A DNA stretch of 64,000 nt from Oceaniferula flava (GTDB lineage: Bacteria; Verrucomicrobiota; Verrucomicrobiia; Verrucomicrobiales; Akkermansiaceae), in contig NZ_JAFBGL010000005.1 of NCBI RefSeq assembly GCF_016811075.1, positions 62,001 through 126,000 on the forward strand, written 5' to 3'. Position numbers and translations under genes: made by a program. Below, in pieces: positions 1 to 64,000 of the stretch (position 1 is the first letter of the stretch; each line of letters starts with the position of its first letter). The notes under the pieces were generated by a model that searched no databases, was not told the origin of the DNA, and saw only the letters and a list, made by a program, of their open reading frames with translations.

Positions 1-236
1 TCATCAAGACAGATTTCGCCGTCCACATCTACGCAATGTTCCTTGAGGTTGATGTGAACACCTGGCAATTTAAGTTTTTTAAGTGCTCCCTCCAAAGATT
101 CTGTCGACCCACTCTCGGAGGAAGTCGTCTTAGCAGTGCTATCTGCGACCGCTTTGTCGGTGGGTATCATCGCCAATAGTATCGCTACAGTTACCACGCC
201 AATTAAGGGATGATGTTTCGGCGGTGTTTGCTTCAC
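1..236 (-). CDS. YdjY-like secreted protein, N-terminal part (cut by window edge)
   Basis: Minus-strand reading frame that runs off the left edge. From a GTG at 236 it starts with a textbook signal peptide: a short basic N-terminus, the hydrophobic run LIGVVTVAILLAMIP and an AVA-D cleavage site. The mature part goes through a Ser/Thr-rich linker into LPGVHINLKEHCVDVDGEICLD. The segment resembles the start of YdjY-type domains of Planctomycetes and Verrucomicrobia (a V-D-V ... x-C-L-D pattern); their function is unknown. The frame stays open upstream and a second GTG lies at 287, but the 236 start gives the better signal peptide. No clear Shine-Dalgarno is visible. Family assignment rests on few residues, so it is tentative. 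Confidence 0.5.
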   Translation of the reverse strand, partial: MKQTPPKHHPLIGVVTVAILLAMIPTDKAVADSTAKTTSSESGSTESLEGALKKLKLPGVHINLKEHCVDVDGEICLD

Positions 237-738
237 AAATCTTTTCCGATGCCCTAACTGAGAAGCCTTACCAACACGGCTATTCACAACCGAAGTTGGT
301 CTAATATTGATCAAGCTACAAGTTTGCTCGACTACGTTTGAGCAATCCAAAATATGGTTATTAATCAACGAGGGCACTGGGGAAATTTGATAATGGTTAT
401 AGAATGTCAAGCCTCCTAACGTCTTTAGGGAGGGTTCTTATTAGTTGGATAATAACTAATAACCAAAGGCTTCAGGTAGATACTAATCAATTATTAGTTT
501 TTACCATTCCTAATTCATGGGATGTTTATGCTGCAATCATTGGATTTTCTGGACAAAAACTCCTTGCTTAACTTGATTCATGTCTTCCTCCCAGAATGAG
601 GGGTGGTAGCCAGAAGGTTAACGGTTGTCATGAAAGATATGCAAAGTGTTTAATGCACCATTATTAGAGATATAACATAATCTATGTTTATTTCAGATAT
701 GTTGTTTAGTCATAGGGTCCCAATACTTACGGCGCGTT
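237..738. other. AT-rich intergenic region upstream of the giant gene
   Basis: No convincing gene here. It separates the leftward partial gene from the rightward giant gene, so it should hold both promoters. Visible structure: three copies of the 9-mer TTATTAGTT (described separately) and a perfect inverted repeat AACATA-ATC-TATGTT at 674-688, about 50 bases before the start at 739. The DNA is clearly richer in A+T than the flanking genes. Promoter hexamers cannot be assigned with confidence. Confidence 0.5.
438..499. promoter_or_regulatory. Three copies of TTATTAGTT, two as an inverted pair
   Basis: TTATTAGTT occurs at 438-446 and 491-499 on the plus strand and as its complement AACTAATAA at 454-462. 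The first two form a perfect inverted repeat with a 7-base spacer. The repeated, oriented arrangement in a divergent intergenic region suggests a protein-binding site, but no known regulator is recognised. Some repetition is expected by chance in AT-rich DNA. Confidence 0.3.
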
Positions 739-3700
739 ATGAATTGGCCCATTAACACATCATACGTCACGGTAACCCAATACATCATGAAAATAATTAA
801 CCAAGTCACTACACTAAGCGAACAATGGAAAACTCTCGTTTCAGTCATCACGGGCTTCATCATTGTTCTCTACTCTCTTTTCTCTGCAAGCGTGCATGCA
901 TCCGCTCCAGATCTAACCACCGGAGGTGTGCCGAACGAGACACCTACTCTGGACATAAACCTTGGACCTACAGGAATGCACGGATGGGTTTATCACCAAG
1001 GGGCCAATACTAAAGATAGTCGACAAATCTTAGTTACTTCAGTCGATACCGGGTCGCCTGCTGATGGTGTTCTGGCCGTTGATGATGTTGTCCTTGGGGC
1101 AGATGGAACCGGAGCTACCCCAGTGAATTTCAGCTCAGATGCCCGCAAGAGCCTTGCTTTGGCCATCGCTGATGCCGAAGCACAGAATCCGGCTACACTC
1201 AGGCTTCTGCGTTGGAGAGCAGGCACTACCTCTACAGTTTCAATTACGCTTCAGGCACTTGGCGCATACAGCGCTACGGCACCCTACAATTGTCCCAAGT
1301 CTGCTACCATTCTTGAGCAAGGTTTGGATTTCATTATGGCCAGTGAGGATTCTGGGAGGTTTTCGTTGGGCACTCTAAGCCTTTTGGCAGGGAATGACCC
1401 CTTGAACACAGACAATGCGGCAAGGCAAACACGGGCTCAAACGGAAGCACGTGCACTTATCGCCAGTCCAGATAAAATTGCCTTTTGGAAATCTGGCCAG
1501 ATAGACACTAATGCCAAAATCACTTGGACGCTGGGGCATCAGCTGATTGTTTTGACTGAATACTATCTTCAGACGGAAGACCAATTGGTCCTCCCCACTA
1601 TTGAGGCCATGGCCATTCAGATAGCCAACGGGCAAAGTCATTTCGGAACCATGGGACATCAACTTGCCGTTCCAGCATCCGATGGCTCACTCAATGGTGC
1701 CTATAACGTGGGTTACGGAACAGTTAACTCTGCAGGTATGCCATGTTTCTTAGGTTTGTTGCTCGCCAGGGAATGCGGGGTCAACAGCCCTGAAATCGAT
1801 CCCGCGATCGAGCGAGCTAGTGCTTTTTTTGCGGCGTATGAAGGCTATGGGAAAATACCTTATGGCGAACACGAACCTGAGCGCTCTGGGCATTCGGGGA
1901 ACGGAAAAAGCGCGATCGCGGCCCTTTGCTTTTCTCTGATGGATGATAGGCAAGGTGAACAAAAATATTTTTCCAGAATGGCGACAGCTTCGGCATCTGA
2001 ACGAGAAGGCGGACACAGCGGCGCCTATTTCAATCAGCTGTGGACCCCCCTCGGAGCCAACGTAGCCGGAGAAGAAGCAGTGATCGCCCACTTCAGTGAT
2101 GTTAGCTGGTTACTGGATCTTAATCGTAGATGGGATGGAGGTTTCGACTGGAATACTCAGAGCGGTGGACTGAACGGTGGTGTCCCCCAGTGGAACGAGT
2201 TATGGATGTCGACTGCAGCACTGCTCACCTATGCTATGCCCTTGCGTCAACTTCATATCACTGGTCGTGGCCACGATCAGACCCGTTGGTTAACCACTAC
2301 TGAAGTGGAGGAAACGCTTTATGCCAATGGTTATAACGCGTCCTCACTAAGTACCAACGACCTTCTGGCAGACCTGGCCAATTGGTCCCCAAGCGTTCAG
2401 GACAAGGCTGCTACAGAATTAGGTTCTCGTACCGGTGAACACGCTACTTTGATCCCAACGTTGATCGCGATGGCCAACGATACCCAGGCCGGAGAATCAC
2501 GTGTGGGTGCATGTTTTGCACTAGGAGAAACAAGGGATGGAAGCGCGGCAGCGACCTTGGCAGCCCTTCTCACTGACAGTGATCATGAAGTTCGTTTTGC
2601 CTCTGCCGTCGCCATGCGCTTGATGCCAAATTCAGCTAAACTAGCGCATCTGGATACGATACTAGCAGCTACCGCTAGCACCTCTAAACCTCTGTTCCCT
2701 CTCGACCCGGATGACCCCTTGCATTTTGCGCATTACCACTTGTCCATGCTGCTCTTCTATAGTGGCAGTGCATACGGTAATAAGGGCATTATTCGAGGCG
2801 ACGGCATTGATGGCGTCGATCGGAATTTACTTTATCCCGCAATTAGAGCCGTAGCGGCTAACCCTCACGGTCTAGCTCGAAGCACCTTGGCTGAGACTTA
2901 TCGTAATTTAACTAGGGCTGACGTTGAAGCAGTCGCCGGAGCCCTAGTTGATTCGGTGCAAGTCCGTGCACCTGCAGATAAGATGTTCTCAGCAGGCGTT
3001 CGTCTGGGAGGGCTGGACGCCCTACAGGCGTATAACTTTGCCGAAGGGGTTCCACTCAGTAAGGGGATAATTGCTGACTCGGAACTCCTAACGAACGAAC
3101 ACACCCACGCATTGGGAATTTTGGAAAGTTATGCCGGCTCATCAGAATTAGTAGACCCGAATCCTCAAATTGAAGATTTCTGTGATTTCCTAGTCGATAC
3201 TGACCCCACACTAAGGTCTGCAGCTCAATTGGTTCTGGATGCCATTTCCGCCGACAGCAACCCTGTTGCACCAACCTCATTTAAGAGCATCGAATCAGTT
3301 ACAGCAGACACCACGACTTTAACACAATCATCTAAATGGACCACTCTGCGAGTAGCTGCTACCGATCTAGCAGATGGTGATAGCGTTTATACTTGGAAAA
3401 AAGTGCACGGAGCCGGTAATGTTAGCTTCACCTCGAATGGAACCTCGGCGGCTAAGGATACGGTTGCCTACTTTGATGGGACACCCGGTCAATACCTTTT
3501 CGAAGTCACCATGTCAGACTCTCGGAAACTCACGGAAGACTCTCAAACAGTCAGTGTTACAGTCTACGACGCCAATGGAAGCCTGCCAACCAACGACGCT
3601 CCAACAGCGACCCCATTGTCAGTTACTGCCCCTCAGTCCACGGCAACCCCAATCACCCTGTCAGGCTCTGACCCTGAAGGATATGATCTAACATATGATC

Positions 3701-6700
3701 TAAGTAGTCATCCTTCCCATGGAACATTAGCTGGTAATGCCCCCTATCTAACATATACTTCAGATCCAGCCTACACAGGATCTGATAGCTTGAGCTTTGA
3801 GGCCATCGACAGCGAAGGTCAGGTCTCAATTGCTACCGTAAATATCACCGTCACAGCAGCCAGTGCTTTCGAAGTCAGTCTTCATGAACCTTTCGACTAC
3901 ACAAATGGTGCCGCTATCAACGGTCAAAACGGAGGGGTTGGCTTTGGTGGAGCTTGGAGTTCCACCAGAAAAACCCCTTCGATATCAAGCGGCAGTAAAA
4001 CATGGGGAATCTTAAATACAGCTGGAAATCATGCACAAGGCGATGCCTGGAGTGCTCTGACTCGGCCGATCGGATCTTCTCTATCTGATGCAGGTCTCAT
4101 GGCTGACGGTTCTACCTTGTGGTTCAGCATCGTTATCGATGTGTCTGGCCAGAATAAAGCTAATACAGACCTGAATCTTGCCATTTGCAATGCAAATAAG
4201 TTCGAATCTGGTAGTTTAGGCAATCGCCAAAATTTAGTTCCCTCCACCGCCGAGGGAATCGGCTTAACCTATGACAAAGGGCGGATCCAAGGTGCTTACT
4301 GGAAGGATAGTGGAGATGGTGATGCCTACTCCGAACGGACTGGAGTAGATAGTTACACAGTTCTGAATGCGACGTCGAGATCCAGTGCCCTCATTGTTGG
4401 AAAAATCGAATGGGGTGCTGATGAACTCGCCACGGAGACACTGACACTATATGCGCCCGATACGACTTTAGCCCTCGGCCTGCCAACGATGGATGCCATC
4501 AGCATTCCGGCTCTTGATCAGACACAGTTCGATACTCTAGCCCTCCACTTTAAGGATTTCCCCATGGTCGACGAGATTCGTGTCGGGGCGACTTATGAGA
4601 GTGTGATTCTTGGAACTGTTGCAATGAGTGCCGACATCACCCCTCCATCCCCTGACCCCATGGGCTTTGCCTCAGTTCCAACACCTGCCAGTGGGACCTC
4701 AGTCACCATGGTAGCAGCGACCGCATTTGATACCGCCGGAGTGGAATATAAGTTCACCTGCACCACCGGGGGAGGGAATGATAGTGACTGGCAGACCAGT
4801 CCATCATATACGGATACAGGGCTCACACCGGGAGTCTCATATAGCTACACAGTTTCAGCCCGTGATCGCAGCCCTGCGCAAAACACGACCGTATCATCAT
4901 CTCCAGCATCTGTTCTCCTTCCAAGCCAAATTGAGACTTCTGAAGTAGTCGGCATGAATATAACCGACGCAGAATCAATAATCAGCTCTCATAGCTTTAC
5001 GGTCGGCACAGTGAGCTATGCCTACCACGAAACGATTCCAGCAGGAATGATCATCAGTCAGACACCGGCAAGTGGAACTACGGTGGCACCTGGAACAACC
5101 TTTGATTTACTCGTCTCGCTTGGGCCCGACGTAACCCCGCCAACTATCATGTCAACTGATATTGTTGATGATCAATCTGGAGAACCGGTAACCTCGAATG
5201 ACCTCGTTACCTATACGATTACTTTCAGTGAAGATATGGATGATGCCGGCGTAGATGTCTCTGATTTCTCAAATTCTGGGACTTCAACTATAATTCTAGG
5301 ACTTGTTACGGAAGTTGCGCCAGGCGTATTCACAGTAGAAGTGACGCCTACTAATGCTGGCACCCTCCAGCTGCAAATTCCCGCTGGTGCTGAGCTTTCC
5401 GATACCTCGGGGAATTTGTTGAATACGGTTTCTGCAATTGTGGATGACACTGTTCTAACTGTTGAAGCGCCAAGCTCACTTATCTATGAACCATTTGATT
5501 ATCTCGCTGGTGGTCTTAATGGACAAGCTGGTTCGTCAGAGATCGGCCTTGAAGGCACTTGGACGGCGTCCAACACCACCTTGGTTAGCGCTTCTCCTCA
5601 CAATTATGGTTCACTTCCGACTAATGGCGGCAGTCTTTCCGATTTCGGCACCGGTAACCGCTTTGGAGGAGCTCGCTCGATCAGTGCCTTTGCTCTCGCG
5701 GGAAATGGCTTACTCGATTATGGACAGACTCTGTGGTTCAGCGTGCTGGTAGGTTATGAAGACGCAGCAAACCTTACCAATTCTCGACTCGGATTCGCTC
5801 TCGCCAATCACCAGTTCAACAGTGGTAACTATAACTACTGGATTGACGATGAAGGTTCACAAAGTGGATCTGGCATTGGATTTGTTTTTGGAAAAATCAA
5901 TAACGGTAATGGTCGAGTCGTCGCCAGCGAATTCCAAGACTTCGCATCTGGAGACGGAGTAGCAGGAAACATACTGGGATCTTGGGACGGCACGAACACC
6001 TACAGCAATGGCGATGTCGGGCTAATAGTTGGGAAAATTACCTGGGGAGGCAGTTCTCAAGATGTCGATAGAATAGAACTCTACCAACCAGACACCAATT
6101 TAACTCTCCCAGCTTCTCCAATCTCGGTCCTCACGACAATCGTTGATCAATCCACCTTTGATACGGTAACTTTTGCACGGAGCGATAGAGTGATCATGGA
6201 TGAGATTCGATTCGGAGAATCCTATGAAAGCGTAGTGTCAGGTTCTGATTTTACGGCACCTTTGCTAACTTCCGATAACTTCGTCGACGATCAAGCTGGT
6301 GCTTCTGTGGCAGTAGATACAACGGTAACTTATACGGTCACTTTCAGCGAAGATATGAATGAATCGACGGTCGATGCTGCCGACTTTGCCAACGCTGGAA
6401 ATGCAGTCATGACGGTCGAAGATATCACAAAAATTTCGCCTCACATTTTTGCTGTGGCTGTAACCCCTACCAGCACAGGGAGTCTGCAACTTCAAGTGTC
6501 GACAGCAGCAACGATCACTGACATGGCCGGAAACCCCATAGATGTATCGTATGCGATCACAGACGATACGACCATTACGGTCTATGCCCCAGTCATGGTC
6601 ACCGTGCCAAATGTCGTCGGGCTTACACAGAGTTCGGCAGAGAGTTCAATCACCCTGAACAATCTCTTAGTTGGTGCGGTAACGATAAGCTATAGTGACA

Positions 6701-7647
6701 CGGTTACCGTTGGAAATGTAATTAGCCAGAGCCCAGCCGGCAGTAATAACATAGCTGAAGGGTCATCGGTAGATTTGGTAGTTTCGCTCGGAACCAATCC
6801 TTCGCCTAAACTGGTAAGAACGACAATCAATGCTGTGAGCAATACTACTTGGACAACCGTAACCTTGGGCCAGAGTTACAGCTCCGCAGTTATCGTAGCG
6901 ACTCCAATTTACAGCACTTCTTCATTGCCGCCTGTGGTGACACGTGTCACAAATGTTACGTCTAATAGTTTTGACTTGAAGATCGATCGCACCGATGGAT
7001 TAACTGGTATAACCTCTGTTGATGTTTCCGTCATCGTTGTTGACGAAGGCGTGTATACCCAGAACGTTCATGGTGTGACTATGGAAGCGGTCAAATTCAC
7101 TTCTACCGTGACGGCAAAGAAAAATAGCTGGGTTGCCGAGGCGCGAAGCTATCAAAACAGCTACTCAAACCCTGTCGTTGTAGGCCAGGTGATGAGCGCA
7201 AACGATCCAGACTGGTCTGTGTTCTGGAGTATGGGAAGCTCCTATTCTAACCCTGCAAACGCTACAAACCTTAACATTGGTAAACACGTAGGCGAAGATC
7301 CTGATTCTATTCGAGCTAATGAAACTATCGGCTACATCGTGATAGAAGCCGGCAGCGGCGCTATCGATGGTGTTGCCTATGAAGCAGCCCTCGGCTCAGA
7401 CACAGTGCAAGGGTTTTCGGATTCTTCTTCCCCATACACCTACACCCTAAGTGGTGGACTGACTACTGCCAGTTCAGCTGCAGTCAGTGTCTCAGGTATG
7501 GATGGCAACGATGGCTCATGGGCCGTATTATCTGGTAATCCAGCACTGACAACGACCTCTCTGGGCCTGCACGCGTGCGAAGATTTGCTTCTGGATGTCG
7601 AACAGAACCACACTACTACCCAGGTCGGGTATATCGTTTTCGAATAG
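739..7647 (+). CDS. Giant secreted multidomain protein: DUF6288 core with HEAT-like, LamG-like, Ig-like and PASTA modules
   Basis: A 2302-residue exported protein. A hydrophobic signal segment lies near residues 35-55; an alternative ATG at 787 would shorten the N-terminus. A PDZ-like segment (about 80-125) and an alpha-toroid-like region (about 180-520) match the DUF6288 architecture of Verrucomicrobia and Planctomycetes. HEAT-like repeats follow (about 550-650), then a PKD-like domain (about 875-945), a cadherin-like domain (955-1040), two LamG-like domains (about 1050-1290 and 1580-1830), an Fn3-like domain (1300-1390), two Ig-like domains with the motif FSEDM (1466-1570, 1838-1950) and two PASTA-like repeats (1400-1462, 1953-2018). 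The C-terminal 280 residues look lectin-like. Role unknown; a cell-surface carbohydrate or wall-binding function is inferred. No LPXTG or PEP-CTERM sorting tail is seen. Confidence 0.75.
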   Translation: MNWPINTSYVTVTQYIMKIINQVTTLSEQWKTLVSVITGFIIVLYSLFSASVHASAPDLTTGGVPNETPTLDINLGPTGMHGWVYHQGANTKDSRQILVTSVDTGSPADGVLAVDDVVLGADGTGATPVNFSSDARKSLALAIADAEAQNPATLRLLRWRAGTTSTVSITLQALGAYSATAPYNCPKSATILEQGLDFIMASEDSGRFSLGTLSLLAGNDPLNTDNAARQTRAQTEARALIASPDKIAFWKSGQIDTNAKITWTLGHQLIVLTEYYLQTEDQLVLPTIEAMAIQIANGQSHFGTMGHQLAVPASDGSLNGAYNVGYGTVNSAGMPCFLGLLLARECGVNSPEIDPAIERASAFFAAYEGYGKIPYGEHEPERSGHSGNGKSAIAALCFSLMDDRQGEQKYFSRMATASASEREGGHSGAYFNQLWTPLGANVAGEEAVIAHFSDVSWLLDLNRRWDGGFDWNTQSGGLNGGVPQWNELWMSTAALLTYAMPLRQLHITGRGHDQTRWLTTTEVEETLYANGYNASSLSTNDLLADLANWSPSVQDKAATELGSRTGEHATLIPTLIAMANDTQAGESRVGACFALGETRDGSAAATLAALLTDSDHEVRFASAVAMRLMPNSAKLAHLDTILAATASTSKPLFPLDPDDPLHFAHYHLSMLLFYSGSAYGNKGIIRGDGIDGVDRNLLYPAIRAVAANPHGLARSTLAETYRNLTRADVEAVAGALVDSVQVRAPADKMFSAGVRLGGLDALQAYNFAEGVPLSKGIIADSELLTNEHTHALGILESYAGSSELVDPNPQIEDFCDFLVDTDPTLRSAAQLVLDAISADSNPVAPTSFKSIESVTADTTTLTQSSKWTTLRVAATDLADGDSVYTWKKVHGAGNVSFTSNGTSAAKDTVAYFDGTPGQYLFEVTMSDSRKLTEDSQTVSVTVYDANGSLPTNDAPTATPLSVTAPQSTATPITLSGSDPEGYDLTYDLSSHPSHGTLAGNAPYLTYTSDPAYTGSDSLSFEAIDSEGQVSIATVNITVTAASAFEVSLHEPFDYTNGAAINGQNGGVGFGGAWSSTRKTPSISSGSKTWGILNTAGNHAQGDAWSALTRPIGSSLSDAGLMADGSTLWFSIVIDVSGQNKANTDLNLAICNANKFESGSLGNRQNLVPSTAEGIGLTYDKGRIQGAYWKDSGDGDAYSERTGVDSYTVLNATSRSSALIVGKIEWGADELATETLTLYAPDTTLALGLPTMDAISIPALDQTQFDTLALHFKDFPMVDEIRVGATYESVILGTVAMSADITPPSPDPMGFASVPTPASGTSVTMVAATAFDTAGVEYKFTCTTGGGNDSDWQTSPSYTDTGLTPGVSYSYTVSARDRSPAQNTTVSSSPASVLLPSQIETSEVVGMNITDAESIISSHSFTVGTVSYAYHETIPAGMIISQTPASGTTVAPGTTFDLLVSLGPDVTPPTIMSTDIVDDQSGEPVTSNDLVTYTITFSEDMDDAGVDVSDFSNSGTSTIILGLVTEVAPGVFTVEVTPTNAGTLQLQIPAGAELSDTSGNLLNTVSAIVDDTVLTVEAPSSLIYEPFDYLAGGLNGQAGSSEIGLEGTWTASNTTLVSASPHNYGSLPTNGGSLSDFGTGNRFGGARSISAFALAGNGLLDYGQTLWFSVLVGYEDAANLTNSRLGFALANHQFNSGNYNYWIDDEGSQSGSGIGFVFGKINNGNGRVVASEFQDFASGDGVAGNILGSWDGTNTYSNGDVGLIVGKITWGGSSQDVDRIELYQPDTNLTLPASPISVLTTIVDQSTFDTVTFARSDRVIMDEIRFGESYESVVSGSDFTAPLLTSDNFVDDQAGASVAVDTTVTYTVTFSEDMNESTVDAADFANAGNAVMTVEDITKISPHIFAVAVTPTSTGSLQLQVSTAATITDMAGNPIDVSYAITDDTTITVYAPVMVTVPNVVGLTQSSAESSITLNNLLVGAVTISYSDTVTVGNVISQSPAGSNNIAEGSSVDLVVSLGTNPSPKLVRTTINAVSNTTWTTVTLGQSYSSAVIVATPIYSTSSLPPVVTRVTNVTSNSFDLKIDRTDGLTGITSVDVSVIVVDEGVYTQNVHGVTMEAVKFTSTVTAKKNSWVAEARSYQNSYSNPVVVGQVMSANDPDWSVFWSMGSSYSNPANATNLNIGKHVGEDPDSIRANETIGYIVIEAGSGAIDGVAYEAALGSDTVQGFSDSSSPYTYTLSGGLTTASSAAVSVSGMDGNDGSWAVLSGNPALTTTSLGLHACEDLLLDVEQNHTTTQVGYIVFE

Positions 7648-7675
7648 GAAATATTTTACCAAAGTCTTTAACATT

Positions 7676-7701
7676 GCTGTCTCCGCTTCGGCGGGGACAG
7701 C
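7676..7701 (+). terminator. Hairpin terminator after the giant gene
   Basis: GCTGTCTCCGC-TTCG-GCGGGGACAGC forms an 11-bp stem with one G-T wobble and a stable TTCG tetraloop, 28 bases after the stop codon. It is followed by a weak T-rich stretch (tctctttta) rather than a solid U tract, so termination may be partial and the next gene could still be read through. Confidence 0.6.
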
Positions 7702-7727
7702 CTGAAACAATCTCTTTTACTTCATTC

Positions 7728-8507
7728 ATGATCAACAAGACTATCGTGGCCTGCGCTGTGACGTTTGCTGTCGGCGTAAGCGTCGGGTTCCTGCTGACTC
7801 ATTCAGAACGTAATGAAGAGCCTGAGTCAATAAGCTCAGCGAGAGATTCGAAAAAGCTTACAGCGAGAAGTAATCAACCTGCTCGTGCGAGCCGTAGGAA
7901 GAGCTATCAGAAAACACCCAGAAAAATCGCTTCTACTTCATCTGATCTCATCACTGTTCCCAGACGTCTGCTAGAGGAACTCAGCCTCGCTGCTGGTAAT
8001 CGAACCGCCGGGCAACCGCTCTTCAGTAGTGACAGAAAACTTGAGGCTCTATTACAGATCGTTGGTTCAGAGAGGGCGACAGTGGAGAAAGCTTGGAAGA
8101 ACTCTCTCCAAAAAACCCGAGAAATGGAGGCTGAATCAGCCACCTCTGAAGACCTCACTGACGGGTCAGTGCGAATCACTATACCAGATCTCGGTTCTGA
8201 CATAGCGAGTATCGGAGCGGAGTTTAAGTCAACAGTTTGTAATATTCTTGGCCCCGAACGTGGTGAAGTCTTCCTCGCGTTGAATCAGGCCGACAGTCTA
8301 TTCACTCCGCCGAAGGGAGATCGCACCTATACTGTGAAATCAGAGGCCATCGGAGACGGACGCTGGCGTTTTCACATGACTCTCGAAGGTTCGCTCGGAC
8401 GCAGGGTTTGGGTGGGGAACAGTATCCCTGATGAGATTCGTCATCTTACCGATGCTGCTAATATCCGTTCTTCTCAAGAGGGGTTATCCCAAAATGATGA
8501 TAAGTAG
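7728..8507 (+). CDS. Membrane-anchored hypothetical protein
   Basis: A 259-residue protein of unknown family. The frame extends upstream to 7575, into the giant gene, but the ATG at 7728 gives a sensible start: basic MINK followed by one N-terminal hydrophobic helix (about residues 6-22, TIVACAVTFAVGVSVGFLL) and then a charged, Ser/Lys/Arg-rich linker. The rest is soluble and would face the periplasm. No catalytic motif is recognised. It sits 80 bases after the giant secreted protein on the same strand, beyond a hairpin, so a partner or read-through relationship is possible but unproven. Confidence 0.65.
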   Translation: MINKTIVACAVTFAVGVSVGFLLTHSERNEEPESISSARDSKKLTARSNQPARASRRKSYQKTPRKIASTSSDLITVPRRLLEELSLAAGNRTAGQPLFSSDRKLEALLQIVGSERATVEKAWKNSLQKTREMEAESATSEDLTDGSVRITIPDLGSDIASIGAEFKSTVCNILGPERGEVFLALNQADSLFTPPKGDRTYTVKSEAIGDGRWRFHMTLEGSLGRRVWVGNSIPDEIRHLTDAANIRSSQEGLSQNDDK

Positions 8508-8893
8508 GTTGTGAGTCAAAGTGTGGGAGTTTGATAGGCTGGTTTGTTGACAAACTAGTAGTTCATTGAGGTATTGTCATTCGGGTGGTAATCACAAGGA
8601 CAAGATAGTCGTGAATGGCAGCAAAAAGATCCGTGTTCAAACTGGATGCGTTCATTTTCGATATACTAAAAAAATAACACAGCCGATACTACCGCTCCAG
8701 AGCGAGAGTGCTCGTGTCTTTCAATCAGGTAATGTGTGTTATACAAAAGGGGGCGGTTCTTTGCCGTAATGGATGTTAGACCTGTGTCTTGGGATCAAAA
8801 TGGTGATGGGAACGGTGGTATTATTTGGTTTGCTATATGTTGTGTGGAGCTCAGTGCTGTCTCTTTTATTTGCTCATCCTGATGTAGTAAGAG
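8508..8893. other. Intergenic region between converging genes
   Basis: Between the plus-strand gene ending at 8507 and the minus-strand gene ending at 8894. It contains a perfect short palindrome GTTTGT-TG-ACAAAC at 8542-8555, with no T tract, and otherwise only the doubtful small frame described at 8773. No strong Rho-independent terminator is visible for either neighbour. Confidence 0.4.
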
Positions 8894-8925
8894 CTATGGG
8901 AGTTCGTGGATGGATGCGTGGATAA
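8773..8925 (+). CDS. Possible very small membrane protein (doubtful)
   Basis: A 50-codon frame from ATG 8773 with one strongly hydrophobic stretch (VVLFGLLYVVWSSVLSLLFA), ending within the last 32 bases of the opposing gene. There is no Shine-Dalgarno and no family recognised. The single clean transmembrane-like segment is the only argument for it; it may well be chance. Confidence 0.15.
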   Translation: MLDLCLGIKMVMGTVVLFGLLYVVWSSVLSLLFAHPDVVRAMGVRGWMRG

Positions 8926-11900
8926 TCCGTTGGTTATTATTGCCTAGGTGACATGCGATCTCCATGCCCCATGTAGGTTCTAGGTTGGGGATGATTAGCG
9001 TCGCTTGATTGCCTGAGATCATCGTCTTAGTCACTTCCAATTCACGCTCATCGTAGTGTTTCGATCCATATTTAGCGGTGCGTTTGAGATTCCAAACCTT
9101 CACTTGGAAACTGGTCTCTTCGGGGAGTGGATCACTAAAGGTGATGGTGTATTTACCTTTTGATGCGTTAGTTTTGATTGGCATGTAGCTGGGTTTTCCT
9201 GTTGCTCGGATACGACAGAATGATCCGTCGCTCTGCTGATTACCGGCCCAGGCGAACATGCCGGCTGCGTAGAGCTGCTTGTTTACAGGATGAAAGCGGC
9301 CACGGTGCAAGCCTGAGGGGGATGCCTCGATGGGGAGAGCACACATCCCCCCCTGGGCCTGACCGTTCAGGACTTCATGGGGGACGGTGTAAACTTTGCC
9401 GTAGCCATAACTCAGATTGAGAAGTGTGCCGTTGATAGCCCCCCATGCTGCATCCTCCGGTACCCAGAGGAGTTCGGCAGGTGAGCGGTCAAAGGCATTC
9501 GTGACCCATGCTAGAGGTTGTTCCATCGACTCATCAGAGCTGTCTGTGACGTCGTGATAGCCAAACATATTACCGTAAAAACCACCTTCGTTGACATAGT
9601 TAATACGGTTCTTAGGGTTCCAGTGGCCTTCTTGATCGGTAACGACCCAAGTGCCGTCTGGGTTGACACACACTCCGTTAGCTGCGCGGAATCCCGTTGC
9701 TACGATATCGGTTGTGGATCCATCTGCGCTCACTCTCAATAGGGTGCCATGGTGGGGGACTACGGCGTTCTTACCGTGGCGGGCTGACTTTGCGTAGTAG
9801 AAATTGCCTTTTGCATCGGTTTGCAGTCCCATGGCAAATTCATGAAAGTGTTCGGTAACTTGATGATCGTTATTAAATGCTTCGACGTAATCGATTTCGT
9901 CATCTCCATTGAGGTCATGCAGGCGTGCAATCTGATCTCGGCAAGTGACGTAGATGGTGTTATCAACAATCTTGAGACCGAGTGGTTGAAACAGGCCTGT
10001 GCAAATGCGTCGCCATCTGAGTTCTTTGAAGTTACCGTTCATACCGTCGACTAGCCAAACGTCACCTAGCCAAGTGCAGACAGCGGCCCGGTTCGGATCG
10101 TTGTCAAAGAAATCAAATCCACCGAGTCGCATCCAAGAGTGCCATGGGTTATCAGATTTGTTAGGGATTGTAATTATGTCATAGGCGAAGGGAGCTTCGT
10201 CATTGCCTAGTGTTCCGGCCGTGATCACCGGTTTGGGGTAGTTCGGTGGGCCTCCATGGGTGAGTGCTGAGAGGTCGGCAGGTTGGGAAAGTAATTTGCT
10301 AAGGTCATAAGCTTCTTTGTTGGCAAAACCAATTATGACTTTGGCTGGAGTGGTGGCAGCTGGGATGTGAAGGTAGACTCCGTCTTTTCTTCGCTCGAGA
10401 GAAATGCCTGGCGAACCTTTCAGTGCTACGGAAAATCCATTTTCAGGTGGGGAAATTCGGCTGAGAAGGTCGTGATTGGAGGCAGCTATGTTCAACGTTC
10501 TGGTAAATACTTTCTGGTTTTTATCAGAAAGAAGGCCGGGGAGTTCGAGGATCTTGGTGTTGCCAATTTGATAGTGGATGATGGTTTGTTGACCGAATCT
10601 GTAGCGACCTAGATAGCGCACCCAATCCTTAGGTAGGGGGCCGTAACGGCGACCGTCACGCCCAACAATGCGTGTATCCTTCCATGTGTGTTTGATTGGG
10701 TGTTGCCATGCGGGCATGTCTGGGTTTGTAAATAAGGCTGTGCCAGCGATACTGGAATGGGTGCCGTGGCTGCCGTCAAAGGCGATGCCTCGCCAATCGA
10801 TAAATTCCCCGGAATATGCGGTGGCGACGCGCATGGTGTCCGTGTCATAGATCATCCAATCTGAGCCCTTAGAAATACCGCCTTTGCCTTGATTGAGGCG
10901 AATGTTGATTCCTTTCTGAGCGATATTTCTATCCTTGCTGGCGGCTCCTGGATTGATTTGGAAAGTCCAATTGAGCACTGGACCGAAATCCATTAACTTG
11001 TAGGGTTTGTCTTGTCGCTTCCGTCTCGGAGTTGTTGCTATTCCGGGGAGATTGAGGGACTGAGGTAGGCTGTTGTAGTAGGCCTCGGAAGGTTCAAAAT
11101 ACTGACTTTTATTAAAGGGGTTGATGAAAGTTTCTCGGATGTAGTGGATCACGGCGTACTTTTGCGCGGCATCAAACTGTCTCTGCGGCACCATCATGCC
11201 GTAGCCTTTATCTAAGGTTTGGAACATTCGGTAAGGGTCACTGCCGTTTTTAAAGGGGGATTCATGAAATTTAAGGGCAGTGGGCATACTGCCTTCTTGG
11301 TGTTGATCTCCGTGGCAAGTGATACAGTGGCTGTTATAGATGGCCTTTCCTTCATCGAGAGCTTTCTTATTCCAAGCTCGGATGAGTTTAGCGTGTTTAG
11401 TGGTTTCAAGTGGCTGAACCCAAGATGTTTTGAGTTTGAAATTTTGACCTGTAATGAGAGTGAGTTGGACTGGTGAACCTATCTGTCCCTGTCCGTTAAA
11501 AGTTTCAATGTGCTCGGTTGCCGACCAGTTCAAATCTGGAGTATTAAGAGTGGTGACTTCATTTTCTACTAAGGAGGTGAATTCGGCCCCCTCAAGGGAG
11601 CGAGCCCAGTAGCGGAGTGTGGAAACGGTAACTTTGTTCAATGAATTGATCAAATTGGTGTCTCCTCGACCGATCCTGAACACATGCTTCGCTACATCTC
11701 GAGAATGTAATTTTTGTTCTTTTCCTATGGGTTGACCGTCGATGAAGATGTTGATCAAACCATCGTGAGAACGTAAGACTACCCAGTGGGTTTTACCGTC
11801 GGTGACGAGAGGGCCACGGAGTGTGCCTACGCCACCAACATTATAAGTGAGCCGTTTATTTTTTACGAAGAGGGCTTTGCTTCCTTGGCTCCCGATCCCC

Positions 11901-12361
11901 TCGTGGGAGCATTTAGAGAAAATAGTGCCATCACCATTTGTCTTGAATGAAGCTGCAATGGTAAAATTTTGATCCATGCGCAAGGTCTTGTCGACTGACG
12001 AGGATGTCTGCTTGCTGCTTGGAATTACCTTGTTTGCGTGTAAAGCTTTGCCATCGATCCATGTGCTGATTTGCATAGGGCTCGTCCCGTTTTGCTGGTA
12101 CACTAGTTCGATGGTGTGGGCACCACTGGGAAGAGGGAGCTTGAATCCCTTAGTGAGGGACAATTCAGATTGTTTATCCGATTGATATTCCAGATGCAAG
12201 CGGAAGTTGGAGAGCTTGCGCGAGAGGAATGTATTTTCGAAAACAGGGAACTGGGTCTGAGCCACCGTCTTGGCTGGAACTATAGGAACTTGACCGATGG
12301 CGCTTGGTGCGACGTAGGCAAGAACGATGATTGACGTTGTTAGAGCTTTGATGATGGGCAT
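8894..12361 (-). CDS. Secreted DUF6797 protein with LamG-like, cytochrome c and sorbosone-dehydrogenase-like domains
   Basis: 1155 residues from the ATG at 12361, chosen because it gives a signal peptide (MPIIKALTTSIIVLAYVAPS, then AIGQ); the frame is open up to 12451. Order: a LamG-like domain (about 125-225), a c-type cytochrome with heme motif CITCH (about 343-347), a DUF6797 region (about 440-720, with WMIYDTDTM and GTHSSIAGTALF), and a beta-propeller resembling L-sorbosone/glucose dehydrogenases (about 750-1090). Exported PVC-group fusions of this type are thought to oxidise sugars or sugar derivatives and pass electrons to the attached heme; the substrate is unknown. It follows the 12405-15332 gene by 43 bases on the same strand, so the two are almost certainly one operon. 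Confidence 0.75.
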   Translation of the reverse strand: MPIIKALTTSIIVLAYVAPSAIGQVPIVPAKTVAQTQFPVFENTFLSRKLSNFRLHLEYQSDKQSELSLTKGFKLPLPSGAHTIELVYQQNGTSPMQISTWIDGKALHANKVIPSSKQTSSSVDKTLRMDQNFTIAASFKTNGDGTIFSKCSHEGIGSQGSKALFVKNKRLTYNVGGVGTLRGPLVTDGKTHWVVLRSHDGLINIFIDGQPIGKEQKLHSRDVAKHVFRIGRGDTNLINSLNKVTVSTLRYWARSLEGAEFTSLVENEVTTLNTPDLNWSATEHIETFNGQGQIGSPVQLTLITGQNFKLKTSWVQPLETTKHAKLIRAWNKKALDEGKAIYNSHCITCHGDQHQEGSMPTALKFHESPFKNGSDPYRMFQTLDKGYGMMVPQRQFDAAQKYAVIHYIRETFINPFNKSQYFEPSEAYYNSLPQSLNLPGIATTPRRKRQDKPYKLMDFGPVLNWTFQINPGAASKDRNIAQKGINIRLNQGKGGISKGSDWMIYDTDTMRVATAYSGEFIDWRGIAFDGSHGTHSSIAGTALFTNPDMPAWQHPIKHTWKDTRIVGRDGRRYGPLPKDWVRYLGRYRFGQQTIIHYQIGNTKILELPGLLSDKNQKVFTRTLNIAASNHDLLSRISPPENGFSVALKGSPGISLERRKDGVYLHIPAATTPAKVIIGFANKEAYDLSKLLSQPADLSALTHGGPPNYPKPVITAGTLGNDEAPFAYDIITIPNKSDNPWHSWMRLGGFDFFDNDPNRAAVCTWLGDVWLVDGMNGNFKELRWRRICTGLFQPLGLKIVDNTIYVTCRDQIARLHDLNGDDEIDYVEAFNNDHQVTEHFHEFAMGLQTDAKGNFYYAKSARHGKNAVVPHHGTLLRVSADGSTTDIVATGFRAANGVCVNPDGTWVVTDQEGHWNPKNRINYVNEGGFYGNMFGYHDVTDSSDESMEQPLAWVTNAFDRSPAELLWVPEDAAWGAINGTLLNLSYGYGKVYTVPHEVLNGQAQGGMCALPIEASPSGLHRGRFHPVNKQLYAAGMFAWAGNQQSDGSFCRIRATGKPSYMPIKTNASKGKYTITFSDPLPEETSFQVKVWNLKRTAKYGSKHYDERELEVTKTMISGNQATLIIPNLEPTWGMEIACHLGNNNQRIIHASIHELP

Positions 12362-12404
12362 GAACGTTCGCGTAGTGGTGTTTAAAAGGGGGTGTGATTT
12401 TGAT

Positions 12405-15332
12405 TCAGGGGTAAACCTTGAGTAGCTCTTCTGAGGTGAAGGCTGTCTCACGGTTTTGTAAAACTTTACGCACTTTAGAAACGACTTTAGGGCTGACCTC
12501 GTTTTTACGATTATTCCACGCGTAGCGTATAAAAGTAGCTACGTCAGCGAGGTCAACATCGGTGATATCAGGTGCGTCCTTCAACCCTGGCATTGCAGCG
12601 GCAGGGGCGTATTGTTTCCCATTAACAGTGATGGGGCCTGTCATACCATGTAGTAAGATCGCTGCTAGCCTTTCCGGCGAACCAGTTACCCATTCTGATT
12701 TTACCAAGGGCGGACCAAGTTGTGTGAGTCCCTTCCCATCGGCTCCATGGCAGGCCATGCAATTGGCGACGTAAAACTTTTCACCTCGAAGATAGGTTTC
12801 TCGGTGTTTTTTGTTAGAAGGTGTTTTGAATTTCGCTGCTGTAGTTTTTGGCGTAAGAGTATGCTTGAGGTATTTGTTGAACCGAGTGTCATCGAAATCA
12901 TCGCCTAGTAGAGCGATGAACTCTTGCTCTCTCCCAGCAAGTCCACTAAGCGTAGCTTCTCGAAAGTAGGGAGTATTGATATTTTCTATGAGCACCTTCT
13001 TGAGTAGCGTGAGTGCCTGTGGTGAGGGGATTCGTCCCAAGCTAGCGGCAAGTTGTCTTTTTACAACTAAGCTGGAGCTCCTAGCCAACTGCGTGAATGT
13101 AGGGAGTAGATTTTTTAATTCAGTTGCGGGAAGTAATGTGCTGAGACGGACTGCTGATTCTAATACATAAGGGTCATCTGATTTTAAAGCACCTTCAATG
13201 GCAGCACTGTTGATAGCTCCTAGACCTTCAAGTGTCCACAGTGCATGAATTTGGCCAAGGGGTTTGCTTGAATCACATGCTAGCGAGTTTAGTGCAGGAA
13301 CGACTGAGAGATCCCCGGTGTCGATAATCAACTGTTGGGCTGTATCACGCCACCAGCCGTTAGAATGATTGAGATGTGGAACGTGATCAGAGGCTTTTTT
13401 TGCCAATAATTTGGGCATCGGGCCTCTGGAGGTGTGGCGGTATTCGATACGATAAATTCTGCCGAGACGAGGGTGGCTTTCGAGTCCCTGGTGCTGGATG
13501 TATTCACGTAAATATTTGGTGAGATAGTGTTTGTGCTGGATGATGCCGTGATACATGTCTGTGATGTAGAGGGTTCCGTCGGGCGCATTGAAAAGGTTTA
13601 CCGGACGAAAGCGCTCATCGGTGGAAGCTAGGAATTCCTGTTCGCCGAAAAGATGTTCGCCTGACAGCAAGCCGTCTTCTCGGTTGACATGAACCATGCG
13701 TACAAGGTTAGCGACAGGCTCACAGAAAAGCGCTGTGTTCCGATATTTTGGTGGGAACTGATCACCTCGGTAAGCCATTGCTCCTGCCGCGCCAGTGGCG
13801 GCTTTTAAATGTCCGTTTGCGTCCAGGTCACCTTCCCCCCCACGGTTTGCTCCCAGAGTAATGCGGGCTGGGTAAAGTTTATCGCGGAAAGAAAGATAGG
13901 TGGCGTTTCCATGTTCAAGAAGGAAATTAGGGTTACGACTTAGGGTGTTCGGTAGCAATTGATCTGCCTTAATACCGAACCAGTTCCCATTGTAATAGAG
14001 GCGCCCATAGTTGTCCTGATTCATACCCCACTGGCCTCGGAAAAAGGTTTTTTGTTTGATCCACTTTCCGTTGACTTCTCTGTAGCGGGTATCGGATTTT
14101 GCGCTGTAAATCCAGTTGTCGAGGGCTCGAAAGAGACCGTTGGCGCGATGTTCTACGTTACCATCTTGCGTGTAATCTTCATCAATGACTGTCATCTTGC
14201 CGGCCTTGTCGTTAACGTTTTCAACAAAGTAGAGCTTCTCGTGCCCACCATAGATGATACCGTTTTTATAGAGAGCAATCGCTCTAGGCTGATTTAAATT
14301 GTCGAGGAAAACACTGGTTTTGTCATAAAACCCGTCATCGTTAGTATCCTCGTGAATGGAGATTCTACCAATGGGTTCATCTTCACCCGTCCCATTGCTA
14401 TCGGGCATATAGGCACGCATTTCCACGACCCACATACGCCCGTTTCCATCGAATCGAACAGCTAAAGGATTTTGGACCTGGGGTTCGTGTACGACCGTGC
14501 TTATTTTAAAGTCTTTATGTAAGCGGAAACTTGAGAGAGCTTCTTGCGGGCTAAGTGCTGGTGCTGGCGGAGCTTGATCAAAAGGAACCACATAGGTATA
14601 TCCTTTCTTTTTCTCTGTTGAGGGTGCTTTTTCTACAGGGTTGAGTTTGAGGCGTTGGATCCAGACATTACGGAATCGGACAGGGTTGTGATGACCTTGT
14701 AGTTTGATAGGTCGTGCTTCAGGTCCTTCTTTTCTGCCTGCACCTGTTTTGTTTAAAAGTGCATAATCGTCATGAATGAGTTTTCCGTTATGTATCACCG
14801 TGATCCGGGCGTTCTCAGTTTTCTTGTTACCTTTGAAGCGTGCTGCGCGAAATACAATGTCATAGCTTTGCCACTCACCGGCGGGTTTGCTCGCTAAATG
14901 ATCCGGTTTCTTCTGGCGATAAATGCTGCCAGCGTAACTGGGTTTGTAATCTTCGGGAGCAATCCCGTGGGAGTTGAGAATTTGAAGTTCGTAACGTTGT
15001 TGAATATAGATGCCTGAATTTCCGTTGGCTTCGGCAGAGACTCCTTGTACGTTATTGACATTAAACTCTACGTGCATACGAAAATCCTGATAAGACTCTT
15101 GAGTTATCATGCTGTCCCATTTTGGAGAAGCTGTGAGAACTCCATCCCTGAAAACCCATTGGCATTTTGCTTTTGATTCGGGTATGAGCCTGTGACCGGA
15201 TTTCCCGACCAGTTGGATAGCATCTGCAGGGCGTTTGAAGTCGATGAGGCCTCGCGTTGTAACAGCATTGGGTTCGGCTGCTGAGGTTAGAATAGGGACT
15301 GCGAAAAAGAGGGGTAATAGGCGAGATGACAT
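12405..15332 (-). CDS. Secreted DUF1080 (3-keto-disaccharide hydrolase-like) + PVC-type dehydrogenase + cytochrome c fusion
   Basis: 975 residues with signal peptide MSSRLLPLFFAVPILTSAA. Residues about 27-232 form a DUF1080 domain, the family that includes 3-keto-disaccharide hydrolases and lyases. Residues about 265-640 resemble the PVC-type membrane-bound dehydrogenase domain (TIGR02604-like NHL propeller). Then come HEAT-like helices (about 660-820) and a C-terminal cytochrome c with CMACH near residues 857-861 and a distal Met-rich segment (AAAMPG). Inference: one exported polypeptide combines cleavage of a keto-sugar with oxidation and electron transfer. It is the first gene of a minus-strand pair with the DUF6797 gene. 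No transporter or sugar regulator is adjacent. Confidence 0.8.
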   Translation of the reverse strand: MSSRLLPLFFAVPILTSAAEPNAVTTRGLIDFKRPADAIQLVGKSGHRLIPESKAKCQWVFRDGVLTASPKWDSMITQESYQDFRMHVEFNVNNVQGVSAEANGNSGIYIQQRYELQILNSHGIAPEDYKPSYAGSIYRQKKPDHLASKPAGEWQSYDIVFRAARFKGNKKTENARITVIHNGKLIHDDYALLNKTGAGRKEGPEARPIKLQGHHNPVRFRNVWIQRLKLNPVEKAPSTEKKKGYTYVVPFDQAPPAPALSPQEALSSFRLHKDFKISTVVHEPQVQNPLAVRFDGNGRMWVVEMRAYMPDSNGTGEDEPIGRISIHEDTNDDGFYDKTSVFLDNLNQPRAIALYKNGIIYGGHEKLYFVENVNDKAGKMTVIDEDYTQDGNVEHRANGLFRALDNWIYSAKSDTRYREVNGKWIKQKTFFRGQWGMNQDNYGRLYYNGNWFGIKADQLLPNTLSRNPNFLLEHGNATYLSFRDKLYPARITLGANRGGEGDLDANGHLKAATGAAGAMAYRGDQFPPKYRNTALFCEPVANLVRMVHVNREDGLLSGEHLFGEQEFLASTDERFRPVNLFNAPDGTLYITDMYHGIIQHKHYLTKYLREYIQHQGLESHPRLGRIYRIEYRHTSRGPMPKLLAKKASDHVPHLNHSNGWWRDTAQQLIIDTGDLSVVPALNSLACDSSKPLGQIHALWTLEGLGAINSAAIEGALKSDDPYVLESAVRLSTLLPATELKNLLPTFTQLARSSSLVVKRQLAASLGRIPSPQALTLLKKVLIENINTPYFREATLSGLAGREQEFIALLGDDFDDTRFNKYLKHTLTPKTTAAKFKTPSNKKHRETYLRGEKFYVANCMACHGADGKGLTQLGPPLVKSEWVTGSPERLAAILLHGMTGPITVNGKQYAPAAAMPGLKDAPDITDVDLADVATFIRYAWNNRKNEVSPKVVSKVRKVLQNRETAFTSEELLKVYP

Positions 15333-15518
15333 AATTTTATCTAACTAATATAAAAGAGGGAGAATGGTAAGATGACCCTGAGCGTAAGGACTTAAACCTT
15401 GAAGCACGGCAGGCGTGATCTTAAATAGTGGTCTCTGCAGAGCGTTGGGCGAGCTGTAATGTACTGTTAACTACCCGAGCTGCTGCTGCTCATGGTCTCA
15501 TAACCTCTGTGAGTTTGA

Positions 15519-16217
15519 TTACTGCACATAGTCTCTGATGGTGTGGAGTCTTAGACGGCTCGTGCGTGGATCGTGATAGAAGAAAACCATACTACGTGCC
15601 CGTTCATTGAATCGCCAGGTGGAGGTGAAAAATGGTTGAACTTCCTCATTTCTCCGGAAGTAAATTTTAGCATAGCAGTAATGACGATCGTCTTTAGTTT
15701 TGGTGGGCTTAGGAGCGAGTATGAAATGACTGTTAGGTCTGAGTGCAAATTTACCAGTGCCGATGCTTCCAGCAATGTCGACACTAGTCGCGTTCATTAG
15801 AAAATATTTACCACCTCCAAAATTGTCCGTATTGTTGTCTATGGTGATTAGTTCTAGGCCGTCGTCATTGCTTTGGCCTTTCCGAATGACGATGATCAGT
15901 TGTTTGGTTGAGCTAATCGCGGAAGATTGGCCATAAACATCAAATGTTTTTTTACCTTCAGTATTTACGATATTTTTTCCCAGAATCCATTTATTAGATC
16001 GAGGAACTTTGTAGACTTTAGAAATACTATTCGTTGGTAATTCGACAGGCATAGTTTTACCTTGACCGATTACTAACTCAACAGGTTTGGCGTCACGTAA
16101 TTTAGGAAAAGAAACAAACTGTAGTTGGATTACATCATCGCAGAAAGCTGTTTGCACGGGAAATATGCTAGCAGTTATAGCAAGTGTAAAAAGATAGGCT
16201 ATACGTGTTGGTATCAT
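15519..16217 (-). CDS. Small secreted protein next to Verru_Chthon cassette A
   Basis: 232 residues with an N-terminal signal peptide (IAYLFTLAITASIFPVQTAFC, cleavage probably just after). The mature part is beta-rich, without recognised catalytic motif. It starts 41 bases after the stop of the pilin-like Verru_Chthon A gene and is on the same strand, so co-transcription is likely. I do not recognise a named family; similar small exported proteins beside cassette A genes occur in Verrucomicrobia. A role in the same surface or secretion structure is inferred from position only. Confidence 0.65.
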   Translation of the reverse strand: MIPTRIAYLFTLAITASIFPVQTAFCDDVIQLQFVSFPKLRDAKPVELVIGQGKTMPVELPTNSISKVYKVPRSNKWILGKNIVNTEGKKTFDVYGQSSAISSTKQLIIVIRKGQSNDDGLELITIDNNTDNFGGGKYFLMNATSVDIAGSIGTGKFALRPNSHFILAPKPTKTKDDRHYCYAKIYFRRNEEVQPFFTSTWRFNERARSMVFFYHDPRTSRLRLHTIRDYVQ

Positions 16218-16258
16218 GGTGTCAGAGAGTTTAGTTTTGTTGCAAATAGCAATCAGGA

Positions 16259-19200
16259 TTATACTTCGTTAGAATCAAGCCAACGAAATTGAATGATTCT
16301 GAACTTTCGTCCAAATTGTTGATTAGTAGGAGATGTTAATAGTTGATGTTTGAGATGATTATTGTCACTGGAGTCGATGTAATCTGGAGTACGCTGTAGG
16401 ACGGCCTCGCACCACGCGCGAGCTAGCACGTTACCGTTGACGTCCAGGCTGTCACCGTAAGCTCGTATGACAAAAGTATCACCTCGTGGTGTTAGAATTG
16501 AGCCAAGATGGCGTAAAATATCCGCTTGGTCGACGTATGGAGTGCTCCCGTAGGCGGCAGGTCCTTTTAAAGCATTAGCAAATTCGACCTCGGTTTCAAG
16601 GTTCACGGTGGATCCGTTGATTTCTTTAATGAATTCTCCATCAAGTGTCCGGGAATCTGTGCGGAAGGCTTTATTGATAGTTACCTCTGGCGTTTCGTTA
16701 CTGCTGCCGTCTTCATCAATGGCAGCTTGAAGAGCTCCTTTGACTGCAAGCTCCGGGCTGCTCGCATCTAGGCGACGATTGATAAACTCTGAGAGAGAGA
16801 GGAAAGGTCCACGAAGTTTCACTTGTCTAACCATGGCTTTGGCAAGTTGCTCAATTTCCTCATCTGAGAGGCTGCGTGAACTAGACCACTGCTCAAGTGG
16901 AGCATTGTGGTCGCTGCTAAGGCTATTAGAAGGAATTGGTGCGCCATTAGGAAGCATTCCTGGAGTGACTGGAGTTTCATCAGATGTCGTGACTGTCGGA
17001 GAATCGGCATTGGTATCGAGGTGAACGATGGGTTTGTTCCGTAGGCTGGAGAACAGAACTTTCCATGCTTCAACAGAGGTAGAATTGATGTTGAATGGAC
17101 CAGCGACTAACAGGTAGTTCGCAATCTTGTCGGCAAAACCATCACTGAAAAGAGCCAACTCTGCATCAGACGATAGGCTGGCTAGCTCGTCTTCAGTAAG
17201 ATTGAAATTATAAGGACGAAGCCGACGGTTTGGTAGAGGAGTATTTTCAAAGAAGAAGTTATGAGCAACTTCTTGCGCGCTTAGGTCTGTTCCTCTGCCA
17301 TATAGCTCGACGTTTTTAAACTGTGGTGTGATCGATGAGAAAAAGTAATCATCCCATAATGCTTTGTTGGCTAGATAAGAGTGGTCTGCGTAGGGGATGA
17401 CTTGCTCATTGGCACTGATGTCGGCATTGAGTTGGCGCGTGCGAGTGGTGAAGGCCTTGTCGGCTGGGATGTTAGGGTGCGCGTAGGAATTACCGATGGC
17501 TTGTTGGACGTGCGGTGCTAAGCCGCCTTGGCCCGTGGCAGTAACTTGTTGGAAGTCGCCAATGAGGGGGGCACCTGAAAAGGCGTGGTCGGTGTTGCCC
17601 GAGGCGGCGTAAGGTTTCCCCCAGGCTGTCGGGTTCAAAAGCACTGTGTTGTTCGCTAGACTGTAACCTCCCAGATGCGTGCTGCTGAGAGAAGCGATTG
17701 ACATCGGAGGGAGGACAGGAAGGTATTGTTGGACCACGTGTGTGCTGCCAGCTTCTGAGGTATAGCCTCCACCGAAGTAACCGCCACCAGAACCATTGTC
17801 CTGGATGGCTAGCTCAACATCGTTGATACGGTCTAATTGCCACTCCCAACCATAATCGTAGAGTGCTGAGGGAGAGTCCTCGGCAATTTGTGGTGCGGAG
17901 AGAGTGCTGCCGTGTAGAAAGGGGCGCGTCGTGGTGCGTCTTGCCGCCCCTACGCCGCCGATACCTGCATCGTAGAAAGATGCCTCACAGCCAGCCATCA
18001 TGGAAAACAGCATCATGCCACGCACTTCTCCGTTTGTGGTGGCGGCCACGATGTCTGTTCCGGGGATGGCATCGGTTTCTGAGTCGAAAGGGATGACTTC
18101 TCCATTAGGAAATCCTGACAACATGAGTTCGCCATTTTCCTCTAACATGAGGTTGCTCTGCTTACCGTTTCCGCCAAATTTACTGATAAATTGGTAGTTA
18201 CGGTAATGTCCGAACCCATTGACTACATAGTCGGCATCACTCAGCCAGAATTGGAAACCGCTGCCGATAATCTCATTGGCACGAGAGACGGCTCGTGACA
18301 TTGAGTTCCCTGACTCCGGATAGGCAGCAATGGCAATTTTATCGTTTTCGCCAAACACTAAACGATGACCTACATAAGTGTTTGCTACGTCTTTGAATTT
18401 GACGACGTCGGGGGCGTCCGGCACTGCTGAGTTAGAGGCGGTATAAAATCCGTAGGGGTCCCATCCGTTCTCCGCTTGATAGAGGTTTTTGTTGCCAATG
18501 AGAACGGTGCCGTCATTTTTCAGCATGATATTATCGTTTAGGGGGATAGAGAACATTTTGACCTCACCAGGTTGGAAAACTATCGGGTCGTTTTTGGCAA
18601 ACTGGAGCTTGATGATATATGGCTCCAGTGATCTTGCCCGTCCATCACCAGTGGATTCAAAACCTATGGCGTAATTCAAATTTAGATAGTTACTGATGTA
18701 GGTGTTTCCACCAGGTCTGTATTTTTTCCATCTTACTACAAAGGGAGGGAAGCTCATTTTCATGATTTGGGAAGCTTCGGTTCCCATAACGAGTGGTAAG
18801 TTGTTAGGATTCCATAGTGTTATGACAGGCATAACTCCAAGAGACAGTTTGTAGATGTCATCAGCTCTTAATTTCTGACTTGGCTTTCCTGCATTCTCTG
18901 CAGTCGTGTTGATGGTTGTTCGTTCTTCCTCTGTGATTAAACTGGCACCTGTTGCTAGTACGAATTGCGTCTTGATTGGGACAGGGTTTCGGTAGAGCCC
19001 AGTATACTCACGTAGGTATTTGTCTGTGTCGTTAGGGTTTCCATAGTCAGGAACCCGGATTTGAAGCGCGCCAGAGAGCTCCGGTGAGTTATAGGCGACG
19101 CCACCACGACGTCCTGTAACTCCCGTTGAGTCATCTTGGTAGAGTTGGTAGTAGGCACTGAGGTCCTGGATGGGGACTCTATTTTCGTTATCATTACCGA

Positions 19201-20311
19201 ACTTATAGAGCATGAAATCATCACTGCTTTCCAGTGGGTCAATTGGACGCTCTAGTAAGGTTGACAGGTCTCGTTTGAGTCCGCCTTCTCGAACATCGGC
19301 TAACACACCGTAAGAATAAACAGAGATATCATGAAAGTTGTTTTGTGCAGGTTGACCTACAGTATTGTCAACTAAATTCAACGTGGCATGAGAAAAGGCC
19401 ATCTTGAGCTGTTTGTCGTCATTAATATCTTCAAGCCCTTCAACAGTGTTCGTTCCAGTTGAGGCGGGAACCTGGGTTCGGAAAATTTTCTCGGCCTCAG
19501 TGAGAGCTGTTTCGGTAGCATAGGAGTCATCCAAAATGCGAGCTTTCTGGCTTTCATCGCCTACCCACCAACCGTAACGTCCTAGTACTCTTGAGGTGTC
19601 TTTATCCCTTCGGGGAATTAACCGGGCACTAACATATTTTGATGCACTTTCCAACTCGCCTAAGGAACCTTGGGCGACTAGCCATATAGCATCTGTTTCG
19701 CCATTTGGTTTGTAGTATTTCTGCGGGTTGCTGCTGTCTGCAAGTTTAATACTATTTGGAGACGATATACTTTCAGACTCATCAGTAGTAAGGGATAGTA
19801 GCCATTTCCGAAAATGTTGATTTTTCTCACTGTATGATGGATGCATTGAGGCGTCTGTTGGACTTCCAATAGTTTGGTGATGGCTTGCTGTGGATGGATA
19901 AGCATCCCCGACCGGAGCTGATGTTGGATCACCTGCGATCCACGAATCCCACACGCCTGTCCAATGTGGATTACTCACCTCATTGTCTGCAGTGCTTGGG
20001 TCATCAAAAATACCTGCATTTGCAGTAACCCGCTGATCCGGCCCCACCTGTTTTTGGAGTTCACCAATGGCAATCATTAATGCCATTCGAGCATTGCTGC
20101 GGGCCTCTTCGGTCGCTTGACCACTTTGGCTGGAGCGTAGTTCAATTGCGCTCAGGCTTAGCACTGAGAGAGCAACCATTACCAGTAAGATCATCACTGA
20201 GATGGTGGCGATCAAAGCAAAACCAGATGCTGTCTTAACATTTAAGCCAAATCTTGATTTCGTTCTGAAATCATGGGATGGTGTCGAATTAGAGTATCTA
20301 AATGTTCTCAT
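16259..20311 (-). CDS. Verru_Chthon cassette protein A
   Basis: 1350 residues. After a 30-residue basic leader comes a prepilin-like G-F junction and one long hydrophobic helix (GFALIATISVMILLVMVALS, about 31-52), then ARSNARMALMIAIGELQ and QVGPDQRVTANAGIFD, which are hallmarks of the TIGR02600 family, known only from Verrucomicrobia. The helix lacks the usual pilin Glu5, as in large GspK-type minor pseudopilins. The remainder is a large extracytoplasmic region. The family normally occurs with smaller pilin-like cassette proteins B, C and D; none is seen here, only one small secreted protein downstream. Function is unknown; involvement in a type II secretion-like or pilus-like assembly is inferred from the N-terminus. 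Confidence 0.85.
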   Translation of the reverse strand: MRTFRYSNSTPSHDFRTKSRFGLNVKTASGFALIATISVMILLVMVALSVLSLSAIELRSSQSGQATEEARSNARMALMIAIGELQKQVGPDQRVTANAGIFDDPSTADNEVSNPHWTGVWDSWIAGDPTSAPVGDAYPSTASHHQTIGSPTDASMHPSYSEKNQHFRKWLLSLTTDESESISSPNSIKLADSSNPQKYYKPNGETDAIWLVAQGSLGELESASKYVSARLIPRRDKDTSRVLGRYGWWVGDESQKARILDDSYATETALTEAEKIFRTQVPASTGTNTVEGLEDINDDKQLKMAFSHATLNLVDNTVGQPAQNNFHDISVYSYGVLADVREGGLKRDLSTLLERPIDPLESSDDFMLYKFGNDNENRVPIQDLSAYYQLYQDDSTGVTGRRGGVAYNSPELSGALQIRVPDYGNPNDTDKYLREYTGLYRNPVPIKTQFVLATGASLITEEERTTINTTAENAGKPSQKLRADDIYKLSLGVMPVITLWNPNNLPLVMGTEASQIMKMSFPPFVVRWKKYRPGGNTYISNYLNLNYAIGFESTGDGRARSLEPYIIKLQFAKNDPIVFQPGEVKMFSIPLNDNIMLKNDGTVLIGNKNLYQAENGWDPYGFYTASNSAVPDAPDVVKFKDVANTYVGHRLVFGENDKIAIAAYPESGNSMSRAVSRANEIIGSGFQFWLSDADYVVNGFGHYRNYQFISKFGGNGKQSNLMLEENGELMLSGFPNGEVIPFDSETDAIPGTDIVAATTNGEVRGMMLFSMMAGCEASFYDAGIGGVGAARRTTTRPFLHGSTLSAPQIAEDSPSALYDYGWEWQLDRINDVELAIQDNGSGGGYFGGGYTSEAGSTHVVQQYLPVLPPMSIASLSSTHLGGYSLANNTVLLNPTAWGKPYAASGNTDHAFSGAPLIGDFQQVTATGQGGLAPHVQQAIGNSYAHPNIPADKAFTTRTRQLNADISANEQVIPYADHSYLANKALWDDYFFSSITPQFKNVELYGRGTDLSAQEVAHNFFFENTPLPNRRLRPYNFNLTEDELASLSSDAELALFSDGFADKIANYLLVAGPFNINSTSVEAWKVLFSSLRNKPIVHLDTNADSPTVTTSDETPVTPGMLPNGAPIPSNSLSSDHNAPLEQWSSSRSLSDEEIEQLAKAMVRQVKLRGPFLSLSEFINRRLDASSPELAVKGALQAAIDEDGSSNETPEVTINKAFRTDSRTLDGEFIKEINGSTVNLETEVEFANALKGPAAYGSTPYVDQADILRHLGSILTPRGDTFVIRAYGDSLDVNGNVLARAWCEAVLQRTPDYIDSSDNNHLKHQLLTSPTNQQFGRKFRIIQFRWLDSNEV

Positions 20312-20890
20312 GGGATTACATGGTTATGATGTCCTATAATGTAACTACATTGAGAATGACTGACACTCGGGAATATGACAATTTTTTTTAGAATGATCAG
20401 CTCCCTCTTTACAGGGATGGTTGAACCCTCTTGGAGAGTGTCTCCATTTATATACTCCCTTATTGATGTAACGGTTTAAAAGTAGAGGGGGCGACAAAGA
20501 TGCGCAGAACTAATATCTAGAAAATAAACATATAGATAGTTAGACCATGCCTTCTGAAGGTGACAAAGAGTTGGTTAGGGCATGACGTGATCTAACTACG
20601 ATGATTCATAGGGGCAGGTGTGAATATGCCTCTCCATGGTTATTGGCCTAATGCTGTAACTGGAATTCTGTAAAATGCATTCCTGAGCAACTTCAGAGCC
20701 TATTTTAATTAGAGCATTACTTACCGCACTCGTTGTCTCTGGTATCAATTCGCGAGAATTGCGAAAGCATAGTAATGCTCATTGTCGATGATCATTCACT
20801 ATTGCTTTTTGTCACAACAGGACAGGGGGATTCCTGAAATTATAGAACGCATTATTTTGAAATTATCGTTGTGTTTACATAGCTACGGTG
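20312..20890. other. Divergent intergenic region, AT-rich
   Basis: 579 bases between the start of the Verru_Chthon A gene (-) and the esterase (+), expected to carry both promoters. No gene is seen. Structures: long-range inverted repeat 20712-20780 (separate entry) and a TGTCACAACAGGACA box at 20810-20824 that recurs upstream of the CAP gene. To the right of this region the DNA becomes clearly richer in G+C. Confidence 0.5.
20712..20780. repeat. Inverted repeat with nested hairpin upstream of the esterase
   Basis: GAGCATTACT at 20712-20721 is exactly complementary to AGTAATGCTC at 20771-20780. Inside lies a second perfect inverted repeat, CAATTC-GCGA-GAATTG (20746-20761), and AGCAT-AGTA-ATGCT at 20766-20779 could compete with the outer arms. 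The structure is about 110 bases upstream of the esterase start. It could be an RNA leader, a protein site or a remnant of a mobile repeat. Confidence 0.4.
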
Positions 20891-21760
20891 ATGAATTCAG
20901 GCATGAGACATGCATTTAAAATTTCGATGATCTTAAGTTCTTTCTTGGTTTTTTCCAGCTTTCATCTTAGTGCCAAACCTGATGAGATTACAGTTTACAA
21001 AGAGGTTGATGACATCTCCCTGAAATTGCACATTTTCAACCCCAAGGATCACAAGGCGACCGATCAAGAACCGGCGATCGTGTTTTTCTTTGGCGGCGGT
21101 TGGAAGGGCGGGAAGCCTCAGCAGTTTTACCCCCACTGCGAATACCTCGCCTCGCGTGGCATCGTGGCCATCAGTGCGGAGTATCGCGTGAGCTCGAAGC
21201 ATAAGACCACTCCCAAGGAGTGCGTCATGGATGGCAAGTCGGCGCTGCGTTGGGTGCGCTCGAATGCTGGAAAGTTGGGGGTTGACCCCGAGAAGATCCT
21301 CGCTGGCGGAGGGTCCGCAGGAGGGCATGTCGCGGCCGCTGCGGCGATGGCCAAGGGGATGGACCAGCCTGGCGAAGACACTTCCGTGAGCTGCGTGCCC
21401 AAGGCTCTGGTGCTGTTCAACCCCGTGTACGACAACGGCCCCGGCGGCTACGGCCACAATCGGGTGAAAGCCTATTGGAAGCAAATCTCCCCGATGCACA
21501 ACATCGATGCCAAGACCCCACCGACGATCGTTTTCCTCGGCGAAAAAGATCATCTGGTTCCTGTGAAGACTGCCAAAAAATACCAGGCGCTGATGAAAAA
21601 GGCCGGTGTGCGTAACGATTTGCATCTCTACCCGGGGCAGACCCACGGATTTTTCAACCTTCAGAAGAGCAAGGAAAAATACCGTGAAACCATGATCGAG
21701 ACCGACCGCTTTCTGAGCTCCTTGGGCTATCTCACAGGAGAACCCACCCTCAGCGAATAA
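20891..21760 (+). CDS. Secreted alpha/beta-hydrolase esterase
   Basis: 289 residues from ATG 20891 (another ATG at 20903). Signal peptide: FKISMILSSFLVFSSFHLSA. The fold is a carboxylesterase/BD-FAE type alpha/beta hydrolase: oxyanion segment FFFGGGWKGG, nucleophile elbow GGGSAGGH, acid in LGEKDHLVP and catalytic His in GQTHGFF. Known relatives deacylate esterified sugars or small esters in the periplasm. It is followed after 5 bases by a SGNH esterase, which suggests a small operon for removing acyl groups from carbohydrates. The substrate cannot be read from the sequence. Confidence 0.85.
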   Translation: MNSGMRHAFKISMILSSFLVFSSFHLSAKPDEITVYKEVDDISLKLHIFNPKDHKATDQEPAIVFFFGGGWKGGKPQQFYPHCEYLASRGIVAISAEYRVSSKHKTTPKECVMDGKSALRWVRSNAGKLGVDPEKILAGGGSAGGHVAAAAAMAKGMDQPGEDTSVSCVPKALVLFNPVYDNGPGGYGHNRVKAYWKQISPMHNIDAKTPPTIVFLGEKDHLVPVKTAKKYQALMKKAGVRNDLHLYPGQTHGFFNLQKSKEKYRETMIETDRFLSSLGYLTGEPTLSE

Positions 21761-21765
21761 GTCCG

Positions 21766-22480
21766 ATGAAAAGCCTCCTGTCGCTTGGCATCATCTCGCT
21801 GATGCTGAGCGTGGAGCTCTCGGCGGAGGTGGCCGGAAAGCATCTTTTTATTCTCTCCGGCCAGTCGAACATGGTCTGGCTTAAACCGAAGGTGGCCTTC
21901 ACGCCTGCGGTTGAGAAGGAGTTTGGTAGCGACAAGGTGATCGTGGTCCACGATGCGCAAAGCGGCAAACCTCTGCACCGCTGGTCGAAATCTTGGAAGG
22001 CTCCCGAGGGGGGTGAAGCCTGAGGAGTCTGGCGATCTCTACGATCGTCTGATGGCGAAGGTCAAGAAGGCCACTGAAGGACAAAAGCTGGCCAGCGTCA
22101 CCTTCATCTGGATGCAAGGCGAGCGCGATGCCCGGCTCCAGTGGTCCAGCCTCTACGAAGCCGGATTTAAATCTCTGCTGCAACAACTGGAAACCGACCT
22201 CGGTCGCAAAGACCTGAACGTGGTGATTGGTCGACTCAGTGACTTTGACAACGACAACCGCTCCTACAAAGACTGGTCGAAAATGCGCGCCATTCTGCAA
22301 AAAATCGCCGAGGAGCATCCGCGCGGCGACTGGGTGAACACCGATGACCTCAACGACGGGATCAATCGCAAGGGAGAGAAGATCAGCAACGATCTGCACT
22401 ACTCGGTGGAAGGATACAAACTGCTCGGAGAACGTTTTGCCGCCAAGGCCATCGCGCTGGTTCGCCGGGCGGAAACCTAA
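21766..22480 (+). pseudogene. Sialate O-acetylesterase-like SGNH hydrolase, frameshifted in a G6 run
   Basis: Two overlapping frames together encode one SGNH protein of about 237 residues. Frame one begins with signal peptide MKSLLSLGIISLMLSVELSA and block I (LFILSGQSNM), and ends at a TGA at 22021-22023. Frame two continues with block III (FIWMQGERDA) and block V (NDLHYSVEGY), carrying the catalytic Asp and His. Removing one G from the six-G run at 22008-22013 fuses ...SWKAPEG with VKPEESGDLYDRL and restores the family. So the gene is either broken, phase-variable by slippage, or affected by a homopolymer sequencing error. It lies 5 bases after the esterase gene. Confidence 0.75.
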
Positions 22481-22509
22481 GTCACATCAATACGTCGAAG
22501 GTATAAATA

Positions 22510-22523
22510 TTAGCCTAGGCTAA
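22510..22523. promoter_or_regulatory. Perfect 14-bp palindrome TTAGCCTAGGCTAA, candidate DtxR/MntR-type operator
   Basis: The palindrome is 44 bases upstream of the binding-protein ATG, directly after TATAAA (22502-22507), which could be a -10 element, so it would overlap the transcription start. Its half-site TTAGCC resembles DtxR/IdeR/MntR operators (TTAGGTTAG-type half-sites). The operon it precedes encodes a DtxR-like domain fused to a permease, so autoregulation by metal is a natural inference. A possible alternative -35, TTGACG, lies at 22533-22538. Confidence 0.55.
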
Positions 22524-22567
22524 AAATAGTAGTTGACGCTAGACTTGTGCCCTGCTATCTCGTGGCC

Positions 22568-23536
22568 ATGGCAAAAAAGATCATCGTCATTGTGTTGGTG
22601 CTGGGCGCCTTTGTGGGCGGCTTGGTGCTTCTCTTGAATCAAGAACAGAGCCAGGCCGGCGCGGATTTCAAACCGGGTGCTGCGCTGAATGTGGTGGCCA
22701 CCTCCACCATGGTTGCCGACATGGTCCGGGAGATCGGCGGCGACCGGATTGCGGTGCATGGCATCATGGGGCCCAAAGTGGACCCGCATAGTTTTCAAGT
22801 CACCTCTTCGGCTTCGGCGGCCTTGCTGAAAGCGGATTTGGTGTTCTACAGCGGTCTCCACCTCGAGGGCAAGATGCAGGACGCCCTGGAGCAGCGGGCG
22901 GCTGAGAAAAAAGACACTTTCGCAGTGACCGATGGCATCCCCGAGGACCAACTGCTGAAGCCGCAGGAAGAGTTTTCCGGCTACCACGACCCCCATGTCT
23001 GGGGCAGCCCGGAGCTGTGGGTGAACTGTCTGGATGTGGTGGTGAAGCAGCTCGCCGAGGCCGACCCGGAGGGTGCCGATAGCTACCGTGAAAATGCCGA
23101 GCGCTACCGCGCCGAGATCCTTGAACTTCATCGCTGGGCGAAAGATCGCATGGCAGAAGTTCCGGAGTCCCAGCGGGTGTTAGTCACCAGTCACGATGCC
23201 TTTTTCTACTTCGGCCAAGCCTACGGCTTCGAAGTGCGCGGCCTGCAGGGAGTTTCCACCAGCTCCGAAGCGGGGCTGAAGGACCGGGCCGATCTAGTTG
23301 CTTTCATCAAGGAACGTCAGCTGAAAACCATCTTCCCGGAATCCAGCGTCAATGCCAAAGGGATCAAAGCGGTCGCCGACGAGGCCGGAGTGGCAGTGAG
23401 TCCCCACGAGCTGTTCTCCGATGCCATGGGCGAACCGGGCGACGTCGTTGAGCTGCATGGCGAGAGCTACGACAAAGGAACCTACATCGGTATGATCAAA
23501 CACAACGTGAACAGCATTGTCGACGGACTGAAATAA
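22568..23536 (+). CDS. ytgA: Metal ABC transporter substrate-binding protein (TroA/YtgA type)
   Basis: 322 residues from ATG 22568; the frame also opens with a GTG seven codons earlier. An N-terminal hydrophobic segment (IIVIVLVLGAFVGGLVLLL) serves as signal or anchor; there is no lipobox Cys. It is a cluster A-I metal-binding protein: ligand positions are His74 (DPHSF), His143 (DPHVWG), His209 (VTSHDAF) and Asp285 (LFSDAMG), the His-His-His-Asp set of TroA-like proteins, and the GLQGVST segment supports this. It captures Zn, Mn or Fe outside the membrane and delivers it to the permeases encoded downstream. First gene of the ytgA-B-CR-D-like operon; the 154-base gap to the ATPase gene is the longest in the operon. 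Confidence 0.9.
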   Translation: MAKKIIVIVLVLGAFVGGLVLLLNQEQSQAGADFKPGAALNVVATSTMVADMVREIGGDRIAVHGIMGPKVDPHSFQVTSSASAALLKADLVFYSGLHLEGKMQDALEQRAAEKKDTFAVTDGIPEDQLLKPQEEFSGYHDPHVWGSPELWVNCLDVVVKQLAEADPEGADSYRENAERYRAEILELHRWAKDRMAEVPESQRVLVTSHDAFFYFGQAYGFEVRGLQGVSTSSEAGLKDRADLVAFIKERQLKTIFPESSVNAKGIKAVADEAGVAVSPHELFSDAMGEPGDVVELHGESYDKGTYIGMIKHNVNSIVDGLK

Positions 23537-23690
23537 CGACAGCTCCGCAAAGCCACGACCAATGAAACACGGACTCTGCGCGCGGGTTTGACCTCGCCGA
23601 CTCCTTGAGCTTATATAGCGCTGAATCTCAGCCACTCCGCATGAAGATGCTGAGGTAGTGTGAAGTTTTTTTACCCATGACGAAGAACCC

Positions 23691-24455
23691 ATGACCAGTG
23701 ATCCATCTATCGCTCTCGAAACGCACGATCTGACCGTGACTTACCACAAGCGGCCTGTGTTGTATGGCATCGATGTCGCGGTGCCCAAGGGGAACTTGGT
23801 CGGCATCATCGGGCCGAACGGGGCAGGGAAATCCACCCTTATTAAATCGATCATGGGGGTGGTTCCTTCTTCCGGTGGTTGGGTGGAAGTCTTCGGGGAA
23901 CCGTTGAAGCATAACCTCCATCGGGTCGGCTACGTGCCGCAGCGTGAAAGTGTCGATTGGGACTTCCCTGTGACCGTCATGGACGTCGCGCTGATGGGCA
24001 CCTACGGCAAACTCGGACTATTTCGTCGCCCCGGAAAGGCGGAGAAGCTCAGAGCGCATGAGGCGTTGGAAAAAGTAGGGATGCTGCCCTACGCGAATCG
24101 ACAAATCGGCAACCTCAGCGGCGGCCAGCAGCAGCGGGTCTTTCTCGCCCGTGCCCTGGCCCAGGACAGCGACCTCTACCTGATGGACGAGCCCTTTGCG
24201 GGGGTCGATGCCGCCACGGAAAAAGCCATCATCGAGCTGCTGCAAGAGATGCGCGAGCGGGGGAAAACCGTGCTGGTGGTGCACCACGATTTGCAGTCGG
24301 CGAGTGAGTATTTCGATAAGCTGCTATTGCTCAACATGCGCTTGGTCGCCTTCGGTGATGTCAGCGAGGTGTTCACCCCTGAGCTGTTGCAGAAAACCTA
24401 CGGGGGTCGACTGACCATCCTCAGTGAAATGGCCGACCGGGCTGCGAAATTGTAA
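23691..24455 (+). CDS. ytgB: Metal ABC transporter ATPase
   Basis: 254 residues, normal for the family. Walker A GPNGAGKS (about residues 42-49), signature LSGGQQQR, Walker B LYLMDEPF, and switch His in VVHHDL are all intact. It energises uptake through the two permeases encoded immediately downstream; the next start is 11 bases away. Its place between the TroA-like binding protein and the fused permease matches troB of Treponema and ytgB of Chlamydia. Metal specificity (Zn, Mn or Fe) cannot be decided from an ATPase. Confidence 0.92.
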   Translation: MTSDPSIALETHDLTVTYHKRPVLYGIDVAVPKGNLVGIIGPNGAGKSTLIKSIMGVVPSSGGWVEVFGEPLKHNLHRVGYVPQRESVDWDFPVTVMDVALMGTYGKLGLFRRPGKAEKLRAHEALEKVGMLPYANRQIGNLSGGQQQRVFLARALAQDSDLYLMDEPFAGVDAATEKAIIELLQEMRERGKTVLVVHHDLQSASEYFDKLLLLNMRLVAFGDVSEVFTPELLQKTYGGRLTILSEMADRAAKL

Positions 24456-24466
24456 TTGCGACGACC

Positions 24467-25774
24467 ATGAATTTTCTAGCCGTGTTCGACTTGCTGATTC
24501 CTGCCACTGGTGCAGGAAAGGCAATTCTAGCAGCGGTGTTGTTGGGTGCCGGAGCTGGCCTGTTAGGCAGCTTCGTGGTGCTGCGTCGCGTTGCCCTGAT
24601 GGGCGACGCGATTAGCCACGCCGTTCTCCCCGGCGTGGTGGCCGGACTGATTTACAGCCCGGATCGGCACCCGGGGATGATTTTCCTCTGCGCCGCTCTC
24701 GCTGGATTGTTAGGGGCGGGGATTGTGCGGGCCTTGATGAGCACCACTCGGCTGAAGTCAGACACCGCGCTGGGCATTGTGCTGGCGTCGTTCTTTGCCT
24801 TTGGCATCATGTGGCAGTCGAGAAACCAAGCTGGCACCGCCGGGGTGATGAATTTCCTCTTCGGCAATATCGGCTCGATCAATGCGGCGGACTTGAAGAT
24901 GATGATGGTCGCCACCGTACTGCTCTGCGTGGTCGTCTTTGTGCTCAAACGTCCGCTCCTGGTCATGAGCTTCGATGAAGGGTTTTCCCAAGCGCTGGGT
25001 TATCCGGTGCGGATTTTGAATGGCATTTTCTACTTCCTGCTGACCTTCTCCGTGGTGGTCGCGCTGCAGGCGGTCGGCGTGGTGCTGGTCTCGGCAATGT
25101 TGATCACGCCGGCAGCGGCGGCCTATTTGCTGACCGATAAGTTTGGCAAGATGCTCCTGCTTTCCATGGCTTTCGGTGTGCTTTCGGGCATCATCGGCGG
25201 GGTGATTTCGGCCAATGTCAATGGCATGCCCACCGGCCCGGTGATCACGTTGGCCGCCACGGTCGTCTTTGCAGCGGTCTACTTTGTGGCTCCGAAGCAT
25301 GGCGTGCTGGCGAAGTTACTTCGCACGGTGAAACGTCGCCGTCGGGTGCGTCGTGAGAACACCCTGAAAGCAATCTATCAGATCCAGGAAAGCGGCGGCT
25401 TCACCCACGAGGACGTGAGCCTGATCGAGATCGCGCGCAAGCGCCGAAACACCGAGGACCATGCCCGCAAGGAATGTGCATCGTTGCTCAAATACGGCTT
25501 CATCGAGATGTCGGGCGACGGTCACTCGGTGCACCTCACTGCAGCCGGCTGGAAGCGTGCCATGGAAATGGTGCGGAACCACCGACTCTGGGAACTCTAC
25601 CTGACCAACGAGGCCAACTACGCCGATGACCACGTGCACGAGGATGCTGAGAAAATCGAACACATCCTCGGTGCCAACACCGTCAAGCAGCTCGAGAAAG
25701 ATCTCGATTTTCCCGAACTCGATCCCCACGGCAAACCAATCCCCCAGCCGCAGTTACTCACTCCCGTTTCCTAA
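24467..25774 (+). CDS. ytgCR: Metal ABC permease fused to a DtxR-family repressor domain (YtgCR-like)
   Basis: 435 residues. Residues 1-285 are an ABC-3 family permease with about eight membrane helices (for example GDAISHAVLPGVVAG, TPAAAAYLLTDK). A basic linker (VKRRRRVRR, 288-296) leads to a winged-helix domain (about 297-365) and a DtxR/MntR dimerisation region (366-425). MntR metal ligands H77, E99, E102 and H103 are matched by His372, Glu395, Glu398 and His399; D8 and E11 are replaced by Asn298 and Lys301. In Chlamydia trachomatis the same fusion, YtgCR, is cleaved to release an iron-dependent repressor of its own operon. The operon order here is identical, so the same logic is inferred: transport and regulation in one polypeptide. 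It overlaps nothing; ytgD starts 3 bases after its stop. Confidence 0.9.
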   Translation: MNFLAVFDLLIPATGAGKAILAAVLLGAGAGLLGSFVVLRRVALMGDAISHAVLPGVVAGLIYSPDRHPGMIFLCAALAGLLGAGIVRALMSTTRLKSDTALGIVLASFFAFGIMWQSRNQAGTAGVMNFLFGNIGSINAADLKMMMVATVLLCVVVFVLKRPLLVMSFDEGFSQALGYPVRILNGIFYFLLTFSVVVALQAVGVVLVSAMLITPAAAAYLLTDKFGKMLLLSMAFGVLSGIIGGVISANVNGMPTGPVITLAATVVFAAVYFVAPKHGVLAKLLRTVKRRRRVRRENTLKAIYQIQESGGFTHEDVSLIEIARKRRNTEDHARKECASLLKYGFIEMSGDGHSVHLTAAGWKRAMEMVRNHRLWELYLTNEANYADDHVHEDAEKIEHILGANTVKQLEKDLDFPELDPHGKPIPQPQLLTPVS

Positions 25775-25776
25775 AC

Positions 25777-26724
25777 ATGAACTACCTCACCATCCCATGG
25801 GAAAACCTCGGCTTCGGCGCCTTCTGGCTGATGCTGATGGCATTTCTGGTGGCGCTGCCCTGCTCGCAGATGGGGTCCTTTCTCATCCTGCGGCGGATGT
25901 CACTGACGGGGGATGCGATCAGTCACAGCGTCTTCCCCGGCGTGGTGATTGCCTTTGTGTTCACCGGTGATCTGGCCTCGCCCTGGTTGATCATTGGCGC
26001 TGGGCTCGCTGGGCTGGCATCGACTGTATTCATCGAGCTGATCCACAAGAAAACCCGGGTGAAACAGGATGCCGCCACAGGTATTTCCTTCACCGCCTTG
26101 TTTGCCCTCGGCGTGGTGTTGATGGAGACGATGCTGGGGAAAAACGTCGACCTCGATCTTGATTGCGTGCTGCACGGGCGGCTGGGGCTTTTACTCGAAG
26201 AACAACATCGCGAAATCTTCGGCCTGATGGTGCCTCAGCCGATCTTAATCATGGCTGGAGTCGCGCTGCTGACGATTTTCCTGATGATGTTGTTTTACCG
26301 GGTTCTGCTGCTGAGCGCCTTCGATCAAGGTTTGGCCGCCTCTTACGGGTATAAGCCTGCCGTGATCCATTATTGCACGATGTTTGCCGTGTCCTTCATC
26401 GTGGTGGCGGCTTTTCAGGCCGTAGGAGCCATTCTTGTCATCGCTTTGCTCATTCTCCCGGGGGCGGCCGCTTATCTCTGCACGCATCGGCTCAAGATCA
26501 TGCTGCTGCTGGCTTCCATCCACGCGCTGCTCTCGGCCGTGGGCGGACTTTATTTGCATGTTTGGTTCAATACCGACATGGCCTCCGCCGTGGTTGTCAG
26601 CGGAGGAGTTCTGCTGATCCTGGCTTGGTTGCTGGGGCCGGTGGATGGTTTGATGTGGAAATGGCTCAAGGATGAGGAGGAGACTCCCGACAAGGATGCT
26701 TCACATTCCGCTTGCTCCGAGTAG
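25777..26724 (+). CDS. ytgD: Metal ABC transporter permease, second subunit
   Basis: 315 residues, ABC-3 family, with about eight membrane helices; GDAISHSVFPGVVIAF and LLILPGAAAYL are characteristic. No C-terminal regulatory domain; it ends in an acidic tail (DEEETPDKDAS). It pairs with the permease half of the upstream fusion to make a heterodimeric channel, as in TroCD and YtgCD. Its start is 2 bases after the upstream stop, so translation is probably coupled. purH begins 45 bases later on the same strand, possibly within reach of the same transcript. Confidence 0.92.
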   Translation: MNYLTIPWENLGFGAFWLMLMAFLVALPCSQMGSFLILRRMSLTGDAISHSVFPGVVIAFVFTGDLASPWLIIGAGLAGLASTVFIELIHKKTRVKQDAATGISFTALFALGVVLMETMLGKNVDLDLDCVLHGRLGLLLEEQHREIFGLMVPQPILIMAGVALLTIFLMMLFYRVLLLSAFDQGLAASYGYKPAVIHYCTMFAVSFIVVAAFQAVGAILVIALLILPGAAAYLCTHRLKIMLLLASIHALLSAVGGLYLHVWFNTDMASAVVVSGGVLLILAWLLGPVDGLMWKWLKDEEETPDKDASHSACSE

Positions 26725-26769
26725 CTTGAGCCGTTAAGCGATGGGCGTCCACTCACAGGCACTTTTATT

Positions 26770-28314
26770 ATGGCTATCTCACGCGCACTCCTCTCCGTTT
26801 CCGATAAATCCGGTCTTGTCGATTTTGCCCAGGGTCTGCACGACCAAGGTGTCGAGCTCCTCTCTACCGGTGGCACCGCCGCCGCTCTCCGCGATGCCGG
26901 CCTGCCCGTGATCGACGTTTCCGAATACACCGGCGCTCCAGAGCTCTTCGAAGGACGGGTCAAAACCCTGCACCCGAAAGTGCACGGCGGCCTGCTTTAC
27001 AAGCGCGAGGACAAGGACCATCTCAAACAAGCCGACGAAAATGCGATCCCACCGATCGATCTCGTGGTGGTCAATCTCTACCCCTTCGTCGAAACCATCG
27101 CCAAGGAAGGCGTGACGCTTGAGGAAGCCATCGAAAACATCGACATCGGCGGCCCGTCGATGCTGCGCAGTGCGGCGAAAAACTACAAAAGCGTCACCGT
27201 AGTCACCGATCCCACCGACTACGATCGTGTGCTCGCCGAGATGAAAGAACACGAAGGCGACACCTCTTTCAAACTTCGCGAGGAGCTGGCGGTCAAAGTT
27301 TTCCTGCGCACCGCCACCTACGATACCGCCATCACCAACTACCTTTCCCAAGCCGGCGAGGGCACCCGTTCCCAGTTCACCATCAGCCTGCCGCTCGATT
27401 GCGAACTCCGCTACGGCGATAACCCGCACCAGCCAACCACCCTTTACGGCAACTTCAGCGACGTCTTCACCCAACTCCAGGGCAAAGAACTCAGCTACAC
27501 CAACATTCTCGACATCGAAGCGGCCTCCGATCTGATCACCGACTTCGTGCGCCCAACCGTCGGCATCCTCAAGCACACCAACCCATGCGGTGTGGGCCAG
27601 GACGACGACGACCTTCGCAAGGCCTGGCAGCTGGCTTATGAAACCGACACCCAGGCCCCGTTTGGCGGCGTCATCGTAGTGAACCGTTCGCTCACCGAAG
27701 GTCTGGCACGGATCATTTCCTCGATCTTCACCGATGTCATCATCGCCCCTGACTTCGAGCCAGAAGCCCGTGCGATCCTGCAGAAAAAGAAAAACCTGCG
27801 TCTCATCAAACTCAACACTGAGGCTTGGGAAGGCGTTCGCAAGGACCCGGTCATCCGCTCTGCTCCCGGCGGCTTGATGGTCATGGGCCGCGATCACACC
27901 ACGCTCGGACTCGATAACATCGAGGAAAAAGTCGTCACTAAGCGTCCACCCTCCGAAGAAGAAATCCGTGCCATGCGCTTCGGTTGGAGAGTGGTCAAGC
28001 ACGTCAAGTCTAACGCCATCGTCTACTCCGGCGCAGACCGCACCCTCGGTATCGGCGCAGGCCAGATGAGCCGGGTGGATTCCTCACGCATCGCTGTCTG
28101 GAAAGCCAACGAAGCCGGCCTGTCCCTCAAAGGCAGCATCATGGCCTCCGACGCCATGCTCCCCTTCGCCGACGGCCTCAACGCCGCCATCGAAGCCGGC
28201 GCCACCGCCTGCATCCAGCCCGGAGGCTCCATCCGTGACCAGGAAGTCATCGACGCCGCCGACGCCGCCGGCATCGCCATGGTCTTCACCGGCCACCGCC
28301 ACTTCAGGCACTAA
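26770..28314 (+). CDS. purH: Bifunctional AICAR formyltransferase / IMP cyclohydrolase
   Basis: 514 residues, full length for PurH. It performs the last two steps of purine synthesis: formylation of AICAR with 10-formyl-THF, then ring closure to IMP. The N-terminal cyclohydrolase half has [12 protein letters not shown] and STGGTA; the transformylase half has RYGDNPHQ and the catalytic LKHTNPCG; the C-terminus ends in the typical [10 protein letters not shown]. The 10-formyl-THF could come from fhs at the other end of this window. Palindromic repeat DNA begins 4 bases after the stop. A long antisense frame (26779-28002) is a codon-bias shadow. Confidence 0.97.
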
Positions 28315-28317
28315 TAA

Positions 28318-28419
28318 GGAGCATGGACAACGCTCGATCTTATTCCAGCCCGACGGAGGAGGAGGGCTGCACTCTAGCATAGCGCGAGTGGGCGAGAGCA
28401 TTTCTGTCCATGGGCTGCA
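28318..28419 (+). repeat. REP-like palindrome A1, interrupted by about 70 bases
   Basis: The left part GGAGCATGGACA (28318-28329) and right part TTTCTGTCCATGGGCTGCA (28401-28419) together equal the REP-like unit found intact at 29221, but are separated by about 70 bases that contain their own hairpin (CAGCCC ... GGGCTG, 28345-28369). It starts 4 bases after the purH stop. The flank CAACGGGAGTAATCAACCC also matches the flank of the 29221 copy. Confidence 0.65.
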
Positions 28420-28516
28420 ACGGGAGTAATCAACCCCAGTCGCAGCCAATTCCTCTTATCCCAAGCTCATTGCCAACATCACTCTCAATGGTGTTGGCTA
28501 GGTCTTCCGTAGCTCC

Positions 28517-28550
28517 CACTGCAGACCATGGACAAGAATGTCCATGCTCC
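28517..28550 (-). repeat. REP-like palindrome A2, inverted relative to A1
   Basis: Contains ATGGACAAGAATGTCCATGC, the inverted form of the same unit with one centre change (AAGAAT for AGGAAT). Together with A1 it makes a head-to-head pair upstream of the RAYT gene, mirroring the pair downstream. This layout is typical of BIME-type REP clusters. Confidence 0.7.
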
Positions 28551-28598
28551 ATTCGCTTACAGCTTGCCATCTAGTGACTAAGGTCCCATTCTCCCCCA

Positions 28599-29200
28599 AT
28601 GGGTGAATTTCTAGACGGCGAGGAGGAAATTCTCACCCACGGGGCGCGCCTTCCTCATTGGCAGCAAGGGGAGGTGATGCAGTTTGTCACCTTCCGCCTA
28701 GCCGACTCTATGCCGGAGGGAAAATCACCGAGTGGAGGGAAAACCTCGCACGTTTCAAAGAAGTTCACCCCGAGCCTTGGGATGACTCCATCAAGGCGGT
28801 CTACCACCAGCGTTTCACAAAGAGAATCGAGCAATGGTTGGATGAAGGCATGGGGAGTTGTCTTTTCCAGAGTTTGGAAAACCGAGAGACCCTTCGCGAT
28901 GTCCTGATGTTAGGCGAAGGAAAGGCGGTGACTCATCAGTCTTGGGTGATTATGCCAAACCACGTGCACCTCCTCTTTACTCCGCTCAAACCATTGCCGC
29001 AGATCATGAAAACCTGGAAAGGTGTATCTGCCAGAAAGATTGGAAAAGGAAGCATCTGGCAGCCGAATTATCGCGATACCTTGATCCGAAATTCAGAGCA
29101 TTTTGTGAATGCCGTGAGGTACATTCGCAGAAACCCACGAGGTCTCCGTGAGGGGACTTTTACGTTATGGGAAAGTGAGAGAGCGAAATCGGTCAAGTAG
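28599..29200 (+). pseudogene. REP-associated tyrosine transposase (RAYT, Y1 family), frameshifted
   Basis: Two frames join into one protein of about 200 residues. The first (from ATG 28599) gives MGEFLDGEEEILTHGARLPH and VMQFVTFRLADSMPEGK. At GGGAAAA (28718-28724) the reading must shift by one missing base to continue KITEWRENLARF. The second frame carries the HUH motif in IMPNHVHLLF (28961-28969), the K...GSIWQPNYRD segment and the catalytic Tyr in RYIRRNP (29120-29122), all hallmarks of single-copy RAYT proteins, which are domesticated IS200/IS605 relatives that act on REP palindromes. It is flanked on both sides by inverted pairs of one palindromic repeat. The one-base loss makes it broken unless it is a sequencing error. 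Confidence 0.8.
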
Positions 29201-29216
29201 CGAGCGGGGCTGAACT

Positions 29217-29251
29217 GAACGGAGCATGGACATTCCTGTCCATGGACTGCA
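29217..29251 (+). repeat. REP-like palindrome B1
   Basis: GAACGGAGCATGGACATTCC followed by TGTCCATGGACTGCA: a palindrome around GGACATTCCTGTCC, 16 bases after the RAYT stop. It and B2 are nearly identical in inverted orientation. Confidence 0.75.
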
Positions 29252-29346
29252 ACGGGAATAGTCAACCCAAGTAACAGCTCACGCCCTTCGTCACACGATT
29301 ATGTTATCTTCATCTATTTGGTGGAGGAGAGTATCTCGTGGTTCCC

Positions 29347-29379
29347 ACTGCAGCCCATGGACAGGAATGTCCATGCTCC
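29347..29379 (-). repeat. REP-like palindrome B2, inverted
   Basis: Core ATGGACAGGAATGTCCATGC; its complement matches B1 over about 30 bases with one change. It ends at the base before the gatA stop codon region, between two converging genes (RAYT + and gatA -). Confidence 0.75.
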
Positions 29380-30798
29380 TTACTCCGCAGCTCGTGCGAT
29401 CTGCAGGAGTTTTTGCTCACCCATGTGGGGGCCTAGGATTTGTAGGCCTACTGGGAGCTGGGTGTTGTTCTCGGAGGTGACGGTGCCGGCGGGGACAGAG
29501 ATGCCGCAGATGCCGGCGAGGTTGGCAGAGATCGTGTAGATGTCGGCGAGGTATTGTTGGAGGGGATTGTCCTTGTCGGCTCCTAACAATGGTGCGGCGC
29601 TGGGGGCCACGGGGGAGAGAATAGCATCTACTTTCTGGTAGGCATTTTCAAAGTCCTGACGGATCAAGGTGCGAACTTTCTGGGCTCGGTTGTAATAAGC
29701 GTCATAGTAACCGGAGGATAGCACGTAGGTGCCGAGGATGATGCGGCGCTTGACCTCGGGGCCGAATCCTTGCTCGCGACTACGACGGTAGAGGTCTAAC
29801 ACATCTTCCGGTTGCTCCACGCGGTTGCCGTAGCGCACGCCATCGAAGCGGGATAAATTGGATGACGCTTCGGCAGGCGCGATGATGTAGTAGGTGGCCA
29901 CTGCATACTCGGTGTTAGGCAGGGAAATTTCCACCAGCTCGGCGCCTTGGGCTTCGAGCTTGGCGATGGAGGCGTCGACGGTTTTGCGAACTTCGGGGTC
30001 GATGCCTTCACCGAAATACTCTTTCGGCAGGCCGAGCTTCATGCCAGCGACTCCTTGGTCGAGCCCCTGGGTGAAATCCGGAACGTCGTGGTCTGACGAT
30101 GTCGAATCGGCGGCGTCGTAGCCGGAGATGGCATTGAGCATCAGGGCGGCGTCTTCCACAGTGTGGGTGAGTGGTCCGATCTGATCGAGCGATGAGGCGA
30201 AGGCAACCAGGCCGTAGCGGGATACCCGACCGTATGAGGGCTTCAGGCCGACCACGCCGCAGTGGCTGGCTGGCTGGCGGATCGAGCCGCCGGTATCGGA
30301 TCCCAGAGCGGCGATCGCGGTGTGTGAGGCCACGGCCGCAGCGGAGCCTCCGGATGAGCCGCCGGGCGTGCGGGTGACATCGTGTGGGTTGCTGGTTTTT
30401 CCCAAGGCGGAGTTCTCCGTGGTCGAGCCCATGGCGAACTCGTCCATGTTCGCGCGGCCGAATGGCACAGCACCGGCTTCGCGCAGGCGTGCGATGACGG
30501 TGGCGTCGTAGGGCGCGTTGTAGGCGCCATCGAGAAACTTGGAACCACAGCTGCAGGGTTGGCCTTTGACGTTGATGTTGTCCTTGATCGCGATCGGAAT
30601 GCCGCCGAGAGGCAGGCTGAGATCGGCTTGGTTGGCTTCCTTTTTCGCGGTGTCCAGATCGTGGGACAGGTAGGCGCCAACGCTGCCATTTTTCTCCTCA
30701 ATGGAGCTCGCCAGGGAGTCGAGAATATCGCTGGGCTGGATATCGCCGCTGACCAGTTGGCTGCGGAGTGAGGAAATGCTTTGGGTGGAAAGAGACAT
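29380..30798 (-). CDS. gatA: Aspartyl/glutamyl-tRNA amidotransferase subunit A
   Basis: 472 residues, normal length. It is the amidase that releases ammonia from glutamine to convert Glu-tRNA(Gln) or Asp-tRNA(Asn). The Ser-cisSer-Lys triad is visible: Lys in IAIKDNINV and the serines in GTPGGSSGGSAAAVA and GSDTGGSIRQPA. It lies 160 bases after gatC on the same strand, with an unusual hairpin repeat in the gap. gatB is not in this window. Its 3' end abuts a REP-like element. Confidence 0.96.
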   Translation of the reverse strand: MSLSTQSISSLRSQLVSGDIQPSDILDSLASSIEEKNGSVGAYLSHDLDTAKKEANQADLSLPLGGIPIAIKDNINVKGQPCSCGSKFLDGAYNAPYDATVIARLREAGAVPFGRANMDEFAMGSTTENSALGKTSNPHDVTRTPGGSSGGSAAAVASHTAIAALGSDTGGSIRQPASHCGVVGLKPSYGRVSRYGLVAFASSLDQIGPLTHTVEDAALMLNAISGYDAADSTSSDHDVPDFTQGLDQGVAGMKLGLPKEYFGEGIDPEVRKTVDASIAKLEAQGAELVEISLPNTEYAVATYYIIAPAEASSNLSRFDGVRYGNRVEQPEDVLDLYRRSREQGFGPEVKRRIILGTYVLSSGYYDAYYNRAQKVRTLIRQDFENAYQKVDAILSPVAPSAAPLLGADKDNPLQQYLADIYTISANLAGICGISVPAGTVTSENNTQLPVGLQILGPHMGEQKLLQIARAAE

Positions 30799-30828
30799 GG
30801 TGGATGGGAAATTGAAAATGGAATGGGA

Positions 30829-30919
30829 GCGCTGCTGTCGCCCCTCCGGGGCTTGGTTGTGTTAGGGCGTTGATCCCGGGGTTTCACCCCGCGCTAGTTG
30901 CTGACGCTCCTCGGGAGCT
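30829..30919. repeat. Multi-hairpin GC-rich repeat inside the gatC-gatA gap
   Basis: Three short perfect hairpins in a row: GCCCCTCCGGGGC (30840-30852), CGGGGTTTCACCCCG (30877-30891) and GCTCCTCGGGAGC (30906-30918), joined by GTTGTGTTAGGGCGTTGATC and CTAGTTGCTGA. This type of serial GC-rich hairpin block resembles intergenic repeats common in PVC-group genomes (from memory). It lies between two co-directional genes, so it would be present in the gatCA mRNA. Confidence 0.55.
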
Positions 30920-30958
30920 GGTTGAGTATCGGATTGGGTAGCTTGTGCCGCTGGGCAG

Positions 30959-31249
30959 TTAGGCATCGACCACTTTAGGCACGCGGATTTGGCCTTTGCC
31001 GCTGTCGGGGGCGTTGGCTAAGAGGTCGGCTTGGCCGAGGTTCTGCTGAGAAACATCTTCGCGCAGGCGATCGAACACCTGGGAGGCGTGCGCGGTGGGA
31101 TCGATGCCATCGACATCGGCGTCCTTGAGTTGTTCAATGTAGCCAAGGATGGCATCCAGTTGGCCTTGGAAGGTTTCGCACTCCTCGTCGGTGAGATCGA
31201 TCCGTGCCAGGTCGGCGACGTATCGGACGTCCATATTCTCGCTGCTCAT
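30959..31249 (-). CDS. gatC: Aspartyl/glutamyl-tRNA amidotransferase subunit C
   Basis: 96 residues from the ATG at 31249, the usual GatC size; the frame opens 12 codons earlier at 31285, but the shorter form begins in the normal way (MSSENMDVRYVADLARIDL). GatC wraps around GatA-GatB and stabilises the complex; the typical LARIDLTDEE and the C-terminal DKVPE-like end (here KGQIRVPKVVDA) are present. It is followed by gatA and preceded by a small tail-anchored protein gene 70 bases upstream. Confidence 0.92.
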   Translation of the reverse strand: MSSENMDVRYVADLARIDLTDEECETFQGQLDAILGYIEQLKDADVDGIDPTAHASQVFDRLREDVSQQNLGQADLLANAPDSGKGQIRVPKVVDA

Positions 31250-31319
31250 GCGAGAGAAGCTGAAGCGTTCGCCGACAAGTTTCAAGCCTTGATGCAGCCC
31301 TCGTTGTCAGCTTTTTTAC

Positions 31320-31652
31320 CTACTGGACGGTTTGGTAAATCCACCAACCAATGGCTAGGGTGGAAAGAATCAGCAGCAACAGGAGCAGACCGCTTTTGGT
31401 CTGGTTGCGCATTTCATTTTTCAGCTCGCCGCGGCTGAGTTGATCCATGAATTTCTTTTCGCGGAGACGGTCTTGGATTTCCGTAGGGGGCGGCAGGGTG
31501 CGCAGGCGTTCCTCTTCGGCCTCGCGTTCGCGTTCGGGGCCATGTTCTACGAAGTCCTGGAGCTGCTCGATTTGTTTGCGCAGCTCAATCTCACGGGCAC
31601 TCAATGAGTCCACATCGGGCCCTGGCGGTGGGGATGATTGACGGGAGTCCAT
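31320..31652 (-). CDS. Small tail-anchored coiled-coil membrane protein
   Basis: 110 residues. A proline-rich start, then a charged helix rich in Glu and Arg (about 20-80, ELRKQIEQLQDFVEHG and REREAEEERLRTL) likely to form a coiled coil, and one C-terminal transmembrane helix (LLLLLLILSTLAIGWWI, about 89-106). No family recognised. It starts 21 bases after the stop of a second protein with the same architecture, and gatC follows 70 bases downstream. The pair may act together as a membrane-tethered scaffold; this is inference only. Confidence 0.7.
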   Translation of the reverse strand: MDSRQSSPPPGPDVDSLSAREIELRKQIEQLQDFVEHGPEREREAEEERLRTLPPPTEIQDRLREKKFMDQLSRGELKNEMRNQTKSGLLLLLLILSTLAIGWWIYQTVQ

Positions 31653-31673
31653 GCTGCTCGACTCGAAAGGCGG

Positions 31674-32318
31674 TTATTTTAGCAGGAAGACCAGCAGTGC
31701 GAGTGTGCCGAGAAGCACCACTGGAAGGTTGAATGCCAGTCCGTTCTTGAACATGGTGAGGAACTCGCTGTCCGCTGCCACGTTGCTGCTAGAGCGCTTG
31801 GACTTGCTGGATCCACCACCGAAAATTGAGGCGCTGCGTCCACCGGAGAAGTGATCGCAGGCTTGTTCGAATTCGTCTTCAGCGAGGTCGAGCACGGAGA
31901 TGGCGCGGGTCAGATCCTGACGCAGGCTATCGTTGTTCCAGCCATCGGGGTTGAGCTGGTTGATTTTCTCGAGGTGATCAGCGAAGCAAATGCGCGCCTG
32001 CTCGAGTTCTTCGATTTCCTGACGGGCGGCAAAGATTTCGCGATCCATCGCGGTGACGGCCGTGCTCAGTTTCTCGGAGATCTCCACCTGACCGTGGATG
32101 AACTCCTCCTTGCTGTCGTTGAGCTCCTGCAGCTCTTGACGCTGGCGTTCCACTTCGGCTTGCTGCTGCTGCAGTTGCTCCAGCTGCGTTTGTGCTTCCT
32201 GGAGTTTTCCGGTAAAATCTTCAGTGAGCGGGCTGGACCCTACGGATCCGCTGGGGCTCATCTCCATCTGGGTGTCACGCACGTTTAGGTGCTGTTTGCG
32301 ATCGGCTATGCTGCTCAT
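31674..32318 (-). CDS. Tail-anchored coiled-coil membrane protein
   Basis: 214 residues. Residues about 33-75 form a strongly predicted coiled coil very rich in Gln and Glu (KLQEAQTQLEQLQQQQAEVE); a second helical region follows (about 80-150), then a Gly/Ser/Lys-rich linker (ASIFGGGSSKSKRSSSN) and a single C-terminal helix (FNLPVVLLGTLALLVFLLK). The C-terminal helix predicts tail-anchoring with the bulk in the cytoplasm. No named family recognised. It is the first gene of the minus-strand run that continues through the 110-residue protein into gatCA. Confidence 0.75.
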   Translation of the reverse strand: MSSIADRKQHLNVRDTQMEMSPSGSVGSSPLTEDFTGKLQEAQTQLEQLQQQQAEVERQRQELQELNDSKEEFIHGQVEISEKLSTAVTAMDREIFAARQEIEELEQARICFADHLEKINQLNPDGWNNDSLRQDLTRAISVLDLAEDEFEQACDHFSGGRSASIFGGGSSKSKRSSSNVAADSEFLTMFKNGLAFNLPVVLLGTLALLVFLLK

Positions 32319-32854
32319 GGTAAGGGTGGCCGTGGTAACGACTTAGCCAGATATTAGAGCAATTGCAGAACACTGACCAGATAAATAGTTAATACTTCTT
32401 GACAATTTGACCCCGCTTAAGAACTAGGCGTTTAAACGAACAGTGCAAAAACTCAATGTGAATAACTTGTGAAAAGTCATCATTGAGTGATTCCAGAATT
32501 AACGATGGTGACGTAAGCGTCAGATAAGGTCTTGATCGAGCGTCGCTTAAACCCGCCACCGAGAGCATTTTTATCAGTTGATCCCATGGATTTTCCGCCA
32601 AGATTGATTCTATCGATCTTAGTGGGGAGATGTGGTTAACTCGTTGGTTGTGAGTTGAGAAGTTGATTTTTTGCAGTGATGATCTGGTCGATTGCTTCAC
32701 CTTGCTGAGTAAAATATCATTTGCAAATCACAAAAAGCGCTCTGCGGAAATCGAGCTTTCACGAGATGCTACCAAGGCAATGTGAATAACTTGCTAATAA
32801 CCTCAAAGAAGCCTTTGAATCAACTGCGAGTCAGGGGCTTGTGAGCGTTTGGCG
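32319..32854. other. Gene-free gap with two perfect DnaA-box matches
   Basis: No credible gene in 536 bases. The sequence CAATGTGAATAACTTG occurs twice exactly, at 32454-32469 and 32778-32793; each contains TGTGAATAA, the complement of the DnaA-box consensus TTATNCACA. A one-mismatch relative, TGTGGTTAA, lies at 32627-32635. The region is AT-rich compared with its neighbours and has several GATC sites. A 103-codon frame (32389-32700) has no coding character. Possible roles: a DnaA-binding locus, a replication origin, or promoter for the downstream tail-anchored protein gene. Confidence 0.45.
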
Positions 32855-33802
32855 CTAGGCGATGACGTGCACGCCTTCTTTGTTGATCTTGGAAACGTAG
32901 AGTTGGTTCTCCAGGTTAATTTGATCGAAGACCTTGGAAATGGCCGCTCCTGCGCGCTGGGCGGTTTCTTCGCCCTCACAGAGCGCAAAGACACTGGGGC
33001 CGGCACCCGAGATGGAAAAGCCGAGCGCTCCATTGGACATCGCCGCGCGCTTGGCATTGTAGAATTCAGGGATGAGCTTCTGTCGGCGAGGTTCGGCGAT
33101 GACATCGTGGATCGAGCGACCAATCATCGCGTAGTCTTCCTGGATCAGGCCGCAGATCAGTCCTCCTAGGTTGCCGATTTGTTGGGTGGCGTTGACCATG
33201 GGGATGTTGGTGGGCAGGATTTCGCGGGCCACCTTGGTGAGGATTTCCATTTCCGGGTGCACCACCGCTGCCCAGAGGTTTTCCGGCACCGGGAGCTGTG
33301 CGATATCGAGCTCCTGGTTCGAGCGGATGAAGACCATGCCTCCCAACAAGCTGGGGCCGACGTTATCGGCGTGCCAAGCACCATCGGCGCTGGCTTCTCC
33401 TTGCATGGCGAAGGGTAAAAGTTGCTTTTTCGCCAGAGGCTCGCCGATGAGTTTGTTCACCGCGTAGACGCCTGCGACGGCGGAAGCGGCGGACGATCCC
33501 AGACCGCTGCCGAAGGGCATCTTCTTATGAATTTCCATCTCGATCCCGCGATCGCTCATGCCGAGGTGGCGCAGTAGATCGAGGGCCGCTACTCCAGCGG
33601 TGTTCTTCTCGGCAGCTTTGGGCAGTTTGCCATCATCGCCGGTGATCTTGGTGATACGGAAGCCGGGTTTATCGGAGACTCGAGCGACGACTTCGTCCCC
33701 CGGAGCCTCGATGGCAAAGCCGAGCACATCAAATCCACACGCTACATTGGCAACGGTGGCGGGTGCAAAAACGCGGACTTCTTTAACTGCATCAGTGGTC
33801 AT
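32855..33802 (-). CDS. thrB: Homoserine kinase
   Basis: 315 residues, GHMP-kinase family. It phosphorylates L-homoserine in threonine synthesis. N-terminal VRVFAPATVANVACGFDVLG-type segment, the glycine-rich ATP motif PFGSGLGSSAASA, and C-terminal FSISGAGPSVFAL are intact. Start ATG at 33802. It is last in a minus-strand run that begins with the SMP-30/pxp genes, 50 bases after the small membrane protein gene; no other threonine gene is nearby. Confidence 0.95.
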   Translation of the reverse strand: MTTDAVKEVRVFAPATVANVACGFDVLGFAIEAPGDEVVARVSDKPGFRITKITGDDGKLPKAAEKNTAGVAALDLLRHLGMSDRGIEMEIHKKMPFGSGLGSSAASAVAGVYAVNKLIGEPLAKKQLLPFAMQGEASADGAWHADNVGPSLLGGMVFIRSNQELDIAQLPVPENLWAAVVHPEMEILTKVAREILPTNIPMVNATQQIGNLGGLICGLIQEDYAMIGRSIHDVIAEPRRQKLIPEFYNAKRAAMSNGALGFSISGAGPSVFALCEGEETAQRAGAAISKVFDQINLENQLYVSKINKEGVHVIA

Positions 33803-33852
33803 GAGGCGGATGTCTTAGTCGGGGCGCGATAGTTTGGCGAGCCAAACAGGTG

Positions 33853-34287
33853 TCATGATGCATTGCCGGTTGCAGCTTCCGTGCTTGCAGCTGTAGTTGT
33901 TCTGATCCGCGACAGGTGACGATTCAATGCATCGATCGCCTTACTGGGATACCATCCCTCGCGATACCAGATTTCCTTGCCACACGAGCCCTTGATGATG
34001 GTCAGGCCGAAAGTCGTTGTGATTTCGAGCTCGGCATCAAGCACGAGGGTGGTGGGTTGATAGGTCGGTCCGGATGGGCCGGTGAGGGAGCTTCCTGTTA
34101 GCTGCAGCGTGAGTTTGGGATAGTGCAGGAAGGACAGGTAAGTGGCTCGGGCAATGAGGAAAAACGCGATCCATGGAGCCGGCCAATCGAGGATCCATTT
34201 CCAGATGGCGAAAACGAAGACGGAGGAAAGAAAGGCCCTGTAGTTGGTCAATAGCACCAAGATGCGTTGAGGTCGGATTTCAATCAT
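33853..34287 (-). CDS. Small membrane protein, PH-like C-terminal domain (tentative)
   Basis: 144 residues. Residues about 8-50 contain two hydrophobic stretches (ILVLLTNYRAFLSSVFVFAI and WIAFFLIARATYLSF). The remainder is beta-rich, and its ELEITTTFGLTIIKGSCGKEIWY resembles bacterial PH-like (DUF304-type) domains that follow two helices; this is a fold-level impression. It lies between pxpA (22 bases upstream) and thrB (50 bases downstream) on the same strand, and is probably co-transcribed. Function unknown. Confidence 0.65.
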   Translation of the reverse strand: MIEIRPQRILVLLTNYRAFLSSVFVFAIWKWILDWPAPWIAFFLIARATYLSFLHYPKLTLQLTGSSLTGPSGPTYQPTTLVLDAELEITTTFGLTIIKGSCGKEIWYREGWYPSKAIDALNRHLSRIRTTTAASTEAATGNAS

Positions 34288-34308
34288 CGGGTTGATTGTT
34301 GGAGCCGT

Positions 34309-34992
34309 TCAGAAGCTCAGCTGATCGAGGGTTTGGCGGGCGGTTTCGGCGAGGGTCTGGCTGTTGGGGGAGTCGGAGTGGATGCAGAGGGTGTCGGGCT
34401 GGACCGGGGCTTTGCGGTGGTGGTAGTCGAGGATGCGAGCGTTGATTTCGGTGAGGTCGCCAAGATGGGCATTGGGCTCACTTCTGGGCACGAGATTGCC
34501 GTTCGGCAGGTAGTTGCGATCGAGAAAGGCCTCCTCGAGGCAGACCAGGCCGCGGGCTTTCGCATCGCTGGCCACCTGTCCTCCTGCGAGGGCGACAATG
34601 GCGCAGTCTTGATCGGCGGAGAAGCTGAGGAAGGCGTCCCGGATGGAGCTGTCTTGTTCGCTCAGATGATAGAGAGCTCCGTGTAGTTTGATGTGATGCA
34701 GGGGAGTGCCGGTGGAGTGGTAGAGGGAAATTTGCTGTTCTAACAGCGAGGTGAAGTCGTCCAGGGTGAACGCCGCCGGCAGGCTGCGGCCAAGGTTTCC
34801 TGCCACCCCTGGATGGGCACCCGGGAGGACTCCGTGTTCTTCGGCCAGTGCTGCGCAGCGTTGGATTGATTCAACCGATCCGGCATGGCCGCCGCAGGCG
34901 ATGTTGGCCAGATGGAGATAAGGCATGAGCTCCGCTGTGAAGCTGGGGGATTCCCACTCGCCGAGGTCACAATTGATGAGAAGAGATGGCAT
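34309..34992 (-). CDS. pxpA: 5-oxoprolinase subunit A (LamB/YcsF family)
   Basis: 227 residues from ATG 34992. The frame extends to 35262, but only the later start gives the family N-terminus LLINCDLGEWES. Conserved LANIACGGHAG, PGAHPG, HIKLHGALY and CIHSDSPNS are visible. With PxpB and PxpC it hydrolyses 5-oxo-L-proline (pyroglutamate) to glutamate using ATP, a housekeeping repair of spontaneous glutamine and glutathione damage. It is encoded 14 bases after pxpC. Confidence 0.93.
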   Translation of the reverse strand: MPSLLINCDLGEWESPSFTAELMPYLHLANIACGGHAGSVESIQRCAALAEEHGVLPGAHPGVAGNLGRSLPAAFTLDDFTSLLEQQISLYHSTGTPLHHIKLHGALYHLSEQDSSIRDAFLSFSADQDCAIVALAGGQVASDAKARGLVCLEEAFLDRNYLPNGNLVPRSEPNAHLGDLTEINARILDYHHRKAPVQPDTLCIHSDSPNSQTLAETARQTLDQLSF

Positions 34993-35006
34993 GATGGACT
35001 CGGGTG

Positions 35007-35855
35007 TTAGGCGGGGTTGAAATACACGGAGCTGCCGGGGGCGTGCTGGGTGAAGGTGGGGAGATCGGCCGGATCGATGATTCCTAACAATGGGTAGCCG
35101 CCGGTGGTGGGGCCGTCGTTGAGGGTGACGATGGGTTCTCCGCTCGGTGGTAGCTGGATGCAGCCGGGTAGCGTGGGCAGGCTGGGGATGGAGGCCTCGG
35201 GCCGGAGTGTCTTCCCCTCCAGGCGAAAACCGGTGCGGTCTGAACGGTTGGAAATTTTCCACGGTGAGTTGAAAAAGATCTCCAAGGTCTCGGAGGCGAT
35301 GTCGTGAGGTCCGGCGTGCACCCGGATCGGTGAATCGACTTGATAGTCGGGCGTTTCCTCCGGGTGGTAGTGGCGTGCGCTGACGCCGGGGAAGGGTTTC
35401 GGCACCGTCCGGGTTGTGCTCAGCAGGGTTTCCGAGGTGATTTTAGCCCCCGTGTCCGAGCGTTCGTGACGAGAGCGGCTGCCGAAGGCGGCGGGAGCAT
35501 GCAGGCCTCCGGCGAAGGCGAGGTAGGACCAGATACCGTGACGCGCCGGGTGGATGGTCAGCGTTTCCCCGGGGAGGAATTCGCGTGCCGACCATGGTTT
35601 CAGCTGCGGGGAGCTGGCGGCACCGGTGAGCGCAATCCACACCGGACGAAGAATTTCCACACGCCCGCCACCCAGGGTCAGCTCCAGGCACGTGGCCTCC
35701 GGATCGTTGCCCACCAGCTGATTGGCGATGTCGTGCGCCTGCAGATCCATCGGGCCGGCGGGCGCCACGCCGTAGCGCGCGTATCCGAAGCGTCCCAGGT
35801 CCTGGTAGCTCAGGCCGATGCCGGTGGTGAGAACTTTGGCGACGGGGATCATCAT
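35007..35855 (-). CDS. pxpC: 5-oxoprolinase subunit C (biotin-dependent carboxyltransferase/KipA family)
   Basis: 282 residues with two possible adjacent ATGs (35855, 35852). Typical KipA-family features: GLSYQDLGRFGYARYGVAPAG-like opening, MDLQAHDIANQLVGN, and the C-terminal LNDGPTTGGYP. It forms the ATP-dependent 5-oxoprolinase with PxpA and PxpB. The start is 2 bases after the pxpB stop, indicating coupled translation. Confidence 0.92.
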   Translation of the reverse strand: MMIPVAKVLTTGIGLSYQDLGRFGYARYGVAPAGPMDLQAHDIANQLVGNDPEATCLELTLGGGRVEILRPVWIALTGAASSPQLKPWSAREFLPGETLTIHPARHGIWSYLAFAGGLHAPAAFGSRSRHERSDTGAKITSETLLSTTRTVPKPFPGVSARHYHPEETPDYQVDSPIRVHAGPHDIASETLEIFFNSPWKISNRSDRTGFRLEGKTLRPEASIPSLPTLPGCIQLPPSGEPIVTLNDGPTTGGYPLLGIIDPADLPTFTQHAPGSSVYFNPA

Positions 35856-35857
35856 GC

Positions 35858-36505
35858 TTAGGCGATTTCGATGGCTTGAAATTCGAGGCTGTCCCCCGCG
35901 GCCAGGGTGAAGGAGCTCAGGTCGTTTTTCTCCGGAGCAAAGAGCGGGTGATCGGTGTGGCCGAGGATGTTCCAGCCGCCGGGGCTGGGCACGGTGTAGA
36001 TGCTGGCGTGACTGCCGCCGATAGCCACGGATCCGGGGTCGATGCGAGTGCGCGGCGAGTCGCGACGCGGCAGGTGCAGGTGAGCGTCCAGGCCGTCGAG
36101 GTAGGCGAAACCGGGAGCAAATCCGAGGAAGCGCACGCGGTAAGTGGGCGCAGTGTGGAGCCGGATGATGTCATCGGTCCCCAGCCGCAGCGCCTCTGCT
36201 ATGGCCGCGAGATCCGGTCCGTCGTAACGCACCGGGATGATGTGGTGGCGCTGGCGGGTCGATTCCTTACCGTTGAGTTCGAGCTGTTGGAGAAATTGGC
36301 GAAGGTCTTTTTCCTCCGTGTTGGTGGCAAAGTGCAGCAGTAAGCTATCGTAGCCTAACACTGGCTCGATCAGACCCTGAGGCGGAGTGCGCAGTAAGGC
36401 ATCCGCGAGCTCGACTAAGAGATCGTGCTGCGGGTGCTGGATCAGCCAGGCATTGGGCCCGAAGGCGCGTAGGGTGGGCGATCCGTCTTGATGCGGATCT
36501 TCCAT
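35858..36505 (-). CDS. pxpB: 5-oxoprolinase subunit B (KipI family)
   Basis: 215 residues. FGPNAWLIQ near the N-terminus, EPVLGYDSLLLHF, and the family signature FLGFAPGFAYLDGL followed by PRRDSPRTRIDPGSVAIGG are present. KipI was first described as a kinase inhibitor in Bacillus, but the operon context with pxpA and pxpC supports the 5-oxoprolinase role. Its ATG overlaps the stop codon of the upstream SMP-30 gene (TAATG). Confidence 0.93.
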   Translation of the reverse strand: MEDPHQDGSPTLRAFGPNAWLIQHPQHDLLVELADALLRTPPQGLIEPVLGYDSLLLHFATNTEEKDLRQFLQQLELNGKESTRQRHHIIPVRYDGPDLAAIAEALRLGTDDIIRLHTAPTYRVRFLGFAPGFAYLDGLDAHLHLPRRDSPRTRIDPGSVAIGGSHASIYTVPSPGGWNILGHTDHPLFAPEKNDLSSFTLAAGDSLEFQAIEIA

Positions 36506-37389
36506 TAGCCTGCGAAGGGCGTGGAGGGCACGCCGGTCACTCCCAGTCCGGTGATCTTGAGAAGGCGGCCAGCGTGTTCTTCCTGTTCCGTTTTGTGCAC
36601 TCCGGTGGTGACGTAAAGTTCGTCCAGATTGGCGCCACCGAAGGCGCAGGCGGTGGTTTCCAGGCAGGGAAGTTCCACGCGGTGCAGTTCCTTGCCCGTG
36701 TTGGGATCATAACAGAGGACACAGGCTCCGTGGCAGAAGGCGACCCAGAGATTGCCGTTGGCATCGATGGTCATGCCGTCCGGAGAGGCGCTGATGTCGC
36801 TGATGTCGCTGGTGTCGACGGCGCGGCGCTGCTTGCTCAGCTCGCCTGTTGTCGGCTGGTAGTCGAAGGCGATGACTTCCAATCGTGGGGTATCGATGTA
36901 ATAACAGGTCGCTCCATCGGCGCTCCAGACGATGCCGTTGGAGTTGGTGACCTTGTCATAGGCTGTGTGTAGCGAGAGGTCGGGGTCGAGTCGGTAAAGG
37001 GTGGCGTCGCCTTGGTTTTTAACCAGGCTGATGGTGCCGGCGAAGAAACGACCGTCCGGGGAGCATTTGCCATCGTTGAAGCGGTTGTTTTCCTTGTCCG
37101 GTTCCGGATCGGTGATGGCGGTGGTTGCACCGCTTTGGCGATCGAGAAAGTGCAGCCCGGTATCGCCGCCGACCAGAAGGTCTCCACCGTCGGTTTTGAT
37201 GCGGGGGACCACCGTGCCGACGCGGCCGACGGTGGCGGAGACGTCCCAGGACTTCTCCTCGCCGGTGGCGGGGTCAAACTCCAGCACCTTGTGTTTTTCG
37301 ATATCCACGTAGATCAGGCGGTCGTTCCACCAGATTGGGCCCTCGCCCCATTGGGCGCGATAATTTCCTACAGCAGTCACAGATTCCAT
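36505..37389 (-). CDS. SMP-30/gluconolactonase family protein
   Basis: 294 residues from the ATG at 37389; the frame opens 22 codons further up, but the shorter form begins like the family. It is a six-bladed propeller lactonase: metal-site Glu in EGPIWW, RFNDGKCSPDGRFFAGT (Asn/Asp site), SNGIVWSADG and PDGMTIDANGNLWVA. Relatives hydrolyse sugar lactones in the cytoplasm. It heads the pxpBCA run and overlaps pxpB by one base. Why a lactonase should travel with 5-oxoprolinase is not obvious. The 148-base gap to the divergent amidase gene should hold promoters for both. Confidence 0.88.
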   Translation of the reverse strand: MESVTAVGNYRAQWGEGPIWWNDRLIYVDIEKHKVLEFDPATGEEKSWDVSATVGRVGTVVPRIKTDGGDLLVGGDTGLHFLDRQSGATTAITDPEPDKENNRFNDGKCSPDGRFFAGTISLVKNQGDATLYRLDPDLSLHTAYDKVTNSNGIVWSADGATCYYIDTPRLEVIAFDYQPTTGELSKQRRAVDTSDISDISASPDGMTIDANGNLWVAFCHGACVLCYDPNTGKELHRVELPCLETTACAFGGANLDELYVTTGVHKTEQEEHAGRLLKITGLGVTGVPSTPFAG

Positions 37390-37537
37390 GCCGAGAGGCC
37401 TAGCAGTGAGGGACAGTGCTGTCGAGGCTGGACCAAGGCAGTTGGAAATTTCCATTCGCGAGAAATTCCATTGTCATTCCAGATTGAGCACTTAGTTTGA
37501 AAGACGTCCTACCTGTTTCCCAACCCGATCCCTCACG

Positions 37538-38560
37538 ATGGCAAATACCCGCTCCGCCACCTTTTTTTCAACGCTCGTTCTCTGTCTTCTCTGTGTCACC
37601 CTGAGCCGCAGTGAGGCGCAGGCATTCAAGTGGGATCCCGTGAAACACAATGGTGTGAACTACGTCACGCTAAGTAACGTCAAAGCCTTTTACGGTTTTG
37701 ATAAGTTGACCCTAGGGCGGAAAATCAGCTTGGAAAACAAGAGCGTTAGGATCGAACTGGGCTCGGGCTCACAGCAGTGCCGGATGAACGGAGTGCTATT
37801 CATCCTCAGCCATCCGATTGTTCCCAAAGGAGGTAAGTATCTGATTTCTCGCACGGATTTGGTCAAGTTGATCGATCCGGTCATGCGGCCGGCCTATATT
37901 TCCACGGCGAAAGTTTTCAAGACCGTGGTGCTGGATCCGGGGCACGGTGGTCATGATTCCGGAGCGAAAGGGCCTTTTAAGAATGAGAAGGAGTATGCTC
38001 TCAATGTGGCCCGTTTACTCAGGGATATCTTGCAGAAAAAAGGTTACCGTGTGGTGATGACGCGCGATAGTGATGTCTTTATCACCCTAGGGAACCGGGT
38101 GCGGATTGCGAACAAATACAAGGACGCCATTTTCATCAGCATCCATTTTAATGCCGCCAATTCCAGGGCTCACGGCATAGAAACCTTCACGGTATCTCCT
38201 GTGGGAGTGCCACATATCGGGCGCGGCGTTAAGGCCCGGGATTTCAATATGGTGCCAGGAAATATCATGGACTCAGCCAGCATCGCATTGGCCACCGCAG
38301 TGCACAGCCGCAGTTTACTTTACCTCAACAACCCCAAGGGAAACAATTTCAAGATGAGCGATCGCGGTATCAAACGTGCGCGTTTCAATGTGCTCACGGG
38401 CATCAAGATTCCGGCGATTCTCGTGGAGGGAGGTTTTCTTTCCAATCGAGCAGAAGCCACCAAGATTAATTCACCAGTGTATCAGCAGACTTTGGCAGCT
38501 GCCGTGGCTCGGGCTGTGGATGTTTACAAAAACTCGATTATGCAACAGCGCCGACGTTAG
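37538..38560 (+). CDS. N-acetylmuramoyl-L-alanine amidase (Amidase_3)
   Basis: 340 residues with signal peptide (FFSTLVLCLLCVTLSRSEAQA). An N-terminal segment of about 100 residues resembles a copper-amine-oxidase-N/AMIN-like beta domain. The catalytic domain (about 125-335) has the zinc ligands and catalytic Glu: VVLDPGHGGHD, FKNEKEYAL, FISIHFNA and ILVEGGFLSN. It cleaves the amide between MurNAc and the stem peptide in the periplasm, for cell separation or recycling. It stands alone, divergent from the SMP-30/pxp operon and convergent with the CAP-domain gene. Confidence 0.92.
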   Translation: MANTRSATFFSTLVLCLLCVTLSRSEAQAFKWDPVKHNGVNYVTLSNVKAFYGFDKLTLGRKISLENKSVRIELGSGSQQCRMNGVLFILSHPIVPKGGKYLISRTDLVKLIDPVMRPAYISTAKVFKTVVLDPGHGGHDSGAKGPFKNEKEYALNVARLLRDILQKKGYRVVMTRDSDVFITLGNRVRIANKYKDAIFISIHFNAANSRAHGIETFTVSPVGVPHIGRGVKARDFNMVPGNIMDSASIALATAVHSRSLLYLNNPKGNNFKMSDRGIKRARFNVLTGIKIPAILVEGGFLSNRAEATKINSPVYQQTLAAAVARAVDVYKNSIMQQRRR

Positions 38561-38596
38561 AGGAGCGGCGCTGTGAGAAAAAGTGCAGGAGTTTGA

Positions 38597-40852
38597 TTAC
38601 GGTGTCACTTTCCAGCGGAGAAACTTGCCCCCGCCACTGATGGGAACCGATGCCGTGGCGATACCTCCTGAAACCGACACCGAGGCGGGCGACCAACTAC
38701 CGTTAAGCAGGCTGGTAGAATACTCGGCCTCGATCGTTTCTCCTGAGATGATCGGGTGGGTGATTTGGAATAACTCGCCTGCCACCTGAGGCATCAAAGC
38801 GGCCTGGGCATCATTGGGGTCGACCGGATTAAGTCCAAATAAGCGCTCGATGGCGTTGGAGACACCATCTTGATCGTAATCGTCTGAGAAGCTTCCAATC
38901 ACGGCATATTGACCACGGAGCCAGAGCTCGTAGTCGCTCAGACTTGCGGCATCGACAGGGGTAACTTCCAGCGAGCTACCGTAGGAAAACCAATGGTTGC
39001 CCACTCTGGCGCGGATTCGCAGGGTGTAGGGCTGTCCGGTATTGAGAGGTGCTCCGACACTGGAGACATCAAGGGTGGCGAAATCGGCTGAGGAGGGAAT
39101 GCTGACAGGGGGGAGGGATGCCAGCTCGTCACAGTTAATCGTTTCGATGCCATCGATGAATGCTCCGATCGCGCTTCCGTTGTATGCAGGGTTATCGATG
39201 CTGTAAACGCCGCTGTTAGCTGGCTGATGCAGGATGAAGCGTATGACGGTATCCTGATCGGTAGTTGTTAATGACAGCGTTTTAGAGGAGAACGATGTAT
39301 CGGTTTCATTGTCACTTCTACCGGAGTATGAGCCGATGGTCGTCCATGAACCGCCACCATTGGTGGATGTCTGAACGTCCACTTGGGCGTTGGGTGTCAT
39401 ATAGCCACGGCGTAGCCTGAATTTCAGCTGCCCACCGCTCCGCGGAATGATAGTGCGGCCGATCTGAAAAGATTGGAATGCGTTGTATTCATTACGAGGG
39501 AAAGCCAGTCTGAATGCCTTACTTCCTGTGTCCCAAAATATTTGTCCGGTATTGGTGTCTGTAACGGAGCTGAAGAGATCATAGGTGGTTTCTGTCTCGT
39601 CAATGATCAGGTCTGTGGTGCCATTTTCAGCTCCCTCGAACCAAGTAGCTGTGGTGAGGGTGGAAATATCGAACTGATACTCCTCGGCTTTTTCCACGTG
39701 ATTGAAAAAGTAGTTGGCTCCACTGTCAGGTGGGCTGGTGCTGCCGAACACATCGGTGCTTTCCAGCAATCGATTGGGGTTAATGATCACTACCTGATAG
39801 TTGTGGCTGACCATGCTGCCGCCAATGTCGATGTTGGACACCGTGACATTGTAGAGTTGATCTTGAAGCGTTGCGGAACTTAGACTTTCTGGTTTCCAGA
39901 CGATCGAACTTTCCCCGTAGTTGGTATTGGCACTTACCACGGTCACGGACACGGGGCTTCCTGATTGATCAGTCATGCTGACGCTCGAATCGCTAAAATC
40001 AGCCCCTGAGTAGCTGAGCGACCAACGCTCCGGAGTGATCGCTTCAGGAATGTATCCAGCATTTGGCCAAGCTACAAATTGCACGGGAGCGCTGGAGAGG
40101 AGGTTGCCGCTAACGTAGAGGGCATTGGCTGCGTAATAGCTGGTGCTGGTGTAGGGCGTGTCTCCTGATGCAAGTTCTTGCAGGCGTGTTTGTAAGATCA
40201 TGCGGCGGTGGCCAGCATCGTTGTTCTCTCCGCCTGCGGCACCTTGGTCATTTTCAGAAATATATGCATCGATCGCTCCCGGGCCGAAATGTCCCACAGC
40301 GAGGTTTGAGTGAAAAGCGCCATTGCGTGCGACGGCGGTATCCAAGCTCCATCCTGAAGGCGGCTCGTGCGGGTCCGCTGAGCCATTAGCGACTCCGCCA
40401 CCTTCGAGAAACTCGGAGGTTTGTCGTGATAACATCAGTGCAGCGGCTTGAGCGGCCTCTTGCTTCGTGGTCGAACCTGTTGGTTTGGCCTCTTCGGGTG
40501 TGTCTCCTGCGAGTGCAACGGTGGAGGAGCTGGTGAGATCAATGTTGGCATTTAGCCCCGCCATGGCGCGGTAGAAGTTGATCCGGCGTTGAACGTCATC
40601 TTTGAAGGCGGCGGAGGTGGTTCCAGCGGTTCCGCCGGTCACTGAACCGGTCCAGTTGATGCGGTTTTCATAACCTTCGGACTCCATGTAGACATTGTGC
40701 CAAAAGGAGATGACGTCATTACGCGCCTGAGTGTCCACGGTAAATCCCGTGGTAGCAGATGCGTTGCCGACGCCCGGAGACCAGGCGTGGAGGCAAAGAG
40801 GTGCGGCTGCCAATAGGGCGGCCGCAAGGGTGGTAGTGAGTGTGGATCCCAT
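38597..40852 (-). CDS. Secreted CAP/SCP-like domain protein
   Basis: 751 residues with signal peptide (TTTLAAALLAAAPLCLHA). The first 280 residues look like a CAP (SCP/PR1-like) domain: INFYRAMAGLNANI, the region KQEAAQAAALMLSR, GHFGPGAIDAYI, and GGENNDAGHRRMIL, with the characteristic Glu and His pair. A beta-rich middle region follows. Near the C-terminus lies DYDQDGVSNAIERLFGLNP, a thrombospondin-3-like calcium loop common in verrucomicrobial exported proteins, and then a terminal beta domain ending in GGGKFLRWKVTP. The role is unknown; CAP proteins are extracellular and may bind lipids or act as peptidase-like proteins. Confidence 0.75.
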   Translation of the reverse strand: MGSTLTTTLAAALLAAAPLCLHAWSPGVGNASATTGFTVDTQARNDVISFWHNVYMESEGYENRINWTGSVTGGTAGTTSAAFKDDVQRRINFYRAMAGLNANIDLTSSSTVALAGDTPEEAKPTGSTTKQEAAQAAALMLSRQTSEFLEGGGVANGSADPHEPPSGWSLDTAVARNGAFHSNLAVGHFGPGAIDAYISENDQGAAGGENNDAGHRRMILQTRLQELASGDTPYTSTSYYAANALYVSGNLLSSAPVQFVAWPNAGYIPEAITPERWSLSYSGADFSDSSVSMTDQSGSPVSVTVVSANTNYGESSIVWKPESLSSATLQDQLYNVTVSNIDIGGSMVSHNYQVVIINPNRLLESTDVFGSTSPPDSGANYFFNHVEKAEEYQFDISTLTTATWFEGAENGTTDLIIDETETTYDLFSSVTDTNTGQIFWDTGSKAFRLAFPRNEYNAFQSFQIGRTIIPRSGGQLKFRLRRGYMTPNAQVDVQTSTNGGGSWTTIGSYSGRSDNETDTSFSSKTLSLTTTDQDTVIRFILHQPANSGVYSIDNPAYNGSAIGAFIDGIETINCDELASLPPVSIPSSADFATLDVSSVGAPLNTGQPYTLRIRARVGNHWFSYGSSLEVTPVDAASLSDYELWLRGQYAVIGSFSDDYDQDGVSNAIERLFGLNPVDPNDAQAALMPQVAGELFQITHPIISGETIEAEYSTSLLNGSWSPASVSVSGGIATASVPISGGGKFLRWKVTP

Positions 40853-40952
40853 AGAAAGTGTGTGTGCTTTATTCTGATGGGGAGGGTGCGAGGAGTATGG
40901 AGGTGTAATTTAATGTGTCAAATATTTAACATCTCCATAACTATTGTGCACC

Positions 40953-40967
40953 TGTCAGAACAGGACA
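40953..40967. promoter_or_regulatory. TGTCAGAACAGGACA box upstream of the CAP gene
   Basis: This 15-mer matches TGTCACAACAGGACA at 20810-20824, upstream of the esterase gene, with one difference; both are partly palindromic (TGTC ... GACA). Both lie about 65-100 bases from a start codon of an exported protein. No regulator is recognised. Confidence 0.2.
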
Positions 40968-40993
40968 ATACTTCCGATTGAAGTCGCTGAAAG

Positions 40994-41731
40994 TCAAACG
41001 CCTAGGGCGAACGAACGTTCATGCTGGATCAGGCTCAGGCCGTAGATCGAGGCGGTTTCCACGCGCATCACGATGGAGCCGAAACTGATCGGCTGGAAGC
41101 CCTGCTGGTAGGCTTGCTGGTATTCTTCCGGGGTGAAATCACCCTCGGGGCCGACCAGTAGACCGATGCTGCCGCTCAGGGGAGTTTGTTCAAGATGACT
41201 CCTGAAATGCACGGCCGCAGGGTCGAGGGCGGCGATGACGGCGGTGGCGAAGGGTTCGAGTTGCTCGATCCAGCTGGAAAATGTCCGTGGCTCGAGAATC
41301 TCAGGAAGGTGGTTCTGGCCGCACTGCTTGCAGGCTTCCAGGGCGATGCGTTGCCACTTTTCGCGTTTCTTGGCGAGGGCATCCGGCCGTGCCACGGTGC
41401 GTGCGGTGATCAGCGGTTGGATGGCATTGACGCCTAGTTCCACACTTTTCTGCACAATCAGCTCCATATTGCCGCCCTTGGGGATCGATTGGCAGAGGGT
41501 GACTGGCATCGACGGTGCTGGTGTTTCGTTTTCCTGGGAAATCCGGCACCGCACCTCCTCGCGGCGGACGTTATCGATGATGCAGACGGCGCTTTTTCCA
41601 GCGCCATCGAAAATTTCAATCTCATCCCCCTCGCTGGCCCGCATGACGCGGGCGCAGTGTCTGGCTTCATCGCCAGTGAGAGTGAGGCAGCCAGCCTCCC
41701 ACTGCGCGCTGGGTAAGTAGTAGCGGTTCAT
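40994..41731 (-). CDS. rsmE: 16S rRNA (uracil-1498-N3)-methyltransferase
   Basis: 245 residues, normal for RsmE. It methylates U1498 of 16S rRNA in the assembled 30S subunit. An N-terminal PUA-like part (LTGDEARHCARVMR) and the SPOUT knot are visible: LCQSIPKGGNMELIVQKSVELGV in pieces, LLVGPEGDFTPEE and SFGSIVMRVETASIYGLSLI. It is 27 bases after dnaJ on the same strand; dnaJ-rsmE linkage is common in bacteria. Confidence 0.95.
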   Translation of the reverse strand: MNRYYLPSAQWEAGCLTLTGDEARHCARVMRASEGDEIEIFDGAGKSAVCIIDNVRREEVRCRISQENETPAPSMPVTLCQSIPKGGNMELIVQKSVELGVNAIQPLITARTVARPDALAKKREKWQRIALEACKQCGQNHLPEILEPRTFSSWIEQLEPFATAVIAALDPAAVHFRSHLEQTPLSGSIGLLVGPEGDFTPEEYQQAYQQGFQPISFGSIVMRVETASIYGLSLIQHERSFALGV

Positions 41732-41758
41732 GGGAGCTGGCGTGTTGATGGGTGGTTA

Positions 41759-42919
41759 CTATGAGCCGAAGAATTTCTTCGCCTTTTCAAAGAACGACTC
41801 CTGCATGGGGTTGTTCTTCACACCGATCGATTCGGAGAACTCGGTGAGTTTTTCCTTCTGCTCGCCGTTGAGCTTGGTGGGCACTTCCACGTGGACTTCC
41901 ACGTGCAGGTCGCCTTTGCCACCGGTGCGCAGGTCCTTGATGCCACGGTTCCGCAGGCGGAAGGTGGTGCCACCCTGGGTTCCGGCCGGGATTTTGATCG
42001 ATGAACGACCTTCTAGCGTGGGCACCTCCAGCTCACCACCGAGGGCGGCGGTGGAGAAGGGCATGGGGACCTCACAGAAGAGATCGTCTCCCTCGCGCTC
42101 AAAGACGTCGTGACGCTTGATGTGGAGGAAAACGTAGAGGTCGCCCGGCTGTCCGCCGCGCAGGCCGGCGTCACCATTGCCGGTGGAGCGCAGGCGGGTG
42201 CCATCGTCGACTCCGGCAGGGATGTTGATCTTGATCCGTGTGGTCTCGCTCTTGCGGCCCTCACCGTGACAGTCTGGGCAGGGGTCAGCTATGGTCTGGC
42301 CAGCACCATTACAGGCTGGACATTCGGTCTGCTGAATGAAGATGCCGCGTTGTTGAGTCACCACGCCTTGTCCGCCGCAGGTGGCGCAGGTCTTGCGACC
42401 GCCGCTGCCGGACTTCGAGCCGCTGCTGTTGCAGGTGCCACAGGCTTCGAGTTTTTCAATTTCGAGTTCCTTTTGGATCCCTTCGGCTGCTTCCTCGAGG
42501 GTGATCTCGAGATCGTAGCGAAGGTCGCTGCCCGGCTGTCTGCCGGAGGGGTTACGGCGACGTCCGCCACCGCCGAAGATGTCTTCGAATCCGCCGCCAC
42601 CGAAGGCGCCGCCGAAGACTTGTGAGAAGATGTCAGAGGCATCGTGGAATCCGCCGCCGCCACCGAATCCGCCACGTCCGCCGCCACCATTTTCAAAGGC
42701 AGCGTGTCCGTAGCGATCGTAGGCCGCGCGTTTGTCTTCATCACTCAGCGCCTCATAGGCCTCGCCGAGTTCCTTGAATTTTTCCTCCGCTTCGTGGTCG
42801 TTTGGGTTTTTGTCCGGGTGGAACTTGATCGCCAGCTTGCGGTAGGCTTTTTTCAGCTCTGATGTGCTTGCGTCCTTGGAGACACCGAGGACTTCGTAAT
42901 AACAGCGTTTGGTCATCAT
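41759..42919 (-). CDS. dnaJ: Chaperone DnaJ
   Basis: 386 residues, type I DnaJ. J domain with HPDKNP (about residues 34-39), Gly/Phe-rich linker (about 75-115), and the four zinc motifs [24 protein letters not shown] and CPDCHGEG, followed by the C-terminal substrate-binding region. It delivers unfolded proteins to DnaK and stimulates its ATPase. Its ATG is one base after the grpE stop; dnaK itself is not in the window. No CIRCE element is visible upstream of the operon. Confidence 0.97.
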
Positions 42920-42920
42920 A

Positions 42921-43553
42921 TTACTCGCTTTCAGGTTGTGGTTGATCGCCTAGGGAGACGATGACGTTGGCGGGGCGAAGCAGGCGATCGCCGATGCGGT
43001 AGCCTTTGCGCATGGTGCGGACGATGTGTCCTTCCTCGATCTCGCTGCTGGCTTCCTGGCCAATGGCATCGTGCACATTGACATCGAACTCACTGCCCGG
43101 TTCGGCAGGGATTTCCTCGACGCTCTGGGAGCTGAGGAACTCGCCCAGCTGCTTGTGCACCATTTCCATCCCGGTGAAGAGCATGGAGCCTTTTTCCTGG
43201 GCAGCAGCTTGCATGCCCATGCTGAAGTTATCGAGCACGGGGAGAAGTTCTTCCAGCAGGCTCTGGTTGCCGTAGCGCACGGCATCGAGTTTTTCACGCG
43301 ACATGCGTTTACGGTAGTTATCGAGCTCCGCGGCGGTGCGGATAGCTTGGTCTTTCCACTTGGCGGCTTCTATTTCAAGAGCCTCCCAGGGATCGATCTC
43401 TTCGGCAGGGCTGTCCTTGGATGTTTCCTCGGATGCGCTGGAATCGCTGGCCTCAGACTCAGCGGCAGCTTCATCTTGGGTGTTTTCCTGGGCGGAATCC
43501 GGGGTGATTTCTTCGGGAGTGACCTCGTCGTTTTCTTGGACGTTCTCTTGCAT
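42921..43553 (-). CDS. grpE: Nucleotide exchange factor GrpE
   Basis: 210 residues from ATG 43553 (MQENVQEN); the frame opens 12 codons earlier. A long acidic N-terminus (Glu/Asp/Ser-rich, about 1-60) is followed by the coiled-coil and beta domain: [30 protein letters not shown] and the C-terminal [17 protein letters not shown]. It releases ADP from DnaK. First gene of the grpE-dnaJ-rsmE run; a short inverted repeat CGAAAC ... GTTTCG (43557-43585) is just upstream of its start. Confidence 0.95.
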
Positions 43554-43624
43554 GGCCGAAACACATAGCCAGAGAAGGCGTTTCGTCAAGCAAGGGTAGG
43601 AAAAAGAACGTCTTAGGGGTGAAT

Positions 43625-45352
43625 TTAGCGGAACAGGCTATCGATGCCCATGGCGGACTTTTTGATGAACTTGGGCATCGACTTCTGCGAGCGGTTCTTA
43701 AACAGGCCGTAGAGTAGCGAGAGCATGTTGAGGGTGAAGAGGTGATCGAGGATCGGGCGGTAGCCTCGTTTCTTGCGCAGCAGTAATCTGGAGCCCCAGA
43801 CGAGGGAGCGGCGCTTGATGACGGAGGGTTTGAAATTGGTTTTGATCCGGTAGCGCGCCCGCTTGCTCGCCGGCCATTGCTCCTTGTAGCGGTCTTTTTC
43901 CTGCTTGATCTGCTTCACCAGCTCCGGGTCGTAGGCGGAGAAGTAGTATTTGCGCGCCAGGGTGATCATCTGGCAGGTGTCACGCATGAAGCGAATATCG
44001 TCCACCGGCCAGTTCAGCTGCTGGCAGAGCTCGGTCATCCGGGGGAAACGTTTCATCGCTCCCTCGGCCTGGCGCACCGCGGCGTCATGATCGCTGACGA
44101 AGTGGCGCAGCAGCTTGCGGATGGGGGCGTGGAAAAATAGCGAGTCCCAGTAGATGTGCAGCAGCGGGGGAATGCGCACCCGACGGAAAAACAGCTTCAG
44201 CCGCGCAAACTCGGGGATGTAGTAGAGCTCGTTGATGATGTAATCGCTGTGTGCCATCAGCTCGGCTGCGGCTGCGGCGTCTCGGTTCCCCACCACGCGT
44301 GCCAGCGATTGCTCGGGTGTCAGCATGTATTTGAACACATCGATGGCACTCTGCACGTTGAGCTCGTTCCAAAGGCCCTCCGGATCGAGGAAGGTGAGGC
44401 GGGTAAAACGATGCCAACCGCCGGTCTGGCACCACACCGAGACACCGAGCAGGTTTTCACAATCGACCAATTCATTCTGAAATGCCTGGTTCTGGAATCC
44501 GGTGTAGGAGGGGAACTCGCCGGCGCCCTCGTATTCGCGGCGGGCTTGGAGTTCCAGGATCTTCGGGCCGGAGTAGTTGAAGAAGGCCTTGTTCAGTGGG
44601 ATGTGGCGGAAGAAATCCGACTCTCCGGGTTTCATCGAGAGGATGAAGTTCGGCGAGGTGATGCCCTTCAGGGTGTCGGACAGGCGGCCGCGGTGCCAGA
44701 TCAGATCGCCAATGCGATGCGCGCCCACCGTCCAGGTGCGGAGCATGACCTTGGTGCGTGAGCGATCGGTCACCGGCAGCAGGGCGCGGAGGAACTGGTT
44801 TGTCTGCTTCGGCGTGCGCAGGTGCAGCTCCGAGCGCAGCGGATCTTTGACGTCCAAGCCATCGGATTCCCCAATCCGCAGGATCAAGCCTTCGACCGTG
44901 GGGAAGGTCTTCAGGAAGCGTTGCACGGAATCGAGGTAGAAATCGGTGCGGGCCTGGTGGCTGCGGCCGGTCTGCTCGGCCGCGGCTTCGGTGAGGCAGA
45001 GGATGTCGCTGGTGATCCACGGCTGCAGCCCGCGCTGGCGAAGGATCTCGATCAGTGGCTGGAACTGGCCGACCAGAAAACGGATGCGCCGGTTGGTTGG
45101 CTCATCGTGAAACGGGTGCTCGGTGAGGTGCGCGAGATCGTCCAGGGTGACGGCATTAAACCCCAGGGACTTGACCCGATCCGCCAAGGTGGTGAATTCC
45201 TCCCGAAGCCGTTCCCAGAAGGCATCATCCTCCGGCAGGTCGGTGAAGGGGATTTTCGACCAATTGATGCGCGATGATTTGGTGGCGCGAAAAAACGGAC
45301 CGATGCCATCGATCAGGAACAGTCCTTGGCTGGGGAGGTGGGTAGCAGGCAT
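43625..45352 (-). CDS. Hypothetical TIM-barrel-like protein, weakly glycoside-hydrolase-like
   Basis: 575 residues, cytosolic (no signal peptide). Segments such as FNAVTLDDLAHLTEHPFHDE, GLILRIGESDG, KVMLRTWTVGAH, FILSMKPGESDFFRH and LLGVSVWCQTGGWHRFTR are spaced like strands of a (beta/alpha)8 barrel and vaguely recall GH67-type alpha-glucuronidases, with candidate acids in RIGESDG and KPGESD. The C-terminal 200 residues are helical and basic, with a SKRARYRIKTNFKPS stretch. I do not recognise a named family. It lies 71 bases upstream of grpE on the same strand, possibly co-transcribed. Confidence 0.6.
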   Translation of the reverse strand: MPATHLPSQGLFLIDGIGPFFRATKSSRINWSKIPFTDLPEDDAFWERLREEFTTLADRVKSLGFNAVTLDDLAHLTEHPFHDEPTNRRIRFLVGQFQPLIEILRQRGLQPWITSDILCLTEAAAEQTGRSHQARTDFYLDSVQRFLKTFPTVEGLILRIGESDGLDVKDPLRSELHLRTPKQTNQFLRALLPVTDRSRTKVMLRTWTVGAHRIGDLIWHRGRLSDTLKGITSPNFILSMKPGESDFFRHIPLNKAFFNYSGPKILELQARREYEGAGEFPSYTGFQNQAFQNELVDCENLLGVSVWCQTGGWHRFTRLTFLDPEGLWNELNVQSAIDVFKYMLTPEQSLARVVGNRDAAAAAELMAHSDYIINELYYIPEFARLKLFFRRVRIPPLLHIYWDSLFFHAPIRKLLRHFVSDHDAAVRQAEGAMKRFPRMTELCQQLNWPVDDIRFMRDTCQMITLARKYYFSAYDPELVKQIKQEKDRYKEQWPASKRARYRIKTNFKPSVIKRRSLVWGSRLLLRKKRGYRPILDHLFTLNMLSLLYGLFKNRSQKSMPKFIKKSAMGIDSLFR

Positions 45353-45412
45353 GCGGCCTGCATTCTAAGCAGATCGGTGGGGAAATAGGGACGCGATCGT
45401 CTGACGATATCG

Positions 45413-46288
45413 TCATTCAGTGGTCGGGGCCGATTTCCAAAGCCAGCGAAGCCCGTCTGGGAAAAGTGGTCCGCCATCTTTGCCCCCATGGCCGCCGTCG
45501 GTGGGCACCCAGAGGTGTGGGTAGTTGCGGAATTCCAGCGCCTTGTGCATCTGCAGATTTCCCAGCCACCAATTGCCGTGCTGGTTATCGAGGTCGTTGC
45601 TGCCGTCTTGCAGGTAGACTCGCAGCGGGCGGACTTTGCCTTTGCGGATCATGCTGGGGTAGGCGTGGCCTCCGCGGATGTTGGTGAAGGATCCCACGTG
45701 GCTCATGACGCGGCGGAAAAGGTCCGGCCGCTCCCAACCGACGGTGAACGCGCAGATGCCACCGGAGCTCAGGCCGCAGATCGCGCGCTGGTCGGGATCG
45801 CTGGTGAGGCGGTAATCTTTGGCTACGGCGGGCAGCAGCTCCTTTTCCAAGAACTTCGCGTATTGGCTGCTCATGCTATCGTATTCGAAGCTGCGGTTGC
45901 TCTTCTTTTTCCCCGTGCCCCAGGACTGTTTACCGTCGATCTCGGGCAGGCGAAGGCCCGGATTGACAAAGATGCCGATGGTGACCGGCATGTCTTTTTT
46001 TGCGATCAGGTTGTCAAAAACGATCGGCGTGCGGAAGTCTCCCTTCTCGGAAACATAGGCGTGACCGTCTTGAAAGACCATCACCGCGGCGGGCCGACTA
46101 GCATCATACTGCGCCGGCACGTAAACGTAATACTGGCGCAGGGTGCCGGGGAATATCTCACTGCGGATCTCGTGTCGCGTGACCTTGCCACGGGGGACGT
46201 CGGCTTGGCGTTGGGAATCGGCAGCGTAGGGCGCGGGCGCGGCGTGCAGGGTGAAGGGCAGCAGGAGAAATAGCAGAGCGGCTTTCAT
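45413..46288 (-). CDS. Secreted esterase (enterochelin-esterase-like alpha/beta hydrolase)
   Basis: 291 residues from the ATG at 46288, which gives signal peptide MKAALLFLLLPFTLHAAPA; the frame opens further up at 46342. Family features: LRQYYVYVPAQYD, VMVFQDGHAYV, the nucleophile in RAICGLSSGGICAF, the acid region in LQDGSNDLDNQ, and the His in DGGHGGKDGG. Relatives include Fes/YieL-type esterases and feruloyl esterases. A periplasmic acyl- or feruloyl-esterase activity on plant or algal polysaccharide is inferred. Single gene, followed by a 60-base gap to the TIM-barrel gene. Confidence 0.85.
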   Translation of the reverse strand: MKAALLFLLLPFTLHAAPAPYAADSQRQADVPRGKVTRHEIRSEIFPGTLRQYYVYVPAQYDASRPAAVMVFQDGHAYVSEKGDFRTPIVFDNLIAKKDMPVTIGIFVNPGLRLPEIDGKQSWGTGKKKSNRSFEYDSMSSQYAKFLEKELLPAVAKDYRLTSDPDQRAICGLSSGGICAFTVGWERPDLFRRVMSHVGSFTNIRGGHAYPSMIRKGKVRPLRVYLQDGSNDLDNQHGNWWLGNLQMHKALEFRNYPHLWVPTDGGHGGKDGGPLFPDGLRWLWKSAPTTE

Positions 46289-46359
46289 GGATGACAGATC
46301 CATACGCAGGGAGCGCGCTGATTGTTTCGCTCCGTGCTTCATTGGCCTGAGCGGCGCGT

Positions 46360-46734
46360 TTAGCTGTCGGTCTTCTTGTGGGTTTTCCCGTGTGGGCTGG
46401 GACGACCATTTTCGTCCAGTTTGACAAAGACAATGCGCTCGATGGAGAGGATGTTCTGCTTGGTGTTTTTATTCCGAGCCAAGCAGGTCATGGTGATCGA
46501 GGTGGTGCCGAACTCTACGGTGTCGAAGCCGATTTCCACCACGTCTCCGTGTTGGGCGGAGCTGATGAAGTTGATCTCGGAAACGAACTTGGTGACCATG
46601 CTCTTGCTGCCGCATTGGCACATCGCATAGATGGCCGCGTCTTCATCAATCCATGCCAACAGTCGCCCGCCGAACAGGGTGTTGTGAGCATTCAGGTCCT
46701 CGGGTTTAATCCACTTCCGGGAGTAAAATTTCAT
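46360..46734 (-). CDS. Acyl-CoA thioesterase (hot-dog fold)
   Basis: 124 residues from ATG 46734; another ATG lies at 46752 and the raw frame is much longer, but only this part resembles the family. NTLFGGRLLAWIDEDAAIYA contains the usual H-N-x-L-F-G-G and catalytic Asp; SEINFISSAQHGDVVEIG and IERIVFVKLDENGRP complete a YciA/ACOT-like single hot-dog domain. It hydrolyses acyl-CoA in the cytoplasm; chain specificity is unknown. Neighbours give no further clue. Confidence 0.85.
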   Translation of the reverse strand: MKFYSRKWIKPEDLNAHNTLFGGRLLAWIDEDAAIYAMCQCGSKSMVTKFVSEINFISSAQHGDVVEIGFDTVEFGTTSITMTCLARNKNTKQNILSIERIVFVKLDENGRPSPHGKTHKKTDS

Positions 46735-46804
46735 GCTGTCGGTTTTGCACATACTATGCCAGTCGGGTTGAGATGTTATGGGGGGTAACCCTCTATTTTT
46801 AGGC

Positions 46805-47299
46805 CTAGTTAGGGCTTGCCCAGTCGGCAACTTGTTCCATTTCAGAGCTCGAGTCAAATGCTTCCACCGGGATCCACGAGTAAGATTTTTTAGCGTGATA
46901 GAGCAGCAGCCCTTGCTTGGTGGCCACCACCTCGAATAAACCCGACCACTTGACCTGACCGTTGAGGTCGTCGCCATGGATCGAGACGCCCTCGGGGGTG
47001 AAGCTGTAGAGCACCGTCTGGCCGTAGCCGGGGAGTTTGCGCAGGTTCCGCGAGTGCATCACTTTCCAGATGAGCGGGCGCAGCAGGGCGAAGGTGCCGA
47101 CCATGATCATCAGCACGGAAAAGGGGGTGATCCCCTCGCTGATCATCAGAATGGCACCGGCCAACAGCACCGCGGCACTGAGGATGGTGCGGATCATCAG
47201 CCAGGTGCGGTAGCGGTGCCACATGTGTAGGCGGAAGGCTCCGAGGTGCGACTGATCGTCGAAGATCAGCTTGGCTTTGATGGTGGGGGTGGTGTCCAC
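46805..47299 (-). CDS. YcxB-like membrane protein
   Basis: 164 residues. Two central membrane helices (MIRTILSAAVLLAGAILMI and ITPFSVLMIMVGTFALLRPL) followed by a beta-rich C-terminal domain with SFTPEGVSIHG, VKWSGLFEVVATKQGLLLY and KSYSWIPVEAF, the pattern of YcxB-like/PH-like bacterial domains. Function unknown; it begins 9 bases after the ROK kinase stop, so it may share that transcript. Confidence 0.75.
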   Translation of the reverse strand: MDTTPTIKAKLIFDDQSHLGAFRLHMWHRYRTWLMIRTILSAAVLLAGAILMISEGITPFSVLMIMVGTFALLRPLIWKVMHSRNLRKLPGYGQTVLYSFTPEGVSIHGDDLNGQVKWSGLFEVVATKQGLLLYHAKKSYSWIPVEAFDSSSEMEQVADWASPN

Positions 47300-47308
47300 G
47301 GGATCAGA

Positions 47309-48703
47309 TTATTGGGGGATGGCCGGCAGGGAGGCGGCGGCGACAGCTTGGCCGTGGCGCTTCATCTTCTCGTCCGGCTGGGTGATGGTGATTTTCTCGG
47401 CGAGCTCGGGGAATTCCTTTTCCAGGACTTCCTCGGCGCAGTCGATCATGATCTGTCCGCCAGGGCCGGAGGTGGCGCGACCCATGATGATCAGGGTGCC
47501 AATATCGTAGAACTCGGCATAGTGGGCAATGGCGTAGCCGAAGCAGGTGCCGATGGTCTGGTAGATCTTAGCCGCCTGATCGTTGCCGGCTTCCATTTCC
47601 TTCTGCACCTCGATGAGTTGCTCGGGGAATGGCATGTCACCGTAGTCAAAACCTGCTGCGGGTGCGAGGCGGGCGACGCCTTGTTGACAGAAAAATTGGA
47701 CCCCGCAGCCGGCATCGCCAGACCATTCGTCGACCGGGCCGTTCTCACGGTAATCGATGGGGGCAAATGCCAGCTCGTTAATCTGGGTGGTGACGTTACC
47801 GTGGGGATCGACATAGCCGACGGCCTCAGAGGTTCCCATGGCCACACCTAACACCGAGTTGGTATTCATGGTGATGGAGCCGGCGAGGGCGGTGACTTCG
47901 CCATCGTTGATCACCTCGAAGGGCACGCCGGGGTATTCTGCGGCGGCGATGTCCTTGAACATCGGCACGACCACGGATTCGAAAACTTCCTGGTCCTTTA
48001 TGCCGCGGAATAGAGAGGCGATGCGGACTTCGTTGTTGATGTAGACGCCCGCAGATGAGCCGCCGATGGCATCGACACTTGGCAGGTGCTCGGCGGCGAG
48101 CTTCAGCGAATCGATAATCCCGTCGCGCTGGTAATTGGGATCTTCTTGGAAATAGGGATCCCATGGGATTTCTGTGGAGAAGACCACTTCGCCATCGATT
48201 ACGGCGGCGCACTTGCGATCGGAGCCACCGAGATCGAAGCCAATCCGGTTGCCGTCGAGGTTTCTGCCGAGGGGGGCGGCGGGGCTGTTTTGGGCGGGGA
48301 TGTCTTCCAGGCTCACGGATTGAACCTGCAGGTGCTGTCCGAACATGCCTTTGCCAACGATGTCCCAGTCGAACTTGCGTGCGCCATTTTCGGAGTAAAT
48401 CTCAGCCAGCTCGGCGGCGAGCGGCTCGCTGCCCCCGATGTAGATGGTGCAGCCTCCTTGCCCCCAGAGCATGAATTTCACCAGACGCTCAACGTATTTC
48501 AAATTCAGCGCCGCGTCATCACCACGGTGCGGGAGAATGCGAACATCGTGGCGGAACACCGTGCCATCGAGGCGTGCCAGGGCGATGCCCAAATCCTGGG
48601 AGTCAGGATGCGCTGCGACTTTCTCGCGATACGCACGGTTCCAGAGGACGGCAGGCACGAATCCGGGATCGAGCACGGGTGTGATTTCAGCTTGAATGTT
48701 CAT
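47309..48703 (-). CDS. ROK-family sugar kinase-like protein
   Basis: 464 residues from ATG 48703; the frame opens earlier but the added part lacks sense. About 150 extra N-terminal residues precede an ASKHA-fold kinase: phosphate-1 loop RIGFDLGGSDRKCAAVIDGE, the acidic VINDGEVTALAG, and phosphate-2 VLGVAMGTSEAVGYVD. A cluster DAGCGVQFFCQQGV could be a divergent metal site. ROK proteins phosphorylate glucose or other hexoses, or act as regulators; there is no DNA-binding domain here. The gene has a structured region with a terminator-like hairpin about 143 bases upstream. Confidence 0.8.
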   Translation of the reverse strand: MNIQAEITPVLDPGFVPAVLWNRAYREKVAAHPDSQDLGIALARLDGTVFRHDVRILPHRGDDAALNLKYVERLVKFMLWGQGGCTIYIGGSEPLAAELAEIYSENGARKFDWDIVGKGMFGQHLQVQSVSLEDIPAQNSPAAPLGRNLDGNRIGFDLGGSDRKCAAVIDGEVVFSTEIPWDPYFQEDPNYQRDGIIDSLKLAAEHLPSVDAIGGSSAGVYINNEVRIASLFRGIKDQEVFESVVVPMFKDIAAAEYPGVPFEVINDGEVTALAGSITMNTNSVLGVAMGTSEAVGYVDPHGNVTTQINELAFAPIDYRENGPVDEWSGDAGCGVQFFCQQGVARLAPAAGFDYGDMPFPEQLIEVQKEMEAGNDQAAKIYQTIGTCFGYAIAHYAEFYDIGTLIIMGRATSGPGGQIMIDCAEEVLEKEFPELAEKITITQPDEKMKRHGQAVAAASLPAIPQ

Positions 48704-48845
48704 AGTATCAAAAATGTGAGCGCGTTTCGCCGGCGGAATGTGGAACACAGACAGGCGCCGAGAAAGGATAAAATGGGACAATAATACGTTAGGATGAGGC
48801 ATTTTTTAGCGGGTCTGATCCGCGGGCTAATCCATCGACCGCAAA

Positions 48846-48878
48846 AACCCGCCATGCAGAGCGACTGCGTGGCGGGTT
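48846..48878 (-). terminator. Terminator-like hairpin in the leader of the ROK gene
   Basis: AACCCGCCATGCAG-AGCGA-CTGCGTGGCGGGTT forms a 14-bp stem with one wobble; on the minus strand it is followed by a T run (48843-48847). It is the second such hairpin downstream of the peroxiredoxin gene and about 143 bases upstream of the ROK start, so it could end a small RNA or act as an attenuator. Confidence 0.65.
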
Positions 48879-49011
48879 GATCGAGCTCAAGTCGGCTTCG
48901 TGACAGGCAGCCGAGGGCGCGGCAGACAGGGGGGCGGAGTCGGGCCAGGGAGGAGTGCGACAACACATTTTGACCAACAAGCTGAATATAAATGTTTAAC
49001 GACAGCCGCAC
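48879..49011 (-). ncRNA. Candidate small RNA or leader between two minus-strand terminators
   Basis: About 130 gene-free bases bounded by two hairpin-plus-T-run terminators for the same strand. It contains TCGGCTGCCTGTCACGAAGCCGA, i.e. a 6-bp stem TCGGCT/AGCCGA, and a possible -10 TATATT at the upstream end. Two terminators in series without a gene between them suggest a transcript of its own or a regulated ROK leader. No known RNA family is recognised. Confidence 0.25.
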
Positions 49012-49016
49012 AAAAA

Positions 49017-49046
49017 AGCCCGCACACTCCTGAGAGTGGGCGGGCT
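49017..49046 (-). terminator. Rho-independent terminator of the peroxiredoxin gene
   Basis: AGCCCGCACACTC-CTGA-GAGTGGGCGGGCT forms a 13-bp stem with one A-C mismatch and a T run of six on the minus strand (49012-49017). It lies 24 bases after the peroxiredoxin stop codon. Confidence 0.85.
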
Positions 49047-49069
49047 GGAAAAATGATGGGCTAGCTAAC

Positions 49070-49696
49070 TTACTTGGAGAGGTAGCCGGAGACACCTTCG
49101 TGAGTGGCGGTCATGGCGTCGTCGCCTTTTTGCCAGTCCATCGGGCAGACTTCACCGTGCTCTTCGAAGTGCTGCAGGGCGTCGATCACGCGCAGGCACT
49201 CTTTGACCGAGCGGCCGAGCGGCATGTTGTTGACCACCTGGTGCTGGACGACACCGTCTTTATCGATGAGGAACAGTCCGCGGTAAGCGACCATTTCACC
49301 GTCGACGACGAGGTTGCCGTCTTCGTCTTCGGCGTATTCACCAGCGAGCACATCGTAGTCGTTGGAGATGGTTTTGTTGGTGTCGGCTACGATCGGGTAG
49401 CTCACGCCTTGGATGCCACCTTTGTTCTTCGGTGTCTGGAGCCATGCCCAGTGGGAGAATTCGGTGTCGGTGGAACAACCGACGACTTGCACGTTGCGGC
49501 TTTCGAACTCGGCGATTTCCTCTTGGAAACGGTGCAGCTCGGTTGGGCAGACGAAGGTGAAGTCTTTGGGGTAGAAGAAGAGAACGACGTATTTCTCGCC
49601 CAGATATTGGTCGAGGCTGAAGTGTTCGATGATGTTTTCTCCCTGCACAGCTTTGGCGGTGAAGGACGGTGCTTGTTTTCCTACGAGTACGGACAT
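49070..49696 (-). CDS. 2-Cys peroxiredoxin (AhpC/Prx1 type)
   Basis: 208 residues. Peroxidatic Cys50 in FYPKDFTFVCPTE, resolving Cys near 184 in HGEVCPMDW, and the GVSYPIVADTNKTIS loop. It reduces hydrogen peroxide and organic peroxides in the cytoplasm, normally recycled by thioredoxin. Monocistronic, with its own strong terminator and a 389-base divergent upstream region. No OxyR or PerR site is recognised. Confidence 0.95.
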   Translation of the reverse strand: MSVLVGKQAPSFTAKAVQGENIIEHFSLDQYLGEKYVVLFFYPKDFTFVCPTELHRFQEEIAEFESRNVQVVGCSTDTEFSHWAWLQTPKNKGGIQGVSYPIVADTNKTISNDYDVLAGEYAEDEDGNLVVDGEMVAYRGLFLIDKDGVVQHQVVNNMPLGRSVKECLRVIDALQHFEEHGEVCPMDWQKGDDAMTATHEGVSGYLSK

Positions 49697-50085
49697 TTGA
49701 GTGTTGAATGGTTCGTGTTGAGTGACGATGGGGCCGGTGGCCTATCGGTCGCGGGCTACATACGGGAGCGTCGGCTGGAATCAAGTGATTTTTTCTCTTC
49801 GGATTTACAAAGTCTTTGATTGTCAGGTAGATGGCGGTCTGGGTTGTCGTGTAATTCGTTGATGGGCAGCGCTGGCTGGGAAGACATCGCCGATAGCGGT
49901 GTTCAGTGACCTCGGAGTGGCGGACTGGGATACACTTCTCTTGGATTGGGCCCAGCTGAGCAGGGCGCATGTCTGTGAGGTCTAACCGCACTTGTTATCA
50001 GCCTTCATGCCTCTTTTGTACAGAATATTTGACAATGTATATCCACATGGCTATGAATCCCTTTCACTAAAAATATTTACTGGTC
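49697..50085. other. Divergent promoter region, peroxiredoxin / PEP-CTERM gene
   Basis: No gene is supported: frames through it are short and lack coding character. It must carry the promoters for the peroxiredoxin (-) and PEP-CTERM (+) genes. The right part (about 49990-50085) is AT-rich, with TTGACA-like TTTGACAATGTATA around 50028-50041 as a possible promoter core for the PEP-CTERM gene. Confidence 0.35.
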
Positions 50086-50961
50086 ATGAAAATAATCAAC
50101 CTATTACCCCTTGGAGGTCTAACGCTGCTTGCCGGTGTTACGTCCTTATCTGCAGCGACGACATTTTTCGATCATGATTTCGATAACGGAACCAACGGTG
50201 ATCTGGCTGGTTCAGGAGCCCTTGGTAGCCCTGTTGTGGGGTCCATTACTGCGACCGGAGGTCATCTTGGAGGTAATGTTTACACCAGTGGAAACAATGG
50301 TAGTAGTAACCCTATCACCAGTGTTGATGGTAGTTTCAATGATGTCGGAACGCCTGCAGGAAACTACCTGACAGCCACGATGGCTTCAGATATTACGCTT
50401 GCTGCAGGACCTGTGAACGTTGATTTCTCATTGGGGATTTTTGGAACCAATAACAGCACAGTCTTCAAGCTCGTCCATGTCATTGGCTACTCGAGTAGCG
50501 ATGACGAGGTGTTCCAGCTCACGATGCGTGCCGGAAGTGGTAATGCGACACGAGAGCTCTTTGCTCGAGAGTTGGGGGAAGATAACACGACATTCAATGG
50601 CACAAGCTTCTCGTCAATTGATGGAACCAAAATTCTCGATGATATTGGTATCGGAATGAATTCAACGAATACCAGTAATGCTCCTTCTAGCTTGGTTAAT
50701 GTCAGTTTGACCCTCAATGGGACGACTTGGGATGCCAGTGCTGCAAGTGGCACGAGCACTCCAGCCACCGGTTTGAATATCGACAGCGGGGCTACGGATC
50801 TTTCCTATATCCAATTTTTTACATCCCATGAAGATAATGTGAACGGTCAGAACAAGGGTATTTGGGTAGACGATATCCTTGTGACTCAGGTTCCAGAGCC
50901 TTCGTCCGTAGCTTTACTCGGACTTGGAGGAATCGCTTTGATGCTTCGTCGCAGGAAGTAG
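50086..50961 (+). CDS. PEP-CTERM sorted exported protein
   Basis: 291 residues with signal peptide (LPLGGLTLLAGVTSLSA) and a C-terminal VPEPSSVALLGLGGIALMLRRRK tripartite PEP-CTERM signal: the VPEP motif, a hydrophobic helix and an arginine-rich tail, the substrate signal of exosortase. The middle is Asn/Gly/Ser/Thr-rich and beta-like, low in charge. These proteins are processed at the membrane and placed in the envelope or exopolysaccharide. The base composition is AT-richer than neighbouring housekeeping genes. No exosortase is in the window. A strong terminator follows. Confidence 0.9.
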   Translation: MKIINLLPLGGLTLLAGVTSLSAATTFFDHDFDNGTNGDLAGSGALGSPVVGSITATGGHLGGNVYTSGNNGSSNPITSVDGSFNDVGTPAGNYLTATMASDITLAAGPVNVDFSLGIFGTNNSTVFKLVHVIGYSSSDDEVFQLTMRAGSGNATRELFARELGEDNTTFNGTSFSSIDGTKILDDIGIGMNSTNTSNAPSSLVNVSLTLNGTTWDASAASGTSTPATGLNIDSGATDLSYIQFFTSHEDNVNGQNKGIWVDDILVTQVPEPSSVALLGLGGIALMLRRRK

Positions 50962-50988
50962 AGGATTTGCTTAAATTCATTGATCAAG

Positions 50989-51017
50989 CGGGAGGACTTC
51001 GGTTCTCCCGTTTTTTT
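50989..51017 (+). terminator. Rho-independent terminator of the PEP-CTERM gene
   Basis: CGGGAGGAC-TTCG-GTTCTCCCG followed by TTTTTTT (51011-51017): a 9-bp stem with one G-T wobble and a TTCG tetraloop, 27 bases after the stop. The clearest plus-strand terminator in the window. Confidence 0.9.
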
Positions 51018-51020
51018 GCT

Positions 51021-51455
51021 CTAACGGGCATCATGGCCTGGCTCATGGGGAGGCTGGGGCATGAAAGCTGGGTAATCCTTGGAATAGCGGCAAGGGAAGC
51101 ACTGCACCCGGCGGGAGCGCGGGAAGAGGGGAGCGAGGACGGCGAAGAAGACCGCGGGGACGACGAAGAGGATGCACAGGGCAAAGCCGGCACCGTTGCC
51201 GCCGGGGAGTTTCATCAGCAGGGGTAAAACCACAAAAAACACCATGGGTATCCACGGCAGGGTGATCCACCACGAGAGCCATTTGCAGCCACGCCCGATC
51301 CTACCGTAACCGTAAGTCAGGTTGATCTGCGGGTGCAGCTCCTTGCCGCAGCAGGGGCAGCTGCGCGGGATGTCATCGGGCCACTGCGGACGCAAGAAGG
51401 CATTCGGAAGGTTGTCTTCCGTGGCTTGGATGATTTCTGGACGGACGCTGCTCAT
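51021..51455 (-). CDS. Zinc-ribbon membrane protein, unknown function
   Basis: 144 residues from the ATG at 51455; the frame opens 26 codons earlier. A soluble N-terminus carries SCPCCGKEL, half of a possible zinc ribbon, followed by two membrane helices (WWITLPWIPMVFFVVLPLLM and GFALCILFVVPAVFFAVLAP) and a second cysteine pair, QCFPCRY. Four cysteines split by two helices suggest both pairs on the same (cytoplasmic) side. No family recognised. It ends 4 bases from the T run of the opposing terminator. Confidence 0.65.
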   Translation of the reverse strand: MSSVRPEIIQATEDNLPNAFLRPQWPDDIPRSCPCCGKELHPQINLTYGYGRIGRGCKWLSWWITLPWIPMVFFVVLPLLMKLPGGNGAGFALCILFVVPAVFFAVLAPLFPRSRRVQCFPCRYSKDYPAFMPQPPHEPGHDAR

Positions 51456-51566
51456 GGGGGGTAGGGGCTGACTACCTGAAGCATGCCCAATACCGCAGAG
51501 ACCGGATATTATAATCGGCGACGAGAATTGCACCCGTGCGGGGCCGAGTGATGTGTGCCCACCAAC

Positions 51567-51595
51567 AAAACAGCCCAGCGAGGTTCGCTGGGCTG
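51567..51595 (-). terminator. Terminator of lysS
   Basis: CAGCCCAGCGA-GGT-TCGCTGGGCTG, a perfect 11-bp stem, with a T run on the minus strand (51567-51570). It lies 60 bases after the lysS stop. Confidence 0.75.
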
Positions 51596-51654
51596 CTAAG
51601 GTTTTTCCTTCTTGGGAAATGGAGTCGGCTCGAGCGACCGCTCAAAGGCTCTTG

Positions 51655-53142
51655 TTAGTCCTTCTTCTTAAGAAGAGGGAAGAGCACCACGTCGCGGATG
51701 GTTGGGGCGCCGGTGAGCATCATGATCAGGCGATCGATACCGATGCCGATGCCGCCTGCCGGAGGCATGCCGTTCTCGAGAGTCTCGATGAAGTCGTGGT
51801 CGATCTTCTGCTCTTCCTCGCCGCCGGCTTGGTGCTCGAGGCGCTGACGCTGGACGTCAGGATCGTTGAGCTCGGAGTAGCCGGGTGAGATTTCCTGACC
51901 GTTGATAATGAGTTCGTAAACCTCGACGGTTTCCTTGCCTTGCTCGCCGCCGGGAGTGACTTTCGCCAATGGGATGAGCTCGGAGGCGACGCGGGTGACG
52001 AAGCAGGGATCGAAGGTGTGCTCCTCGACTTTCTTTTCGAAAACTTGCTGAACCACCTCGTAATCCTCCATGCCGTCGGAGATCTGCACGCCGAGTTCAT
52101 CGCACTTGGCTCGACGGGCTTCCGGAGTGATGTCGAAGAAATCATCGCCGGCGACCTCTTTGATCAGGTCGTGGTAATTGGCGCGCTTCCACGGGCGTTG
52201 CAGGTTGATGGTGCGGATGACGTTGCCTTCCTCATCCTTGTGCTCGATTTCCAGACCACCGCAGAATTTCTCCGCGAGGTGGCAGGTCATTTCCTCCACC
52301 ATGTTTGCCATGGTTTCGAAATCGGCGAAGGCTTCGTAGGCTTCGAGCATGGTGAACTCAGGGTTGTGACGACGGCTGATACCTTCGTTGCGGAAGTTGC
52401 GGTTGAGTTCGAAGACCTTGGTGAAGCCACCCACTAACAGACGCTTGAGGAACAGCTCGGGTGCGATGCGCAGGGTGAGGTCCATGCCGAGCGCGTTGTG
52501 ATAGGTCTCGAAGGGACGGGCGGCGGCGCCTCCGGCCACACTCTGCAGCATGGGAGTTTCCACTTCGAGGTAGCCGCGGGTGTGCAGGAAGCTGCGGATC
52601 TCGGCGATCATTTGCGAGCGCGTGAGGAACACTTTGGCGGAGCCTTCGTTCGACATCAGGTCGAGGTGGCGCTTGCGGTATTTGATTTCGCGGTCGGCCA
52701 CGCCGTGCCACTTGTCGGGCATCGGACGCAGGGACTTGCTGAGCACGGTGAGTTTTTCTACCTTCACAGACGGCTCGCCTTTTCCTGTGGTGAAGGTTTC
52801 GCCTTCGACGCCAATCCAGTCGCCAAGGTCTAACAATTTGTAAGCTGCCCAGTCGGTTTCGCTGATGCCTTTTTTGTTGAGGTAAATTTGGATCCGACCT
52901 TCGACATCTCCGAGGGTGGCGAACACGGACTTGCCCATGTCGCGGATGGCGGTGAGGCGACCGGCGATAGTGACCGGTTTTTCATCGGCGAAGTCGGCCT
53001 TGAGCGCACCGGGAGTGGTGGTGGTTTCGAATTTGCCGCCGAAGGGATCGATGCCGAGCTCGCGCAGTTTGGCGAGTTTGTCGCGGCGAATGGTGATCAA
53101 CTCTGCTTCGGTGGATTGTGGCGTGTCATTCTGGTCGCTCAT
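51655..53142 (-). CDS. lysS: Lysyl-tRNA synthetase, class II
   Basis: 495 residues from ATG 53142 (MSDQNDTPQ); the frame is open to 53181. An N-terminal OB-fold anticodon-binding domain (about 55-165) is followed by the class II catalytic core: motif 2 in FELNRNFRNEGISRRHNPEF and motif 3 in GIGIGIDRLIMML. It charges tRNA(Lys). Full length, with the intact C-terminus TIRDVVLFPLLKKKD. Monocistronic with its own terminator. Confidence 0.97.
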   Translation of the reverse strand: MSDQNDTPQSTEAELITIRRDKLAKLRELGIDPFGGKFETTTTPGALKADFADEKPVTIAGRLTAIRDMGKSVFATLGDVEGRIQIYLNKKGISETDWAAYKLLDLGDWIGVEGETFTTGKGEPSVKVEKLTVLSKSLRPMPDKWHGVADREIKYRKRHLDLMSNEGSAKVFLTRSQMIAEIRSFLHTRGYLEVETPMLQSVAGGAAARPFETYHNALGMDLTLRIAPELFLKRLLVGGFTKVFELNRNFRNEGISRRHNPEFTMLEAYEAFADFETMANMVEEMTCHLAEKFCGGLEIEHKDEEGNVIRTINLQRPWKRANYHDLIKEVAGDDFFDITPEARRAKCDELGVQISDGMEDYEVVQQVFEKKVEEHTFDPCFVTRVASELIPLAKVTPGGEQGKETVEVYELIINGQEISPGYSELNDPDVQRQRLEHQAGGEEEQKIDHDFIETLENGMPPAGGIGIGIDRLIMMLTGAPTIRDVVLFPLLKKKD

Positions 53143-53241
53143 GGGGCGCGGAGCATATGGGTATGATGAGTGATTAGTCAATGGCCATTACTCGCAGGGA
53201 TGCGGGATTGATAAACCGCAAAAGCTGGTGGAGGGTGGGGC

Positions 53242-53847
53242 ATGGGAAGATGGATTTTGATGATCATGGCACTGACCGGATCACTGAGTGCGGCGGCACT
53301 GCCGGAGCTTGAGATGTTTCGTTTGGACGCTGGAAAAAAGGAAAGTTATGAGCTGAAACCGGAGACCCGATACGTGGCGCTCTACTTTTCAGCCTCGTGG
53401 TGCGGACCGTGCCGCAAGACCACGCCATCGCTGGTGGCCGAATATCAGCGGATGCTCGAGAAAGAGAAGCAGCCGGTGGAAATCGTGCTGGTAGGCTCGG
53501 ATCGCAGTGCCAAGGCGGTGGAGGATTATATGAAGAATTACCACATGCGCTGGCCCGCCCTTGAGTGGGAAGCCATTCCTGGCGTGAATAGTTTTGCTCC
53601 GGCAGGCATCCCTTACCTGGTGCTGGTCGAACGCGAGACCGGGCAGGTGATTTCCAAGGGCACTGGGCCGTCGGGGGTCGAGGCGGTGGTGACGCGGATG
53701 CGTGAATTTACCGGTGTGGCGACCGAAGAACCGTTCAAGGCGGGGAGCTTTGTGGACCGATACGGACTGCTGATAGCGGTGGCACTTTCCTGCCTTGCGA
53801 TCTTCCTGTTCCAAAAATGGCGCGGTCGAAATGAGCAGGGCGCCTGA
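53242..53847 (+). CDS. Exported thioredoxin-like protein with C-terminal membrane anchor
   Basis: 201 residues. Signal peptide (WILMIMALTGSLSAAALP), thioredoxin fold with YFSASWCGPCRKTTP (CxxC) near residues 54-57, cis-Pro in GIPYLVLV, and a C-terminal helix (YGLLIAVALSCLAIFLFQKW). It resembles tryparedoxin/ResA-type periplasmic reductases. It precedes the cytochrome-oxidase-assembly genes by 110 bases on the same strand, so a role in keeping assembly factors or cytochrome cysteines reduced is a fair inference. Confidence 0.85.
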   Translation: MGRWILMIMALTGSLSAAALPELEMFRLDAGKKESYELKPETRYVALYFSASWCGPCRKTTPSLVAEYQRMLEKEKQPVEIVLVGSDRSAKAVEDYMKNYHMRWPALEWEAIPGVNSFAPAGIPYLVLVERETGQVISKGTGPSGVEAVVTRMREFTGVATEEPFKAGSFVDRYGLLIAVALSCLAIFLFQKWRGRNEQGA

Positions 53848-53956
53848 GGTCGGCTGATGTGCCACTTTGGTAGAGCACCTGCATTTCTCGTGTGAAGATT
53901 CAGTGGACAAACGGCTTCATTCAGAGCAGTAAGGGGCTTCTTTCCACCATCCTTCC

Positions 53957-54877
53957 ATGGCACGAGTAAAAAAAGACAAAGCTCCCAACTTACGCGGCGA
54001 TCTGGCCACCTTGACCAAGGTCAGGCTGAACACCTTTGTGGTGATCACCACCTTGTTTGGCTATCTGCTGGCGAGTCGGTATTTTTACGGCGTCTGGCTG
54101 AACGATGGTTGGTTGCTGTGGCACACTGTGCTGGGAACTGCCTGCACCGCCTTTGGTTCGGCCGCTTTCAACCAGCTGATGGAAATTGAGGAGGATGCGC
54201 GGATGAAACGCACGGCGGATCGCCCTCTGCCCGCCCGCAGGATGATGCCGGTGAATGCCTTCGGCATCGGCTGGGGCTTGTCGGCCTTTGGTATTATCCA
54301 CCTTGCCCTGAAGGTGAACGCAGCGTCCGCCTATCTGGCTGCCACCGCCTTGGGGGTCTATGTTTTTCTCTACACGCCGCTGAAACGACGGAGCCCCACC
54401 AACACGCTCATGGGCGGCATTCCCGGCGCGATTCCTCCCATGATCGGCTGGGCCGCTGTGGCACATACGGCTGGAGGAAGCTGGACCGATGGCCAGAGCT
54501 GGTATCTTTTCGCCCTCTTGTTCCTGTGGCAGATGCCTCACTTCGTCGCTATCAGCTGGCTTTGTCGCGAGGAGTATGAGGAAGCCGGCTACTGCATGTG
54601 GACCAATGGCGATGCCTCCGGAAAGAAGACCTCAAACATTGCCGCTGGCTTTACCATTATACTGACGGCGCTGGCTCCGCTGGCACTGGTGTGGGGATAC
54701 GCGAACTTGGTCTGGGTGATCGGTGGTTCTTTGGCGGGGCTGGTGATGCTTCGGTTGTGCTGGAAATTCCGCCGCGAGAGCGATCGGGCGTCGGCGCGGA
54801 AGTTGTTCTTCTACACGTTGCTTTATCTTCCGCTGGCATTGGTGCTGTTAGCCATCGGTTGGAACCAGCAGGGCTAG
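53957..54877 (+). CDS. ctaB: Protoheme IX farnesyltransferase (heme o synthase)
   Basis: 306 residues, UbiA family, with about eight membrane helices. The prenyl-diphosphate-binding motif is NQLMEIEEDARMKRTADRP; a second, YTPLKRRSPTNTLMGGIPG, is also typical. It farnesylates heme b to heme o for cytochrome oxidases. First gene of a plus-strand run with two SCO-like proteins and a DUF420 protein, which together point to oxidase biogenesis, although the oxidase subunits are not in the window. Confidence 0.95.
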   Translation: MARVKKDKAPNLRGDLATLTKVRLNTFVVITTLFGYLLASRYFYGVWLNDGWLLWHTVLGTACTAFGSAAFNQLMEIEEDARMKRTADRPLPARRMMPVNAFGIGWGLSAFGIIHLALKVNAASAYLAATALGVYVFLYTPLKRRSPTNTLMGGIPGAIPPMIGWAAVAHTAGGSWTDGQSWYLFALLFLWQMPHFVAISWLCREEYEEAGYCMWTNGDASGKKTSNIAAGFTIILTALAPLALVWGYANLVWVIGGSLAGLVMLRLCWKFRRESDRASARKLFFYTLLYLPLALVLLAIGWNQQG

Positions 54878-54946
54878 TCTGGATGGAGAGATATCACCTC
54901 AGCGCGGCAGGCACATCGATCTTCGCCAGAACGCGGCGAGGATGAC

Positions 54947-55777
54947 TTGCTATCTCCAGCAAGCAGGGCTAGCTTCTCGCGGAATTCGAACTCATTGACT
55001 ACTGTGGACCTGGAACCTGCCGAAAGAAACCCTGCCGAACTCAGACGCACCGCGTTGATTCTTGTTGCGATCATGATCTTGGGCGCAGCCTTTGTGCTAT
55101 ACGCCTATGTGCAACACGAGAGGCAACAGGACCCGGATCGACCACCCATCGTCACTAAGATCACCAAGAACTTCGCCGCCAAGAATCAGCACGGGCAACT
55201 CGTGAGCCTCTCGGATCTCGAAGGCAGTGTGTGGTTTGCCGCTCCCATCAGCGTGACGCAGCTGGACGAGAACAAACACGCGATCGCCATGCTGAAAGAG
55301 ATCGCCGCGCACTATCAGGACCATGAAAAAGTCCGCTTCGTGCTGATTTCCATCGAGGGTGCTGATCAGGGCGTGGAGCCGGAACAGCTGGCCGAAGCTG
55401 CGGAAAAACTCGGCCTCACCGACGCCAAGTGGTGGTTGCTGACGACTGGCGACACCAAGAAGCAGCGCGGCTACATCAAAGATCAGCTGCGCCTCGGACT
55501 CGTGAGTGAGCGAGAGGAGGGTGACCCGGCGGGAAAATGGAAGTTTCCTTCCCAGATTGCCTTGCTCGATCCGGCCATGCACCTGCGCCAGCGTTACGAT
55601 TTCCGAGAAGCCTACGAAGCTCAGAAAAAAGTCGAAGAAGCCTTGGCCGATAACCCCGAACTCAAGGACGAAGAAAATATCGATATCTATCTGCACGCGG
55701 TGAGCAAGCTGAAGGAAAAGCTCTACGCCAACACCGATTACGTGCTCGCTGAAACAACCACCGGCTCAAAGGAGTAA
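54947..55777 (+). CDS. SCO-like protein without the copper/redox ligands
   Basis: 276 residues from a TTG at 54947 preceded by AGGA; later TTG/GTG starts (54995 on) are possible. One N-terminal membrane helix (about 35-54) and a thioredoxin-like periplasmic domain. The position of the SCO cysteines reads SVWFAAPISVTQLDENKH, with no Cys, and the distal His region reads KWKFPSQIALLDP, with no His. The fold similarity to the next gene is clear (SDLEGSVWF versus SDLKGKVWA). So it is probably a redox-inactive paralogue that could bind a partner. Co-transcribed with ctaB and the canonical-looking paralogue (28 bases downstream). Confidence 0.75.
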   Translation: MLSPASRASFSRNSNSLTTVDLEPAERNPAELRRTALILVAIMILGAAFVLYAYVQHERQQDPDRPPIVTKITKNFAAKNQHGQLVSLSDLEGSVWFAAPISVTQLDENKHAIAMLKEIAAHYQDHEKVRFVLISIEGADQGVEPEQLAEAAEKLGLTDAKWWLLTTGDTKKQRGYIKDQLRLGLVSEREEGDPAGKWKFPSQIALLDPAMHLRQRYDFREAYEAQKKVEEALADNPELKDEENIDIYLHAVSKLKEKLYANTDYVLAETTTGSKE

Positions 55778-55805
55778 ATTCACCCGACAGATACCCATCC
55801 ATCCC

Positions 55806-56495
55806 ATGAACGAAAAATCAAAAATCGTCACCATCTACGCCGTCGTGGCACTGATCTCGGTGCTTATTTTAGCCACTGCCTTCTACATCCGCGGCCAGCA
55901 AATCCGTCCTGAGGTCACTCCTTATTTTTCTGAAGAGACCGAGTTCGAACCACTGCTGACCCTGGACGAGGACATCACCCTGACACGTCAAGACGGCGAG
56001 CAGGTGAAGATTTCCGATCTCAAAGGCAAGGTATGGGCCTTCGCGCAGTTCTACGCCGCCTGCCCAATGTGCGCGGTGAACAACGAGCAGGGGATCAAAT
56101 CGCTTTACGAGAAATTCAAAGACGAGCCGGACTTCCATGTCGTCTGTATCACGGTCGATCCCAAAACTGACCAGGTGCCACAGCTGAAAGCATACGCCGA
56201 AGCCCTCGGCGCCGACACCTCGAACTGGTGGTTCCTCACCGGTCCTGAGCAGGAGCTGAAAAAATACATGGTGGACGTGATGAAATACGATCCCATCCAA
56301 GAGCGCGAGGACGCTGCGGAGGCCGCTGAAAAAGGTGCCTTGGCTCATAATATGTCCATCGCGGTCTACAATCGAGACTTGCAAATGGTCGGACGTCGGG
56401 ATCTTTTCCACGCTCGTCAGGACGGTGATGCCGTCTATGAGGAAACGGAAAAAGCCCTGCACCAAATGGTCGAGGCTGTGTTGAAACAAAACTAA
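55806..56495 (+). CDS. SCO1/SenC-like cytochrome oxidase assembly protein
   Basis: 229 residues with one N-terminal membrane anchor (about 8-28). The SCO-like domain has FAQFYAACPMCAVNNEQG, with Cys86 and Cys89, and the distal His in ALAHNMSIAVYNRDL, at the position of the copper-binding His of SCO proteins. The cysteine spacing is CxxC rather than the usual SCO CxxxC, so it may act as a thiol reductase or metallochaperone variant. It likely helps load the CuA site. Between the ligand-less paralogue and the DUF420 gene (16 bases downstream). Confidence 0.85.
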   Translation: MNEKSKIVTIYAVVALISVLILATAFYIRGQQIRPEVTPYFSEETEFEPLLTLDEDITLTRQDGEQVKISDLKGKVWAFAQFYAACPMCAVNNEQGIKSLYEKFKDEPDFHVVCITVDPKTDQVPQLKAYAEALGADTSNWWFLTGPEQELKKYMVDVMKYDPIQEREDAAEAAEKGALAHNMSIAVYNRDLQMVGRRDLFHARQDGDAVYEETEKALHQMVEAVLKQN

Positions 56496-56511
56496 GCAAA
56501 CGAATCGATCG

Positions 56512-57066
56512 ATGTCGGATTATCAAAGTTACCTCCAGCGTCAGCCAGATGCTGGGAAGTTGAAAGTGCTCACACGTGCGTCCTGGGTAGTGAGTATCCT
56601 CGTTTTTTCACTCGTTGTAGTGATGGGGAAATACAAATTGGACATTGGCATGGACCTGTCGTTTTTGCCACCGGTGCACGCGGTGCTGAACACCCTGGTG
56701 GCTATCTTTTTGGTGCTGGCTGTGGTGGCGATCAAAAATAAAAACGTCGCGCTGCACAAAGGGATGATTGGCGGAGCGGTCGCTTGCTCTGTGCTCTTCC
56801 TACTTTGCTACGTGGCCTACCACGGCACGCAGGAAGAAGTGCGTCACGGAGGTGAGGGAGCGGTTAGGATTTTCTACCTCATCCTGTTAGCCAGCCATAT
56901 CATTCTCGCGGCGGTCAGCCTGCCCTTCATTCTGATCACTCTCTCTTTGGGACACACCAACCACTTTGCCCGTCACCGTAAGATGGCTCGCTGGGTGTTC
57001 CCTCTCTGGCTCTACGTTGCCGCCACCGGCCCCATCTGCTACCTGATGCTGAAGCCGTATTACTAG
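56512..57066 (+). CDS. DUF420 membrane protein, oxidase-assembly associated
   Basis: 184 residues with about five membrane helices, among them ASWVVSILVFSLVVVMG, AVLNTLVAIFLVLAVVAI and YLILLASHIILAAVSLPF, and the family-typical His-rich places HAVLNT, HKGMI and LGHTNHFARHRKMARW. DUF420 proteins (YozB/CtaM-like) are encoded with cytochrome oxidase and heme synthesis genes and are implicated in oxidase assembly. Last gene of the ctaB-SCO-SCO-DUF420 run. Confidence 0.88.
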   Translation: MSDYQSYLQRQPDAGKLKVLTRASWVVSILVFSLVVVMGKYKLDIGMDLSFLPPVHAVLNTLVAIFLVLAVVAIKNKNVALHKGMIGGAVACSVLFLLCYVAYHGTQEEVRHGGEGAVRIFYLILLASHIILAAVSLPFILITLSLGHTNHFARHRKMARWVFPLWLYVAATGPICYLMLKPYY

Positions 57067-57075
57067 AATCACGTT

Positions 57076-57218
57076 CTTTGGAGTGCGGCGAGCGATCGCC
57101 GCTTTCCATCCTGCAACAACATTGGCCTCCACAAGACCCGTATATCAGAAGGCCAGAGCCGACTTCCACCTTTCCAAGTCCCCAAAAAAGGCGGCGATTG
57201 CTCGCCGCCTTCCAAAGG
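57076..57218. repeat. Second REP-like family: inverted pair between converging genes
   Basis: Copy 1 (57076-57107) reads CTTTGGAGTGCGGCGAGCGA then TCGCCGCTTTCC. Copy 2 (57190-57218) reads GGCGGCGATTGCTCGCCGCC then TTCCAAAGG; its complement matches copy 1 with three or four changes. Each copy is itself a hairpin (GCGGCGA ... TCGCCGC). The pair lies between the DUF420 gene (+) and the BAX-inhibitor-like gene (-), a classic place for BIME-type elements, and may terminate both transcripts. Confidence 0.7.
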
Positions 57219-57244
57219 GTTTATAGGGATGACCTTCGTCAGAA

Positions 57245-57970
57245 TTAGTCCCGCGACATGAAGATGCGCAGGATGTAGTAGAACATCAGGGCGACGCTGG
57301 CGAAGAGTCCCAGCGAGGCGGCCACATACTGGTTGGTGTTGTAGTGGTGGATGATGTTGCTGGTGCTGTAGAGAATACTACCGGCAGCCAGAATCACCAT
57401 GGCCACGGAGAACCACAGGCCGAGGGTGATGAAGCCGGGGAAGACGATCGAGAGCACAATCAGCCCGATCGCAATCAGCCCGACAATTTTCAGCATGCCG
57501 CCGAGGAAGGAAAAATCTTTCTTAGTGGTAAAAGCGATCACCGAGAGGCCGAGGAAAAGCAACATTGTCACGCCGCCAGCTTTCATGATCAGGCTGGTGT
57601 CACCGACCTGCCATTTGGCCATCAGCAAGAGTGGCAGGAAGATCAGAGCCTCCGCCGCCACATAGACGCTGAGACCCAGATACTGCATGCCTTTTGAGGT
57701 GTCACTGTTCGCCCACTTATCGGCGATCCATGAGACGGCCATGAAACCACCGAGCACCATCAGCCAGCTGTATGGGCTCTTGGCGAGGAGATTGAAAACG
57801 GTGATCTCAATGCCGGGGATCGACATCAACGCCGCTTCGATCAGGGCGAATACAAGAATCGCTCCGGCCAGGTGACCGTAGGTCTTGCGAATAAAGGCAG
57901 CACGAACATCCACCGGCTGGGCAGCCACGGTGTAAGGGTTCGCGTAGGGGCTTGAATAAGGATTTTCCAT
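57245..57970 (-). CDS. BAX inhibitor-1/YccA family membrane protein
   Basis: 241 residues with seven membrane helices and a Pro/Tyr/Asn-rich N-terminus (MENPYSSPYANPYTVAAQP). Typical features: FIRKTYGHLAGAILVFALIE, the central MAVSWIADK, GLSVYVAAEALIFLP and the C-terminal YDTQ/ILYSTSNIIHHYNTNQYV region. The family leaks calcium or modulates protease FtsH in bacteria, but the function is not settled. Monocistronic. Confidence 0.9.
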   Translation of the reverse strand: MENPYSSPYANPYTVAAQPVDVRAAFIRKTYGHLAGAILVFALIEAALMSIPGIEITVFNLLAKSPYSWLMVLGGFMAVSWIADKWANSDTSKGMQYLGLSVYVAAEALIFLPLLLMAKWQVGDTSLIMKAGGVTMLLFLGLSVIAFTTKKDFSFLGGMLKIVGLIAIGLIVLSIVFPGFITLGLWFSVAMVILAAGSILYSTSNIIHHYNTNQYVAASLGLFASVALMFYYILRIFMSRD

Positions 57971-58029
57971 AGCAGGAAACTAACCTGAAAAGGCAAGTCT
58001 GCCAGTGAAATTCACTCCATTTTCACCAA

Positions 58030-58314
58030 TCACTTGAACTTCTTGTCCATCCCCATGTCGTGCTTGTGGGTGATCGACTCCAGCATCTGGGTGTTGGTTT
58101 TGTGTTTGCGCAGGCTTTCCTCCAGGCGGAGCGCGTCGTTGCGTGAAAGCGGCTCGCTGTACCATTCCATCTGCCAGGGTTTGAAGGGTTTGGTTCCTTT
58201 ATACTGGCCCTTATTGTGCGCCTGCAGTTCGGTTTCGGCGTCTTCGGCTTTCCCCACGAATCGACGATTCATGCGGTTCTTGAGAATGTAAACTTGGTAG
58301 AGATTGGTGGACAT
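58030..58314 (-). CDS. GIY-YIG domain protein
   Basis: 94 residues, a single GIY-YIG domain like UPF0213/YhbQ: GIY reads VYI in LYQVYILKNRMN, YIG reads FVG in RRFVGKAEDAETE, then the His/Asn in LQAHNKGQYKGTKPFKPW, and the conserved Glu region in RNDALRLEESLRKHK. The tyrosines of the motif are partly replaced, so nuclease activity is uncertain. It follows the oxidoreductase gene by a few bases on the same strand (12-base gap between 58327 and 58314). Confidence 0.8.
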   Translation of the reverse strand: MSTNLYQVYILKNRMNRRFVGKAEDAETELQAHNKGQYKGTKPFKPWQMEWYSEPLSRNDALRLEESLRKHKTNTQMLESITHKHDMGMDKKFK

Positions 58315-58326
58315 GGCTGGGCTTGG

Positions 58327-60621
<2,295 letters not shown>

Positions 60622-60696
60622 GGGCAGAGCATAGAGCGAATTGGCGATTCAGGAAAGCCATGAGATTGTCCTTTTTTGTGCCGATTGTGGCTCGGT

Positions 60697-62055
60697 TTAC
60701 TCTGCGGCCGAGCCATCCCACCAGCCATCGAGCTCCTTGCGGAGTTCGGCCACACGGTCGGGATGCTTGTCGGCGAGGTTGACCTTTTCAAAGGGATCAG
60801 CCTGGAGGTCATACAGTTCCGGTTTGCCCTCCGGGTTGTTAGCATTGCCGTTGAGCTTGCCGGCGACTTTGGGGGCGGGGAAATTGTTGGGGTTGTAAAC
60901 GATCAGCTTCCACTTGCCTTGAACCACATAGCGCGATTCCAGGTTGGCCACCCGCTGATCCACGCCGATGATGTTGTGTGAGTGGTCGGCACCAAAGACG
61001 GTGTTGCGTTTCTGCAGGGCAGCGCGATCGCGGAGGTCGAGCCCGGTCATGGCGGCGGGGACTTTCACACCGGCGATTTTCAACAGGGTGGGTGCGATAT
61101 CGATGGAGGAAACCGGGGTGTTCAGGTCCATCACAGGCTTGATGTGGTTGGGCCATTTGATGGTGAGCGGAGTGCGCACGCCACCTTCGTGAACATCTTG
61201 CTTCGAGAGCGCTGCAAAGCGTGGGCTGTCAGGGCGCTGGATCCAGCCGTTATCGGTGAGGAAAATGATCACCGTGTTGTCGCTGAGGCCACGTTGGTCC
61301 AGCTCACCGAGGAGCTCGCCGCAGGTTTGGTCGAACCATTCCACCATCGCGTAGTAGCGGGCGATGTGGGGTGACTTGACCAGTTTTTGGTATTTCTCAA
61401 ACAGGGCCTTGGGTGGGGTGTGGGGCGTGTGCGGCAGGAAGGGCGCGTGCCAGAGGAAGAAGGGTTTGTTTTCCTTCTTGGCGATGTCGAGGAACTCGCG
61501 AGTGGCATCGATCCCCTTGCGTGAGATCTCCAGACCTTTGTCGCCGTGGCGGGCGCCGCGTGCCGGATCGCCGTGGCTCAGGGCGTGTTGGAAGCCGGAC
61601 GTTTTGGGGTCGCCCTCCCACCACTTGCCTTGCTGCATGGTGATGTAACCTGCGTCCTTGAGCAGACCTGCCAGGCCGGCGTGCTTCTTGAAGTCACGAT
61701 AAAGCTGCTGGTGCTGTGCTGCGCCCTCTTTGCTGGTGCGGGGGATCTTTTTGCCGTCTTTGCCCAGCAGGTCGTTGCCGGTGATGCCCGTTTGGTAAGG
61801 ATAGAGACCGGTGAAGATGGAGGCGAGCGAGGGACGACAGAGCGGAGCGGCGACGTATCCGCGGGTGTAGGTCAGCGATTCCGCTGCCAGCTTGTCGAGC
61901 GCCGGGGTGTCGATTTGCTCGTGGCCCATGAAGCTGTAATCGGTCCACGCCTGGTCATCCGATAAGATGATCACGATGTTAGGTTTGGCCGCGTAGAGCG
62001 AACTGGAAAGGAGTAGGGGGAGCAGTAGCCGGAGAATAAGGTGTTTGGGATGCAT
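60697..62055 (-). CDS. Secreted sulfatase with a CxPxL active-site motif
   Basis: 452 residues from ATG 62055, giving signal peptide MHPKHLILRLLLPLLLSSSL; the frame opens earlier at 62190. Type I sulfatase fold: metal ligands Asp33-Asp34 in IILSDDQAW, active-site region PLCRPSLASIFTGLYP and the later FLTDNGWIQ. The formylglycine motif normally reads C/S-x-P/A-x-R; here Cys73-Arg-Pro-Ser-Leu77 has Leu in place of Arg. If Cys73 is matured, it cleaves sulfate esters of sulfated glycans outside the cytoplasm. It is divergent from fhs. Confidence 0.9.
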   Translation of the reverse strand: MHPKHLILRLLLPLLLSSSLYAAKPNIVIILSDDQAWTDYSFMGHEQIDTPALDKLAAESLTYTRGYVAAPLCRPSLASIFTGLYPYQTGITGNDLLGKDGKKIPRTSKEGAAQHQQLYRDFKKHAGLAGLLKDAGYITMQQGKWWEGDPKTSGFQHALSHGDPARGARHGDKGLEISRKGIDATREFLDIAKKENKPFFLWHAPFLPHTPHTPPKALFEKYQKLVKSPHIARYYAMVEWFDQTCGELLGELDQRGLSDNTVIIFLTDNGWIQRPDSPRFAALSKQDVHEGGVRTPLTIKWPNHIKPVMDLNTPVSSIDIAPTLLKIAGVKVPAAMTGLDLRDRAALQKRNTVFGADHSHNIIGVDQRVANLESRYVVQGKWKLIVYNPNNFPAPKVAGKLNGNANNPEGKPELYDLQADPFEKVNLADKHPDRVAELRKELDGWWDGSAAE

Positions 62056-62168
62056 GGTGATAATGTGGAAATGATGTTGAAGATCGGAGCGTGTGGGGAC
62101 AGGCTGTAATGGAAAAATGGACAGGTGAAAAACCTTTTTAACTCGGCGCGATAGGCTAGGTTTTCCGC

Positions 62169-63842
62169 ATGGGTGACATTGAAATTGCACAGAAGAATAA
62201 AATGGAACGGATCGCCGCCCTGGCGAAGGAAAAGCTAGGTATCAGCGAAGAGCACCTCGAGCCATACGGACATTACAAAGCGAAGATTTCACTCGATTAT
62301 CTGGAAACTCTGAAGGAACGACCTGATGGGAAACTGATCCTCGTCACCGCCATTTCACCCACACCCGCAGGGGAAGGCAAAACCACCACCAGCGTGGGCC
62401 TCACCGATGCCTTGAACCGGATCGGCAAAAAAGCCGCCGTCTGCCTGCGTGAGCCGTCGCTCGGCCCTTGCTTCGGCATGAAAGGTGGCGCCGCCGGCGG
62501 TGGCTACGCCCAGGTGGTGCCGATGGAGGATATCAACCTGCACTTCACCGGCGACTTCCACGCCATCGGACTGGCAAACAATTTGCTCGCCGCCATGGTC
62601 GATAATCACATCCACCACGGTAATAGCCTGGCCATTGATCAACGCCGCGTGGTCTGGCGTCGGGTGGTGGATATGAACGATCGCGCACTACGCGAAATCA
62701 CCGTCGCTCTGGGTGGCATGAGCAATGGGTTCCCACGCACCGATGGCTTTGATATCGTGGTGGCTTCCGAGGTGATGGCGATCTTTTGCCTGGCCACATC
62801 CCTCGGGGAGCTCAAGGAGCGCCTGGGCAATATCATCGTCGGTTATACCCGAAAAAGAGAACCGATCCGCGCGCGTGAACTCAATGCCCACGGAGCCATG
62901 ACCGTGCTGCTCAAGGATGCCTTTCAGCCGAACCTCGTGCAGACGCTCGAGGGGAACATGGCCTTCATTCACGGAGGACCCTTTGCCAACATTGCGCACG
63001 GCTGCAACTCCGTGATCGCCACCCAGTCGGCGCTGAAGTTGGCCGACTACGTGGTCACCGAAGCCGGCTTTGGCGCTGACCTAGGAGCGGAAAAATTCAT
63101 CGATATCAAGTGCCGCAAGTCCGGCCTGAAGCCCGACGCCTCGGTGGTGGTCGCGACTATCAGGGCCTTGAAATACCACGGCGGCGCCGATGTCAAAGAG
63201 CTTGAGCAGGAGAACTTGGACGCTCTCGAAAAGGGTATCAAAAACCTCGAGCGCCACGTGCGCAACGTGCGCGAGCACTGGGGGCTTCCGTGCGTTGTGG
63301 CGATCAACCGATTCAGTGCCGACACCCAGGCGGAGATCGACCTGCTGCGTCAAAAGCTCGGCCACCTGCAAGTGGAGGTCGTGCTCGCAGAACATTGGGC
63401 GAAAGGTGGAGCGGGTGCCGAAGAGCTCGCCCACGCGGTGGTGGATACCATCGACAAATGCCCCGCCAGTTTCCAACTCACCTACGAGGACGATCTGCCG
63501 CTGTGGCAGAAAATGGAGACCCTCGCGAAGAAGATTTACTCCGCCAGTGAAGTGGTCGCCGACACCAAAATTCGCGCCCAGGTCAAACGTCTTCAGGACG
63601 CCGGCTTTGGCGACTACCCGATCTGTGTGGCCAAAACCCAATACTCCTTCTCCACCGATGCCAAGTTGTTAGGTGCGCCCGAAGACCACGTGGTGAAAGT
63701 CCGCGAAGTCCGCCTCGCTGCCGGTGCCGAATTTGTCATCATGATCTGCGGCGACATCATGACCATGCCCGGCCTACCCAAAGTCCCCGCCGCCGAACGC
63801 ATCGATCTCGACGAGAACGGCACCGTGGTCGGGCTGTTTTAG
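62169..63842 (+). CDS. fhs: Formate-tetrahydrofolate ligase
   Basis: 557 residues, full length. It makes 10-formyl-THF from formate, THF and ATP. The ATP P-loop [14 protein letters not shown] (about residues 60-73), [27 protein letters not shown] in pieces, [14 protein letters not shown]-like [16 protein letters not shown] and the C-terminal [14 protein letters not shown] are visible. Its product feeds PurH (26770) and initiator tRNA formylation. Start ATG at 62169; a REP-like repeat begins a few bases after the stop. Confidence 0.97.
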
Positions 63843-63847
63843 AAAGA

Positions 63848-63916
63848 ACGGAGCGTGGACATTCCTGTTCACATCTTGCTAGGCCAGTCGGCGGACAGGA
63901 ATGTCCGCCCTCCGTT
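63848..63916. repeat. REP-like inverted pair after fhs (same family as near the RAYT)
   Basis: AACGGAGCGTGGACATTCCT (63848-63867) and, inverted, GGACAGGAATGTCCGCCCTC (63893-63912) share the core GGACATTCCTGT with the repeats at 28318, 28517, 29217 and 29347. The two halves form a large hairpin just after the fhs stop. It is about 34 kb from the RAYT, showing that the family is dispersed in the genome. Confidence 0.7.
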
Positions 63917-64000
63917 CGAATGGGGGAGTTTGTTTTGGAAAGATGGAGCCGCTGTGTGTAGTAATGTTCTTATGATACTTCGTTCTATTTCCCTGTTGCG

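Follow-up and report, generated by a model that had tools for sequence, protein, structure and literature searches.

The fused permease gene and its operon

The window (the whole stretch of 64,000 nucleotides of Oceaniferula flava DNA analysed here) contains on its + strand an operon of four genes. They encode a metal-binding substrate-binding protein (SBP) of the ZnuA/TroA/MntC type (22547-23536; PF01297, E 6.6e-78), an ABC ATPase (23691-24455; PF00005) whose best NCBIfam match is of the MntA type and lies below the cut-off of that model, a permease fused to a DtxR-like domain (24467-25774), and a second permease that according to Pfam, locus annotation and the trees is without a DtxR domain (25777-26724). 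This order of SBP, ATPase, permease and permease is ordinary for this class of transporters. In the case of the SBP, the in-frame ATG at 22568 is probably the start codon rather than position 22547, and its closest match among solved structures was Treponema TroA (188 bits). The operon most likely serves the import of Mn2+ and/or Fe2+.

The preliminary description of this DNA had claimed that the third gene of a metal-uptake operon encodes one polypeptide of 435 residues, made of a permease and a DtxR/MntR-type region, and had allowed for a stop codon between the two halves. Both the polypeptide and its place in the operon proved to be real: positions 24467-25774 form a single open frame of 435 codons with zero internal stops, its product matches PF00950 and PF02742 and is supported as a fusion by AlphaFold and Foldseek, the SBP and ATPase genes lie 5' of it and a permease gene follows. 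Another 13 verrucomicrobial genomes share this architecture, and about 45 additional operons also contain the fusion. A sequencing or assembly artefact as the source of the fusion was ruled out, the fusion being conserved in about 59 operons.

The permease part (residues 1-273; 24467-25285, + strand) was identified as an ABC-3 metal permease by its match to PF00950 (residues 18-273, E 4.5e-66) and by Foldseek, which gave PsaBC (7kyp) as the closest solved structure (36% identity, E 1.5e-16). The metal ligands of PsaBC are Asp46 and His50 (PMC11779740), and the invariant residues D47 and H51 of the fusion apparently correspond to them, a correspondence that was drawn from motif and numbering rather than from superposition. 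The AlphaFold model of the whole protein (mean pLDDT 91.5) shows an ABC-3 permease with a DtxR fold of two domains behind it, and the two are connected by a continuous helix (residues 280-309; 25304-25393, + strand) that comprises the basic linker and helix 1 of the winged-helix part (wHTH). Linker and wHTH are confidently predicted to be rigid.

Conservation of the two halves of the DtxR-like tail

The metal-binding and dimerisation half of the tail (residues 358-427; 25538-25747, + strand) matches PF02742 (Fe_dep_repr_C, E 3.2e-23) and holds the ligand residues H372, E376, H391, E395, E398 and H399, and this match together with H372, E376, E395, E398 and H399 places it with the metal-binding and dimerisation domains of the DtxR/MntR family. 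The structure closest to the DtxR-fold part in Foldseek was that of the Mn-dependent repressor DR2539 (8pvt), and the model of the isolated domain resembled the structures of DR2539, IdeR, SloR and DtxR with E values of about 1e-9 to 1e-7. All 64 fused domains of our alignment (A3, which includes that of the window) matched PF02742. In SloR numbering, H76, E80, E102 and H103 are near-invariant across them, and at position 99 Glu or Asp prevails. N298 of the fusion occupies the position of the helix-1 ligand, Asp7 in SloR, which is Asn in 13 of the 14 loci of the window's architecture; most operons with two fused permeases have His or Asn there in the first one, and Asp stands in 33 of the 36 fused domains on second permeases. 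A motif HRLWE (residues 372-376; 25580-25594, + strand) has a Trp that is invariant among the fused domains of A3 and rare in stand-alone regulators, with a single occurrence (L243) among those aligned on SloR numbering. Mean pairwise identity in the dimerisation segment was 0.65 in the window's group against 0.60-0.61 in stand-alone regulators.

The DNA-binding half presents a different picture. PF01325, the Pfam model of the DtxR DNA-binding domain, found no match in the window's fusion nor in any of the 64 fused domains, whereas all 23 stand-alone controls matched both PF02742 and PF01325. The recognition helix (residues 330-342; 25454-25492, + strand) is degenerate by SloR-numbered alignment and AlphaFold, with a mean pairwise identity that reached 0.50 in DtxR-type and 0.81 in MntR stand-alone proteins but lay at 0.16-0.30 within the fused groups, and the difference persisted at matched divergence, since for dimer-domain identities of 0.6-0.7 the identity of the recognition helix was 0.20 in window-type domains, 0.54 in DtxR and 0.83 in MntR. 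The fused domains hence lack both the PF01325 signature and the conserved recognition helix that mark the DNA-binding part of the family, which suggests that the fused tail no longer reads DNA. Because AlphaFold still predicts the wHTH fold in the tail with high confidence, some DNA binding may persist; the idea of a complete loss of the wHTH was abandoned, as the structure models retain it. In the groups with two fused permeases, the wHTH is about as positively charged as in stand-alone DtxR.

Distribution and ancestry of the fusion

A scan of 388 genomes of Verrucomicrobiota (in the sense of GTDB) with PF02742, followed by locus annotation, yielded 14 operons like that of the window, in which only the first permease is fused, and eight with the domain on both permeases and an adjoining gene for a stand-alone DtxR. 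Searches in Planctomycetota and Armatimonadota, with 40 more loci annotated, enlarged the set to about 59 fused loci, so that the architecture, proposed for searching across genomes in the preliminary description, extends over three phyla. Orthologues of the second permease usually carry a DtxR domain in Planctomycetota, Armatimonadota and other Verrucomicrobiota. Of the 59 loci, 31 have two fused permeases, and in 23 of these 31 a stand-alone gene of the DtxR/MntR type lies near the operon; these counts were made by hand and are approximate, some loci lying at contig edges or having broken frames (L256, L258). In one of these, a fused operon of Abditibacterium (L258, 6864-10639), the genes are split into short frames, probably by assembly errors.

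In the permease tree the first and second permeases (C and D) separate, and the operons with a single, fused permease (L262, L273, L274) branch before this split. The tree of the domains, which was built from a short alignment and in which several supports are moderate, recovered the fused domains as monophyletic (support 0.93), the C domains and the D domains forming a clade each. The view, first suggested from the window, that the fused domains share one old origin is therefore upheld within the sampled phyla. These trees would fit one fusion before the C/D duplication and a later loss from D in the lineage of the window. Because the basal operons encode just one permease, which is fused, the ancestral transporter would have possessed two sensor domains.

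A passage of a 2017 review (PMC5599777) credits Thompson et al. 2012 with orthologous permease-repressor fusions in 11 phyla, and going by that passage the fused architecture is not new. Our literature searches for other permease-DtxR fusions returned papers on Chlamydia only. A search of plasmids found no fusions; all that it found, on plasmids of haloarchaea (H1-H6), were separate neighbouring genes, one for a metal ABC permease directly followed by one for a DtxR, possibly the unfused precursor order. Variants of the tail itself were also observed. Some D permeases (L239 4623-5732, L240 4741-5859, L245 5191-6270) keep a winged-helix-like tail and have lost the metal/dimerisation domain. In two of the single-permease operons (L262 5543-7108, L273 5589-7106) the fusion bears an extra C-terminal segment that by eye is like the third (SH3-like) domain of DtxR and gave no Pfam match to FeoA; it suggests that a whole DtxR was captured.

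The promoter palindrome and stand-alone regulators

Upstream of the operon lies a perfect 14-bp palindrome, TTAGCCTAGGCTAA (22510-22523; strand not applicable), which by exact search and conservation is a candidate MntR operator. It occurs once in the window, and a pattern search found this to be the sole exact copy in the window's genome; a scan for a sigma-70 promoter at the palindrome found nothing. The same genome encodes on another contig a canonical MntR of 144 residues, which scores 136.5 bits with the NCBIfam MntR model, just below the cut-off of 138. Stand-alone regulators are present in all 14 genomes with the window's architecture, nine of which contain a close homologue of mntR, the other five having DtxR-type regulators only. 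With the box called present when at least 10 of its 12 specified bases matched, it preceded the operon in 9/9 genomes that have mntR and in 0/5 that lack it (Fisher p 0.0005, uncorrected for kinship), a comparison in which related genomes are non-independent data points and the patterns of both operators discussed here were defined partly on promoters that were later scored. In genomes with DtxR-type regulators the box is often replaced at the operons by TTTTGA-N4-TCAAAA. In two genomes in which we detected no fusion (G281, G334), the box of the 22510-22523 type separates divergent mntR and mntH genes, and at L038 it is situated between the fused operon and a divergent mntR.

The simplest reading of this co-occurrence is that these operators would be read by the stand-alone MntR or DtxR and not by the fused domain; as to the fused C-terminal half binding the operator of its own operon, the presence of the putative box follows stand-alone mntR across the 14 genomes, which is indirect evidence against such binding. 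Two sites with one mismatch to the palindrome were also observed. One in the window's genome (L276 site 1501, G000:C2:498586) lies about 100 bp upstream of a gene for a TonB-dependent receptor, possibly a further MntR target, and the other (L277 site 1501, G000:C3:254351) lies upstream of a DUF3450 gene.

Functional interpretation of the fusion

Placing these results together, we consider it probable that an old DtxR domain was captured by the permease and now senses metal in the cytosol, gating the transporter by trans-inhibition. Transcription of the operon would be repressed by the stand-alone MntR, presumably bound at TTAGCCTAGGCTAA. Metal rising in the cytosol would occupy the conserved His and Glu sites of the dimerisation half, the metal-bound sensor would reorient, and the rigid helix 280-309 would pass the change into the permease, which would then be slowed or locked. 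The pattern behind this reading is that the metal sites and the dimer half were kept while the PF01325 signature was lost, that a rigid helix is predicted to run into the membrane domain, that about half of the loci provide two copies of the domain per transporter, and that repression can be assigned to another protein. Counting against it are the residual wHTH fold, the positive wHTH charge in the double-fused groups, the Asn as helix-1 ligand, because of which the metal chemistry of the window's protein may differ, and the single domain of the window-type transporter, where only one of two permeases is fused and there is therefore no domain dimer within one transporter. The chlamydial YtgR, reportedly cleaved and a repressor of its own operon (PMC6504234, PMC7755916, PMC5599777), also counts against it.

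This last example is the basis of the function first proposed, that of a membrane-held repressor similar to YtgCR, in which proteolysis would free the C-terminal domain to bind metal and repress its own operon. The architecture is the same as that described for YtgCR in the literature, C. trachomatis YtgR has been reported to repress both the ytg and the trpBA promoters after cleavage (PMC5599777, PMC6504234, PMC7755916), and the tail of the window's protein has a predicted wHTH fold. We nevertheless consider such a repressor unlikely here and do not follow the preliminary description on this point, given the absence of PF01325 from the fused domains against its presence in every control (0/64 versus 23/23), the unconstrained recognition helix, and a likely operator that follows stand-alone MntR/DtxR regulators, these being encoded in 14/14 window-type genomes; the rigid helix predicted at the junction speaks as well against a flexible cleavage linker, although cleavage could still occur.

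Retention of the dimerisation half with loss of DNA reading, and the stand-alone DtxR often encoded beside the operon, would also agree with a local titration or coupling in which the membrane-bound domain heterodimerises with stand-alone DtxR/MntR and sequesters or delivers the regulator at the transporter. Against this, the regulator in the window's genome is of the MntR type, another branch of DtxR, and in many transporters the paired C and D domains already supply partners for each other; we consider this explanation quite improbable. A structural or assembly domain with no regulatory role, serving transporter stability or ATPase docking, is rather improbable too: the invariant Trp of HRLWE points to a contact specific to the fused proteins and the helix-1 ligand is altered, but most of the other metal ligands, which a scaffold would not need, are conserved across three phyla.

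The proposed metal-sensing gate can be compared with known systems. The tro operon of Treponema combines the order SBP-ATPase-permease-permease with a DtxR-type regulator of the transporter, and TroA is the nearest solved relative of the window's SBP; TroR, however, is a separate protein, whereas the DtxR-like domain of the window is fused to the permease. SloR, ScaR, IdeR and DR2539 share its two-domain fold and its metal and dimer motifs, but are soluble DNA-binding repressors with recognition helix and PF01325 intact. PsaBC and MntBC, Mn importers with the permease fold closest to the window's (7kyp), are homodimeric and have no DtxR tail described (PMC11779740). Chlamydia YtgCR (CT069) is similar by description, being reported as an ABC-type metal permease that is encoded in a metal-uptake operon and ends in a DtxR-like domain (PMC5599777, PMC7755916), and the window likewise has a permease::DtxR fusion within an operon of SBP, ATPase and two permeases; YtgR is nonetheless reported as a DNA-binding repressor, while the window's fusion has a degenerate recognition helix and its genome encodes a separate MntR. 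MetNI and ModABC, which are trans-inhibited ABC importers (PMC10710835), would be the functional analogues. They too have a cytosolic domain at a C-terminus, one that would bind the substrate being imported and lower its transport, and the likeness to the window's protein is one of anatomy; their sensor has another fold and sits on the ATPase, whereas here a DtxR fold sits on the permease and would presumably inhibit it.

The architecture is real, conserved and previously known, and its function probably differs from the one first proposed. Regulation of this type of importer has been studied mostly at the level of transcription. Should the gate reading be true, a repressor turned gate would clearly exemplify the conversion of a transcription factor into a domain that regulates a transporter, and the operons with both fused and separate DtxR would be explained. 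For permease::DtxR fusions in most hosts, we see about even chances that they are trans-inhibited metal ABC importers in which a whole DtxR repressor was captured once before the C/D duplication and reused as an allosteric metal gate, while stand-alone MntR/DtxR kept the task of reading DNA and chlamydial YtgR would be the exception; a repressor turned gate would also allow the origin of the chlamydial YtgCR system to be tested directly. Beside stand-alone DtxR genes we also observed proteins of about 345 residues (L061 5701-6738, L062 6389-7423, L266 3740-4774) that match PF02742 and FeoA and not PF01325, possibly another non-DNA-binding derivative of DtxR.
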